This document shows positions 1 to 41,677 of a stretch of DNA of 41,677 nucleotides, one piece after another. The position numbers were made by a program, and so were the translations under genes. The notes beneath the pieces were generated by a model. It ran no database searches. It was not told the origin of the DNA and saw nothing but the letters and a program-made list of their open reading frames with translations. Numbering within the stretch: the first letter of the stretch is position 1; each line of letters begins with the position of its first letter. The DNA is from a virus. The DNA is taken from positions 1 to 41,677 of IMG/VR virus record IMGVR_UViG_3300043773_000457; one strand, given 5' to 3'.

Positions 1-95
1 TCTGCCCAGATCATATCTTCTAAACTTACTTCTTTATGAAGTACAATCTTCTCACAGATTGCTTCCAGTCTCAATCTGTACTGCGTAGAGAGCAT
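1..95 (-). CDS. Small conserved phage protein, 3' part cut by window edge
   Basis: The frame opens with ATG at 95 and stays open to the window edge, giving MLSTQYRLRLEAICEKIVLH and then a segment rich in Glu, Asp and Trp. It is too short for the six-frame threshold. The start is supported by an AATAAATA late-type motif at 117-124, about 20 nt upstream on the same strand. From memory it resembles small conserved cyanophage proteins of unknown function, and no catalytic motif is visible. The C-terminus lies outside the window, so length and function cannot be judged. Confidence 0.55.
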   Translation of the reverse strand, partial: MLSTQYRLRLEAICEKIVLHKEVSLEDMIWA

Positions 96-115
96 ATGTA
101 TTACCAGATGTAGTG

Positions 116-346
116 TTATTTATTTTTATATTCGTCCATTAACTCTTTTGCGAGTTTCATATAACGACGCCACATTAGATATTTTACCACAGGATTGCGA
201 GGATTGTTTAACAACCACCACTTTTGTTTCTCAAAGTTAGATTTTGCTAACTTTGTAAGATAATAAAAAGCAGTAGCGACACTATCATCCGTTGCGATGA
301 AGTATGCCACTACTGCAAACACGATAAACCAAGCGTAATAAGTCAT
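116..346 (-). CDS. Small membrane protein of unknown function
   Basis: This 76-residue protein has one N-terminal hydrophobic segment, about residues 4-19 (YAWFIVFAVVAYFIAT). A basic, Trp/Tyr/Lys-rich cytoplasmic-type tail follows (KQKWWLLNNPRNPVVKYLMW). It therefore looks like a single-pass inner-membrane protein. Its ATG overlaps the stop of the upstream gene as ATGA at 343-346, and no Shine-Dalgarno sequence is visible, so translation is probably coupled. The family is not recognised. It sits in a run of short phage genes and could affect the host envelope, but that is speculation. Confidence 0.6.
   Translation of the reverse strand: MTYYAWFIVFAVVAYFIATDDSVATAFYYLTKLAKSNFEKQKWWLLNNPRNPVVKYLMWRRYMKLAKELMDEYKNK
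117..124 (-). promoter_or_regulatory. T4-type late promoter motif (AATAAATA)
   Basis: The minus strand reads AATAAATA, one base from the T4 late consensus TATAAATA. It sits at the 3' end of the 76-residue gene and upstream of the partial gene starting at 95. Transcription would begin around 110. This is motif recognition only. Confidence 0.45.
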
Positions 347-537
347 CGTCTGATAGTTTTTAGATATTCTAATACTTGCTCACGAACTCCCATTAGTTCA
401 TTATAACATTTTTGATTGTGAGCACATTGGCGAAGGTCTTGGTCTGGTCTTAGAACTGATTCGATAAACAGGTCTAGACCACGATTCCATTTCACATCTT
501 GAGATTCACCATCAGGAATGGGATTTTGGTCTTTCAT
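343..537 (-). CDS. Hypothetical phage protein, 64 aa (shortened start)
   Basis: The open frame extends to 642, but its first 35 codons overlap the preceding gene (512-697), which has a strong ribosome-binding site. The start is therefore placed at the internal ATG at 537 (MKDQNPIPDGESQDVKWNRG), leaving a 26-nt overlap. The protein is polar, with two cysteines in the segment CAHNQKC and a helical Leu/Arg-rich C-terminus. No family is recognised. It is followed by an ATGA-coupled membrane protein. Start confidence is moderate because neither candidate start has a clear Shine-Dalgarno sequence. Confidence 0.5.
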   Translation of the reverse strand: MKDQNPIPDGESQDVKWNRGLDLFIESVLRPDQDLRQCAHNQKCYNELMGVREQVLEYLKTIRR

Positions 538-697
538 TCGTTTCAACTTTGACAGGACAGATTGGAATAGTTCCTTTAATCGTTTGAATAATCTCCATCT
601 TTTGTTGGTGCGTGAGTCCAACAGTTTTTGTAAGACGACCAATTAAAGAAATTGCTTCAGAACAACTGATGGTTGTTGCAAGTAACAAAGCAACCAT
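512..697 (-). CDS. Small exported or membrane-anchored protein, 61 aa
   Basis: The start at 697 is preceded by AGGAG about 6 nt upstream, a good ribosome-binding site. The first 20 residues (MVALLLATTISCSEAISLIG) form a short hydrophobic segment like a signal peptide, with Cys12 near its end, although the lipobox is not canonical. A second Cys follows in PICPVKVE. It shares codons in another frame with the downstream hypothetical gene. It resembles small conserved cyanophage proteins of unknown role. Function is unknown; envelope targeting is inferred from the hydrophobic N-terminus. Confidence 0.6.
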   Translation of the reverse strand: MVALLLATTISCSEAISLIGRLTKTVGLTHQQKMEIIQTIKGTIPICPVKVETNERPKSHS

Positions 698-725
698 AGG
701 TTTCTCCTATTCTGTTACTATTTAA

Positions 726-959
726 TCATAGAAAATTCTCAAGAGATGAAGAACTTTTCTTTTTCTTTGAAGCGATTTGCTTTTGAATAAAAGTTTTGGC
801 AGATGAGTATGAGTTAGCAGTATGAACCTGCTGTCCGTTGTGAATAATCACAAACTTATTGTTCCCATAAGGAACTGCTGCCCACATTCCATCTTTGGTC
901 ACATAACCAGAAGGGTCTGATGGTTTAGGATTCAGTAGTCCGTAGTTTGGAATGTTCAC
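726..959 (-). CDS. Hypothetical phage protein with GTG start, 77 aa
   Basis: The start codon is GTG at 959, overlapping the stop of the upstream 47-residue gene as GTGA, so the two are probably translationally coupled. The protein has a small beta-rich body (GMWAAVPYGNNKFVIIHNGQQ) followed by a strongly basic stretch AKTFIQKQIASKKKKSSSS and an acidic end. This could be a small nucleic-acid-binding or internal protein, but no family is recognised. The Lys/Ser-rich tail is the only notable element. Confidence 0.6.
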   Translation of the reverse strand: MNIPNYGLLNPKPSDPSGYVTKDGMWAAVPYGNNKFVIIHNGQQVHTANSYSSAKTFIQKQIASKKKKSSSSLENFL

Positions 960-1099
960 AGGAAAGTAGCAGTTGCGTTAAGAATTTTGGCATTAGGATG
1001 CTGTGCAGAAGCAACTTGCTTTGCCTCTTGAAGATTGTTGGCGTAGCATTCAAACCACCAAGTCTTGCCGCCGACATAGAGTTGCACTTTGTACTTCAT
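956..1099 (-). CDS. Hypothetical phage protein, 47 aa
   Basis: The frame is open to 1180, but the supported start is the ATG at 1099, which has AAGGAG 7-8 nt upstream; the longer frame adds residues with no ribosome-binding site. The protein begins MKYKVQLYVGGKTWWFECYA and continues with an AxNxxEAKxxA helix pattern. It looks like a small alpha/beta fold that recurs in phages, but no function is known. It overlaps the next gene by four bases (GTGA). A weak early-type promoter lies at 1123-1128. Confidence 0.65.
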   Translation of the reverse strand: MKYKVQLYVGGKTWWFECYANNLQEAKQVASAQHPNAKILNATATFL

Positions 1100-1122
1100 C
1101 GAAAATCTCCTTGTGTATGAGT

Positions 1123-1128
1123 ATTGTA
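1123..1128 (-). promoter_or_regulatory. Possible early promoter -10 box (TACAAT)
   Basis: The minus strand reads TACAAT 24 nt upstream of the ATG at 1099. No good -35 hexamer lies 17 bp further upstream. A direct repeat GGCAGAGTGA (plus strand, 1130-1139 and 1141-1150) occupies that position instead, so any promoter here may depend on an activator. A block at 1159-1178 resembles one upstream of the helicase promoter. Confidence 0.35.
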
Positions 1129-1129
1129 G

Positions 1130-1150
1130 GGCAGAGTGATGGCAGAGTGA
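1130..1150. repeat. 10-bp direct repeat upstream of the 47-aa gene
   Basis: GGCAGAGTGA occurs at 1130-1139 and again at 1141-1150, one base apart. It lies directly upstream of the candidate -10 box, where an operator or activator site would sit. No protein can be named. Confidence 0.4.
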
Positions 1151-1176
1151 GAAAGAGTGTGCCAGTTTGAGAAGTG

Positions 1177-1311
1177 TCACACATCAGTTAATTTTTTATA
1201 TCTTTTATACGATTTACAATGCCCGTTATGTAAGTTTATCATACAATTATGATTTAAATCATTTTCTTCACAATATTCTCTCAAATTGTCTATTTGTATT
1301 TTTTCACCACA
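1177..1311 (-). pseudogene. Out-of-frame C-terminal domain of the GIY-YIG endonuclease
   Basis: In the frame beginning TGT GGT at 1311 the sequence reads CGEKIQIDNLREYCEENDLN and continues to a stop at 1177. The end contains a HNCMINLHNGH segment and Lys/Tyr-rich residues. This matches the NUMOD1-like helix-turn-helix tail usual in phage GIY-YIG and HNH endonucleases (IxNLxxFCxxNxL). It follows directly on the main frame apart from one missing base, so it is read as the detached C-terminus of the same gene, not an independent gene. Confidence 0.7.
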
Positions 1312-1832
1312 GGAGTTATATACCATCTTGTTTTAAGATTTTTCCCCCTTGTCCCTGTACTTATTTTTGAAAGGGTTTCTGCAGAGTGTTTTTTTCCATA
1401 GTTAGGGTTTCCCTTTCCAGAATACATTTTACTAAAATGTTCCTTAAGATGATCGGGACATTTTGTTCCCATTTTTACCTCACTAATCTTTTTTCTGGTT
1501 TCTGCGTCATACACCTTCCCTTTATGCACCTTACTTATTAAGTGCCGAGTTCTTTGTGAAATATTGGAATTACCTTCACCACCATTACTAATATTGATAA
1601 GTATTCCTGTTCCCAAATCTTTTCTACCCAGAACGGCAATCATATACATTTCGTGCTTATATGCATCAATTTCATTATCAAAATGTTTTAATATTATAAT
1701 TCTATCTCTATCTTTTGGAGTAAAACTCCCATTTCCTCTCCAATGTTCTGCATACATTCGTCTTTTTTGTCCCTTACCAATGTAATAAGGAGTTCTATCC
1801 TTCTTGCGAAGGTAAGCGTAAGTATAATACAT
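1290..1832 (-). CDS. GIY-YIG homing endonuclease (C-terminus frameshifted)
   Basis: This is a free-standing homing endonuclease. The GIY-YIG domain is at residues 1-95 (YYTYAYL, then TPYYIGKG; the catalytic-type Glu is in SNGGEGN). It is followed by Lys-rich NUMOD3-type DNA-binding repeats (ISKVHKGK, PNYGKKHSAETLSKIS). Such enzymes nick or cut phage DNA to spread their own gene. The frame stops at 1290, but codons for a typical NUMOD1-like tail continue in another frame to 1177, so the gene has probably lost one base near 1311-1316. It lies between the helicase and a small gene and has its own TATAAATA late promoter inside an inverted repeat. It is clearly related to the second GIY-YIG protein at 12327-12863 (shared MIAVLGRKDLGTGIL segment). 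Confidence 0.9.
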   Translation of the reverse strand: MYYTYAYLRKKDRTPYYIGKGQKRRMYAEHWRGNGSFTPKDRDRIIILKHFDNEIDAYKHEMYMIAVLGRKDLGTGILINISNGGEGNSNISQRTRHLISKVHKGKVYDAETRKKISEVKMGTKCPDHLKEHFSKMYSGKGNPNYGKKHSAETLSKISTGTRGKNLKTRWYITPVVKKYK

Positions 1833-1907
1833 TTGTGTCTTGGCGTGACTTATTAATATTTATACCATAAATGTGGGTCTTACGCAACTATATCCGCCAA
1901 GACACAA
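1833..1907 (-). promoter_or_regulatory. Late promoter enclosed by inverted repeat at endonuclease start
   Basis: TATAAATA (minus strand) at 1857-1864 is a perfect T4 late promoter. It lies between the arms of a perfect 13-bp inverted repeat, TTGTGTCTTGGCG at 1833-1845 and its complement at 1895-1907. The inner arm directly touches the ATG at 1832. A transcript coming from the helicase would contain both arms and could bury the start in a stem. A transcript starting at the late promoter lacks the outer arm. This is the same logic known for T4 I-TevI. Confidence 0.75.
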
Positions 1908-1923
1908 GTTGCTGCCCACTAAA

Positions 1924-3162
1924 TTATCTATTAATTGTGGAAATACAAGGTTCCCCACGCTCAAAAATAGTATCAACGACCGCTTGAACTTTTTTAGCAG
2001 TAGTAATACCAGCGTTGGTATAGACTGGAATGACACAAAGAGCAAATGACTTTGTGTATTGTTGTAGTGCTCCAGGACGAATATAACCTTTATGCAGATT
2101 TTTTACATCATCGTGGTGAAGTCTTACAATTCTTCCAACACTCTGGGCAATTCCAATATAATCCATTGGACGCATAAAGATTACTGCCTCCAAACCAGAA
2201 ACGGAAATACCCTCACAAATAATAGAGTGATGAATGACAATAAACTTCTTGGAATTGTCTTTTCCCCAAGCATTTAGCGTGTCAAAAAAGACTTCACGAT
2301 TGACTTTCTTACCATCAATGATCGCACCAGTTTTACTGGTAATTACCATCCAAGAATAACCACGATTATTCAGTTCATTGCAAAAGTCGGTTTCGGCAAT
2401 CAAACCCATAATTTGTTTTGTAGTTTTAGCACAAATCAAGACTTTACCGACCTGATAATCGTCAATTGTCTCAATCAAATTGTCTGCGTCACGGTCAAAA
2501 ATAACTTGACGACCTTTAACCATAGGCAATTGCTTGACTTGAACTTTAGGCGGCACAATATATCCTCCACGAACCATTTCTGGACCAGATACATTTACAA
2601 TAATAGAACCATAAACATCACCCCAATTCATACCAGGTTTATCTGGATTATTAGAATACTTGGGTGTTGCGGTATATGAATAAAACCTTTTTGCATTTTT
2701 TGAGAAATGCTCGACAGCAGGAAAAAAGTTCTTTTGAATAGAATTATGTGCTTCATCCAAATGAATAGTATCTACTTTTACATCAGCATCTACCAGACGC
2801 TGAAGAGAGTGATAAGTTGTAAAAATAAGTTTATGAAAAAACTTATTACTCTCTACCCACTGATGAATTGTAGAAGGACTTGTAGAAGATTGCCAATGTG
2901 TCTCTCCACTATGGCAGTGAAAAACTTTTGCATTTGTGATATACTCCAGATATTCGTGAGACAACTGCTCTGCCAAAAGAATGCGCGGAGAGACCACTAC
3001 AACGGTCTGTGGGACCTCCAATTCAAATTGCCTTACAGTATCAGCAATACCAACCAAAGTCTTTCCAGCGCCCGTCACAGCGCATACAATGCCCCTATTG
3101 CAAGTATCAAGGGCATCCAGAGCAGTCTGTTGGTGGGGACGGAGTTGAATCACTGACCTCAT
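1924..3162 (-). CDS. SF2 DEAH-type DNA helicase (UvsW-like class)
   Basis: A 412-residue superfamily 2 helicase. Motif I is TGAGKT at residues 30-35, motif II is DEAH at 136-139, motif III is TAT near 163-165, and motif VI is in QSVGRIVRLH in the C-terminal RecA-like domain. The N-terminal LRPHQQTALDAL is the Q-like or RecG/UvsW-type entry motif. It is likely to act in recombination or replication restart on branched DNA, like T4 UvsW, but it is shorter than UvsW (about 500 residues) and is not assigned that name. It has its own early-type promoter (extended -10 at 3176-3184), unlike the late structural genes upstream. The ATG at 3162 is used; the first residues are MRSVIQL. Confidence 0.85.
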   Translation of the reverse strand: MRSVIQLRPHQQTALDALDTCNRGIVCAVTGAGKTLVGIADTVRQFELEVPQTVVVVSPRILLAEQLSHEYLEYITNAKVFHCHSGETHWQSSTSPSTIHQWVESNKFFHKLIFTTYHSLQRLVDADVKVDTIHLDEAHNSIQKNFFPAVEHFSKNAKRFYSYTATPKYSNNPDKPGMNWGDVYGSIIVNVSGPEMVRGGYIVPPKVQVKQLPMVKGRQVIFDRDADNLIETIDDYQVGKVLICAKTTKQIMGLIAETDFCNELNNRGYSWMVITSKTGAIIDGKKVNREVFFDTLNAWGKDNSKKFIVIHHSIICEGISVSGLEAVIFMRPMDYIGIAQSVGRIVRLHHDDVKNLHKGYIRPGALQQYTKSFALCVIPVYTNAGITTAKKVQAVVDTIFERGEPCISTINR

Positions 3163-3175
3163 TGCGTATAGGACT

Positions 3176-3184
3176 ATTATAGCA
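3176..3184 (-). promoter_or_regulatory. Early promoter, extended -10 (TGCTATAAT)
   Basis: The minus strand reads TGCTATAAT, an extended -10 of the host sigma70 type, 14 nt upstream of the helicase ATG. No -35 consensus lies 17 bp upstream. It comes directly after the terminator of the preceding operon, a sensible position for a new transcription unit. Confidence 0.6.
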
Positions 3185-3218
3185 GAAAACCGCCCCTGGT
3201 GCGACTCAGTGGACGGTT
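3183..3218 (-). terminator. Probable rho-independent terminator after the fiber operon
   Basis: On the minus strand an 8-bp stem (AACCGTCC with GGGCGGTT, one G-U pair) is formed by 3211-3218 and 3188-3195, followed by TTTT. It lies downstream of the zinc-ribbon gene, the last gene of the fiber operon. A second 6-bp hairpin (GGTTCT/AGAACC) lies at 3215-3237. The T-tract is short, so strength is uncertain. Confidence 0.5.
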
Positions 3219-3272
3219 CTTAAAGTGTCCTAGAACCTTGTGTTCAACCTTAACAAAGATATTCTAGCAGTA

Positions 3273-3590
3273 TTATTGGGTATTAGTCAAGTCCTTTAAT
3301 AAATTATCAAACTTTCCATCCATCCAAGCATCATTAGATTCCTCCCACTTCTTCAATGGACAAGAATCTAAAGCAAATGTAGTCTTATATTCCAACATAC
3401 ACCCACATTCCTTACATCTAATCTGTTCAGAATCATAACGGTCACATTCCCTACAAATCTGCATTCTATTTTCTTTTACTTCTTCTGATACAATAAGTGC
3501 TTCACTTCTGAGAGCCTTTTTTACAATTTCAAAAGCAAATGAAGCAAGGTTTTTACCTTGCTCCGGTAACGAAGGATATTCCAAAGTCAT
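3273..3590 (-). CDS. Zinc-ribbon phage protein, 105 aa
   Basis: The centre holds a four-cysteine zinc-ribbon pattern, CRECDRYDSEQIRCKECGC (about residues 47-65), followed by a fifth cysteine in SCPLKKW. The C-terminus is acidic and polar. Small zinc-ribbon proteins of this type recur in phages beside tail or structural genes, with no established function. The ATG at 3590 has AGAGGA upstream, and a late motif AATAAATA lies at 3616-3623. It is the last gene of the fiber operon before the terminator. Zinc binding is inferred from the cysteines. Confidence 0.7.
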   Translation of the reverse strand: MTLEYPSLPEQGKNLASFAFEIVKKALRSEALIVSEEVKENRMQICRECDRYDSEQIRCKECGCMLEYKTTFALDSCPLKKWEESNDAWMDGKFDNLLKDLTNTQ

Positions 3591-4651
3591 TGATACAATC
3601 CTCTAATTGTGTTGCTATTTATTGTTCCTGTTACAGAGTAATTAGACCCAGCAATTGCTCTTCCCGCAACTCCACCGTTTCCAGCATTAGTTGTATTTTC
3701 ACCAGAATTTCCCCACTCTCCACCACTTCCACCAGTTTCACCATTTGTTCCATCAGTTGCTCCACATCCACCACCAGCAGTTCCTGCAGTCCCCGATACA
3801 CCCAATAAAGAACCTGATAAGTTGGTATATCCTCTTCCTGGACCACCATCTCCTCCAGATCCACCAGTTCCACCAGATGTAGAAGTATAATATACACAAA
3901 CATTACGATAAAGACTTGCTCTACACGCATCATCACTACCTTCACAACACCTCAACCTGTAAGTGCGCTGATAAGTTCCTATATTACAAACTTGGTTTGT
4001 TGACGGTAAGCAATATTGATATTCGTCATAATTAGTGCAAGTTCCACCACTTCCATTCGATCCATCAGATCCTTTTTCTCCTCCTCCTCCACCACCATAA
4101 ATGTTTGCAGTTGACTCAACATTAACTACAAAATTTGAACCAGAAGTATTTGTAATGGAAAGAGCATCTCCACCATAAGAACCCCCAACTATAGCAGTTG
4201 TTCCACCAACACCTCCGGCACCATAAATGCCTCCAGAAACAGCAATTGTTAAATTATATGCCGTAGAATTAAAGACGGCAGCAGGACTCAAGTAGCTATT
4301 AGATCCACAAGTTCCTGTTATATACATCCACTTTTTGATATTTTTGTTTAAATTTGAATTCCAACTTTGAGAATCAATATCAAAATTAATATCTGTACCA
4401 GTTTGTGTGATATAATAATACTTAATTGTATTTCTGAATTGGGAGAGTGCTAGATTACTTGAAGCAGAAACAGAAGCATTTTCTGTAGCATTAGGAACAA
4501 TTGGATTTGTATCAGTTATAATAGTATTCCTTCTTAATTCTGATGCACTGATAGAACCAGATCCAGATTCCTTAAAAGTAGATCTTAAAGAACTAAATGA
4601 AATTGAACCAGAGGAAAAATATGGACCTGCTTTGGTTACGGTTGCGCTCAT
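3587..4651 (-). CDS. Glycine-rich tail-fiber adhesin candidate
   Basis: A 354-residue protein. Residues 1-60 carry the SSGSISFSSLRSTF / GSISASELRR pattern found at the attachment end of T4-like fiber tip proteins. The C-terminal half is a set of glycine-rich runs (GGIYGAGGVGG, IYGGGGGGEKG, GGSGGDGGPGRG, GGSGGEWGNSG) ending in GRAIAGSNYSVTGT. Polyglycine sandwiches of this kind form the receptor-binding tip in T-even gp38 adhesins. A cysteine-rich insert of about 48 residues with eight Cys sits between glycine runs and may be the host-contact loop. It directly follows the 740-residue fiber gene (2-bp spacing). Assignment as the host-range adhesin is an inference from composition and position. 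Confidence 0.6.
   Translation of the reverse strand: MSATVTKAGPYFSSGSISFSSLRSTFKESGSGSISASELRRNTIITDTNPIVPNATENASVSASSNLALSQFRNTIKYYYITQTGTDINFDIDSQSWNSNLNKNIKKWMYITGTCGSNSYLSPAAVFNSTAYNLTIAVSGGIYGAGGVGGTTAIVGGSYGGDALSITNTSGSNFVVNVESTANIYGGGGGGEKGSDGSNGSGGTCTNYDEYQYCLPSTNQVCNIGTYQRTYRLRCCEGSDDACRASLYRNVCVYYTSTSGGTGGSGGDGGPGRGYTNLSGSLLGVSGTAGTAGGGCGATDGTNGETGGSGGEWGNSGENTTNAGNGGVAGRAIAGSNYSVTGTINSNTIRGLYQ
3616..3623 (-). promoter_or_regulatory. Late promoter motif (AATAAATA)
   Basis: The minus strand reads AATAAATA 26-33 nt upstream of the zinc-ribbon ATG, inside the last codons of the adhesin gene. Position and sequence match the other late motifs in the window. Confidence 0.5.
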
Positions 4652-4653
4652 TT

Positions 4654-6876
4654 TTAGTATAAATCAATCCATTGGAATGTTAAACCGCTGTCAGTGCTTC
4701 CATAACCTTGATGTTTTTTGGTGGTGCTGTTATAAATGATTGCACCTTCAACCGTATTACCAAGTCCAGTTACTGTTGCTGTAGGAACACTTGGTAGAAT
4801 AATATATGGATTTTTGGTCGCGGTACTTACTCTTCCAAAATCCATAATAGATCTTGGTATGGAGGTATTGAAACCAACAGCAGAATCTCTTGCTATTCCA
4901 AGATTAGATCCATATAGTCTAAGTGAAGCGTTATGAATTTGTGCTTGACCAAAAGTTCCGTCAGAATCAACAAAGAGTGATGTTGTTCCTATACCGACAC
5001 CTAAAAATAATCCTGTTCCTTGTACATTCAACAGTTCATTATTATAAAAACTTGTAGTGTTAACTCCAATTCTACCAAACAATCCACTAGAAGTTCTAGC
5101 ATCTAAACCAGCAATTGCATTCGTTGTATTGATACCAATTGAACCAACACCAACTGGAGCAATTAAAAGATTCGTAAGAGTGGTAACTCCTACACTATTG
5201 TTTAGATTGATGTTTGTTAAAATAGATGGAAGATTAAAAGTTCCAGCACTTAAGGTTCCAGTGATATTTACATTGCTTCCAAACCAAGCAGTGCTAGTAA
5301 CAGTGGATGTTCCAACAATATGTAGATTATTTGTTGGATTTGTAATACCAATACCAAATTTACCATCATAAGTCAGTGAAGCTAGTTCAGAATTTGTTTG
5401 ACCATACAACCAAGCAAATCTACCAGTTCCTACACCAGCAGGACCAGAATGTAGGTATGTATTAATATTTCCAGTATCATTATTAATGATGTCAAAAGTC
5501 TTTGATACACTTCCAAATCTCAATACTGCAGTGCTTTTACCAACACCAACAGATTGTCCGATGCTAATTCTTGCCTGCGAAGTATCACTAATAACTTCTA
5601 CAAGAGTTGCATTTGATTTTCTAATTTGAATATCTGATGTTGGTACTGCGGTTCCAAAACCAATTCTTCCAGAATCTAATACTGTAAAAGCAGTTCCACC
5701 AATTCCAACATCCAGTTCTGTGAATATAGATGCGATTCCAACAGTTGCAAATCCAACTCCAATTCTAGATGCAGTTACAACACCAACGGTAATATTTGGA
5801 GTTCCTGTGAGTGATTGGGCAGTGCTTGCTGTTCCAGTTACATTTCCAACAAAGGTAGTAGCAGTTACAACACCTAATACAAGAGCATCACCAACAACTT
5901 GAAGTTTTGATGTTGGATTTGTGGTTCCTATACCGACTAAACCAGTATCTGTTATACGAACTCTTTCTAAAGCATTTGTTGCAAAAATTAATGGGTTTGT
6001 TGCAGTTAATCCAATATATCCAGCGTAAGCAGGTCCACCAGTAAATGAAGAACCAAGTTCGCCCAAATTGTTTAATAATCCAATCTGTATATTGGATGCT
6101 CCACTATTTCCAAATTGAATAAAAGATGCTCTAGTATTAGTAGAAGGCGAAACTGAAATTATTGGTGATACTGATGTTAATCCATCTCCGGTTATGACAA
6201 GAGGTTGTTGTGGATTAGTATCACCAACACCAATATTACCATTAAAATAAGCACCACCAGATACTTGGAGGTTTTGTGATGAAGTTCCTGTTGGTGTTGA
6301 TGTATTGATTAATGCAATTCCATCATTAACATCAAAGTTAAATTTTTGAATATTAGCATCACTCTCAAAAAATCTTATCTGAGAATCTGCATATAAATCA
6401 AGAACACTGACACCACCTACTATTTTTTCAATACTATTAGGAACATCACTGAACCATAATGTCCCAAGTTCTCCTAGTTTTATATCACCATTAACATCAA
6501 GTGTATATTGCGGATTTGTGGTCCCTATACCCACATTTGATGTGGTTGAAATACTACCACTTGTTGAATACCATCCATCAACGGCAATTGCATAGATTCC
6601 AGTTAACCCAGAAGCACTTCCCGAGAATGATGTTGCAGTAACAACTCCAGAAACTGATACTCCTTGAGTTGCAGTTAGATTTCCAATTGTTGCTACACCC
6701 GCATAAAGAGTATTGGTTGTTGTTAGACCAACTACTTTAGCATTACCTCGAACATCTAAGAACTCGGTGGGAATCGTAGTTCCAATTCCCACCAGACCAT
6801 TAGCGTTTACGATAAAGTTATCATCGTCAACCTGAACACCATTCCTAAGGTTAAATGACTTTCTATAATTTGCCAT
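4654..6876 (-). CDS. Tail fiber protein, 740 aa, GIGTTNP repeat type
   Basis: The N-terminus (MANYRKSFNLRNGVQVDDDNFIVNANG) is the usual attachment start of cyanophage fiber proteins. The body repeats a module VGIGTTNPTSKLQVVG...VTATTF, with at least eight recognisable copies. Such modules form trimeric beta-structured shafts. No S74 chaperone is present; the C-terminus is GSTDSGLTFQWIDLY, typical of this fiber class. The ATG at 6876 is used, with GATAAATA at 6894-6901 as late promoter. The glycine-rich adhesin gene follows by two bases. Role: shaft of a tail or side fiber, inferred from repeats and context. Confidence 0.8.
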   Translation of the reverse strand: MANYRKSFNLRNGVQVDDDNFIVNANGLVGIGTTIPTEFLDVRGNAKVVGLTTTNTLYAGVATIGNLTATQGVSVSGVVTATSFSGSASGLTGIYAIAVDGWYSTSGSISTTSNVGIGTTNPQYTLDVNGDIKLGELGTLWFSDVPNSIEKIVGGVSVLDLYADSQIRFFESDANIQKFNFDVNDGIALINTSTPTGTSSQNLQVSGGAYFNGNIGVGDTNPQQPLVITGDGLTSVSPIISVSPSTNTRASFIQFGNSGASNIQIGLLNNLGELGSSFTGGPAYAGYIGLTATNPLIFATNALERVRITDTGLVGIGTTNPTSKLQVVGDALVLGVVTATTFVGNVTGTASTAQSLTGTPNITVGVVTASRIGVGFATVGIASIFTELDVGIGGTAFTVLDSGRIGFGTAVPTSDIQIRKSNATLVEVISDTSQARISIGQSVGVGKSTAVLRFGSVSKTFDIINNDTGNINTYLHSGPAGVGTGRFAWLYGQTNSELASLTYDGKFGIGITNPTNNLHIVGTSTVTSTAWFGSNVNITGTLSAGTFNLPSILTNINLNNSVGVTTLTNLLIAPVGVGSIGINTTNAIAGLDARTSSGLFGRIGVNTTSFYNNELLNVQGTGLFLGVGIGTTSLFVDSDGTFGQAQIHNASLRLYGSNLGIARDSAVGFNTSIPRSIMDFGRVSTATKNPYIILPSVPTATVTGLGNTVEGAIIYNSTTKKHQGYGSTDSGLTFQWIDLY

Positions 6877-6892
6877 CTTATATGGTTTTTAG

Positions 6893-9800
6893 TTATTTAT
6901 CTGTAAGTTTCTGCTCAAGGTTTTCAACCTTCGCAGAAAGTTCTTTAATTGCTTCAACCAACAGTGGAACAATCTTATGATAGTCAACTGCAAGGTAACC
7001 ATTATCTCTAGTTGTAACCGCTTCTGGGAGAACCTCAAGAACTTCTTGTGCGATTACACCAACATCATTACCCTCTTTACCAGACTTCTCGTTCCAAGTA
7101 TAAGTATTACCACTGATTGAGAGAACTTTAGCAAGTGGGTCTTCAATCACAACAATATTATCTTTCAGTCTTTGGTCAGAAGTATAGAATGCTGTAATAT
7201 CACCAACAACATTCAAGTCTCCACCAATCAGAACACTATCATTAGTTTTTAATTCATTATTGGTATCACAGAAAAGTGAAGCAGATCCAGTATTTGCAGC
7301 GTTATAAAGAGCAATATTGCCACCATTATTCAATCGTAGTGCTGTCCCACCACCTCCACCATTAATCGTCAAAATTCCCGTAAGAGTTGTATTACCAGTA
7401 ACTCCTAAAGTGCTTGAAAGTGTGGTAGCACCACTAACTGCCAATGTGCTTAAAAGTGTAGTAGCACCATCAACATTCAGAGTCGTATCTAAATCTGTTG
7501 CACCTTTTACATTTAAAGTAGTTTGTAATGTAGTAGCACCAGTAACTCCTAGGGTTCCACTAACAACTTCATTTCCACCAACATTTAGATTCTTACCAAT
7601 TCCGACACCACCAGCAACAATCAAATCTCCAGTGGTAGTTGAAGTTGATTGTGTTCCCTGAGTAAGTCTTACACTCTTACTAAATGTTGTTTGTGCTTTG
7701 GCTCTAATTTCTTTGTTAAAGGTAACAGGACCATCAAACTGAGAAAGAACAGCACCAGAAACTCCACCCTCAACTAGAAGTCTTTCCTTGATAGTGACTT
7801 CATCAAATACAACACTGAGTTTATTTGGATCTTCACCAGTTACAGTTGGATTTGGAATATCATAAGAAGTAACTTCTCCACTTGAAGCAGCAGTCTTCGT
7901 ATTGCCGTTAAAGAAGTCTCCATTGTTGTTCATACCAGTATAAACAACAACTCCACAAGAACGCTCTTGAGAGTTTGCTAAGAAGTTTTCTTGATCATTT
8001 AGAGTCTTGACTTGAACTTGTGGAAGACCTGTGGAGTAGTTGCCAGGACCATAACCAAGATATTCAAAAGTATGACCTGAAGCACGAAGAATAGAAGGTC
8101 TGCGGAACTCGATAGCAATTGGATTGATTTTACGAATGAGAGAATTTATATCGTGATTTTCTTGACGAGTTCCAAAAGCACCACGAATTACAGTCGCAGA
8201 AGTATCATTACCGCTGCTAATGACTCTCATAATCTCACTATCAATTTGGATATAAGATCCAAGAGGGAGTCTCTTTGCAGTTCCAATTCCAGCGTTACCA
8301 ATACTAATTGTGGTTCCAGTCGTTAAAGCAGATGTAAGAGTAAATGTATCATCATTATAGAACGATACATTACGAACTCCAAAACTTTCCCCTCTAGTAT
8401 CAGAAATCGCCTCATTGGAGGACAAACCGTGCTTCAGGACAAAACCATTAGTTACGGAAAGAGATGCATTTGTAACCGCTGTGAAGGTGGTTACACCAAT
8501 TCTTTCTTCTACAATATAATCACCTACATTATTATTACTAGAGTCGGTAATTCTAAATCTATTTCCAGAAAGTAATCCGTGCGCTGAAGATGTTACAAAT
8601 GTGGTAATTCCTGTTGCCGCTGTATATGATGTGGATGAAATTCTACTCGAAGGTCCAACTACAAATCCATATTGAGATGAAGTAATTACTGGATCTCCAG
8701 CAGTCTTAGCAATAGCAATTTGAGTTGATGAAGGAATAGATGTAATACGATAGTATCCATCTGATGTCGTTCCTGCACCAGTAAATTGAACAACATCCCC
8801 AATATTTGTAGAAATGCCAGCAGTTGCTATTGTATATCTTGCATTACCATTTCCCGCACCAATTCTGGTTTGATCAAAATATAATCCTCCTGAACTATAT
8901 CCAGATCCAGGTGCGGTAACATCTACAGAAACAACAGCATCTCCGGTTACAGTAACCCTTGCTGTTGCACCATTCCAAGTTCCAACTGTTGGATCTGAAC
9001 TAGTATTTAATAATTTAACATTTTGATAGGTTCCGTTGTTATATGCAGCACCTGCAGTAATTGTTCCGGTAGTAATTCCAGATAGTCCATGAAATCTTCC
9101 AAATGTGATTGTTGCGGAACTGGTCGATGAAGATACCGAAGAAATTGTAAGACCAATTCCAATGTCTGTTAATAGAAGATCAGCAGATTCTCTAGTAACG
9201 CTCTTCTTTAGGTCATTAGTTACAACAGCGCCAATTGGAGAACGCTTTGCAAATGTTTTGGATGCTGGTGGATTTGCATCAATATTATCTCTATCAAGTT
9301 GTGGATACAAATCTGTTGGTAATTGACTGAATTCAAGACCTGTAAATTGATCAGTTATTGTATTACTTGCATTTAAAACATACAAGTGGTAAATGCCATC
9401 TTGTTGGTTATAAATGTATGGAGAAATAATCTCATTTCTATAGACATACAAGTTTCCTTGCATATCATTTCTTTCAAATCTTGGAAGACTTGTTGTTCTA
9501 TTAGTTGTAATATTTGTAAAAGTTCCTGTGGTATGGACTAATCCTGTAACATCAGTTGTCGAATATCTAAAAGTATATGCGTCAGTAACTCCAGAAACAG
9601 CAAAGCGTCCATTAAATCCTAAATTATCTGCACCAGAAACATTTGTAGAACTTGTAACATTCTTAATAATAACTAAATCGCCAGTTTGAAGATTATGAGG
9701 TAATTCTGAAATGACAGTTACAGTTCCTGAACTTTCAGTACAGGTTGCAATAAATCTTGGATTTTTGTTAAATGTATAATCGGTACTTGCGATACTTGTT

Positions 9801-12301
9801 CTTGTGAAATCAGTATCGGTTCTAACTCCTGTAGTGCTCGACTCTTGAATTACAAATCCAGATTCTGGATCTTTGGCATTTGCAAGTTCCTTTGGAATGA
9901 CAACTCTAATCTTATAAAGTTTTTCATCTAGACTTCTTTCATCAGAAATTCTATTGACATACGCTAAATCAGTTGTTGTCCCATATGTTCCTGTTCCACC
10001 CGATGCAAATGCATTATAAATCTCGTTATTTGCATTTGTATGAATAAACCAATTACCATTTTGGGCATCAAACTGAACTGGTGAACCCAGTTCTCCTGAT
10101 TCTTTATCTGAAACACGACTTAAAATTCGAAGACTTGTGCCACCAGAAACTGTAATTGGTTGATTTTGAATTGCGTTTGTATATGAAGATGCAAGTCGTA
10201 TGGTATTATTATCACCAACATTAATTGCATAATAAGTTTCGTGTGCATCAATATTTTCTGGAAGATCTCCAGCATCACTAATAATTTTAACCTTTTCACC
10301 CGTTAAAAGTTTATTTGCTCCGATTGTAAATGATGTTGTAAATCCACTTGAAGGTGTAATAGAAGCACTGTAAGATTTAACAGAACTTGTAGTTCCAAGT
10401 GCTGTTGTCAAACCACTTAGAGATATTTCATTATCACACATATAAATGAATGATGAATAAGTTACTCCAGCACCAATAAGATATAATTTGTCGTTTAATT
10501 TTGCACCAATTCTATGACCTTGCGTCTGTGAGGATGGCGGAGCGTCTGGAGAAGTAAATCCGTAAAGATAAAGATGACTTGAAATACCGACAGAAGTTGT
10601 TAATCCAACATCTAATGATAGCCACTCAACCTTTTCTTCAGTGCTTACAATTGCTCTTGGCGCAACAATTGATGTGATAAAGGCATTATTGTCTTTATCA
10701 AATGCTTCTTTCTTAAATCCAGAAGAGTTTAGTGAAATTTGACCAAAGTTTGAGTTGGAGTTGGTAATAGAAGCGTCACCACCAGACTCTGCATCAAAGT
10801 GCTTATTGAATCCAATCGCAAAGACAGAAACAATTTGAATAAAAGCATCATTTGTGATTTTAATATGACTTGTTTCCCATCCTTGACGATAAACCGCGTC
10901 AGGATCTAAGTGATAAACTTTTGCTGAATCAGTTTGTGATGCACCAAGAGGCAATGTAGACCCGTGAACTGCTGTATAATCGACGACTTGATAAGTTCTC
11001 GATGACTTGTCATACTTTGCAAATGCTCTATCGTCTTTCTGAAGAGATACTGCAGTAAATTGAGCAACAACAGTACTTCTAAATCCTGATGCTTTACTTC
11101 CATCAGCGTGAAGTCCATTCATACCCCATACAGAGCGTAAGGAGCAGTTAAAGATGTATGGAGATGCACCTGAAACCGTATCAGTTTCAACTGTTACTGT
11201 CGATCCAGATGCAGTTGGATTTGCCGTTAAATTCGGTGGATAACTTGGAAGAAGATATGTGAATGATGTTGAAGACAGGACATTTTGAACAGTTGTTGAA
11301 ATATTGTATTCTTGTGCAACTGCTCCTGTAACTCCTTTAATTTTAATCGGAGTTCCTGCATTCAGATTATGTGCTTCGGTTGTCGTGACTGTAACAACAG
11401 AAGTAGCAACACTTCCATTACCAGAAATAATAGATGAGATATTGATTGGGTCGCTCGCAAAAGCACCAACAATCTCCCACTCTGGGTTTCTCTTTTTAAA
11501 TCCTAACGGACTTGCTGGGAACTTTTGGTCAATATCACGATATGAATTATAAGCATTTGAGACCTTACTATAATACATATCAAGGTCAGTAAGACCATAA
11601 GATCCAATCGTATTCACACCATCACAGAACTCAAAACAAGATAGTTTGTGGTGAGAGAATAATGGCGTTGATTGATATGTTGAACTAAAATTATCTGGAT
11701 TGGTATAGACTAAACCACTTGCATCGGCATCAAATAGAGAAAACTGCCAGAAGTAACAAGCACCAGTAATTTTAAAGATTGCTGACTTTGCTGTAGTAGA
11801 ATCAGTTGGATTTGGAACATACTTTGGACGAATCTTGGTCTTTCTTAAGTCAAGACCAACGATTGAAGTGCCTCTAGGAACTACAACACCACCATAATAA
11901 CTATTGAATTTATAAAGAATATTGTCTTCTTGTGTTAAGTCAAAGTTTGAATCAAGTCCAAGAGAAAGAACAGAAGACGCTAAAACTCCAACTCCTCCTG
12001 CTCTAGAAACTGCATAAGCAGCACCACCATTATCATAAATTGCAAAACCAGGTCTGTTATCAACCAGGTGCTCACCAGGAAAGAGAAGAATTGTAGTCTT
12101 CTCTACTAAGTCATTATTATCTCCCTTAACATATGAAAATCTTGCTGCCTCTAATAGAGCTCTCTGTATCGTTTTGAAAGGTTGAGCAAGGGAGTTGCCT
12201 TGATTCGAAATTGAATCAGTAGAATCAAGGTCATTTGGATTGACATAAAGAATACGACCTTCAGTATTCTTGATAAAATTATCCAATTTGTTGAGTGGCA
12301 A
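6893..12301 (-). CDS. Large fiber/structural protein with C-terminal S74 chaperone, 1802 aa
   Basis: The N-terminus (GRILYVNPNDLDSTDS, then QPFKTIQRALLEAARFSY) starts a right-handed beta-helix-like region found in cyanophage virion proteins. A second motif (GGDASITNSNSNFGQ) is shared with the 1026-residue protein. Near residues 1580-1650 lie 12-residue repeats of the TLNVDGATTL type. The last 98 residues are an intramolecular chaperone (Peptidase S74): the SDQRLKDNI motif places Ser1708 and Lys1713 as the self-cleavage pair, followed by IAQEV and a terminal coiled coil. In this family the domain folds the trimer and cuts itself off. The start codon is TTG (12299-12301) with GAGG about 8 nt upstream; MPLNKLDNFIKN fits the usual start of the family. 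Confidence 0.85.
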   Translation of the reverse strand: MPLNKLDNFIKNTEGRILYVNPNDLDSTDSISNQGNSLAQPFKTIQRALLEAARFSYVKGDNNDLVEKTTILLFPGEHLVDNRPGFAIYDNGGAAYAVSRAGGVGVLASSVLSLGLDSNFDLTQEDNILYKFNSYYGGVVVPRGTSIVGLDLRKTKIRPKYVPNPTDSTTAKSAIFKITGACYFWQFSLFDADASGLVYTNPDNFSSTYQSTPLFSHHKLSCFEFCDGVNTIGSYGLTDLDMYYSKVSNAYNSYRDIDQKFPASPLGFKKRNPEWEIVGAFASDPINISSIISGNGSVATSVVTVTTTEAHNLNAGTPIKIKGVTGAVAQEYNISTTVQNVLSSTSFTYLLPSYPPNLTANPTASGSTVTVETDTVSGASPYIFNCSLRSVWGMNGLHADGSKASGFRSTVVAQFTAVSLQKDDRAFAKYDKSSRTYQVVDYTAVHGSTLPLGASQTDSAKVYHLDPDAVYRQGWETSHIKITNDAFIQIVSVFAIGFNKHFDAESGGDASITNSNSNFGQISLNSSGFKKEAFDKDNNAFITSIVAPRAIVSTEEKVEWLSLDVGLTTSVGISSHLYLYGFTSPDAPPSSQTQGHRIGAKLNDKLYLIGAGVTYSSFIYMCDNEISLSGLTTALGTTSSVKSYSASITPSSGFTTSFTIGANKLLTGEKVKIISDAGDLPENIDAHETYYAINVGDNNTIRLASSYTNAIQNQPITVSGGTSLRILSRVSDKESGELGSPVQFDAQNGNWFIHTNANNEIYNAFASGGTGTYGTTTDLAYVNRISDERSLDEKLYKIRVVIPKELANAKDPESGFVIQESSTTGVRTDTDFTRTSIASTDYTFNKNPRFIATCTESSGTVTVISELPHNLQTGDLVIIKNVTSSTNVSGADNLGFNGRFAVSGVTDAYTFRYSTTDVTGLVHTTGTFTNITTNRTTSLPRFERNDMQGNLYVYRNEIISPYIYNQQDGIYHLYVLNASNTITDQFTGLEFSQLPTDLYPQLDRDNIDANPPASKTFAKRSPIGAVVTNDLKKSVTRESADLLLTDIGIGLTISSVSSSTSSATITFGRFHGLSGITTGTITAGAAYNNGTYQNVKLLNTSSDPTVGTWNGATARVTVTGDAVVSVDVTAPGSGYSSGGLYFDQTRIGAGNGNARYTIATAGISTNIGDVVQFTGAGTTSDGYYRITSIPSSTQIAIAKTAGDPVITSSQYGFVVGPSSRISSTSYTAATGITTFVTSSAHGLLSGNRFRITDSSNNNVGDYIVEERIGVTTFTAVTNASLSVTNGFVLKHGLSSNEAISDTRGESFGVRNVSFYNDDTFTLTSALTTGTTISIGNAGIGTAKRLPLGSYIQIDSEIMRVISSGNDTSATVIRGAFGTRQENHDINSLIRKINPIAIEFRRPSILRASGHTFEYLGYGPGNYSTGLPQVQVKTLNDQENFLANSQERSCGVVVYTGMNNNGDFFNGNTKTAASSGEVTSYDIPNPTVTGEDPNKLSVVFDEVTIKERLLVEGGVSGAVLSQFDGPVTFNKEIRAKAQTTFSKSVRLTQGTQSTSTTTGDLIVAGGVGIGKNLNVGGNEVVSGTLGVTGATTLQTTLNVKGATDLDTTLNVDGATTLLSTLAVSGATTLSSTLGVTGNTTLTGILTINGGGGGTALRLNNGGNIALYNAANTGSASLFCDTNNELKTNDSVLIGGDLNVVGDITAFYTSDQRLKDNIVVIEDPLAKVLSISGNTYTWNEKSGKEGNDVGVIAQEVLEVLPEAVTTRDNGYLAVDYHKIVPLLVEAIKELSAKVENLEQKLTDK
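6894..6901 (-). promoter_or_regulatory. Late promoter motif (GATAAATA)
   Basis: The minus strand reads GATAAATA 18-25 nt upstream of the 740-residue fiber ATG, over the last codons of the preceding fiber gene. It matches the NATAAATA form of T4-like late promoters. Confidence 0.55.
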
Positions 12302-12326
12302 AATTTTGTCCTCTTCTTACGCTCTT

Positions 12327-12863
12327 CTATCCTTTATTTATTAATCTTCCTAAACTAAAATCTTCACCTGGACAATCTCTAGAAAATTTACATTCTATTC
12401 CATTATTCCACCATTTTTTACCCCAAGAAGGATTTTTTTCTTTTGCCATAATACCTTTCAACCCAATACTCATATTTTTTCTATGCTCACTAGTAAATAT
12501 TTTTTTCTTTGCTGCTTCACTTAATGCTTTTCTATGTTCTACACTTTTCTTTCTACCTTTATGACTATCACTTAATTTCTTTTTAGTTTCATCAGTAAGA
12601 ACACGACCAGCGCATCCTTCTCCACCATTAGTCATATTCCTCAAAATGCCTGTACCTAGATCTTTTCTTCCTAATACAGCAATCATATAAACTTCGTGTT
12701 TTCTTGCCTCTTCATCAGTAAGATTTTTCTTTAAATATATTCGTCTATTTTCTGGTGGAAGATTTATATTATGTAAATTATTATTAATTCTTCCTGCCTT
12801 ACCCTTACCAATGTAATAAGGTGTCCCGTCTTCACGCAAATAAGCGTAAGTGTAATATTCCAT
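12327..12863 (-). CDS. GIY-YIG homing endonuclease, 178 aa
   Basis: The GIY-YIG domain is at residues 1-90 (YYTYAYLREDGTPYYIGKGK, catalytic-type Glu in TNGGEG). NUMOD3-like Lys/Ser repeats follow (LSDSHKGRKKSVEHRKALSE; MSIGLKGIMAKEKNPSWGKK), then a WWNNG tail with two cysteines that probably also contacts DNA. The N-terminal half is closely related to the protein at 1290-1832, but the tail is of a different type, so the two probably target different sites. It is inserted between a 101-residue gene and the large fiber gene. Its own TATAAATA promoter lies inside an inverted repeat, and a terminator lies just upstream. The frame appears intact. Confidence 0.9.
   Translation of the reverse strand: MEYYTYAYLREDGTPYYIGKGKAGRINNNLHNINLPPENRRIYLKKNLTDEEARKHEVYMIAVLGRKDLGTGILRNMTNGGEGCAGRVLTDETKKKLSDSHKGRKKSVEHRKALSEAAKKKIFTSEHRKNMSIGLKGIMAKEKNPSWGKKWWNNGIECKFSRDCPGEDFSLGRLINKG
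12335..12342 (-). promoter_or_regulatory. Late promoter motif (AATAAATA)
   Basis: The minus strand reads AATAAATA 34-41 nt upstream of the TTG start of the 1802-residue gene, in the final codons of the second GIY-YIG gene. It lets the fiber gene be transcribed independently of the inserted endonuclease. Confidence 0.55.
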
Positions 12864-12868
12864 CTGCT

Positions 12869-12945
12869 TTAATCGTGGTTATATGTATTTATACAAGAAA
12901 AGGAGCATTTCTGCTCCCGTTCTTTGCTTAAACAACCACGATTAA
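12869..12945 (-). promoter_or_regulatory. Late promoter enclosed by inverted repeat at second endonuclease start
   Basis: A perfect TATAAATA (minus) at 12886-12893 lies between inverted-repeat arms TTAATCGTGGTT (12869-12880) and AACCACGATTAA (12934-12945). With one bulge the stem extends over a further GC on each side. The inner arm covers -6 to -17 of the ATG at 12863, where the ribosome binds. Only transcripts from upstream contain both arms. The arm sequence is unrelated to the one at 1833-1907, yet the plan is the same. Confidence 0.75.
12894..12917 (-). terminator. Rho-independent terminator with GAAA loop
   Basis: The minus strand reads GGAGCA GAAA TGCTCC followed by TTTTCTT: a perfect 6-bp GC-rich stem, a GNRA-type tetraloop and a T-tract. 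It ends the transcript of the 101-residue gene and lies inside the inverted repeat, directly before the TATAAATA of the endonuclease. Confidence 0.75.
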
Positions 12946-12955
12946 GCACTAATAT

Positions 12956-13261
12956 TTATGAAGTCAAATCTTCCTCGTTAAACTCATAATATTCGTCTTG
13001 AGGCATATCTTCTGGGTTCTCTAAATCTACCATAAACAAACAAGGATGTGCCTCTTCATCTATCAGATAAAAAGAACTTCTGTATAAGTCTTCTGGTTCA
13101 AATGTGCGATTCTTATCTGCTGCTCTACAAAGGTCTTGGTCGTATAAGTGTCCTTCTGGAAGTTCGTCAAATGTGAAAGGGATGTGATTGATAAAATACA
13201 TCTTCACAATCATACTGCCATCGTTATACCAGCAGTATGCAGTGTCGATACGATAAGACAT
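12956..13261 (-). CDS. Acidic hypothetical protein, 101 aa
   Basis: The protein is strongly acidic, especially at its end (VDLENPEDMPQDEYYEFNEEDLTS), and rich in Tyr and Phe. No signal peptide, membrane segment or known motif is seen. It lies between the tRNA cluster and the second homing endonuclease and has a late motif AATAAATA at 13281-13288. A terminator follows it. Acidic small phage proteins are often DNA mimics or inhibitors of host proteins, but nothing here identifies a target. Confidence 0.65.
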   Translation of the reverse strand: MSYRIDTAYCWYNDGSMIVKMYFINHIPFTFDELPEGHLYDQDLCRAADKNRTFEPEDLYRSSFYLIDEEAHPCLFMVDLENPEDMPQDEYYEFNEEDLTS

Positions 13262-13280
13262 AGGGTTTTCCCATATCTTA

Positions 13281-13288
13281 TATTTATT
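13281..13288 (-). promoter_or_regulatory. Late promoter motif (AATAAATA)
   Basis: The minus strand reads AATAAATA 20-27 nt upstream of the 101-residue gene, just after the 3' end of tRNA-Leu (13293). Confidence 0.5.
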
Positions 13289-13292
13289 TTTA

Positions 13293-13365
13293 TACCCGTG
13301 AGTGGATTCGAACCACCGCTTGGAACATTTTAAGTGTTCTGCCTCTTCCGCTGGGCTACACGGGC
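13293..13365 (-). tRNA. tRNA-Leu (anticodon UAA)
   Basis: A complete cloverleaf can be folded: acceptor GCCCGTG with CACGGGT, anticodon stem GAACA/TGTTC around loop CTTAAAA, T-arm GGTGG TTCGAAT CCACT, discriminator A. CCA is not encoded. The anticodon UAA reads UUA. The variable loop is only about 5 nt (CAAGC), whereas bacterial leucine tRNAs normally carry a long variable arm. Identity is by anticodon only. The 5' end directly abuts the CCA of tRNA-Met. Confidence 0.85.
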
Positions 13366-13442
13366 TGGTGGTCGCAAAGAGGATCGAACTCTTCTACGGC
13401 GCTTTATGAGAACGCTGCCTTCAACCAGATGGCTATACGACC
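13366..13442 (-). tRNA. tRNA-Met (anticodon CAU), CCA encoded
   Basis: The cloverleaf has acceptor GGTCGTA with TGCGACC, anticodon stem GCGTT/AGCGC around loop CTCATAA, T-arm AAGAG TTCGATC CTCTT, discriminator A and an encoded CCA at 13366-13368. The acceptor's first pair is matched and the anticodon stem lacks the GGG/CCC of initiator tRNA, so it is not fMet. A CAU anticodon could also belong to lysidine-modified tRNA-Ile2. Since a separate tRNA-Ile(UAU) lies next door, elongator Met is the simpler reading. Confidence 0.85.
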
Positions 13443-13445
13443 TAG

Positions 13446-13469
13446 ATTCGCTATTCGCAAATAGCGAAT
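13446..13469 (-). repeat. Perfect 10-bp hairpin between tRNA-Ile and tRNA-Met
   Basis: ATTCGCTATT at 13446-13455 and its exact complement at 13460-13469 enclose a 4-nt loop, read TGCG on the minus strand (a UNCG-type tetraloop). It overlaps the discriminator base of tRNA-Ile. There is no T-tract, so it is more likely an RNA-processing element than a terminator. Confidence 0.7.
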
Positions 13470-13541
13470 GGGAACAGCGGGGAATGATCCCGCACTAAGC
13501 ACTTATAAGGTGCCCGCTCTAACCAATTAAGCTATGCTCCC
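13469..13541 (-). tRNA. tRNA-Ile (anticodon UAU)
   Basis: Acceptor GGGAGCA pairs with TGTTCCC (one G-T pair), anticodon stem GGCAC/GTGCT surrounds loop CTTATAA, and the T-arm is GCGGG/CCCGC. The anticodon UAU reads AUA. The T-loop is ATCATTC instead of the usual TTCRANY, which is unusual. CCA is not encoded. The 5' end lies 7 nt downstream of the antitoxin-like gene, so both are probably on one transcript. Confidence 0.8.
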
Positions 13542-13548
13542 TTGCGAT

Positions 13549-13722
13549 TTATGATGCCTCGTTATTATACTCTGTGTGTATTCGTATGAGGTCATCATCC
13601 GCAGGTATCATAACTGCCGCTCGCCCATCTTCATCAATTATACCTAAACTCTCTCCGTTTTCCACTCTTTCAATTAGTTCGTCAAAACGTTCTTGAAACT
13701 CTGCCACTGTGAAAACTTCCAT
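13549..13722 (-). CDS. Orphan Phd/YefM-like antitoxin, 57 aa
   Basis: The translated product begins MEVFTVAEFQERFDELIERV, continues ENGESLGIIDEDGRAAVMIP and ends DDLIRIHTEYNNEAS. It has the N-terminal pattern of Phd/YefM antitoxins: a short beta strand, an F-helix ending in VENGE, then a beta hairpin followed by AVMIP. These proteins bind DNA and neutralise partner toxins. No toxin gene lies on either side; instead three tRNA genes follow. It has a perfect TATAAATA late promoter at 13736-13743. A plausible role is countering a host toxin-antitoxin defence or acting as a small repressor; both are inference. Confidence 0.7.
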   Translation of the reverse strand: MEVFTVAEFQERFDELIERVENGESLGIIDEDGRAAVMIPADDDLIRIHTEYNNEAS

Positions 13723-13735
13723 TCGGTTTTTTCGA

Positions 13736-13743
13736 TATTTATA
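13736..13743 (-). promoter_or_regulatory. Late promoter motif (TATAAATA) before antitoxin and tRNAs
   Basis: A perfect T4 late consensus on the minus strand, 14-21 nt upstream of the antitoxin-like ATG. The tRNA genes downstream could be transcribed from it as well. Confidence 0.65.
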
Positions 13744-13751
13744 CTATAGCA

Positions 13752-13952
13752 TCACTGCCCATAAATGGCAAGATCAGCATACTCAATCTGCTCAGGGTCA
13801 AGTTGGGCAGTCACGACTTCCAAGACATTCATAAATTCTTGAACAGTATCACACTCGACCAGGCGTTCACTGCCTTGATCGCTGAGAAGAAGAAAACTGC
13901 GGGTGCAAACATCAATCACAATGCCTTGGACGGTCTCTTGTGCGGCGCTCAT
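13752..13952 (-). CDS. Hypothetical early protein, 66 aa
   Basis: A small acidic protein (about residues 9-22 VQGIVIDVCTRSFL, then EQIEYADLAIYG) that looks like a compact alpha/beta domain. No family is recognised. What stands out is its promoter: a consensus host-type TTGACA-17-TATAAT at 13979-14007, unlike the late motifs of neighbouring structural genes. This suggests production early in infection, when phages redirect the host, but no target can be named. The ATG at 13952 is the only good start. Confidence 0.65.
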   Translation of the reverse strand: MSAAQETVQGIVIDVCTRSFLLLSDQGSERLVECDTVQEFMNVLEVVTAQLDPEQIEYADLAIYGQ

Positions 13953-13978
13953 TTGGTGGTTCTGTTGATTACCCCCAT

Positions 13979-14007
13979 ATTATAGGGCAGATGGGGGCGG
14001 GTGTCAA
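13979..14007 (-). promoter_or_regulatory. Consensus sigma70-type early promoter
   Basis: On the minus strand TTGACA (14002-14007) and TATAAT (13979-13984) are separated by exactly 17 bp, the full consensus on both boxes. It starts right after the stop codon of the upstream 112-residue gene and drives the 66-residue gene, and perhaps the antitoxin and tRNAs. Confidence 0.85.
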
Positions 14008-14012
14008 GGGGT

Positions 14013-14351
14013 TTAGTCTGATGTTCCTTCAATTATATTAATGGGGTTATCTATTGGTCTTATCTGTGCCGAAACAATTCCTTGTTCAAGTGATGAAATA
14101 TAAAGTTGTTGATTTTGTTGATTTGCCTTTACGACTTCATTTCTAAAACTTTCTACTGCTGCTCCAGTTTGATTTGATTTTTGTGCGATTTCTACTGCCA
14201 TAAAAGGCATCCAAGCAACAGCACAACCCCATTCATCCACAGGTTCTCCAGTATTTGGATTGGTTCCTCGCATTTGAGTGAACCAAGAGCACTTCATTTC
14301 TATACAATTTTTTTTAATTAAAGGGCAAAAGTTGCCTGGTTTGATTTTCAT
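14013..14351 (-). CDS. Conserved phage protein with N-terminal Cys motif, 112 aa
   Basis: The N-terminal half holds four cysteines (FCPLIKKNCIEMKCSW, later WGCAVAWMP), a pattern that could bind a metal. The second half is a helical, Gln/Asn-rich region (AAVESFRNEVVKANQQNQQL). I recognise this as a family recurring in phages beside tail-fiber genes, without known function. It follows the fiber-assembly chaperone gene by about 8 bp and was probably late-transcribed with it. The start ATG at 14351 precedes MKIKPGNFCPLI, as in relatives. Confidence 0.65.
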   Translation of the reverse strand: MKIKPGNFCPLIKKNCIEMKCSWFTQMRGTNPNTGEPVDEWGCAVAWMPFMAVEIAQKSNQTGAAVESFRNEVVKANQQNQQLYISSLEQGIVSAQIRPIDNPINIIEGTSD

Positions 14352-14358
14352 TTTATTA

Positions 14359-14832
14359 TCAATAAGTAGGTTTTACTGGCCAATTTGAGTCGGTTGAATT
14401 TAGAACAAGTTGTTTGGGCTCCGTAATACTTTCTGGTAAATCTCTCAATAATTGACGATAATTTTTCCAAGAAATTTTTTGTTCTTCAGTAAATGGAACA
14501 TCAGAAATTTGAGTCCAATCACAGTCAGATAATCTTTCATTTCTCAAAACTCTCAACTCTTCCCAGTAGTCTCTTGCTGCTTCAATTGCATCAAGTTCAT
14601 CTTGAAGGATTTTCTTTTCATTATTAAAATCTGTAATTGCCTGTTCAAAAATTCCAAGATTTTCTATTCTTTCATTTGGTGTTGTATCATTATACTCTAT
14701 TTCACCCCAAGTATCATACCATTGAAGAGCATGAACATTTGATGGAATCCAGTTTAAATCTTGTTGGAGAACGAATAGTCCATTATTATCAATCGCAATA
14801 TATTTGTCTCCAGGAATAATTGTGAGTCTCAT
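14359..14832 (-). CDS. Tail-fiber assembly chaperone (Phage_tail_APC type), 157 aa
   Basis: The C-terminal half matches the phage tail assembly chaperone pattern: LRNERLSDCDWTQ, then DVPFTEEQKISWKNYRQLLR and DLP. Proteins of this type act on neighbouring tail-fiber proteins and usually sit directly downstream of the fiber gene, as here after the 1807-residue fiber. The middle (residues 50-100) is probably coiled coil (FNNEKKILQDELDAIEAARDYWEEL). The ATG at 14832 has AAGGAG at good spacing. It probably helps fold or attach the collar-type fiber encoded upstream. Confidence 0.8.
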   Translation of the reverse strand: MRLTIIPGDKYIAIDNNGLFVLQQDLNWIPSNVHALQWYDTWGEIEYNDTTPNERIENLGIFEQAITDFNNEKKILQDELDAIEAARDYWEELRVLRNERLSDCDWTQISDVPFTEEQKISWKNYRQLLRDLPESITEPKQLVLNSTDSNWPVKPTY

Positions 14833-14916
14833 TATTCTCCTTCAGGTAATTTTTTAATGTAAAATTGTTTCACAATGACAAAATATTCAGTAATTAAATT
14901 GACTAAGTATATAGTA

Positions 14917-17900
14917 TCAATCTTTAGAAGCAATAATTAAATCTACATATTGAACCGCAAAGTCCATTGATGCCCCAGAGAATGATGCAGAACCACTCCA
15001 AGATGGATTTGTAAATGTATGACTGTGAGCATTTAGTGAGATAGAACCACTCCAAGATGGATTTGTAAATCCGTGACCGTGAGAACCACTTCCACCAGTA
15101 AAATCAGTAGCAAGACGAGTATTAGTGTATCCAGCACTATAACGTAAAACTACATCACCGCCGCCAACGTCAGGTGCAATCATAGACAATCCATGTTGGT
15201 GGGATGGCATCTCCGAAGTGGACAGAGTGTGGTTGCTTACACCTCCACCAGAGTTAGAACCAGAAACAGAACCAGTAACAGTTGCGTTTGCAATACTTCC
15301 TCCACTATTAGAACCAGAAACAGATACAGTGCCTGCAGGAGTTCTTGATGCAAACACTGTAGTAAATGCTGTTGTGCCTCCAGAACTTGCAGTGCCACTT
15401 ACAACTCTCAATGCTTTATTATTGTGAGTCGTTTGTTTAGTCCAACCAGTTGGTGCTGCTGTTTGTTGGAACAGCATTAAAGTTCCAGATGGAAATGATA
15501 CTGAACTTAAGTTAATTGCAACATTAGAAGCTGCTGTTACTCTACCTTTAGAATCTACAGTTAGAATACCTACTTGAGTTGAAGAACCGTAAGTTCCTGC
15601 CATAACTCCAGAGTTTGCTAAAGTCGATCCTGAAGATACATTAGCACTTCCATCAAAATTAACACTCCAAGACAAATCTCCAGTAATTGCTATACTTCTT
15701 GCAGTCTCTAATTTTTTAGCAGTAGAAGCAATTCCTACAAATGTACCATTGAATGTGTTCGCATGGATATTATTCCACTTATTAGAACTTCCACCTAAAT
15801 CTAATGTTCCATTAGTTGAAGGTGTAATTCCAGTACCAACTCTAGAAGTAAAACTTACTAAATCAGATGTAGAATCACCTAGAGTTACATTACCATTAAA
15901 AGTTGAGACACCAGAGACAGATAAATTAGTTAAAGAAAGAGTGTCTGTACCAGGATTGTATGAAATATTAGAATCTGTCCTTACAGTAGTAATCCCAGAA
16001 GTTACATCGACAAAAGGAATATATCTTGTGGTGTTTGTTGCATCTGCAGAAACTAAAATTGAAGACGCATAACCAGGAGCAATACTTGATTGGGAAATCC
16101 ATACTGGTTTGGAACCATCAGACTGAAGAATTGATCCTGCAGCACCTACAGCAACAAATGTAGTTGTATTTGCTGCACTTTGATAAGGTATAGAACCACC
16201 AGCACCACCTTTCAGGTTGGTTGCAATACCAGCATTATCGGCATAACCAACACTAAGTGTTCCTTGTGTTACCCAAGAAGGTGCTGAAGTTCCATTGGAT
16301 TTTAGTAATTGCCCTGAAGAACCATTAGATATAAAAGCAGTTGTATTTGCTGCAGTTTGATAAGGTATTTGGGATGCAATGCCGCCTTTTAAGTTAGTAG
16401 CGATACCAGCATTATCTGCATAAGCAACACTAAGTGTTCCTTGTGTTGTCCATTGAGTTCCTGTTACTGTTGATTGAAGAACCTGACCTGATGTTCCTGC
16501 AGAATTCGTAGAATCATAGACTGCACCAGTAATTCTGGCATTACCTTGAATGTGTAGAGATTGTGTTGGGGTTGTGGTTCCAACTCCAACATTACCGCTC
16601 TGATTTAAAATAGTAACTGATTCAGTATCAGTTCCATTAACTCTTCTCCAAATTCTTAATGGAACAGAACCACCACCAAAATCTTGTGTATCAATCCTCC
16701 ACCCATAAAGATTATTACCAGAAGCAAGATATAAATGAGGTAAAGTATTACCATTATAAGGTCCAATATGCAATGCAGTATTTGGATTAGTTTGTGCTAT
16801 TCCAAGTCTTGTAGAAACATAAGCACCACCAGTTACCTGAAGAGTTTGAGATGCTGTTCCTGTTAATACATCAGTTCCAATTCCAACTTCACCTGTTGAA
16901 TGAACTACAACTCTATTGATTAGATTTGCGGATGTAGCAACAGATTCAAAAGAAGCACCACCAGTTGCTGTTGTATAAGTATCAATTCTAACTTGACCGC
17001 CAGCAAGTCTTATTCTGTCTTGTCCAGATGTTGTATCTGCATCATTTCCCTTGAATAAGAATAATTCAGATCTTTCTGATCCAGTGCTCCATATTCTTTC
17101 ACCAATATAAGTGTGGTTATAAGAACCAGGTTGATCACCAGTGGTTCCATAAAAAGCAATATAGTTTGAAGTTGTCGAAACTCCGAGTCTTAAATTACCA
17201 TCAACTTGAAGTCTTTCTCCTGGATTTGTGGTTCCTATTCCAAGATTACCAGAGATATTAAATCTTGCCCATTCTCCGCTTCTTCCGCCAAATGCAAGTC
17301 CAGATGCTCCACCAGACGAAGACCCTAATGGATTAAATTCAATATAACTTTGTTCTGTTACATCAGTAACTTGAAGTAATTTTGTTGATGCAGTAGTCCA
17401 ATCACTTCCTGTAGTATTTCTTGTTGCTTTGATTCTTAAGTATGAAGCATTATTATTGTTATGAAGAAACTGTGCTACGGTAAGTGCTGCTCCTGCAGTT
17501 GCTGGTAGAGTTATTCCAGTACCAACATTAGAAATAGAAGCAGTTGGAGAAAGTTGTAGTGAAACTGTTGGATTTGTGGTTCCTATACCTAATGAATTGG
17601 AAGAGGGGTTCCAAACAAATAAGTCATCAGCTCTTACTGTTGATAATCCAGAAGTTACATCAACAAAAGAAATGTATCTTGCAGTATTTGTTGTATCTGT
17701 AGAAACTGCAATTGAAGATGCATAACCAATAATATTTCCATTGAAAGTATTGGCGAAAATTGTATTCCACCTTTGAGTAAGACTTCCTAAATTGTAAGTG
17801 TCTGTAATACCAGGAAGTACATTTCCAAAATATGTAGTAACTCCAGAAACCAAAACATTACCCTGAACTGTAAGTGTTGATGTTGGATTTGTAGTTCCTA

Positions 17901-20340
17901 TACCAGTATTACCAGAAACATAAGCACCACCAGTAACCTGTAGTCTTTGTGATGCGGTTCCTGTTGAAGTTGCTGCGCCAATAATAACTGGTCCAGAAGA
18001 AACTTGAAGTTGTCCTACTGGATTTGTGGTTCCTATACCGACAGAATCAGAAACATAAGCACCACCAGTAACTTGAAGTCTTTGTGATGTTGTTCCAGTT
18101 CCCGTGGTTGATGATGTTCCTATTAAAACATTTCCGCTTGGAAGAATTGAAAATCTTCTTGCTACTGCAATACCATCATAAATTCCAAAAGAACCATCAT
18201 CATCATCGGCAAAAAATTCCCAATTCCTATTATTATCTCTTGTTTTTAAGAAAAATCTTGCATTACCTTTTCCAGGATTTTCTAATATAAAATCTGTATG
18301 AACTTCACCAAAAGAAGAAGTATCTTGTCTATAAATGTGAATGGATCCTTGTGGATTTGTTGTTCCTATACCAATTCTTCCATTAAAATATCCACCACCA
18401 CTAACTTGAAGTGGTTGTGATGCTGTTCCTGTTGATGATATTGCACCGACTAAAACATTATTTCCAGCAACAGCAAGAGTTGAATTAGTTGCTCCATTTG
18501 TGAATAATAATTTAGCACTTGTAGATTCTGTTCTAATTACTAAATCACCAGCAACTGAATCATTTGCAAATTGACCAGCAGAACCAGCAACTGAAAATGT
18601 TGTCTCAATAGAAGTTCTACCAATATTAAAGGATGCATAACTTCCTGCCGCTCCACTTCTAATGCTCAGAGCAGCAGCATTTGGATTGGTAATAATTGCA
18701 TTACCAACAACTGTAAGTGCTGATGTTGGATTCGTGGTTCCTATACCCAATGAATTAGAAGATGGGTTCCAAACAAATAAGTTATCAGATCTTACTGTTG
18801 ATAATCCAGAAGTTACATCAACAAAAGGAACATATCTTATGGTATTAGTTGAATCTGTAGAAATAGAAATCGAAGATGCATAACCAATAATTTGCCCATT
18901 AACAGTACCAAAGATTGTTCCACCAACATATAAATCCTTCTCAATTCCTACACCACCTTCCGTGATAATAGATCCAGTATCTCTACTCGTAGATTGAGTT
19001 GTATCAGTTACATAGATTGCATCATTAACTTCAATAATTCCAGCACTAGAATTTAAAATTAAGTTTCCAGATAATGTACTGATGGTATTGGTATCAAATT
19101 TAATATTATCAAAAGTTCCAACACCAGTAACATTTAAATTATTAATATTAACTTGAGAGTCAAATGTTGAAATACCACTTACATTCAAACGATTAAGTGT
19201 TGTTGCTTGATAAACTTGAAAATTTTGTGTTGTGGTGAGACCAGTAACTCCTAAATCATTATTAATATTAACTTTTTGAAGGAATGTTGATAAACCAGTT
19301 ACATATAAATCTGTAATATCAACTGCACCTTTAAATTTTGTTGCTGTTACAATTCCTGTAAAATATGCATTTGTGCCAGTTACAAAACCAATTGTTGTAA
19401 TACCAGTTACTAAAAGATTACGAGTTGTTGTAGTTCCCGATACGCCAAGAGTTGCAATCGTTGCTATACCTGATACATTAAGATTATCAATAAAAGTTCT
19501 ACCCTTGAAACTAGATATTCCTAAAACATCTAATAAAACTTTTGGTTGAGTGCTACCAATACCAATTCTACTATTAATGTCATCAAATACAAAGTTAGAA
19601 GCGCCATCAACCAATCCAGCACTATTATGAAATTGAATATTTTGATATGTTCCTCCTGCTCCTGCCCTGACTGTTTCTTGATTGACCCAAGTTAATCCAC
19701 CAAAATTATTTTTAATTAAAATTTGTGTATTAGTTCCTGGTTGATTATTATAATCATAAATCGTTCCAGTAAGTCTTAAATCTCCTTGAATATCTAATTT
19801 TTGTGTTGGATTTGTGGTTCCTATACCAATCAATCCATTTGTATTCGCATTAAAAAGTGTTCCACCCGCACCAACTATTAATCCATTACCAACAGTTAAA
19901 ATTCCTACAGAACTATTAAATAATAATCCAGAAGAAGTTGCAAAATCTCCACTTTCTTTGAATAAAACGCTTCCGTTATTTCCTGGAGGAGCGACTGTTA
20001 TGGTTGCTGCAATACCTAGTGGAATTGCTTGTGCCGCAACACTATTACCAACAAAATTAAGTTGAGTAATGCTATTTGATGTTCCTACAAGAGAACCTTC
20101 ATCAAATACACTAATTGAACCTGGAATCAAACCTCCACCAACTGGAATCCAATATCTTTCTCCTGGATATCCTGGGATAGAAACAAGCTGATATTGTAGT
20201 CCTATAGGAAGTGATGGATAAACTAAAGTGGGATCGCCAAGATTTGGTTCAGCTTCATTTAATCCTAAGTAACTGTATCTATCAGTACTTAGTGCTGACT
20301 GAGAGACTCTTTTAACTCTTCCACTTAAATACTTTGGCAT
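14917..20340 (-). CDS. Giant tail fiber with C-terminal collar domain, 1807 aa
   Basis: The body is a long chain of GIGTTNP...LQVSG and LNVSGISTF modules forming a trimeric beta-structured shaft. A module YASSI...FVDVTSGLSTVR...FVWNPSSNSLGIG occurs three times, and AYADNAGIATNLKGG...IPYQ occurs twice. Residues from about 1600 form a phage tail-collar domain (FPSGTLMLFQQTAAPTGWTK), followed by serine/glycine loops with His-rich motifs (MPSHQHG, GSHGHG, AHSHTF), like the metal-binding tip of T4 gp12. This predicts a receptor-binding fiber resembling short tail fibers. The ATG at 20340 follows the previous stop by two bases. The assembly chaperone gene lies downstream. Confidence 0.85.
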   Translation of the reverse strand: MPKYLSGRVKRVSQSALSTDRYSYLGLNEAEPNLGDPTLVYPSLPIGLQYQLVSIPGYPGERYWIPVGGGLIPGSISVFDEGSLVGTSNSITQLNFVGNSVAAQAIPLGIAATITVAPPGNNGSVLFKESGDFATSSGLLFNSSVGILTVGNGLIVGAGGTLFNANTNGLIGIGTTNPTQKLDIQGDLRLTGTIYDYNNQPGTNTQILIKNNFGGLTWVNQETVRAGAGGTYQNIQFHNSAGLVDGASNFVFDDINSRIGIGSTQPKVLLDVLGISSFKGRTFIDNLNVSGIATIATLGVSGTTTTRNLLVTGITTIGFVTGTNAYFTGIVTATKFKGAVDITDLYVTGLSTFLQKVNINNDLGVTGLTTTQNFQVYQATTLNRLNVSGISTFDSQVNINNLNVTGVGTFDNIKFDTNTISTLSGNLILNSSAGIIEVNDAIYVTDTTQSTSRDTGSIITEGGVGIEKDLYVGGTIFGTVNGQIIGYASSISISTDSTNTIRYVPFVDVTSGLSTVRSDNLFVWNPSSNSLGIGTTNPTSALTVVGNAIITNPNAAALSIRSGAAGSYASFNIGRTSIETTFSVAGSAGQFANDSVAGDLVIRTESTSAKLLFTNGATNSTLAVAGNNVLVGAISSTGTASQPLQVSGGGYFNGRIGIGTTNPQGSIHIYRQDTSSFGEVHTDFILENPGKGNARFFLKTRDNNRNWEFFADDDDGSFGIYDGIAVARRFSILPSGNVLIGTSSTTGTGTTSQRLQVTGGAYVSDSVGIGTTNPVGQLQVSSGPVIIGAATSTGTASQRLQVTGGAYVSGNTGIGTTNPTSTLTVQGNVLVSGVTTYFGNVLPGITDTYNLGSLTQRWNTIFANTFNGNIIGYASSIAVSTDTTNTARYISFVDVTSGLSTVRADDLFVWNPSSNSLGIGTTNPTVSLQLSPTASISNVGTGITLPATAGAALTVAQFLHNNNNASYLRIKATRNTTGSDWTTASTKLLQVTDVTEQSYIEFNPLGSSSGGASGLAFGGRSGEWARFNISGNLGIGTTNPGERLQVDGNLRLGVSTTSNYIAFYGTTGDQPGSYNHTYIGERIWSTGSERSELFLFKGNDADTTSGQDRIRLAGGQVRIDTYTTATGGASFESVATSANLINRVVVHSTGEVGIGTDVLTGTASQTLQVTGGAYVSTRLGIAQTNPNTALHIGPYNGNTLPHLYLASGNNLYGWRIDTQDFGGGSVPLRIWRRVNGTDTESVTILNQSGNVGVGTTTPTQSLHIQGNARITGAVYDSTNSAGTSGQVLQSTVTGTQWTTQGTLSVAYADNAGIATNLKGGIASQIPYQTAANTTAFISNGSSGQLLKSNGTSAPSWVTQGTLSVGYADNAGIATNLKGGAGGSIPYQSAANTTTFVAVGAAGSILQSDGSKPVWISQSSIAPGYASSILVSADATNTTRYIPFVDVTSGITTVRTDSNISYNPGTDTLSLTNLSVSGVSTFNGNVTLGDSTSDLVSFTSRVGTGITPSTNGTLDLGGSSNKWNNIHANTFNGTFVGIASTAKKLETARSIAITGDLSWSVNFDGSANVSSGSTLANSGVMAGTYGSSTQVGILTVDSKGRVTAASNVAINLSSVSFPSGTLMLFQQTAAPTGWTKQTTHNNKALRVVSGTASSGGTTAFTTVFASRTPAGTVSVSGSNSGGSIANATVTGSVSGSNSGGGVSNHTLSTSEMPSHQHGLSMIAPDVGGGDVVLRYSAGYTNTRLATDFTGGSGSHGHGFTNPSWSGSISLNAHSHTFTNPSWSGSASFSGASMDFAVQYVDLIIASKD

Positions 20341-20342
20341 AA

Positions 20343-21017
20343 TTATATTGTACTATTCTCTAAGATGCTACAAATAAATTCCATTTGAAGTGGTCCTACT
20401 TGACCACCACTTACATATGTATGTGCAATCCCAGTAACAGTTCCGGAGTTAGTTACGAAGGTTTTAGAGATCCCTACAGTTCCAATAATTGAATCTATCG
20501 TAAATGATTGTTGCGGTGAAGGAAAAATCGTAGTAGTAATTCCATAATTACCCGGAGCACAAGTAAATGCAAGACCACTCATCGTAACTTCATCACCAAC
20601 ATTAAAATTATGAGCACTAATAGTAGTGATTGTCGTAACTCCTGTAGTATTATCATACAAACAATTAGTTACAGATACAATTCCAGATTGTGTTCCTTCA
20701 ATTACGATTGAATCTGTAACAATAGCAGTTTTCTCTAAGACTAATCTACCATCTATAAGTATAATAGAATCATTTGGTGGAATTTCAGCATCTTTTATAA
20801 TTCTATTATTTCTCGTGTTGCCAAAAGTTCTTTGAGAAGTGCTCTTTCTTCTATGTGTAAAAGTTACAGTAGGATATGTATTTCCAATTCCAACATTACT
20901 TACTTGGGCATAAAGAACAATAGCAGAAACTCCAGTAGGTGTCGTATACACTGTTTGCTCTCCAGGAGCAACTGGAACCGCTATTGTAATAAATTTATTA
21001 AGTGGTGCAACTGCCAT
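20343..21017 (-). CDS. Structural protein, 224 aa, probably fiber or baseplate associated
   Basis: A beta-rich protein beginning MAVAPLNKFITIAVPVAPGE. The next part (TVYTTPTGVSAIVLYAQVSN) and the TFTHRRKSTSQRTF strand recur in cyanophage virion proteins. From about residue 110 comes an AHNFNVGDEVTMSGL domain, the same kind found repeatedly in the 1802-residue protein (EAHNLNAGTPIKIKGV). It is packed between two fiber genes with 2-3 bp spacing. A role in connecting fiber and baseplate is likely from context but unproven. Confidence 0.6.
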   Translation of the reverse strand: MAVAPLNKFITIAVPVAPGEQTVYTTPTGVSAIVLYAQVSNVGIGNTYPTVTFTHRRKSTSQRTFGNTRNNRIIKDAEIPPNDSIILIDGRLVLEKTAIVTDSIVIEGTQSGIVSVTNCLYDNTTGVTTITTISAHNFNVGDEVTMSGLAFTCAPGNYGITTTIFPSPQQSFTIDSIIGTVGISKTFVTNSGTVTGIAHTYVSGGQVGPLQMEFICSILENSTI

Positions 21018-21020
21018 ATC

Positions 21021-24000
21021 TTATCTCAATGCAAGTATGATGGGGGTAATTTCTGCCTGAATTGCTTTACTAAAATCTCTTCCTCTAATGGTGGATGTTG
21101 GTTGATTGATTTGAAATCCTTCACCAATATCAAAATTACCTTTTTGGTCTGTGCTTGTAAATGGAACTTGGGCTCCATCTAAAGCAACAATTTCATTTGC
21201 TTTAATTGGAACACCACCAGTAAAGGGTGTTGCTGTATTTATGTCAGTGCCCGTGCCTATGTATTCAAAAGAATGTGAACTTGTCAAAATTCTACTGATT
21301 CTTCTAAAAGAAGCTTCTTCACTACCAAATAATTCATAAGGAATGAATTCAGTAAATGTAACGGTAGTAATTCCTGCAGAATTTTCTGTTGCAGAATCAA
21401 TTGCATAATAAATTGGTCTAGTAATTACTTCTGCCGTAGCAGTTCCTCCATCAATAAGTACCTCTAAATTTTGTGTTGAGAGATAATTTCTACCACTATT
21501 TACGACATCAATAGTAGTAATTGCGCCACTAACTTCAGCAATAGTCGGACTTAATTCTGCAATGATACCTTGAGGTCCTTTTGGTTGTTGAGAATTGTCA
21601 GAAGTATCAATAATAATGATAGTGGGAGGAGAAGCAGGACTATATCCACTACCACCATTAGTAACCACTATTTCTTGAATCTCAACCATAGGTTCTGTAA
21701 TTACACCAGATCCAACAGCATCTGGATAATTACTCAGATTTATTTTAAAAAATAGAGTTTGACCATCATAGGGTCTTCTAGAATTTCCTACATTTTCAAA
21801 AGCAACGATATCACTTCCAGCATCGACACCAGTTTGTCCTCTTGTTGGTGGATAAGTTCCAACTGTTCCTGTGAATTCTGTAGATCCAATTCCAACAGCA
21901 TATAATCCATAGTTACCAAAAGAAGAGTTAGAATTTGTTAAGTCACAAGATCCACCACTGTCTGCATAAATTCCAATATCACAGTTAATCGTAAAAATAG
22001 AAACTAACTGTGCATATCCATTATTTGTGATTGATACTCCGATTCCATTTTCATTATACTGTGTGAATGAGTCACATACCATGCATTTCAAATCATTTCC
22101 AGGAGTAGAAGCAGTAGCATGATCTCCATTAATCTTCATACCAATGCTACCAGTCATAAAATTGGTGCAGTTTCTAATATATGGACTCCTCCATCTTCCT
22201 GTTGGTCCTTCATTTGCAGGACCCGGTGCAATATATCCACTATTTGCTTGGTCCGCAACAGTTGTGGGTGGAAATGCAACTGCACCACAACCCGTATGTG
22301 CAATGGAAACACTCGATCCTGCAAAATTTATATTTTCAATTAAACATCCTCTTCTTACATGAAAAACATCTTTAGTTACATTGAGAGGTCTAACAGTCAC
22401 AAGTCTTAAATCTTGCCCCGTTACCGTAACATCAGTGCGAAGACCAATTGGATTATTTTCAGTGTAAACTCCAGGTCTAATAACAATTGTATCTCCAGGT
22501 TCTGCTATTGCTGCAGCACCGCCTATTGTTGCTTTTGCATCACCCTCAAGAAATCCAGTATTTAAATCATTACCATCTTTAGTAACCCAAATAGTATTTT
22601 GAGTTTCAACTCCTGCAGGTCTCCAAGATACACCAGTACCAACGGAAGCAAGTCTGTAATCAGTCTTTCCTACGGACGGTCCTGCAATCTGACCATTAAT
22701 ATCAATCAGGGAGGAATCTAATTCTAAGGTTCCAATGAGTTTTGTATTTCCTCCAACATTTAAATTCTTTTCAATACCAACTCCCCCCTGAGTAATTAAT
22801 GCTCCGGTATCTTTATTAGTTGATTCAGTAGAGCTATTGAAGGTTACATCTCCATCAACATCTAGGGTATTATTAAGTGTAGTGGCACCATCAACATCTA
22901 AAGTTGAATTGAGTGTAGTGGCACCATCAACATCTAGGGTATTATTGAGTGTTGTAGCACCATCTACATCTAAAGTTAAATTAAGTGTAGTGGCACCATC
23001 AACATCTAAAGTTGAATTGAGTGTTGTAGCACCATCTACATCTAATGTGCTATTAAGTGTAGTGGCACCATCTACATCTAAAGTTGAATTGAGTGTAGTG
23101 GCACCATCAACATCTAAAGTTGAATTGAGTGTAGTGGCACCATCTACATCTAAAGTTGAATTGAGTGTTGTAGCGCCATCTACATCTAAAGTTAAATTAA
23201 GTGTAGTGGCACCATCAACATCTAAAGTTGAATTGAGTGTTGTCGCATCATCAACATTTAAAGATGAATCAAAATCAACTGCTCCTGTTGCGTGAAGAGT
23301 TCCTGTTATATCTAAGGTTGATGTTGGATTACTATTTTGAATACCAACATTTGTCATTCTATAAATGTTGCCTGAGGAGTTAAATCCCCAATAATCCTTT
23401 GTTTGTATATCTGCAATAAAATTTGGGTTAGTTGGGTTTTCTATTGGAATTAGATTATCAGTTCCTACACCAAGACTATTAATTTGTGTAAAATTTAATA
23501 CAGTAAAGGATTTAGCAATTCCTGTTGTAGGAACATAAACTCCTTCATCCTGGATAAAAATTCCTTGAATATCAGCACTTGGTTGAAGTCCAGTCCATCG
23601 AATGCCATCGGCATCCATACTCAAATAATATCCATTTGAACCAGGAGAATTGTTGGAATCATAGATAAATTCATCAATTTTTACACTTCCCAGAATATCA
23701 AGTTTTTGCTCTGGACTTATACTTCCAATCCCAACCTTTTCACTAATGATTGCGATTCCATTAACATCTAAAGTTTGTAATGGTTGTGCAGTTCCAATTC
23801 CAATTTTTCCTGTAGATGTTGTAAGAATTGTTCCACCAATACCAACATCTAGTCTAGTTCTTACAGTTAAAATTCCTACAGATAAATTATTATCAAGATA
23901 AACATCACCAGTAAATGTTGCACTAGTAAATGTTGAATTTCCTAAAACATTTAAGTTTCCTAGAATATCTACATCATTAAATGTCGTTTTAGGTTTTATT

Positions 24001-24101
24001 GGAAACTCATAATACAATGTCCCATAAATGTAAACATCTTTGAAGAACTTAGAGTCTTCATTAAAATAAGCCTGATTACCAGTTACTGTAATGTCTGACA
24101 T
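21021..24101 (-). CDS. Large structural protein with 12-residue tandem repeats and beta-helix, 1026 aa
   Basis: Residues 1-260 carry fiber-type modules (KIGIGTAQPLQTLDVNG). Then follow twelve units of a 12-residue repeat STLDVDGATTLN, a regular beta-solenoid-like stretch. After a GGVGIEKNLNVGGN linker, residues 490-760 form a right-handed beta-helix (WVTKDGNDLNTG, VIRPGVYTENNPIG, GGSCDLTNSNSSFGNYGL) similar to pectate-lyase-fold virion proteins. GSGYSPASPP modules come next, and the end is TSTIRGRDFSKAIQ. No catalytic acid cluster for polysaccharide cleavage can be assigned. It sits between the spike gene and the fiber genes, suggesting a baseplate-periphery or fiber-network role. Confidence 0.75.
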   Translation of the reverse strand: MSDITVTGNQAYFNEDSKFFKDVYIYGTLYYEFPIKPKTTFNDVDILGNLNVLGNSTFTSATFTGDVYLDNNLSVGILTVRTRLDVGIGGTILTTSTGKIGIGTAQPLQTLDVNGIAIISEKVGIGSISPEQKLDILGSVKIDEFIYDSNNSPGSNGYYLSMDADGIRWTGLQPSADIQGIFIQDEGVYVPTTGIAKSFTVLNFTQINSLGVGTDNLIPIENPTNPNFIADIQTKDYWGFNSSGNIYRMTNVGIQNSNPTSTLDITGTLHATGAVDFDSSLNVDDATTLNSTLDVDGATTLNLTLDVDGATTLNSTLDVDGATTLNSTLDVDGATTLNSTLDVDGATTLNSTLDVDGATTLNSTLDVDGATTLNLTLDVDGATTLNNTLDVDGATTLNSTLDVDGATTLNNTLDVDGDVTFNSSTESTNKDTGALITQGGVGIEKNLNVGGNTKLIGTLELDSSLIDINGQIAGPSVGKTDYRLASVGTGVSWRPAGVETQNTIWVTKDGNDLNTGFLEGDAKATIGGAAAIAEPGDTIVIRPGVYTENNPIGLRTDVTVTGQDLRLVTVRPLNVTKDVFHVRRGCLIENINFAGSSVSIAHTGCGAVAFPPTTVADQANSGYIAPGPANEGPTGRWRSPYIRNCTNFMTGSIGMKINGDHATASTPGNDLKCMVCDSFTQYNENGIGVSITNNGYAQLVSIFTINCDIGIYADSGGSCDLTNSNSSFGNYGLYAVGIGSTEFTGTVGTYPPTRGQTGVDAGSDIVAFENVGNSRRPYDGQTLFFKINLSNYPDAVGSGVITEPMVEIQEIVVTNGGSGYSPASPPTIIIIDTSDNSQQPKGPQGIIAELSPTIAEVSGAITTIDVVNSGRNYLSTQNLEVLIDGGTATAEVITRPIYYAIDSATENSAGITTVTFTEFIPYELFGSEEASFRRISRILTSSHSFEYIGTGTDINTATPFTGGVPIKANEIVALDGAQVPFTSTDQKGNFDIGEGFQINQPTSTIRGRDFSKAIQAEITPIILALR
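22840..23270 (-). repeat. 36-bp tandem repeat array, 12 units, in frame
   Basis: Twelve consecutive 36-bp units encode STLDVDGATTLN and variants (LT, NT, SSLNVDDATTLN, and a final DGDVTFN). Inner units are nearly identical in DNA and the outer ones have diverged, as expected for growth by slippage or unequal recombination. There are no spacers between units, so this is not a CRISPR array. Confidence 0.9.
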
Positions 24102-24102
24102 A

Positions 24103-24675
24103 CTATAGTACCGTATCTATGACTGTACCGACTAATCCACCAAAGAGACCTTTAAGTACATCAGCACCGACAAAACTGTCAGAAAATACTTTGGTGGTAA
24201 AATCTTCACCTAAAGCCTGAATTAAAGTTCCCGTAGATCCTTTTACATCTACCTTATTTCCTTGTATTAAAGTTCTACCAGATCCACTTTTTAATGTAAT
24301 ATTTCTTCCTGCCTTAAACATAATATCTTCATCTGCCGAAAGAATAATGTTTGCTGCCTTAATACGAACCGTGCCGTGAGTTGAAACAATATTAACATTT
24401 CCACTTAATCCGGCAATTACAATATCTTCATTCTTTCCATCACTTTTATATCCAGATATAATTTCAATACTGTAATCATTTTTGATTGAAAAGCGACCAG
24501 AGTTACTTAATGAGATAGATGATTGAGTATCTTGTGTAGCGGCATATAATTTGTAAACATCTGTTCCACTTGCTCCCATTGCTGGATTAGAAGTATCAAT
24601 CCTAAATTGAGGATTGAAGCTCATCAGTTGTCTTGCGTAAATATTTTGATCTGGTCTTTCTGCTACTGTGGGCAT
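24103..24675 (-). CDS. Separate baseplate spike/needle protein, 190 aa
   Basis: Residues 60-160 are a run of short beta strands with alternating hydrophobic residues (ISLSNSGRFSIKNDYSIEII, VNIVSTHGTVRIKAANIILS, NITLKSGSGRTLIQGN). This is like the triple-stranded beta-helix of the T4 gp5 C-terminal spike. In T4 that spike is part of gp5; here it is a separate gene right after the gp5-like hub gene, one base away. The C-terminus is hydrophobic and glycine-rich (LKGLFGGLVGTVIDTVL) and may form the tip or bind a tip protein. The assignment rests on repeat pattern and position. Confidence 0.65.
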   Translation of the reverse strand: MPTVAERPDQNIYARQLMSFNPQFRIDTSNPAMGASGTDVYKLYAATQDTQSSISLSNSGRFSIKNDYSIEIISGYKSDGKNEDIVIAGLSGNVNIVSTHGTVRIKAANIILSADEDIMFKAGRNITLKSGSGRTLIQGNKVDVKGSTGTLIQALGEDFTTKVFSDSFVGADVLKGLFGGLVGTVIDTVL

Positions 24676-24676
24676 T

Positions 24677-26656
24677 TTATGTTACACAATCTACGACTTT
24701 TTGAATTTCACCTGTGAGATTTGATGTGATATTTGATGTGAGGTTTGATGTGAAGTTTGGATCTGAAAGTATTGGACGAAGAACTGCTCCACCGCCAGTT
24801 TGAGATTTAACTGTAAGAACAGGTAGAGATTGAACTACATTATTTAGAGGTTCTACCTGATAGATAGATCCATTAACGATTTGCGTTTTATACTCATTTC
24901 CACGATTATCAACAACAATATCACCATCCTCATATCCAGAACCAGGTTGCTCCACAATCACTTTAGATACAGAATATTCTGTTATATCTGATGGAGTATA
25001 ATTCTCACCTTCAGACACAATATAAATTGATGTTACCTGACCCATATCATTAATTAATGCTCTTGCCGTAGCACCATATCCTTGTCCAGCATCATCGACA
25101 ATCTCAACAAATGGTGGGTAAGTATATCCCGATCCACCATTTGTAACCTGAACTCCAATTACACTTGCTCTTACTGTTCCGTTTGAATCTTGTGTATAAG
25201 AACCAAAGATGGGAATACCAGTCGCTCCAGTTCCAGAACTCCCTCCGCCAAATATATTGACTACAGCAACACTTGCGTTTTCAATAGCACCGGTGAAGCA
25301 TTCTGCAATTTCATTTAGATTTTGACCAACATTCTTAAGATTAATTGCTTCCATAATATTCTGATAATTTTCGGAAGCAACAAATGCTTCTCCAGCACCG
25401 ACCACCCATTCTTTTGCCATTCCTTGCAATCCACCTTTAACTTGATTGCAATCAAATGAGATACCACTTGATTGAAGAATCTCAGAAGCAGTTCTCAAAG
25501 CATTTCCAACACTAAAATCTGAGAAGAACTGTAGAAGTTTTTCCAATCCACCAAGAACTGTGGATAATCCACCTTCAATTGTATCAATAATCGTATTAAC
25601 TAAAGTCCCTATAAACTGGTCTGCGGCACAACTTACAAATCTCTCAACATTTTCTACAACAGAGTAAAGTAAATCTGAAACAATATCTTTTAAATTATCA
25701 ACAACAGTTCCTGCAACACAAGCAATTGCATCTTCTAAAAGTTTAACTGGACCAACCATCGCTTCTTGAGCAGCAACACCAGCAAGATGAGCTGCTGCAG
25801 GATTTGCTGTTGCTACTAATACTGCACCATAAACTTGTTTATAAAGTAAATCCAATCCTTTTTTCAAAAGACCTACCAATCCAGGAAATTCTTCATTACC
25901 GTTAATCAAAAAGTTAAATGACTGACCAACAAAATCATTCGCATATCTAGCAATACTATCAGCAGCCTTTCTAATTTCTTGACTTACCTTCGATAGGTAG
26001 TTCTGTGCGTCTTTTAAGAAAGTTCTTATTTTTTTCAATAAATTTTTAACTTCATTTTTGATTCCCAGAATCGCATCATTTTCAGGACTTGCTAGAGTTA
26101 CTCTTTCACCATTTGCCTGACTATCTGCTGGATTTTCTGGGTCTTTTAATTTTGCAAGTTCTGGAGGAAGATTTGGTGGAGTTTCTGCAGAGTTTTTTGT
26201 CTGCTCACTATTTTCACTTGATTTTAATGTTGCAGACTGTTTTGGCATATAATCAGTATTTCCAGTAAAAGGAACAAATGGATTACTATAAGGTAATTTT
26301 GAAACCTCTGATGTTCTACCAAATGCACCCATAATTACAGGAATTTGAGCATTATCACCATCAAGAAAAAATCCAAAAACTACATCGGATGGTTGCAATT
26401 GAACTCCAGTAGAGCAATTTGCTGCTCCAGTTCCTGCAGTTGTTGGTAATAAAACTTGTGCCCAAGGCAAATCTTCATTCGAAAGATCGGCAACATTATA
26501 AGGATGATATCCAATGATTCTTACCTTATATCTGTATGACCAACCACCACCTTCTGCTTGAGATTTCCAGGCATCAATAGGAGCAATTTGTCCAATCCAC
26601 CAACGGAAACCATCTCTCCCTAAAAAGTTACTTTTGAGTAATGACTCGTCAATCAT
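24677..26656 (-). CDS. gp5: Baseplate hub protein gp5-like, without lysozyme domain
   Basis: The N-terminal 120 residues match the T4 gp5 OB-fold: WWIGQIAPIDAW..., VRIIGYHPYN, LPWAQVLLP, VVFGFFLDGDNAQIPVIMGAFG. After a Pro/Glu linker comes a long helical region (residues 190-470), and then GSGYTYPP / GSGYEDGDIVV beta modules. The lysozyme domain of T4 gp5 is absent; cell-wall enzymes are found in the protein at 28000-29766 and the spike in the next gene. It is directly adjacent to the gp27-like gene, whose trimer binds gp5 in T4. Expected role: central hub plug and membrane-penetrating complex. Confidence 0.75.
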   Translation of the reverse strand: MIDESLLKSNFLGRDGFRWWIGQIAPIDAWKSQAEGGGWSYRYKVRIIGYHPYNVADLSNEDLPWAQVLLPTTAGTGAANCSTGVQLQPSDVVFGFFLDGDNAQIPVIMGAFGRTSEVSKLPYSNPFVPFTGNTDYMPKQSATLKSSENSEQTKNSAETPPNLPPELAKLKDPENPADSQANGERVTLASPENDAILGIKNEVKNLLKKIRTFLKDAQNYLSKVSQEIRKAADSIARYANDFVGQSFNFLINGNEEFPGLVGLLKKGLDLLYKQVYGAVLVATANPAAAHLAGVAAQEAMVGPVKLLEDAIACVAGTVVDNLKDIVSDLLYSVVENVERFVSCAADQFIGTLVNTIIDTIEGGLSTVLGGLEKLLQFFSDFSVGNALRTASEILQSSGISFDCNQVKGGLQGMAKEWVVGAGEAFVASENYQNIMEAINLKNVGQNLNEIAECFTGAIENASVAVVNIFGGGSSGTGATGIPIFGSYTQDSNGTVRASVIGVQVTNGGSGYTYPPFVEIVDDAGQGYGATARALINDMGQVTSIYIVSEGENYTPSDITEYSVSKVIVEQPGSGYEDGDIVVDNRGNEYKTQIVNGSIYQVEPLNNVVQSLPVLTVKSQTGGGAVLRPILSDPNFTSNLTSNITSNLTGEIQKVVDCVT

Positions 26657-28000
26657 TTATCCTTTCCTTTCCTCTTTATTGATTCCAAAGGTATCTCTTA
26701 CAAGTTTCATTGAGGTATATGAACTTTGTGCATCAAAATGATGGCATAACTCCTTAATCATATATAGACCACTTGTTTCGGTGTCATATTCTTTCGCGTC
26801 AGATTGAGAAATTTTTGGAAACTTACATTCAATAACATCACCTGCTCTTAAATTAGTATTCGAAGGGACTATGACACTCAGAGTTTGCGTAAAAAGAATA
26901 TTATATCTCATCAATGATTGTGATTGATATAATTTCGGATCAGAGTTTAGTTCTCTTGAAGCATTCTTTTCCATCGTTCCAATATCAAGAACTGCAGTAA
27001 TAATTCTTGTAGGAACATCTCCTAAAGTTAAATCTGAACCTTCAGATACTTTTGGTAATTTAAGGTCACTTCCAAGATTTTTTGCCTTTCCAGAATAATC
27101 TTTAAGTTTAAATAACCCTTCCTCATACTTTGAAAATGAGAAGTTTAAAGGATTAAAGAACATACGATGACTTGCATATGTTCCCAGTTTAAGTTTCTCG
27201 ATTAAGTTTTGATTCTTATCAGCGATGTAGTTTAAAATTTTAAAATCATTATTGACTTTTTTGTCCTCATTATCATAACTGGTGGTTGTTTGACTATAGA
27301 TATATGTTGCCTTTGCCTTTTGTAAAATCAAATTATCAATTGATCTAAATTGAAATCCATCTTTCGTTTGATAAAAGACAAATCCAGCAGTTCCATCTCC
27401 AGAAGTTACTGGAACTCCTTTGGATGCTAACCAAACCAAAACAGTAAATGGTTTTCTCATATTACCAATAAAACCATACTTATTTGAAGTTTGGTCTATC
27501 GTTCCAATTTTATTTACTTTTAAATTTTCCTTTAGGATTTTAGTAACAGATTGATCAATTGAAAGTCCAGTAGGAAATTTTCCCATCACCCTGGTCGTTT
27601 CGTTTGTGATTGCTTCTCTTGAAACAAGATTTAATGTAAAACTTTCTTTGTTTGTTTCAGAGATTACATCAGTGATACTTGAAACATAAAGATAATCATT
27701 TGGATTTTTGGAGAAATCAAGTCCAGGATTTGTTGTAGAGTTTCCTGCAATTTTCATAGAAATTCTTTCACCACCCCTTAAAGGTAATCCATTATAAATT
27801 GATTGTTTTTCTCCATCAATATTATTTGCAGAAGGAATTGTATTTCCTGTATTAACTACTCTTATCTTCGCTGTAATTGTGGGGGAAAAAATATCTTCAT
27901 AATAATCAATAGCGATTGTGCCAGTAGAAATATCAACCGTCCTTTTTTGGTCGTTTGACTGTATAATTAACTCTTCATATATCGACTTTACTAGTGACAT
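26657..28000 (-). CDS. gp27: Baseplate hub protein gp27-like, 447 aa
   Basis: The protein has the beta-rich layout of T4-like hub ring proteins: an N-terminal domain with TGTIAIDYYEDIFSPTITAK, a middle domain (NKYGFIGNMRKPFTVLVWLASK) and a C-terminal domain ending LRAGDVIECKFPKI...GLYMIKELCHHFD. These are features of gp27/gpD-type hubs that join the tail tube to the spike. The gene lies between the tail lysin and gp5, as expected. Its ATG at 28000 overlaps the previous stop (TAATG). Length is somewhat greater than T4 gp27 (391 residues). The name rests on context and pattern, not alignment. Confidence 0.7.
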   Translation of the reverse strand: MSLVKSIYEELIIQSNDQKRTVDISTGTIAIDYYEDIFSPTITAKIRVVNTGNTIPSANNIDGEKQSIYNGLPLRGGERISMKIAGNSTTNPGLDFSKNPNDYLYVSSITDVISETNKESFTLNLVSREAITNETTRVMGKFPTGLSIDQSVTKILKENLKVNKIGTIDQTSNKYGFIGNMRKPFTVLVWLASKGVPVTSGDGTAGFVFYQTKDGFQFRSIDNLILQKAKATYIYSQTTTSYDNEDKKVNNDFKILNYIADKNQNLIEKLKLGTYASHRMFFNPLNFSFSKYEEGLFKLKDYSGKAKNLGSDLKLPKVSEGSDLTLGDVPTRIITAVLDIGTMEKNASRELNSDPKLYQSQSLMRYNILFTQTLSVIVPSNTNLRAGDVIECKFPKISQSDAKEYDTETSGLYMIKELCHHFDAQSSYTSMKLVRDTFGINKEERKG

Positions 28001-29766
28001 TATAGGTAAGATAAATCTATTAGAAGTTTTTTCTGGATAAACTTATTTAACATATTAAATTCATTGATATCTGATTTAATATTTGAATAATACCCGCCTG
28101 AAGGTGCTGGAGGAGCAACTGGTTTATTATCATCAATTAGATAAATCTGAGGTCCTTTTCTTTCTCTTTTTAAATTTTGTGATGCTACTCTACGCTGTGT
28201 TGCAGATATTTTTGCTCCAAAAGGTGCTTTTGGGTCAAACCCATATTCAATTGGATCGATAACATTATTTCTTGTATAACCAACTTCACCGATACGGGGA
28301 GAAACTTCCCAGTGAAGATGAGGTCCAGTGCTCCGCCCAGTAGATCCAACATATCCAAGCACAGTCCCTGCCGAAACAGTTTGTCCCTTTTTGAATTTGG
28401 GCATTTCACGAAGGTGTCCATAAAAATGCTCTATACCATTTGTATCAACAAAAGTTATATAATAACCGTATCCGCCTTCATAACCAACACTAGTAATTAC
28501 TGCATCAGTAAATGCATATACCGGTGTTCCAGAGGCAATTGGAATATCTCTACCAGCGTGAACTCTTCCCCTACTTCTAGAGTATCCTGCTCTTTCCCCC
28601 AATCTAAATCCAAGTTTTGAAAGGTCAAGTTTAGATTGTGGTGCTGGAGTAGGTGGTGTTTTTGCTACTGGTGCTCTTAATTCTCCTAATGGAGCATTCT
28701 TTGCCTGATACATTATTGAAATTTCTTTCTGAGAATACTTGGAATATTTCGACCAAGCACCAGGTCCTTGAGTTTTTAACAATCCAATTGCAAGCAAATC
28801 TTGATTATTCTGATCAAACCTATCACTATCTTTTAAACCAGCGGATCTTTGTGCTGTTGGAAGAGAACCTGGAACAATTTGATATCTTCCTGCAGCCCAT
28901 AAAGTTTTTTTATTATTTTGATAATCTTTAACTTCACCAATAGTCATATCAGTAAGATTTTTCCCAAGCCATTTTTTAGAACCACCAGGTCTATCGCCTG
29001 CTGTACCATTATTCATAGCATTATAATCACCACCACTTTCCGGTCCTGCTATAATATCAAGTGCTTGCTTATGAATTGGATTTAGTTGTCCAGACTCGCC
29101 TGGAACTCTAGTTTCTGGATATGCACCTTCGTCTTGAGAAGGAGTTCCTAAAGGAGTAGTAAGATATGGTGCTGTTATAAGTTTAAATCCTTCTTCGATT
29201 TGAGAACCCATATCTCCAAGAGTTAATGCTAAATCACCAAATGCCGTCTCAAGACGATTTGAAGAATCTGTAAAGTCTAAACTAGTTACATTCTTCCAAA
29301 CAGCATCCAAAACAGTTCCAAATCCAGTAAATAATTTTATAGTATTTGATAAAAATCCAGAGATAATTTGTCCAGTTTTAGTAAGTCTTGATATAAATTC
29401 TCTACCTAACTGTATCCAGGTTGGTAAATTTGAAAGTATCCATCCTGCTCCAAGATACCCAACAAATCCCAAAATTCTTTGAAGGAATGATCCACCAACC
29501 GATTGAATCATTCTAAATGGACCACCAGGTCTAACCGATAAGTTAGATGCTTCTAACTGACTTTCTTGGTCTGCTCTTCTCTCACTCTCAACTCTTCTAT
29601 ATCTTAAAATATTTTTAGTTGCAAAAGACTCTCTTTTTACTTTTGTCCTATTAATAAGAATATTGGATATATTTTTTACCGATTGATTAGCACCAGAAAG
29701 TTCTTTTCTGGTTAAGAAAACTGAAGATGAAACTCTTTCTAGGTTTAGTGGCGATTTTACTACCAT
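28000..29766 (-). CDS. Two-domain tail lysin (lysozyme-like plus M23 peptidase), 588 aa
   Basis: Residues 1-200 are basic and helical with hydrophobic segments (FLQRILGFVGYLGAGWIL), like a tape-measure end. Residues 230-345 form a lysozyme/transglycosylase-like domain (AGPESGGDYNAMNNG with candidate Glu243; AGRYQIVPGS; LKDSDRFDQNNQDLLAIGLL), comparable to lambda-type endolysin. Residues 385-510 are an M23 metallopeptidase: HAGRD (His403, Asp407), YGHL (His451) and PHLHW (His483, His485) supply the zinc and catalytic ligands. Together they can cut both sugar and peptide bonds of peptidoglycan during DNA injection. The gene lies between the tape-measure-like and gp27-like genes, so the protein probably sits inside or at the tail tip. 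Confidence 0.85.
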   Translation of the reverse strand: MVVKSPLNLERVSSSVFLTRKELSGANQSVKNISNILINRTKVKRESFATKNILRYRRVESERRADQESQLEASNLSVRPGGPFRMIQSVGGSFLQRILGFVGYLGAGWILSNLPTWIQLGREFISRLTKTGQIISGFLSNTIKLFTGFGTVLDAVWKNVTSLDFTDSSNRLETAFGDLALTLGDMGSQIEEGFKLITAPYLTTPLGTPSQDEGAYPETRVPGESGQLNPIHKQALDIIAGPESGGDYNAMNNGTAGDRPGGSKKWLGKNLTDMTIGEVKDYQNNKKTLWAAGRYQIVPGSLPTAQRSAGLKDSDRFDQNNQDLLAIGLLKTQGPGAWSKYSKYSQKEISIMYQAKNAPLGELRAPVAKTPPTPAPQSKLDLSKLGFRLGERAGYSRSRGRVHAGRDIPIASGTPVYAFTDAVITSVGYEGGYGYYITFVDTNGIEHFYGHLREMPKFKKGQTVSAGTVLGYVGSTGRSTGPHLHWEVSPRIGEVGYTRNNVIDPIEYGFDPKAPFGAKISATQRRVASQNLKRERKGPQIYLIDDNKPVAPPAPSGGYYSNIKSDINEFNMLNKFIQKKLLIDLSYL

Positions 29767-29767
29767 C

Positions 29768-31291
29768 TTATGTTACCACATTATAGCACATTTGAGAATA
29801 TAATGTATAAAAATTATCCGAATTTGCTGATGGGATTAAAGGAATATCAGTAAGAGGTCCAGATGTAGCAGTTCCTCTTCCAGATTGATTACCAGAACTT
29901 GTCGATGCTACCACAACTGTTGGTTGTGGTTCTGGTAATGTTCCAATATTGAAAGATTGTCTTTGTGAAGTTTGAACTTGTGCTGGAGAAGATGCTGTGC
30001 TAGGTGTGGGTGGATTACTTGTCGATTGGTTACCCAAATCAGAAAATGGTTTTAATGAATCTTGAAGATTCATATCAAATATTGGTGGTGCCGAAGGTTC
30101 TGCAACTTTTGGTAGTTTTGGACTTAGTGCAGATGTTTGTGGTTTCACCTCGGGCATTTTTACTTTACCTTCCATTCCAGACAAACCATATGCAGCCCTT
30201 CCTGCGATAGCTGCCCACCCAAGTGGTCCGGGAAGAGCTCCAGCAGCACTTAGTCCAGCCGCAAAATAATCACCTTTTTTATAATCCAGATATGATGCCG
30301 TTGCAGCAAGAGGAATATTTATGAAAGGCATTACCTTACCGACACTTTTAAATATCCCCCTCCCAAAACCACCAAGACCTTTTAATGACTGCGTAAAGAA
30401 ATTAGCACCTCTTTCAGATAAGACTTTTCCACCAGTTCCAGTAATCGGAACTTTTGTTGATGGAACTGCAGAAGGAGGGGAAACATTTCTTCTTCCTGCT
30501 ATCTTTGCTGCTAATACTGCACCACCAGCAGCAGCAAGTTTAAATGGAGCCTTAATTAAAGAAAATGTTAATTTAGAAATTCTTGCAGTAATTCCAGTAA
30601 CCGTTCTTAGAATTAGTCCAAATCCACCATTTATCAGGAACAAACCTCCAGCAGCAATTGCTAGATTTTTAATAACTGCATTTTTAATTTCCTCTAACTT
30701 CTTACCATTTCCTTCAGTAAATGCTTTTAAAGTTTCTATTCCTTGATTTGTTAACCACCCAACAAATAGAATTTTAATAGCATTAAACACTCCACCAAAA
30801 GTATCACTTATTTTCTCTTGTAACTTTGCAATTGGTACTGCTAATGCTGAAGTAATCTTTTGCTCTAAAAGATTTTCTCTACCCGACCTAATTTGTCTCT
30901 CAGCATTTCTTCTTTCAGTTTCTTGCTCAGTTCTAATCTGAGTTTGTTCTACTACACTATCCGCTTGTATAAGTCTGGAAATAGTGGCTAACCCAGCAGT
31001 TAATCCAGCGACTTCTATACGAAGATTATTAATTTGATTTTGAAGAGATGTAATGCTTTCTTGCGTGTTTACTTGCTGTTGGACAACAAGAGTACCATCA
31101 TCTTTTTTTACTTGCTGTTGAGCAACAAGAACACTCTCATCTCTTTTTACTAATGCTCCACCACGAGCAAATACTTTTGATGGAACAATCGTTCTTCTAA
31201 AAAGTGCCTTACGAACCTCTGAAGACAGCGGAGATCCTGTTACGGGGTCAACCCCGCTCTGGGCAATTGCTACAGGATCCATTTCAGCCAT
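29768..31291 (-). CDS. Tape-measure-like tail protein, about 507 aa
   Basis: The N-terminal third has a predicted coiled coil rich in Gln and Glu (QQQVNTQESITSLQNQINNL, later TEQETERRNAERQ). The middle has several hydrophobic Gly/Ala segments (FVGWLTNQG, AIAAGGLFLINGGFGLIL, AAGGAVLAAKIAG), and the end is Pro/Ser/Thr-rich. This is the usual architecture of tape-measure proteins, which set tail length and may form the DNA channel. It follows gp26 and the gp51-position ORF, the place of T4 gp28/gp29. The start is taken as the ATG at 31291 (MAEMDPVAIAQ); a GTG at 31297 would add two residues. Assignment is inferred, since no sequence match to gp29 is visible. Confidence 0.6.
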   Translation of the reverse strand: MAEMDPVAIAQSGVDPVTGSPLSSEVRKALFRRTIVPSKVFARGGALVKRDESVLVAQQQVKKDDGTLVVQQQVNTQESITSLQNQINNLRIEVAGLTAGLATISRLIQADSVVEQTQIRTEQETERRNAERQIRSGRENLLEQKITSALAVPIAKLQEKISDTFGGVFNAIKILFVGWLTNQGIETLKAFTEGNGKKLEEIKNAVIKNLAIAAGGLFLINGGFGLILRTVTGITARISKLTFSLIKAPFKLAAAGGAVLAAKIAGRRNVSPPSAVPSTKVPITGTGGKVLSERGANFFTQSLKGLGGFGRGIFKSVGKVMPFINIPLAATASYLDYKKGDYFAAGLSAAGALPGPLGWAAIAGRAAYGLSGMEGKVKMPEVKPQTSALSPKLPKVAEPSAPPIFDMNLQDSLKPFSDLGNQSTSNPPTPSTASSPAQVQTSQRQSFNIGTLPEPQPTVVVASTSSGNQSGRGTATSGPLTDIPLIPSANSDNFYTLYSQMCYNVVT

Positions 31292-31457
31292 TAGCACTAT
31301 TCTTCAGATTTTCTTCTTCAATGTATTGTTGGAGTAACCCAACATAGATTTCCCGTTCCCAGGGAATCATATTCTCTAACTCTGTCAAAGAGTATTTATG
31401 ATGCTGAACAAGAGCAAAATTAGTCTTATAGTATGACGCAAGATCTTCGTGCGCCAT
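31284..31457 (-). CDS. Small ORF in gp51 position, likely made as gp26 frameshift extension
   Basis: The 57-residue product is MAHEDLASYYKTNFALVQHH followed by KYSLTELENMIPWEREIYVG and an acidic helix. IPWEREIYV resembles the aromatic motif of the C-terminal part of tail assembly chaperones. No Shine-Dalgarno sequence precedes the ATG at 31457. Its frame is -1 relative to gp26 and is entered by a slip at T TTT TTC (31466-31472). It may therefore be translated as gp26-fusion, alone by re-initiation after the nearby gp26 stop, or both. By position it corresponds to T4 gp51, a baseplate hub assembly catalyst, but it is far shorter. Confidence 0.7.
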   Translation of the reverse strand: MAHEDLASYYKTNFALVQHHKYSLTELENMIPWEREIYVGLLQQYIEEENLKNSANG

Positions 31458-31459
31458 CG

Positions 31460-32179
31460 CTAGGCGAAAAAAGATGTTAATCCCTCCAGAATAACTTCAC
31501 TTTCAACTCCAGTATTTGGATTTTTAATTTTGAGTGTATGAGAAAGTTTGGGCATAGTCTCAAAGAATCTTTCGATATCTTTAAATTGCTTCGAACTCAG
31601 CTGCTCAAGAAATTCATTCATTTCCTTTTTCGTCACATCAGCTGCCGTCCAAGATTCTTCTTCACTATAAATTTGTTCAATACAAGAAGAAATCATATCA
31701 AAAGTATCATCAACACTTACATCCATTTCATTAGCAAAGTTATTTTTAATAAACTCTTGCATCGATGGATACTTCATTCTCATAGTTAGAGAATCATCCA
31801 ATTTAATATCACGAGAATGTTCTTTACTTACCTGAACTTGAATATCGTCCAAATTTATAGAAGCCGGGACTTGTGTTGTCCCATCATCTGGACAAGTAAT
31901 TAAAACATCCACATCTTCACCAACAGACTTTCCACGAATATTGAGGAAAAGATATTCGATATCAAAAGTTGCTAGTTGATCGATTTTAATTCCTTTAGTG
32001 AGAACACAATTACCAATTACTGTCTTAACTGCTTCAGCAATTTGCTTTGGATCTTCACTCTCCATAGCAATAATCAGAATTTTTTCTTCTTTAACTAAAA
32101 ATGGTCTGTATTTTATTTTCTTTTTTAATGAAGGAATTTCCAACTCATATGTCGGCGTTGCAATTGTAGGTAAAGGCAT
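31460..32179 (-). CDS. gp26: Baseplate hub assembly protein gp26, 239 aa
   Basis: The protein begins MPLPTIATPTYELEIPSLKK and has KYRPFLVKEEKILIIAMES and TCPDD segments typical of the T4 gp26 baseplate family (PF12322). gp26 is needed for hub assembly and behaves like a tail assembly chaperone for the tape measure. The C-terminus ends ...ILEGLTSFFA, and the codons TCT TTT TTC contain a canonical slippery heptamer just before the TAG, predicting a -1 frameshift into the next ORF. A late motif CTAAATAA lies at 32204-32211 and AGG upstream of the ATG. It sits between gp54 and the tape-measure gene. Confidence 0.8.
   Translation of the reverse strand: MPLPTIATPTYELEIPSLKKKIKYRPFLVKEEKILIIAMESEDPKQIAEAVKTVIGNCVLTKGIKIDQLATFDIEYLFLNIRGKSVGEDVDVLITCPDDGTTQVPASINLDDIQVQVSKEHSRDIKLDDSLTMRMKYPSMQEFIKNNFANEMDVSVDDTFDMISSCIEQIYSEEESWTAADVTKKEMNEFLEQLSSKQFKDIERFFETMPKLSHTLKIKNPNTGVESEVILEGLTSFFA
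31466..31472 (-). promoter_or_regulatory. Programmed -1 frameshift site candidate (T TTT TTC)
   Basis: On the minus strand six T followed by C lie in the X XXY YYZ phase of gp26 (TC[T TTT TTC] GCC TAG). A -1 slip continues as CGC CTA GCG ATG GCG CAC, which is the frame of the next ORF. The gp26 stop comes only one codon after the heptamer. A strong downstream stem is not obvious; only 4-bp stems such as CGCC/GGCG are seen. Confidence 0.7.
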
Positions 32180-32203
32180 AATGACCTATAGATTTCAGTA
32201 AAA

Positions 32204-32211
32204 TTATTTAG
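32204..32211 (-). promoter_or_regulatory. Late promoter motif (CTAAATAA)
   Basis: The minus strand reads CTAAATAA 25-32 nt upstream of gp26, over the stop codon of gp54. It has the CTAAATA form also seen at the gp4/gp54 divergent region. Confidence 0.5.
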
Positions 32212-33020
32212 TTGATTATCGGTTGCCCAGAACCATTAAAAAATCTTCTATTCACTTCAGCACTAGTTCTTGTATCAATACTTGAATCATAAAAAACAAC
32301 ACCACTTTGACCACGAACTGGTACTAAAGTTCTTTGAGTAGTTGTTGGTTCGGTTGGTTCCTTATTATTAGAATTTCCCAGATATTGATTAATACTCAAA
32401 GATTTACCAGCAATGTAGCGATCGTATTGAAATGTTGCAGACATTTTTAAGGTATCAGAAGCAACATAACTTACTGGAATTGAACTAATAGTTGATGGAA
32501 ATAGTCCAATAAAATTATATTCAATTTCTTGTTTGTAGTCTCTATCAAATTTAATAATTCTAGTTGCATTTGACTTATAGTATGCTGGATATTGCATCCT
32601 AGAAAAGTAACCTTGATTATTCTGACTGATTGAAGAATTTTCTCCATCTAATCCTTGTTGGTTGAAAGATCCACTTGCAATAAACTCCATCCAACTCTCA
32701 ATAAATTTTAGAGATTTATAATTTTTATCAATATAAAAATCTAAAGTAATTGTATCGTATAATCTTGTATGGGCAAATTTTTCCTGCACGCCCATAAAAT
32801 TTCCAGATATAGTGTTAGTTGCAAGATTTGATGTTGGCAAAATTGCAGAATAACATAACAATCCAGCATCACCTACAACAAATCTAGATGTAACTCCTCT
32901 CTTACGAAGATAATCTTTTAATTGATCTGGTAATCCACCAAACTGAACTTCATAGTGCGAAGATTGGGCAAGATTTGTTAATAGTGGTTTTATATCAGAT
33001 ATTCTGCGCTTAATAGCCAC
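32208..33020 (-). CDS. gp54: Baseplate-tail tube initiator gp54, 270 aa
   Basis: The fold pattern matches T4 gp54: GLLCYSAILPTSNLATNTIS followed by TRLYDTITLDFYIDKNYKS and IESWMEFI corresponds to the T4 segment GLMIYSVKMPENRL...LVISFRMD...MQDWV, and FIGLFPSTISSIPVSYVASD corresponds to its later strand. gp54 polymerises on the baseplate and starts the tail tube. The start codon is GTG (33018-33020) with AAGG about 10 nt upstream. It is transcribed away from gp4, starting from CTAAATAC at 33053-33060, and heads the hub operon that continues through gp26 to gp5. Confidence 0.8.
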   Translation of the reverse strand: MAIKRRISDIKPLLTNLAQSSHYEVQFGGLPDQLKDYLRKRGVTSRFVVGDAGLLCYSAILPTSNLATNTISGNFMGVQEKFAHTRLYDTITLDFYIDKNYKSLKFIESWMEFIASGSFNQQGLDGENSSISQNNQGYFSRMQYPAYYKSNATRIIKFDRDYKQEIEYNFIGLFPSTISSIPVSYVASDTLKMSATFQYDRYIAGKSLSINQYLGNSNNKEPTEPTTTQRTLVPVRGQSGVVFYDSSIDTRTSAEVNRRFFNGSGQPIIN

Positions 33021-33061
33021 TCTAAATACCTTATACGAGTCTTATATTATAAGTATTTAGA
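33021..33061. promoter_or_regulatory. Symmetrical divergent late promoters between gp54 and gp4
   Basis: TCTAAATACCTTATA at 33021-33035 is repeated inverted as TATAAGTATTTAGA at 33048-33061, differing by one base insertion. It gives CTAAATAC on the plus strand (33022-33029) toward gp4 and on the minus strand (33053-33060) toward gp54, each about 32 nt from its start codon. The two operons thus share equal late promoters. Confidence 0.7.
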
Positions 33062-33498
33062 TGTCCTATAAGGGAAAATATCAACCATCATATCCAGAAA
33101 AGTATAATGGAGATCCCACAAATATCATTTATAGGTCTCTGTGGGAAAGAAAGTTTTGTGTTTATTGTGACTTAAATGAAAAAATTATATCTTGGGAATC
33201 TGAAGAAAAATGCATTCCATATCGCTCCCCTGTTGATGGTAAGATTCATAGATATTTCCCAGACTTTCTCATAAAAGTCAAAGAATCTGATGGTTCAATT
33301 AAAAAATATATGATTGAAATCAAACCTAAAAAGCAAACTGTTCCACCACCAAAACCTCAAAGGCAAACAAAGAATTATATTCGTGAGGTTTATGAGTATG
33401 CTAAAAATCAATCAAAGTGGGAAGCAGCAAAAGAATGGTGTGCTGATAGAGGATATGAGTTCAAGGTAATCACAGAAAACGAACTGGGTATTAAGTAA
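33061..33498 (+). CDS. gp4: Head completion protein gp4, 145 aa
   Basis: The sequence has the start of T4-like gp4 (MSYKGKYQPSYPEKYNGDPT, then NIIYRSLWERKFCVYCDLN). It also carries a nuclease-like core of the TnsA/PD-(D/E)XK fold: E...YRSPVDGKIHRYFPDFLI and a MIEIKPKKQ strand, giving Asp in PDF and Glu-x-Lys in EIK. In T4 gp4 (50/65) finishes DNA-filled heads so that tails can attach. The size is close to T4 gp4. It is the first gene of the plus-strand late block, and its stop overlaps the next ATG (TAATG). Confidence 0.85.
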   Translation: MSYKGKYQPSYPEKYNGDPTNIIYRSLWERKFCVYCDLNEKIISWESEEKCIPYRSPVDGKIHRYFPDFLIKVKESDGSIKKYMIEIKPKKQTVPPPKPQRQTKNYIREVYEYAKNQSKWEAAKEWCADRGYEFKVITENELGIK

Positions 33499-33875
33499 TG
33501 CCGAGAAAGACTCTAAAAGACAGGGGAAAAATAAATCGTATCAGTCCTCTAGTAAAAAAACTTATTGGAACAGAAAGTTCTGATGACTTAATGCGTGAGT
33601 TAATCAAAATTTTACCGAAAACTAACGAACCTCCAAAAGTTGGTAAGTTTTATATCTTTTCTTATAATGCTAAAACTTCAGGTATAAGATACGATCAAAA
33701 TCCTCTGGTTGCCGTAACTGAGGTATTTAAATGGGGATTTAAGGGTATTAACTTTCACTGGGGAGAATCCAGACAATACACTTGGGATGAAATTGCTGGA
33801 GGAATATATGAGGTTTATGATACGGAGATTGAAGATTTAAGAAGACTGCCTTTTAGCAACATTAGAACTAAATAA
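33498..33875 (+). CDS. Conserved T4-like cyanophage protein, 125 aa
   Basis: A basic N-terminus (MPRKTLKDRGKINRISPLVK) is followed by a compact beta-rich domain: GKFYIFSYNAKTSGIRYDQN, PLVAVTEVFKWGFKGINFHW and GESRQYTWDEIAG. The arrangement YDQNPLVAV...GINFHW is a known recurrent pattern in T4-like phages, where such proteins lie between gp4 and gp48 or gp53. Function is unknown; a structural or assembly role is suggested by the operon. It overlaps gp4 by one base. Confidence 0.65.
   Translation: MPRKTLKDRGKINRISPLVKKLIGTESSDDLMRELIKILPKTNEPPKVGKFYIFSYNAKTSGIRYDQNPLVAVTEVFKWGFKGINFHWGESRQYTWDEIAGGIYEVYDTEIEDLRRLPFSNIRTK
33868..33875 (+). promoter_or_regulatory. Late promoter motif (CTAAATAA) before gp48
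   Basis: The plus strand reads CTAAATAA across the stop of the 125-residue gene, 13 nt before the gp48 ATG. It would leave a leader of only a few bases, so use as a promoter is uncertain. Confidence 0.35.
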
Positions 33876-33888
33876 TTAGAAAAAGATA

Positions 33889-34896
33889 ATGGCAGATCCA
33901 TTTACAAACCCACAATTTGGAGTTGATAGTTCTGGAAACTTAACTGCGTTTTCTCAAAATCAATCTACACAAACAAAGTCGGTTACATTAAGATATCCTT
34001 ATAAAAAGATTGAGGCATCTGACGATTATCTTAAAATTGATGTTATTAAATATACTCCTCCAGGTCTTGGAACTCAAAATAATGCTTCTTTTGCCTTAAA
34101 TACATCTGACCAAACATATGAAGATCAATTAGGGTCTCCAAATAGTAAAAAAGATATTTTACAAACAATATTATTACCAATACCAGAAAATATTCAGGAT
34201 AGTAATAGTGCCGCTTGGGGACCGAGTAGTTTTAATCCTTTAGAAGCAGCAGGTATGAATATTGCGACTGGTGTTATGCAAGGAGATAATTTTGTTGGTT
34301 CTTTAGTAAATGGTCTTATATCTGCAGGCGTAAATGTAGCTACAGCTGCTCAAACTTCTATAGGGCAGAAAGCATTACAAGCTACTCTTTCTTCTTCTGC
34401 TGTTAAAGCTGTTCTTGGTAAAAATGCTTCAGTGAGCAGCAACTTATCCAGATTTACTGGTGCAGTATTTAATGATAATATAGAACTGGTTTTTAATGGT
34501 GTGAATATGAGACCAGAATTTACATTTGCATTTGATATGGTTCCTAGAGACGAAAAAGAATCTAGAGAAATTAAAGAGATTATCAAATCTTTTAAACAAT
34601 ATAGTGCTGTAAAAAAAGGATTAGATAGTGGAGGTGCTGCAGGACTATTTCTCAAATCACCAGAAGTTTTCAGACTGCAATATATGAGTGGGACAAAACC
34701 TCATCCTTACTTGAATAGATTTAAAATTTGTGCTCTTATTGGAATGAGTGTAAATTACACTGGATCTGGAACTTATTCTACTTATTCTGATGGAACACCA
34801 GTTTATATGCAGTTATCGCTAACATTCAAAGAACTCACCCCAATTTACGCTGAAGATTACACAACTCAAGGTGGTCAATATGGAGTTGGATACTAA
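33889..34896 (+). CDS. gp48: Baseplate tail-tube cap gp48, 335 aa
   Basis: Compared with T4 gp48 the order of features is the same: a polar N-terminus, a TILLPIPENIQDSNS-type segment (T4 ANILLPRSKSDVDTS), a small-residue helical region, then FTFAFDMVPRDEKESREIKE (T4 FTWDLTPRSTEDLMAI), and a final PVYMQLSLTFKELTPIYAED strand (T4 STFTLEITMREIITL). gp48 caps the baseplate centre and with gp54 starts the tail tube. The ATG at 33889 is preceded by a weak purine-rich site. It is followed directly by gp53, with the stop and next ATG overlapping. Confidence 0.8.
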   Translation: MADPFTNPQFGVDSSGNLTAFSQNQSTQTKSVTLRYPYKKIEASDDYLKIDVIKYTPPGLGTQNNASFALNTSDQTYEDQLGSPNSKKDILQTILLPIPENIQDSNSAAWGPSSFNPLEAAGMNIATGVMQGDNFVGSLVNGLISAGVNVATAAQTSIGQKALQATLSSSAVKAVLGKNASVSSNLSRFTGAVFNDNIELVFNGVNMRPEFTFAFDMVPRDEKESREIKEIIKSFKQYSAVKKGLDSGGAAGLFLKSPEVFRLQYMSGTKPHPYLNRFKICALIGMSVNYTGSGTYSTYSDGTPVYMQLSLTFKELTPIYAEDYTTQGGQYGVGY

Positions 34897-35543
34897 TGTC
34901 TTACTTTAGAGAATTACCAAATCTAGAATACCAATCATTCTTATCAGATCGCAAAGCATCTGATGAGTATTTGACTGTTAAGAATCTATTTCGTCGTGTA
35001 AAACTTCGTGATGACTTACAAAATGTTTTCACAATCTTTGATAAGTATCAGATTGTAGATGGTGCTCGTCCAGAAACAGTAGCAGAAGAAATTTATGGAA
35101 GTTCTCAATATGATTGGGTAGTTCTTGTAAGTTCAGGTATTACAAGAGTTAGAGACCAATGGCCACTTTCTGATAAGGATGTTTATGATTATGCAGAGTC
35201 AATCTATGGAACTGATTTAAATGCTATTCATCATTATGAAACTACTGAAGTTAAAGATAGTAAGGATAGGTTAATTCTTCCTGCAGGTAAAGTTGTTGAT
35301 TCAACTTTTACCATTCCAAATCCAAGCAATCCACTAGCAACATTAAATCCAGTAACTGGTGTGAGCAACTATGAATATGAAGTTGCTAAGAATAATGAAA
35401 AGCGTGGAATCTATGTTCTTAAGCCAAGATATCTACAGCAAGTGGTTACAGATACAAGAAAAGCGATGACTTATGATAAATCATCGCAATATGTAGATAA
35501 TAAATTAATCAGAACTGAAAATACTAGAGCATCAAATCCATAA
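34896..35543 (+). CDS. gp53: Baseplate wedge protein gp53, 215 aa
   Basis: The segment ARPETVAEEIYGSSQYDWVVLVSSG matches T4 gp53 (PRPEELANAIYGNPQLYWVLLMCND), the family signature of baseplate wedge gp53. The N-terminus (MSYFRELPNLEYQSFLSDRK) and the C-terminal KRGIYVLKPRYLQQVVTD also fit the cyanophage version. gp53 joins the six wedges around the hub. It ends the plus-strand block and its last 12 bp overlap the 3' end of the convergent Mom-like gene. Confidence 0.85.
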   Translation: MSYFRELPNLEYQSFLSDRKASDEYLTVKNLFRRVKLRDDLQNVFTIFDKYQIVDGARPETVAEEIYGSSQYDWVVLVSSGITRVRDQWPLSDKDVYDYAESIYGTDLNAIHHYETTEVKDSKDRLILPAGKVVDSTFTIPNPSNPLATLNPVTGVSNYEYEVAKNNEKRGIYVLKPRYLQQVVTDTRKAMTYDKSSQYVDNKLIRTENTRASNP

Positions 35544-36122
35544 GAGTTCTAGGTTCTTATCAAAAATCATTACATATCGGTGTTTGCGGGAGCGGTCTTT
35601 CCACTCTCCTGAAGCACCTTTAATTTTGCCCCTAGAGTGTTTAGTTCCGTCTGCATAGTAGAAATCTTTCTTTGGGTCTGTGAGTCCGCAATATTTAAAA
35701 TTAAGAGCACGATAGACTGTACCAAAATGGAAATCACTATCAGCGTAAGAGATGATTGCTTTAACTTCAGTATCCTTTCGTAACTGTCTAATCGCTCTTG
35801 AAACAAACCAAGAAGTGATATTATGCTCTGCAGATTGTGTGTCAGGATGTATGCAAAGTCTTGAAAGTTCAAAGAGTCCTTCTTGCTCATTTCGTTCTAA
35901 TCCAAATGCTCCTTGTGCTATTTCTGGGACTGGGAGTCCAGTAAAAATTACTGCCCCAAGTAACTGTCCGATGTTTAATGGACAAAAATCGTTCTTTTTG
36001 AAGAGACCGTAGTTTCTCCCAGATTTATATCCTTTTGATATATCCTTTAGATAATGATATTTTAATATCAATTCATCCGCCTGTTTTTTTGTGATTCGGT
36101 CAATGTAGTAATCAGATTTCAT
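35532..36122 (-). CDS. Mom-like / GNAT-fold DNA-modification protein
   Basis: A 196-residue protein of the Mom-like acetyltransferase-fold type. The signs are YYIDRITKKQADELILKYHY, LLGAVIFTGLPVPEIAQGAF, FELSRLCIHPD (the strand and binding-loop region), SWFVSRAIRQL and IISYADSDFHFGTVYRALNF. In phage Mu, Mom modifies adenines and protects against restriction. Modification here is inferred from fold family. The ATG at 36122 is chosen; an ATG at 36152 would add ten residues but lies in the presumed promoter. The start directly follows the T-run of the gp32 terminator hairpin and no Shine-Dalgarno sequence is nearby, so expression may be tightly limited. Confidence 0.7.
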   Translation of the reverse strand: MKSDYYIDRITKKQADELILKYHYLKDISKGYKSGRNYGLFKKNDFCPLNIGQLLGAVIFTGLPVPEIAQGAFGLERNEQEGLFELSRLCIHPDTQSAEHNITSWFVSRAIRQLRKDTEVKAIISYADSDFHFGTVYRALNFKYCGLTDPKKDFYYADGTKHSRGKIKGASGEWKDRSRKHRYVMIFDKNLELLWI

Positions 36123-36148
36123 AAAAAAGGGAGGACCCTTGACCTCCC
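36123..36148 (-). terminator. Terminator after gp32, touching the Mom-like start codon
   Basis: The minus strand reads GGGAGG, an 8-nt loop, CCTCCC and TTTTTT, and then ATG of the Mom-like gene. This is a typical rho-independent terminator 20 nt downstream of the gp32 stop. It also places the Mom-like start in the T-run. Confidence 0.75.
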
Positions 36149-36152
36149 CCAT

Positions 36153-36161
36153 ATTATAGCA
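36153..36161 (-). promoter_or_regulatory. Possible early promoter for Mom-like gene (TGCTATAAT)
   Basis: An extended -10 TGCTATAAT on the minus strand lies right after the gp32 stop. TTGGCA is found 15 bp upstream, shorter than the usual spacing. Fourteen bases (CTATAATATGGGGG) are identical to the -10 region at 13972-13985. Confidence 0.45.
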
Positions 36162-36167
36162 CAGAAA

Positions 36168-37094
36168 TTATTCTGCCAATTTTGCGAAATATGACAAGGT
36201 ATCGTCCACATCGTCCTCATCTTCCTCAACAGCAGATGCACGGCGGGTAGGTTTCAGAGAAGACAGTTCATCACGGAGATCTTCAGTCAGTTCCTTCACA
36301 GGACCACGAGAGTACTCTTCCTCTTCTGCCACTTCCTCATCCACACGGCGAGAACCTTTGGAACCCAGCACATACTCAAGACGCTTCTTCAGTTCATCAT
36401 AAGACTTGAACTGGTCAGCAGCAACGAGTTCGGCAAGAGAATACTGCTTCTTCCAGATTGCTTCCATTGCGTCATCATCGTCCAGCAGGGGAGCAGGAGC
36501 GGCAAACTCACTAGAATCATAGTTGCGATAACCAGCAACATTCTTTGCCTTCAGTTTGAAGTTAGCACCTTGCCAGAAGTCAAACGGATCGATTGCTTCT
36601 TCATCTTCAAACTCAGGTTGCATCGCTGCAGTCAGTTTGTCAAAGATCTTCTTGCCGTATTTAAACAGGAAAACTTTACCTTCGTTGGCGGGGTTGGCAG
36701 GGTCCTTGACCACATAAATGTTGGAAACATAAGTCAGTTTACGCTTCTGCTTACGGGCAAGTTCTTTACCAGCATCAGTGCCATTGTTCCACAGTTCGGA
36801 GTTCAGTTCGGACACAGGATCTTTCTGACCCAGAGTAGTCAGACTGTTCTCAATATACCAACCAGATACTCCCTGAAAAGCGTGACTGTAGAGTTTCACG
36901 AACGGAAGATCCTCACCGTTCGGAGCAGGAAGGAAACGGATCACGGCATAACCATTGCCTGCTTTATCACACTCTAAACGCCATACACGTTCATCAGAAG
37001 AAGAATTATTACTGCTCATCTTTTCAACTTCTTTAACAAGTTTAGCAGTAAGATTGCCGAGTTTGGATTGTTTTTTAAGGTCTTGAAATGACAT
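36168..37094 (-). CDS. gp32: Single-stranded DNA-binding protein gp32, 308 aa
   Basis: The core CDKAGNGYAVIRFLPAPNGE followed by PFVKLYSHAFQGVSGWYIEN matches T4 gp32 (DNAGNGQAVIRFLPSKND...[21 protein letters not shown]). The basic N-terminus (MSFQDLKKQSKLGNLTAKLV) mediates cooperative binding, and the end is acidic (VEEDEDDVDDTLSYFAKLAE), used in T4 to recruit gp59 and others. The zinc-binding Cys residues of T4 gp32 are absent; KDPVSELNSELW stands in their place, as in other cyanophage gp32. The frame is open to 37160, but MSFQ at 37094 is the start. A TTGACA-17-TATACT promoter is at 37139-37167. Confidence 0.9.
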   Translation of the reverse strand: MSFQDLKKQSKLGNLTAKLVKEVEKMSSNNSSSDERVWRLECDKAGNGYAVIRFLPAPNGEDLPFVKLYSHAFQGVSGWYIENSLTTLGQKDPVSELNSELWNNGTDAGKELARKQKRKLTYVSNIYVVKDPANPANEGKVFLFKYGKKIFDKLTAAMQPEFEDEEAIDPFDFWQGANFKLKAKNVAGYRNYDSSEFAAPAPLLDDDDAMEAIWKKQYSLAELVAADQFKSYDELKKRLEYVLGSKGSRRVDEEVAEEEEYSRGPVKELTEDLRDELSSLKPTRRASAVEEDEDDVDDTLSYFAKLAE

Positions 37095-37138
37095 TTGGAT
37101 TACCTCGGATAGTTTGGATTCGGGGGATTTACTTGGAT

Positions 37139-37167
37139 AGTATAGCAAAGACGGTCTCACTTGTCAA
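37139..37167 (-). promoter_or_regulatory. Sigma70-type promoter for gp32
   Basis: TTGACA (37162-37167) and TATACT (37139-37144) on the minus strand are separated by 17 bp, and TGC precedes the -10. The -35 lies within the last codons of the DUF1825 gene. This gives gp32 an extra, host-type promoter so it can be made early and in excess. Confidence 0.8.
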
Positions 37168-37489
37168 TGAATTTTTTAAGAGACTCAATCGTTTTAGTCA
37201 TACTGCTAAAAAGTAAAGTCATATCAGTATCTGGTGGAAATCCCATCAGAGCAACTGATTTTCGTAGATTCTCTTTCATCTCAACCGCTTCTGGGTCATC
37301 AGAAAGAGAAAGACGAGTATACATAATCTGCTGCTTTTCAAGCAACAAAGTCATTTTTTCAATGTGTTCAATTTTATCTTCACGGGACATAGAACCAAAA
37401 GTCAAGATACTCCCATAAAGAAACTCTTGAAGTTCATTAATTTCACGAAGTTCTTGTTGTATGAGTTCGGAATCAAAAAATCTACTCAT
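37157..37489 (-). CDS. DUF1825 family protein, 110 aa
   Basis: The sequence (FDSELIQQELREINELQEFL, then MSREDKIEHIEKMTLLLEKQ, MYTRLSLSDDPEAVEMKENL) is recognisable as DUF1825, a family found in cyanobacteria and carried by cyanophages. It is all helical. Function is unknown. The gene lies between gp59 and gp32, overlapping gp59 by 8 bases, which suggests a link to DNA replication or host takeover. Presence in both host and phage marks it as a candidate host-derived gene. Confidence 0.75.
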   Translation of the reverse strand: MSRFFDSELIQQELREINELQEFLYGSILTFGSMSREDKIEHIEKMTLLLEKQQIMYTRLSLSDDPEAVEMKENLRKSVALMGFPPDTDMTLLFSSMTKTIESLKKFIDK

Positions 37490-38072
37490 TTATAATTTCC
37501 CGTAAAATTTTCTTATAAGAGAACACATCTATATGTAGGAAAGGAGAATATTTTTTAATTTTTAAACTGACGGTTTCCCACACTGGGTCCAAAAGTTTCT
37601 TATCAAAATCTTTTACGATTGAAAATATTTTGTCGTAGATTACGAATGTTTCTGGCGATAATTTCCCGCTTAGAAACCTTTTGAGAACTATAGGGTGCCC
37701 TTTGGAACAGTTGAACACAGTTTCTAATTCGTTCTCTGAGAACAATTCCGTTGATTGTTCTTTGAACAAGTAAGTCAAACTCTGTTGTCTCCGCATCCAA
37801 TCTGCGTAGGTCCTTTCTCCAGAATTGATAATTTCGCCAATCCATAAGTTGCTCGGGGAATCTGCTGCTACAAAGTTTGCTAATAAAAAGTCTACAATTT
37901 CTTTGTCTGAAAGTTTGCGCGAAGTGCGTTCAAAGAAATACTTATCTTTGCGACGGTTAAATGAAGTAACGGTTGCTCTGGATTTGCCCCCATACTTAAA
38001 AAAGTCATATTTACTGTTCGTAAAATGACTTTTCATCGAAAGATAAGTTTGGTATGTCTCAAAAGGACTCAT
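37482..38072 (-). CDS. gp59: DNA helicase loader gp59, 196 aa
   Basis: It matches T4 gp59 in order: YQTYLSMKSHFTNSKYDFFKYG (T4 YKLYLMIKQHMNGKYDVIKYN), FNRRKDKYFFERTSRKLSD (T4 YQKRRDKYFFQKLSEKYK), FLLANFVAA and ETFVIYDKIFSIV. gp59 loads the gp41 helicase on gp32-covered forks. The protein is close to T4 length (217). It overlaps gp33 by four bases (ATGA) and is next to gp32, its partner. Confidence 0.85.
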   Translation of the reverse strand: MSPFETYQTYLSMKSHFTNSKYDFFKYGGKSRATVTSFNRRKDKYFFERTSRKLSDKEIVDFLLANFVAADSPSNLWIGEIINSGERTYADWMRRQQSLTYLFKEQSTELFSENELETVFNCSKGHPIVLKRFLSGKLSPETFVIYDKIFSIVKDFDKKLLDPVWETVSLKIKKYSPFLHIDVFSYKKILREIINE

Positions 38073-38329
38073 AAAGGCAATTTGGCGCGTGATGTCCGCT
38101 TCATAAAGTTAAGACGAGTTGCGTCCCACTTTAGTTTCTCTTTCAAAGGTTTTGAAATGAGTTTCGTAACTGATTCTACCTCAAGACTATTGATTTCGCA
38201 ATAATGACAAATTGCATCAATGTAGTTAAAGTTTTCTTCTGCTACAATCTTTTCAATCTCAAGAGCAAACTTAGAAGGCGTTAAAAACTTATTCTCGATG
38301 GCTTGTTCTAGTTCTTTATTTGGTTCCAT
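38069..38329 (-). CDS. gp33: Late transcription coactivator gp33, 86 aa
   Basis: The segment EIEKIVAEENFNYIDAICHY CEINSLE (split here for length) corresponds to T4 gp33 (IIEKMVEEFGMSYLEATTAFLEENSIP), and SKPLKEKLKWDATRLNFMKR to its C-terminal part. gp33 bridges RNA polymerase, the sliding clamp and the late sigma factor, and is required for late genes that use the TATAAATA-like promoters found here. The longer frame to 38434 overlaps the nuclease; the ATG at 38329 (MEPNKELEQAIENKF) has GGAG 6 nt upstream and is preferred. It overlaps the nuclease gene by 14 bp. Confidence 0.75.
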   Translation of the reverse strand: MEPNKELEQAIENKFLTPSKFALEIEKIVAEENFNYIDAICHYCEINSLEVESVTKLISKPLKEKLKWDATRLNFMKRTSRAKLPL

Positions 38330-38996
38330 AGAGCTCCAGTTTATCTCTAACAAACTTTCTAATGTATTCGGTGAGAAGTTTGATGTATTTTGCTTTGTCT
38401 CTTTCTTCATAAACGACGCATTCTCCATTTTCACAAGCCATAATGATTACAAGTTTTTTGACTGAAATACCAGTCAGTTCGTAAAGCATACAACCATATG
38501 CCATACACTGAACAAAATAATGTTCGATCCACTCGCGTGGTTTTGGTTTTTTAGAAGTCTTAAAGTCGATTATCGCTAACTCGCCATTATATTCGGCAAT
38601 CGCATCAACTGTCCCAGCAATACCCAGTTGCTTACTATATAGGGACCCTTCAAGGGCGTAAATATTATTTATACGATTAAGTTCCGATTTTGCAATCTTA
38701 AAAAGAAAATCAGAGATTGGTTGAACTTCTGGTAGTTTTTCATTTTTAAGATGATGTTCTACCAAAGTATGCAGATCTGTTCCACGACTAGTTGCCGCTT
38801 TAGTGATTTTTTCTGCTTCTTCTTCACCAACCTTTTTACGCCAGTTAACAAAGATTTCCTTGTTAAAGTGACTGGTCACCGAAGTAATGGAGACCAGTCG
38901 GAGAAGTTCATCTTCGTCTGGAACTTTATAATACCTTACACCATCAATGGTTTCACGCTCCAACTGAGGGAGTTCAATATCAATATGTTTAAACAT
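38316..38996 (-). CDS. RecB/Cas4-like PD-(D/E)XK nuclease, 226 aa
   Basis: The nuclease core is present: IAGTVDAIAEYNGELAIIDF KTS with Asp131, Asp144 and Lys146, and the QxxxY motif QCMAY (Gln163 to Tyr167), as in RecB-type exonucleases. An upstream TSRGTDLHTLVEHHL segment corresponds to the helix with a conserved His. It lacks the four-cysteine cluster of Cas4. The enzyme probably processes DNA ends in recombination or replication, or degrades host DNA. The ATG overlaps the phoH stop, and gp33 follows with overlap. Confidence 0.8.
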   Translation of the reverse strand: MFKHIDIELPQLERETIDGVRYYKVPDEDELLRLVSITSVTSHFNKEIFVNWRKKVGEEEAEKITKAATSRGTDLHTLVEHHLKNEKLPEVQPISDFLFKIAKSELNRINNIYALEGSLYSKQLGIAGTVDAIAEYNGELAIIDFKTSKKPKPREWIEHYFVQCMAYGCMLYELTGISVKKLVIIMACENGECVVYEERDKAKYIKLLTEYIRKFVRDKLELYGTK

Positions 38997-39748
38997 TAAA
39001 AACCAGCTTCCATTTTCGCAATGATGTATTCCTTAACAAGTCCAGAACGAACAATATCTTCTACACCAAACTCAATTATATCAAAAGAATTCATTTTACG
39101 CAAGATGTTCATAAAGTCTACGATTCCATTACGCTCATTGGTTTTTTGCAAATCTGATTGAGAAGCATCACCACAGAACATAATTTTTGAGTTCTCACCA
39201 ACACGAGTAATGATAGAATCGAGTTCGTGTGCCGTACAGTTTTGAAACTCATCTACGATGACAATTGAATTATCAAGTGTAGTTCCACGAAGGAATGAAG
39301 TGCTCCAGAATTTAATCGTTTCTTGCGACTTTAAATTACCATAAAGCATTTCAAAGTCAGCATCAGAAGGCATCTGGAACATATACTTCACCATATTCTT
39401 ATAAGGAATCTGGTAAATATCAGACTTGTCCTCATAAGAACCTGGAAGAAATCCAATCTCTCTAGTTGCTACAAGAGAACGAACAAGATAGATTTTCTCA
39501 AAAGGAGTTCTTTCGTCTAAGACTTCACGAAGAGCATTATAAAGAGTGATAAAGGTTTTACCAGTTCCAGCGCAACCATAAGCAACAAGATGCTTTTGAT
39601 TTGCATAGGATTCAAAAAGTTTCTTCTGATTCTCTGTGAGTGGGTCAATATCAATTAGATAATCACTACTTAATGGTTTTCTACGCTTCATTTGACGAGT
39701 AGTAAGACCAACCCCGATAGGTTGTTCTGCTCTTTTTCTTCTAGCCAT
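38996..39748 (-). CDS. phoH: PhoH-like ATPase, 250 aa
   Basis: The Walker A motif GCAGTGKT is at residues 58-65 and Walker B IVIVDEFQN at 162-170. RSLVATREIGFLPGSYEDK and FCGDASQSDL are PhoH-family signatures. The family is widespread in marine phages and often used as a marker gene. It is an ATPase, possibly an RNA/DNA helicase or nuclease, with unproven function; the link to phosphate starvation comes from E. coli. It heads the phoH-nuclease-gp33-gp59-DUF1825-gp32 run and follows an 82-residue gene by one base. Confidence 0.9.
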   Translation of the reverse strand: MARRKRAEQPIGVGLTTRQMKRRKPLSSDYLIDIDPLTENQKKLFESYANQKHLVAYGCAGTGKTFITLYNALREVLDERTPFEKIYLVRSLVATREIGFLPGSYEDKSDIYQIPYKNMVKYMFQMPSDADFEMLYGNLKSQETIKFWSTSFLRGTTLDNSIVIVDEFQNCTAHELDSIITRVGENSKIMFCGDASQSDLQKTNERNGIVDFMNILRKMNSFDIIEFGVEDIVRSGLVKEYIIAKMEAGF

Positions 39749-39749
39749 A

Positions 39750-39998
39750 TTAGAGTTTCTTTACAGTTGAACCGGGCATTTTTTGAGCTTTTCCAAGAAC
39801 ATCATTCCACGAAGGATGCTTATTGGCCAACTTATCTCTCCATTCACCAACTTCTCCTGGAGAAGGGCAAGTAGATGGGTCAGACCAGTCACGAATCCAG
39901 TCTGGATTATCTTTTTTCCACTGGTCCCAAGCGTGGATACTCATTTCCACTTCTTTTTGTTCACCAGTTTTTGTATTCACTACGGGATATGTGGACAT
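39750..39998 (-). CDS. Conserved small cyanophage protein next to phoH, 82 aa
   Basis: The sequence STYPVVNTKTGEQKEVEMSI, HAWDQWKKDNPDWIRDWSDP and SWNDVLGKAQKMPGSTVKKL is recognisable as a small protein regularly beside phoH in T4-like cyanophages. It resembles the FmdB-type zinc-ribbon shape (YxxxxxxTG start, PG...VKK end), but the cysteines needed for metal binding are missing except one. Function is unknown. The motif CTAAATAA at 40021-40028 could serve as its late promoter. Confidence 0.7.
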   Translation of the reverse strand: MSTYPVVNTKTGEQKEVEMSIHAWDQWKKDNPDWIRDWSDPSTCPSPGEVGEWRDKLANKHPSWNDVLGKAQKMPGSTVKKL

Positions 39999-40020
39999 AA
40001 AGTTACGAATTCAAGATAAT

Positions 40021-40028
40021 TTATTTAG
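40021..40028 (-). promoter_or_regulatory. Late promoter motif (CTAAATAA)
   Basis: The minus strand reads CTAAATAA across the stop of the HNH gene, 23-30 nt upstream of the 82-residue gene. It would restart transcription of the phoH operon downstream of the inserted endonuclease. Confidence 0.45.
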
Positions 40029-40605
40029 AGTTTAAATTTGATGATATTTTCATAATATGATTAGTAAATTCTTCCATTGATAGATTTAATTTCATTTTAT
40101 TACAAACATAACAACAGGAAACGCAGTTAGAAATTTCATATCCAATATTATTATTAAGTCTATCAATTCCATTTGTTGGAACTACTTTACCATATTGTTT
40201 TCCTTTTCTTTTTTTAGGTAGTTCTCCACAATAATAGCATTTATTGGTAAAAAAATCTATACATTCATCTAAACATAAATTAAATTCATATCCTCTACAT
40301 TTTGCAGATGTTGTATATCTTCTCACCAAAGAAGTAAAATGTCCTAGTTCTGTTCTTTGCTTTTTTCCTCTTTCAATAGCACTTTTTTTCTTCAAACATC
40401 CACAACTTTTAGAAGCACCGCTACCATCACGAATAGAATAAAGACTTTTTTCAACGTGTTTTTTACAATATGGACATTCTGCAATAACAAAAGGTCTATT
40501 TCTTGCAAGTTTACCTACTGGTTTTACTCCTAAATCTTCAATTATTTTCCAATTTGTAATCTTTAATTTTCTATCTTCAAAATTTTTAGTGCTTCCTTTT
40601 AACAT
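40021..40605 (-). CDS. HNH-type homing endonuclease, 194 aa
   Basis: The N-terminal half has a zinc-finger-like region (CPYCKKHVEKSLYSIRDGSG then SCGCLKKK). The C-terminal half has the HNH-like core CYYCGELPKKRKG, NGIDRLNNNIGYEISNCVSC and CYVCNKMKLNLSMEEFTNHI, with paired cysteines for zinc. NGIDR replaces the typical HxxxD start, as in many phage HNH enzymes. It is a free-standing gene inserted between thyX and the phoH operon, and is likely mobile. It is more AT-rich than its neighbours and has a perfect TATAAATA at 40630-40637. Confidence 0.85.
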   Translation of the reverse strand: MLKGSTKNFEDRKLKITNWKIIEDLGVKPVGKLARNRPFVIAECPYCKKHVEKSLYSIRDGSGASKSCGCLKKKSAIERGKKQRTELGHFTSLVRRYTTSAKCRGYEFNLCLDECIDFFTNKCYYCGELPKKRKGKQYGKVVPTNGIDRLNNNIGYEISNCVSCCYVCNKMKLNLSMEEFTNHIMKISSNLNSK

Positions 40606-40608
40606 ATT

Positions 40609-40665
40609 AGTCTATTATTAATATAATAATATTTATATTTAAATATACTCCAATAATTAAGGACT
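40609..40665 (-). promoter_or_regulatory. Late promoter with possible flanking hairpin before HNH gene
   Basis: A perfect TATAAATA (minus, 40630-40637) lies between AATAATTAAGGACT (40652-40665) and AGTCTATTATT (40609-40619). On the mRNA the arms can pair as AGTC/GACT plus ATTATT/AATAAT with an internal loop. The layout repeats that of the two GIY-YIG genes, but the pairing is imperfect and the region is very AT-rich. Confidence 0.45.
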
Positions 40666-41409
40666 TAAACGTGCTCTATGAAGGCGTTTTTCTTCATAAT
40701 ATTTCCAAACATTTGGAGTCCATTTTTGGAGATGAGGAACAAACTGTTCGCAAAGTGCTTGAATTTCTAGTTGAGCATCCATTTTTGCTCGCAAGTCCAT
40801 AATGTGAAGAACAGAACGAAGGTTAAAAGAAACCACAAAGTTCTGACGAATTGCTTGTGCAAGATAGTCCCTAATGTGCTCTTCACACATTCCTTTTTCG
40901 TATTTTGTTGCATAACGCTTACAACCTTCTACGATCCAGTTTAACTCATCTTGATAATCTTCTTGCGTCCAGTCATATTTCTTACCATAACGATTAGTAT
41001 AAAAACCAGCAGGGCGAACATAGAAAACATCTTCTGGTTTTAATTCTCCACTAGCAACTTTTATTACTCTTTTACCAGTATAACGTTGCGATTGCACATC
41101 AAAGCTTACACCCACTCTATGGGTTCTTGCTTGCATCGCAACGTTATGAACATACCCAGACACAGAAAAAGTAATTGCGGGGTGTTCTAGGGGACCCCAG
41201 TGCCCTTTCTCATTACTTAAAAGACGTTCTACAACCCATTCACCACATTCGTTTGGTTTAGGAATTTGTTGGTTATGAATAGGAGTTTCGGAATAGTCAC
41301 ATTTTCCTGCCTGATAAATGACTTGTTCTGGAAGAGCATAACACTGCAACATTACCACTTCAAGATTTCTATCTAGTTCCAGAAGATCTTTTGCTTTAAT
41401 AGGTTTCAT
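40657..41409 (-). CDS. thyX: Flavin-dependent thymidylate synthase ThyX, 250 aa
   Basis: The protein contains LLSNEKGHWGPLEHPAITFS, the substrate- and flavin-contacting region, and the ThyX signature as QARTHRVGVSFDVQSQRYTG (residues 93-112). ThyX makes dTMP from dUMP using FAD and folate, supplying thymidine for phage DNA. Compared with the common RHR-x7-S motif one residue is inserted (R-T-H-R-x8-S), a form I associate with cyanobacterial and cyanophage ThyX. Length is normal for the family. The ATG overlaps the stop of the upstream coiled-coil gene (ATGA). The HNH gene follows. Confidence 0.9.
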   Translation of the reverse strand: MKPIKAKDLLELDRNLEVVMLQCYALPEQVIYQAGKCDYSETPIHNQQIPKPNECGEWVVERLLSNEKGHWGPLEHPAITFSVSGYVHNVAMQARTHRVGVSFDVQSQRYTGKRVIKVASGELKPEDVFYVRPAGFYTNRYGKKYDWTQEDYQDELNWIVEGCKRYATKYEKGMCEEHIRDYLAQAIRQNFVVSFNLRSVLHIMDLRAKMDAQLEIQALCEQFVPHLQKWTPNVWKYYEEKRLHRARLSP

Positions 41410-41573
41410 TTCTTTCCAAATCCTTTTGATGTTTTTGCTTCAATTTGTGCGAGTTCTTCTTTCAGGGAACGCAGTTGTGCTTTCATCTCTCTGATTTTTT
41501 CATCAGTATAAAGATGTTCTTGCTTTACCAACCGTTCAAGAAGTTTGATAAGTTCTCGTGCTCTACTAGTCAT
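41406..41573 (-). CDS. Small coiled-coil protein upstream of thyX, 55 aa
   Basis: The product MTSRARELIKLLERLVKQEH and LYTDEKIREMKAQLRSLKEE is almost entirely helical with heptad-like Leu spacing, ending KTSKGFGKK. It is too short for the six-frame threshold but tightly overlaps thyX (ATGA) and the upstream gene (8 bp), which supports it as real. It recurs beside thyX in cyanophages as a protein of unknown function. Coiled-coil dimerisation is predicted from sequence only. Confidence 0.7.
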   Translation of the reverse strand: MTSRARELIKLLERLVKQEHLYTDEKIREMKAQLRSLKEELAQIEAKTSKGFGKK

Positions 41574-41677
41574 CTAAATCAGAATCCTCAAAAATTTCAT
41601 CGTAATCTAAAATGGGTCTTTTTCTCACTTCTGGTTCTGTATATTTGCTATATGCAGACACATCAGAATAGACTTCT
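41566..41677 (-). CDS. C-terminal end of a gene cut by the window edge
   Basis: Only the last 36 residues are visible: EVYSDVSAYSKYTEPEVRKR, then PILDYDEIFEDSDLDD and a TAG at 41566. The tail is strongly acidic. Its stop overlaps the next gene's ATG by eight bases, supporting that it is translated. The protein family cannot be told from this fragment. Confidence 0.6.
   Translation of the reverse strand, partial: EVYSDVSAYSKYTEPEVRKRPILDYDEIFEDSDLDD

Follow-up and report, generated by a model that had tools for sequence, protein, structure and literature searches.

The window, which here means the whole 41,677-base IMG/VR virus record that was analysed, carries T4-like cyanophage genes and holds two minus-strand ORFs that resemble GIY-YIG homing endonucleases. 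Both ORFs match Pfam NUMOD3 and the homing endonuclease family phrog_314 (1e-11 for the ORF at 12327-12863, referred to as the second copy, and 2e-13 for the first). The GIY-YIG motif of the second copy, YTYAYL...YYIGKG, was spotted by eye, and the Pfam match there is to NUMOD3 only, at 8e-5. Judged by its phrog_314 match, the gene behind the leader described below is a putative homing endonuclease; no PDB relative with an E value below 0.8 was found for ORF 12327-12863, and megablast of the second-copy region against phages gave no match. Three tRNA genes (13293-13541, minus strand) lie immediately upstream of the neighbouring ORF at 12956-13261. The features of the two copies are as follows.

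1290-1832, minus strand: first GIY-YIG ORF, 180 aa, with the same plan and other arms (class II)
1833-1845, minus strand: first-copy 3′ arm, CGCCAAGACACAA, immediately before the ATG
1857-1864, minus strand: inner late promoter of the first copy, TATAAATA
1873-1919, minus strand: class II element, GTGGGCAGCAACT-(arm in loop)-AGTTGCGTAAGACCCAC, then a T-rich stretch; the loop holds the 5′ arm
1895-1907, minus strand: 5′ arm of the first copy, 49 nt from the 3′ arm
12327-12863, minus strand: GIY-YIG homing-endonuclease-like ORF (second copy), 178 aa, YTYAYLRE...YYIGKG, NUMOD3
12335-12340, minus strand: right-hand TAAATA, within the last codons of the endonuclease ORF
12861-12863, minus strand: ATG of the second GIY-YIG ORF
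12865-12868, minus strand: bulged A (12868) and GCA, prolonging the pairing to one base before the ATG
12869-12880, minus strand: 3′ (inner) arm, AACCACGATTAA, in the 5′ UTR beside the start codon
12886-12893, minus strand: inner late promoter (promoter 2), TATAAATA, T4-type
12895-12918, minus strand: intrinsic terminator, stem-loop and T tract, GGGAGCA-GAAA-TGCTCC-TTTTCTT
12925-12948, minus strand: hairpin 1, TGCTTAA-TCGTGGTTGT-TTAAGCA, with much of the 5′ arm in its loop
12934-12945, minus strand: 5′ (outer) arm, TTAATCGTGGTT, 12 nt
12953-12960, minus strand: outer late promoter (promoter 1), CATAAATA, which overlaps the TAA (12956-12958) that ends the upstream ORF
12956-13261, minus strand: upstream neighbour ORF, 101 aa, phrog_4134

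Read 5′ to 3′ on the minus strand, the second-copy module (12861-12960) runs from promoter 1 and the stop codon through hairpin 1, the terminator, the inner promoter and the 3′ arm to the bulged A, GCA, a single G and the ATG. The plus strand at 12869-12880 reads TTAATCGTGGTT and its complement lies at 12934-12945; past the bulged A at 12868 the pairing resumes, with TGC (12946-12948) set against GCA (12865-12867). The 5′ arm occupies the loop plus part of the stem of hairpin 1. The positions of arms, promoters and terminator that a sequence-only reading had assigned to 12861-12945 and to the first copy all check, as does its spacing of 53 nt between the arms of the second copy and 49 nt between those of the first, with a late promoter in between. 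That reading did not include hairpin 1, the upstream late promoter that overlaps a stop codon, or the recurrence of this plan in front of other ORF families.

RNA structure prediction, which the same reading had proposed as a check, gave −46.8 kcal/mol for the minus strand at 12830-12960, compared with −21.4 ± 3.5 kcal/mol for 200 shuffles (z −7.3, no shuffle as good). The first copy folds with a z of −3.7, again with none of 200 shuffles as good. According to the accessible text of PMC2984593, NATAAATA is the cyanophage late promoter. The window has 14 such sites, and every one is on the minus (coding) strand; that the plus strand has none speaks for their being genuine late promoters. Just two of the 14, those of the two copies, possess arms of more than 7 bp (12 and 13 bp). 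At gathering score, Rfam finds three tRNAs and nothing else in the window, a permissive search of 12700-13100 returned chance matches far below the gathering scores, and the class II copy at 1873-1919 matches no Rfam family. A known Rfam element was rejected for want of a match.

Relatives of the module and their arms

Two scans kept 80 of 275 and 80 of 111 relatives, yielding 160 loci; together with the two window copies these make 162 records, which were reduced to 104 distinct ones by collapsing identical 105-nt upstream stretches. Arms, defined as a stretch upstream of the inner promoter that pairs with the leader, are present in 100 of the 104 distinct upstream regions. Allowing one mismatch, TATAAATA stands 26-35 nt ahead of the ATG in 101 of 104, and in every one of the 100 armed modules the inner promoter lies 3′ of the 5′ arm. 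The proposed plan of a late promoter within a hairpin that covers the start region, with a terminator inside, is thereby borne out in 100 of the 104 distinct relatives, a count that, like the others given here, overstates the number of independent events because many relatives are close.

The duplex between the upstream and downstream parts averages −22.3 kcal/mol, compared with −11.7 kcal/mol when shuffled, and 96 of 103 regions beat at least 99 of 100 shuffles (the promoterless L118 was left out of this comparison). The four armless regions were left out of the arm-run, hairpin, alignment and armed-module openness counts. The longest perfect arm run averages 10.7 bp with an arm's own partner and 5.3 bp when partners are swapped between arm families (1300 swaps), and 38 distinct arm cores were counted, a few of them spurious. 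A MAFFT alignment of all 81 class I modules misaligns arms of different families, so that no whole-arm covariation score is claimed and no covariance model was built; the columns read were 11-13 with 125-127. At columns 12 and 126, next to the ATG, the 81 class I modules have G-C in 59, A-U in 17, G-U in 3, A-A in 1, G-A in 1 and A-C in none, and the internal arm mismatches comprise four G-U, no A-C and five others. Mismatches of the G-U and not the A-C kind, together with the compensatory pair, suggest, on small counts from related sequences, that what pairs is RNA of this strand. The earlier suggestion that the arrangement, and not the arm sequence, is what selection acts on agrees with what the relatives display, namely 100 of 104 armed and arms that change in match.

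The predicted openness of positions −15 to +3 is 0.68 in the transcript from the inner promoter and 0.30 in the read-through transcript, and it is lower in the latter in 100 of 100 armed modules. With the upstream part shuffled the value is 0.54, and the real one is lower in 97 of 100.

Relatives with the gene intact and no complementary arms had been named as evidence that would speak against the proposal. When sought, they proved to be the minority, with 100 of 104 distinct regions armed, but they do exist: L042, L091, L113 and L118 lack arms and all have open frames of 221-260 codons. By eye, 6 of 10 loci from cyanophage isolates have arms (S-SRM01, B23, S-B68, Sf-CH5, MC09 and S-CREM2) and 4 do not (L162, L164, L167 and L170, from RN05-S, two ACG-2014f and S-N03). 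A late-promoter-like motif is retained in the armless L042, L091, L164 and L170. The existence of armless loci with open ORFs means that the arms are usual and not obligatory. In three relatives from phages of other hosts, no such plan was seen by eye.

Two classes of armed module can be recognized. Class I, with 81 of the 104 distinct regions, is built like the second copy, and class II, with 19, like the first. Class II has a conserved frame, GGGCAGCAA...TTGCGTAAGTCCC, which is itself terminator-like and holds the 5′ arm in its loop; neither a promoter 1 nor a Shine-Dalgarno sequence is evident in class II modules. A pattern scan for this frame returned 92 stretches, of which 80 loci (L362-L441) are listed and reduce to 45 distinct elements. 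Among these 45, the loop is complementary over at least 8 bp to the sequence just downstream in 43 (1 of 45 in shuffles), and 18 different arms are represented. The frame, with its exchangeable loop arms, precedes several kinds of endonuclease-like ORF. With the 5′ arm lying in a small hairpin in class I and in the frame loop in class II, both classes present it in the loop of a local hairpin. At L428 a class II module remains and is followed by an apparent C-terminal tail of an endonuclease.

Insertion site and companion genes

Empty sites were located by way of the upstream ORF, the neighbour of the second copy. Among 44 distinct contexts of this upstream gene, 5 are occupied, 38 are empty and 1 (L295) is a remnant, in which the C-terminal tail of the endonuclease ORF alone is left after the upstream gene. 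By eye, all 38 empty sites have the stop codon TAA in or beside TAAATA, followed by a fibre gene. The presence of promoter 1 at sites that lack the cassette indicates that this promoter is native and that the cassette adjoins it. The left TAAATA is kept at occupied sites, and in the window ATAAATAAAGGATAG recurs at the right (12327-12341), in the last endonuclease codons, where, by comparison with empty sites, the right-hand TAAATA gives the downstream fibre gene back its native ATAAATAAAGGATAG context. In class I, a frame open for 60 codons or more ends at the left TAA in 41 of 81 loci, and 26 of 80 have a right-hand TAAATA close to the endonuclease stop, compared with a background of 7.5%, so this insertion context occurs often but not everywhere.

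The inner arm of the second copy occurs, letter for letter, at 30 places, mostly before GIY-YIG ORFs. It also precedes quite different ORFs (L181/L202, L182, L187/L188 and L193) and broken ones (L183, L195 and L198). A scan independent of arm sequence found arms of at least 8 bp at 141 of 448 late-promoter sites, compared with 14 in shuffles; 104 of the 141 precede GIY-YIG ORFs and 37 precede other ORFs or none. In eight records, two of them incomplete, arms of at least 9 bp occur at 37 of 471 NATAAATA sites (4 in shuffles), and 30 of these 37 were judged by eye or by motif to precede endonuclease-like ORFs. Pfam, run on nine such ORFs, gave two matches that pass the curated cut-off, both to Endonuclease VII, three weaker ones (Endonuclease VII, HNH_3/NUMOD4 and NUMOD3) and none for the other four; phrog_314 matches two further ORF types behind such modules. 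The same plan, sometimes with the same arms, thus stands before homing-endonuclease-like ORFs of the Endonuclease VII, HNH and NUMOD3 types, and this makes the module partly independent of the gene that it precedes.

Some loci differ in build. In S-SRM01 (L232, 7342-7375) an Endonuclease VII-like ORF has a plain T4-like hairpin with 20-bp perfect arms and no terminator, and at L119 (a reversed locus, position 476, minus strand) a GIY-YIG-like ORF has a hairpin of the same plain kind with 23-bp perfect arms, likewise without a terminator. In G009 a pair of modules with identical arms is duplicated within one record (L224 at 4402 and 5935; L225 at 9619 and 8099), and the GIY-YIG frames behind the TTAATCGTGGTT modules are broken in both copies.

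A putative late gate and its alternatives

The arrangement is real, conserved and functional-looking, and its role is read here from sequence and predicted folds. The module is probably (a likelihood of roughly 80%) an I-TevI-type late gate on translation, located in the leader of a cassette for a free-standing homing endonuclease in T4-like cyanophages. Transcripts arriving from upstream would mostly be stopped at the intrinsic terminator. Those that read through would hold both arms, and folding predicts that these pair with each other and so shut the start site. At the late stage of infection the inner TATAAATA, to judge from the position of the motif, would start an RNA at or just before the 3′ arm; such an RNA lacks the 5′ arm, which would leave the start site open and allow these late transcripts to be translated. 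Since late transcripts beginning further upstream would stay blocked, timing by itself would not open the gate. As the cassette sits beside a native late promoter, the terminator and arms would presumably also shield the endonuclease from the captured promoter. The module would be selected for complementarity, with arm sequences drifting or being swapped in matched pairs, and it appears to have been recombined among several families of endonuclease-like ORFs. The Shine-Dalgarno sequences are weak or absent (AAAGCAG, AGAGTAG). Hairpin 1 competes with full pairing of the arms, and a plain I-TevI gate does not need it; its role may be to accelerate the pairing or to shield the terminated RNA at its 5′ end, or it may turn that RNA into an antisense acting in trans.

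The last of these roles leads to a different account of the module, that of a built-in antisense RNA, which is possible but rather doubtful. Promoter 1, or processing of the upstream message, would yield an RNA of about 60 nt made up of hairpin 1 and the terminator, and the loop of this RNA would, though improbably, pair in trans with the 5′ end of the promoter-2 mRNA and damp its translation, much as RNA-OUT damps translation for IS10. Extended to the whole set of cassettes, and no less doubtful, this account would describe an RNA regulator that is complete in itself and passes from one homing endonuclease to another, unrelated one: the captured native late promoter would make a trans-repressing hairpin-terminator RNA with its seed in the loop, and each cassette would bring its own sRNA and matching target, with arms free to change their letters. 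Consistent with this, of the 81 class I modules, 75 have a hairpin 1 stem that reaches 4 bp (34% of shuffles) and 35 have one that reaches 6 bp (2.7%), with the seed mostly in the loop. All 81 class I modules have a terminator-like stem with at least two T in the next 8 bases (at least three in 80), and TAAATA stands ahead of hairpin 1 exactly in 80 of 81, so that both an own terminator and complementarity to the mRNA start are found in this class. The two predicted RNAs co-fold at −44.8 kcal/mol, compared with −22.2 and −8.2 kcal/mol alone, and S-PM2 expresses CfrI, an antisense RNA beside an endonuclease gene, as described in the accessible part of PMC2984593. However, promoter 1 fits NATAAATA in just 54 of 81 class I modules and is native, being present at empty sites, class II has no evident promoter 1, and a gate acting in cis accounts for the arms by itself. 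Arms are also not clearly kept different within a record, with 1 of 58 pairs alike compared with 71 of 1482 between records and 441 of 2000 permutations as low, in a count that leans towards difference through the merging of the duplicated module pair of G009, which shares arms. Differing arms within one genome, considered as a sign of trans action, are thus unsupported.

A gate acting on RNA is also favoured over a DNA operator, in which the endonuclease would bind both arms of the inverted repeat and repress its own late promoter. I-TevI is such an autorepressor (PMC2988022, accessible text), and here too the promoter is flanked by arms. Nevertheless, very similar proteins stand behind different arms, one arm sequence is common to different ORF families, and the variation takes in the whole arm and not a fixed word. 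The wobbles, moreover, are G-U and never A-C (4:0 internally and 3:0 next to the ATG, both small counts), which symmetry of the DNA does not predict. Arms shared among several ORF families and G-U without A-C, small as the counts are, make this account very unlikely. That the arms are a by-product without regulatory role (terminal repeats, remains of an insertion event, or sequence that came along with the gene) fits a module that travels with the cassette at its left edge, but is scarcely tenable when both arms lie at that edge and not one at each end, change in match across 38 distinct cores, as the swap control attests, and occur at 141 of 448 sites compared with 14 in shuffles. A chance inverted repeat was rejected on the folding scores of both copies, the duplexes of the relatives, the swap control and the same excess of armed sites.

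If the module is a late gate, a mechanism of a few T4-family genes extends to a whole guild of cyanophage endonuclease genes, and its occurrence before several ORF families suggests that a control piece is exchanged apart from the enzyme. The dozens of natural arm pairs would offer a ready test of start-site gating by base pairing. A simple account also follows of how a selfish gene could settle at a strong late promoter without over-expression and without cutting off its neighbour, by means of a terminator, a gate, a promoter of its own and, at the opposite end, a duplicate of the neighbour's promoter.

Comparison with known systems

According to the accessible text of PMC2988022, the general plan is known from T4 I-TevI, I-TevII, I-TevIII and segB and from Aeh1 mobE; I-TevI is the case in which the late-gate logic is established, and for its relatives it has weaker backing, from prediction or test (PMC2988022, PMC3014915, both in part). 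No account of the cyanophage module was found in the literature, in a search whose coverage mostly excludes subscription journals, and the accessible portions of PMC9964418 and PMC10448857 do not mention it. The new parts, as they appear in sequence comparison, are a conserved small hairpin whose loop presents the 5′ arm, the terminator inside the gate and the portability of the module, together with the placement of the cassette beside a late promoter overlapping the upstream gene's stop codon.

In T4 I-TevI, as proposed for the cyanophage module, an RNA hairpin shuts the start site on transcripts from upstream, the late promoter is placed so that its transcript lacks the 5′ arm, and the product is a homing endonuclease. 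The promoter of I-TevIII lies in the hairpin loop in the fold computed here, as it does in the cyanophage module, whereas I-TevI has its late promoter within the 5′ arm, with AATAAATACTTC pairing with GAGGTATTTAT in the fold. None of the folded T4 leaders has an intrinsic terminator or a small hairpin round the 5′ arm, in contrast to the cyanophage class I module, which has both. The I-Tev genes are intron-encoded, whereas the cyanophage cassette is free-standing. T4 segB and Aeromonas phage Aeh1 mobE are likewise free-standing genes, with a start-site hairpin and a late promoter (PMC2988022 and PMC3014915, accessible parts), although segB has its promoter inside the 5′ arm and no terminator in the fold.

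The T4 genes e, soc and 49 resemble the module in that their start sites are sequestered in an RNA helix on longer early transcripts (PMC3014915, in the part available). These are ordinary phage genes, whereas the module sits in mobile cassettes. We know of no terminator within the gate of any of the three. Control by RNA at a cyanophage endonuclease gene has been proposed for the CfrI antisense RNA of S-PM2 (PMC2984593, accessible text). CfrI differs in being about 225 nt long and antisense to the gene, whereas the complement in the module described here is encoded just upstream, on the same strand.

Follow-up and report, generated by a model that had tools for sequence, protein, structure and literature searches.

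The gp26 locus

The window analysed here is the whole of one viral record, 41,677 nucleotides long (IMG/VR IMGVR_UViG_3300043773_000457). The genes and signals that concern us lie on its minus strand and are collected in Table 1. The product of gp26 matches the family PF12322 (T4_baseplate) with E=1.5e-75 and phrog_150 with 2.1e-81; its score of 254 bits, against a Pfam gathering cut-off of 24.5, places it in the family of T4 gp26 and gp51. At the end of gp26 the minus strand reads GGA TTA ACA TC[T TTT TTC] GCC TAG CG ATG GCG CAC, in which the bracketed heptamer sits in the phase of the gp26 frame, within the overlap of two open reading frames (ORFs), as expected of a -1 slippery site, and is followed by 6 nt that close with the gp26 stop codon.

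An earlier note on this DNA had proposed, for positions 31284-31490 (the site and the downstream ORF, gp26 being the upstream gene at 31460-32179), that a programmed -1 frameshift joins gp26 to the next ORF, and its reading of the letters holds. There is an X XXY YYZ site at the end of gp26 in the correct phase (31472-31466); the -1 frame reads CGC CTA GCG ATG GCG CAC and is open for 60 codons, up to a stop at 31284; the 57 codons counted in the note are the ATG-started part of that frame (31284-31457); no Shine-Dalgarno (SD) sequence lies 5-12 nt before this ATG; and the IPWEREIYV motif is present. An assembly error as the source of the junction can be ruled out, as independent metagenomes (L001, L002) contain identical junctions.

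Table 1. Features of the gp26 locus in the window and the corresponding extension in Aeromonas phage Aeh1.
Feature	Position	Strand	Basis
gp26, putative short tail assembly chaperone (TAC-N), 239 aa, 0-frame product	31460..32179	-	PF12322, phrog_150
Slippery heptamer T TTT TTC, in phase X XXY YYZ	31466..31472	-	kept in 111/115 distinct junctions
gp26 stop codon TAG, bypassed by a -1 shift	31460..31462	-	sequence
-1 frame extension, 60 codons + stop, 'gp51' C-terminal domain of putative long chaperone (TAC-NC)	31284..31466	-	phrog_634, phrog_150 C-end
SD-like GGAGGG, 9 nt upstream of heptamer, dnaX-like stimulator position	31482..31487	-	anti-SD pairing
RNA hairpin, begins 8 nt downstream of heptamer	31433..31457	-	covariation
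Tail tube protein gene, upstream of gp26	32208..33020	-	PF23849 8e-16; phrog_45 2.6e-38
Next gene, 509 aa, candidate tape measure	29768..31297	-	position; weak PHROG matches, function not described
Aeh1 unannotated -1 extension	L214:1001-1180		after GAT TTT TTC GAC TGA

Conservation of the heptamer and its phase

Junctions were collected from 80 IMG/VR relatives (77-100% identity) and from distant relatives (cyanophages, and phages of Pelagibacter, Pseudomonas, Rhizobium, Stenotrophomonas, Cronobacter, Aeromonas and Vibrio), giving 115 distinct junctions. TTTTTTC followed by one sense codon and a stop is found in all but one of the 80 IMG/VR relatives, the exception being a contig designated L027, and an in-phase TTTTTT(C/T/G) is found in 111 of the 115 distinct junctions. 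The four without it come from L027, Vibrio phage D532, Salmonella phage Marshall and the contig L091, whose frame is broken. All 20 lineages, separated at less than 60% protein identity, read NNT TTT TT[C/T/G]: the residue preceding Phe-Phe varies (Ser, Asp, Asn, Ala, Thr) and its codon ends in T every time. The joint probability of these synonymous choices over the 20 lineages is about 10^-9.2, a rough and indicative figure because the lineages are related. The heptamer and its phase are conserved beyond what the protein requires; loss of the heptamer in close relatives, which the earlier note had named as refuting the frameshift, is not what is observed.

GenBank records list gp26 and gp51 as separate coding sequences, as would be the case for two independent genes with a fortuitous heptamer between them. 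The conservation data already contradict a fortuitous heptamer, since it is kept over lineages below 60% identity with the synonymous codon choice fixed. In-phase TTTTTTN occurs twice in the 12,612 codons of 31 window genes, and about 0.0016 occurrences would be expected by chance in the last 10 codons of any one gene. We regard this reading as having a negligible probability.

The distance from the heptamer to the stop codon differs in one class of sequences (L121, L136, L151-L178), in which the 0-frame stop lies 21 nt further downstream: here the distance from the heptamer to the end of the stop codon is 27 nt, compared with 6 elsewhere, and the position of the heptamer relative to the extension is unchanged. 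Two lineages have a homologous C-terminal ORF (phrog_9633/634) downstream of gp26 and lack a canonical heptamer, namely L086:3304-3471, L186-L203 (Ackermannviridae) and L085:3217-3399 (Vibrio phage D532). The heptamer-less junctions have a conserved GAR ATT TTC ATY TAA, which continues as TAATG in the Limestone type and as TAATT in the Kutter type. In Ackermannviridae and Vibrio phage D532 the long form, if there is one, may be made by another route; a scan of viral contigs found no relatives of the D532 protein.

The -1 frame extension

The 57-aa ORF matches PHROG 634 ('baseplate hub assembly catalyst') with 3.6e-29, and a second match is to the C-terminal end of PHROG 150, of which gp26 corresponds to the N-terminal 232 columns. 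Within the close group, pN/pS of the -1 frame is 0.196, next to 0.212 for gp26, and the stretch gives 1.2 and 2.7 when read in its two other frames; these values indicate that the -1 frame codes for protein and is subject to purifying selection.

The beginning of the extension is informative in the distant relatives. In 40 of 48 distinct distant junctions (e.g., those of HTVC008M, Aeh1 and S-RIM2), ATG, GTG and TTG are all missing from the first seven codons of the extension, although positions 4-6 of it (L-S/A-H) are recognisably conserved. No weight was given to the conservation of Leu/Ile at residue 2, which the overlapping 0-frame stop codon dictates. As the first codons of the extension lack a start codon, gp51 is annotated from an internal Met (public annotation of HTVC008M and S-RIM2) or is left out altogether (DSL-LC03, S13 and Aeh1).

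The absence of start codons bears on the possibility that ribosomes terminate at TAG and re-initiate at the ATG 3 nt further on, giving a free 57-aa gp51 and no fusion. The TAGCGATG spacing in the window would allow this, 41 of 45 distinct members of the close group have an ATG 3 nt past the stop codon, from which a free gp51 could also be produced, and TAATG or TGATG overlaps occur in some distant phages. Against this, the 40 distant junctions lack a start codon at this place, and four close relatives have TTG instead. A ribosome-binding site belonging to the small ORF, which the earlier note had named as a sign against a fusion, is not found at the right spacing. Furthermore, the AUG of the close group is buried in a covarying hairpin, re-initiation does not require an in-phase T TTT TTN, and T4 gp51 and the product of L027 are fusions (both are described below). 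Re-initiation in place of a frameshift is highly unlikely in our estimation, but in the close group it may contribute.

Elements flanking the heptamer

The GGAGGG upstream of the heptamer pairs with the anti-SD sequence at -9.8 kcal/mol, a value matched by 1.8% of the in-phase windows of gp26, and across the 20 lineages the SD-like element gives a combined Fisher p=2.6e-8. Downstream, the hairpin is formed by the arms AUGGCGC (31457-31451) and GCGUCAU (31439-31433), the 5′ arm including the AUG of the supposed gp51 ORF. Across 48 distinct close relatives, pairing is kept in 98.8% of cells, and changes on both sides are seen in 23 cells, compared with 7.1 in shuffles (none of 500 shuffles reached 23). 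Distant lineages are uneven in this respect, with z from -5.8 to +1.2: pf16 (z -5.8) and S-H34 (z -3.4) have a strong hairpin, and some others have none. The hairpin is well supported in the close group of the window only, and it is this group that has stimulatory elements on both sides of the heptamer, the combination being uneven in distant lineages.

The same elements help to separate ribosomal from transcriptional slippage, in which RNA polymerase would add a base on the T run and normal ribosomes would then read the fusion. Every site has a run of T6 to T8, as polymerase slippage would require, although the runs are mostly of six only, which is short for efficient polymerase slippage. In addition, the run begins at the third codon position every time and the base after it fits tandem tRNA slippage, and the presence of the SD-like element and of the hairpin 8 nt past the heptamer agrees with a ribosomal signal. 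Transcriptional slippage is, in our view, a little less probable still than re-initiation.

Gp51 of T4 and natural fusions

In T4, gp26 and gp51 are both full-length PF12322 proteins. The match of T4 gp51 to phrog_150 extends over 13-280 of 282, i.e., over the gp26 part and the extension, and its C-terminal part matches PHROG 634. A profile of the frameshift extensions likewise finds T4-type gp51 at its C-terminal part (hhalign 95.5%; for T4, a hmmsearch domain of 1.8e-6). T4 has two PF12322 genes, compared with one in each of the 13 other records searched, and its short and long forms are encoded by two genes on opposite strands, without a slippery site. These similarities show T4 gp51 to be a paralogue of gp26, a long form already fused in frame, with T4 gp26 as the short form, so that T4 makes its version of the pair through gene duplication. 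The statement of the earlier note that gp26 and gp51 are separate proteins in T4 is true but incomplete, as T4 gp51 itself comprises a gp26-type domain and a small gp51 in one frame. Short and long forms with a common N-terminus can be read from the sequence in the window, as the gp26 and gp26-gp51 frames, with T4 gp51 and L027 as homologues in a single frame.

L027 is a 236-kb IMG/VR contig from a close relative of the window, in which positions 2501-3394 encode a natural in-frame gp26-gp51 fusion of 297 aa. Its junction, TCT TTT TGG TTA, has a 2-nt deletion compared with relatives, and a second PF12322 gene was not found in the record. Either the long form is the sole or main product in this phage, or the deletion is an assembly error.

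T4 gp51 is required, yet absent from the particle (PMC3004832). The gp51 of cyanophages and marine vibriophages was described as lacking the first 200 residues ('truncated'), and Aeh1 alone was described as lacking gp51 (Sullivan et al. 2010; PMC3037559). With T4 gp51 as an in-frame long form and cyanophage gp51 as the extension, the 'truncated' gp51 is explained. In Aeromonas phage Aeh1, GAT TTT TTC GAC TGA is followed by a -1 extension that has no start codon at its beginning and is unannotated, which explains the 'missing' gp51: this extension (Table 1) is the one reported missing.

Predicted fold and neighbouring genes

The natural fusion of L027 was modelled with AlphaFold2 (pLDDT 87, pTM 0.82) from an alignment that held rows for L027 and for T4-type gp51 and gp26 only. 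With VIA-align, the best match of this model in the PDB was the tail assembly chaperone of HK97 (2ob9; Z 8.0, 84 residues, rmsd 3.5), at the edge of the range that the aligner calls secure, followed by 3fgx (Z 7.8); both align with residues 1-95 of L027. The third match, 5ir0, had a Z of 5.0, and the remaining, unrelated ones were at or below 4.0. A Foldseek search of the model against the PDB gave no significant match (E 2.8), nor did a sequence search of the PDB with the family profile, in which no similarity to the chaperones of lambda or HK97 was detected. The predicted fold gives moderate support, from an independent side, to gp26 being a tail assembly chaperone, and to the link with the tail chaperone scheme drawn in the earlier note, a link which had itself already been published.

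The tail tube gene is directly upstream of gp26, and the next gene downstream is not recognisable as a tape measure by sequence. The 509-aa product of this gene was considered as a homologue of T4 gp29, and this was dropped, as hhalign found nothing between the two (E 0.37); it is a candidate tape measure by position only. Near it, positions 28000-29766 encode a 588-aa protein with an M23 peptidase domain. Elsewhere on the minus strand of the window, 13293-13541 contains three tRNA genes (Leu-TAA, Met-CAT and Ile-TAT).

Proposed mechanism and known systems

The conservation of the heptamer, the selection acting on the -1 frame and the absent start codons support the programmed -1 frameshift of the earlier note, and we consider it very probable that a single gene, made up of gp26 and the small downstream ORF, gives two tail assembly chaperones. 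Most ribosomes would terminate at TAG, giving the 239-aa short form. Some would pause on U UUU UUC, where 16S rRNA would pair with the upstream GGAGGG and the hairpin 8 nt further on would resist unwinding, and the Phe-tRNAs in the P- and A-sites would each slip by one base and pair again (UUU UUC to UUU UUU). After the slip, 60 more codons would be read, and the resulting long form, a fusion of about 298 residues, would have as its C-terminal helices what has been called gp51. Lambda gpG/gpGT and HK97 gp13/gp14 suggest by analogy that the short form may coat the tape measure and the long form may recruit tail proteins to it.

These pairs of lambda and HK97 proteins are tail assembly chaperones, reportedly described as such by Xu, Hendrix and Duda in 2004. 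As in the window, each consists of a short protein and a -1 frameshifted long form, encoded right after the tail tube gene, and the HK97 chaperone (2ob9) is the best match of the predicted N-terminal domain fold. The slippery heptamer of lambda is G GGA AAG, whereas that of the window is T TTT TTC, 6 nt from the end of the stop codon. The layout of the signal in the window is that of Escherichia coli dnaX, which has an SD-like element about 10 nt upstream, the slippery heptamer A AAA AAG, and a hairpin a few nt downstream; the heptamer differs, as do the gene and the purpose. Gp26 and gp51 of the T4-like phages belong to the same PF12322 family, T4 gp51 carrying the C-terminal domain of the window extension, but in T4 two genes make the short and long forms, whereas in the window one locus would do so by a -1 shift.

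A case from a contractile phage is the chaperone of phage Adele (Vandenendeviridae), whose -1 site (GTTTTT) is conserved and whose C-terminal portion was misannotated as a separate hypothetical gene (PMC12846349); the phage family and slippery motif are other than those of the window. Both the kind of system and its link with T4-like phages are already published, as far as citations of Vladimirov, Gautam and Davidson 2022 (Virology 566:9-15) convey: the PRFect paper cites this work for some T4-like phages having two chaperone genes, a short one and a separate, fused long one, in place of frameshifting (PMC10885494), and the Adele paper cites it for poly-T slippery sequences in the TAC-N genes of T4-like phages (PMC12846349). 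Our literature search did not find the survey of junctions, the three-part signal with a covarying hairpin or the Aeh1 case, any of which may still have been published.

Significance

On balance we lean, with some reserve, towards a wider reading, in which gp51, counted among the near-core genes of T4-like phages, would not be a separate gene in Kyanoviridae, Aeh1-like and KVP40-like phages and would be translated only as the C-terminal domain of a frameshifted gp26; the group of the window would have a three-part, dnaX-like signal, with a hairpin that also closes the false start; and T4 would have exchanged recoding for duplication and fusion. Already on the narrower and very probable reading of a single frameshifted gene, what has been annotated as a pair of genes becomes one recoded gene across hundreds of sequenced cyanophages, and the three-part signal offers a compact frameshift cassette in a cyanobacterial phage. 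One pair of chaperones is then made by two routes within one family: by frameshifting in most lineages, and by duplication and fusion in T4.
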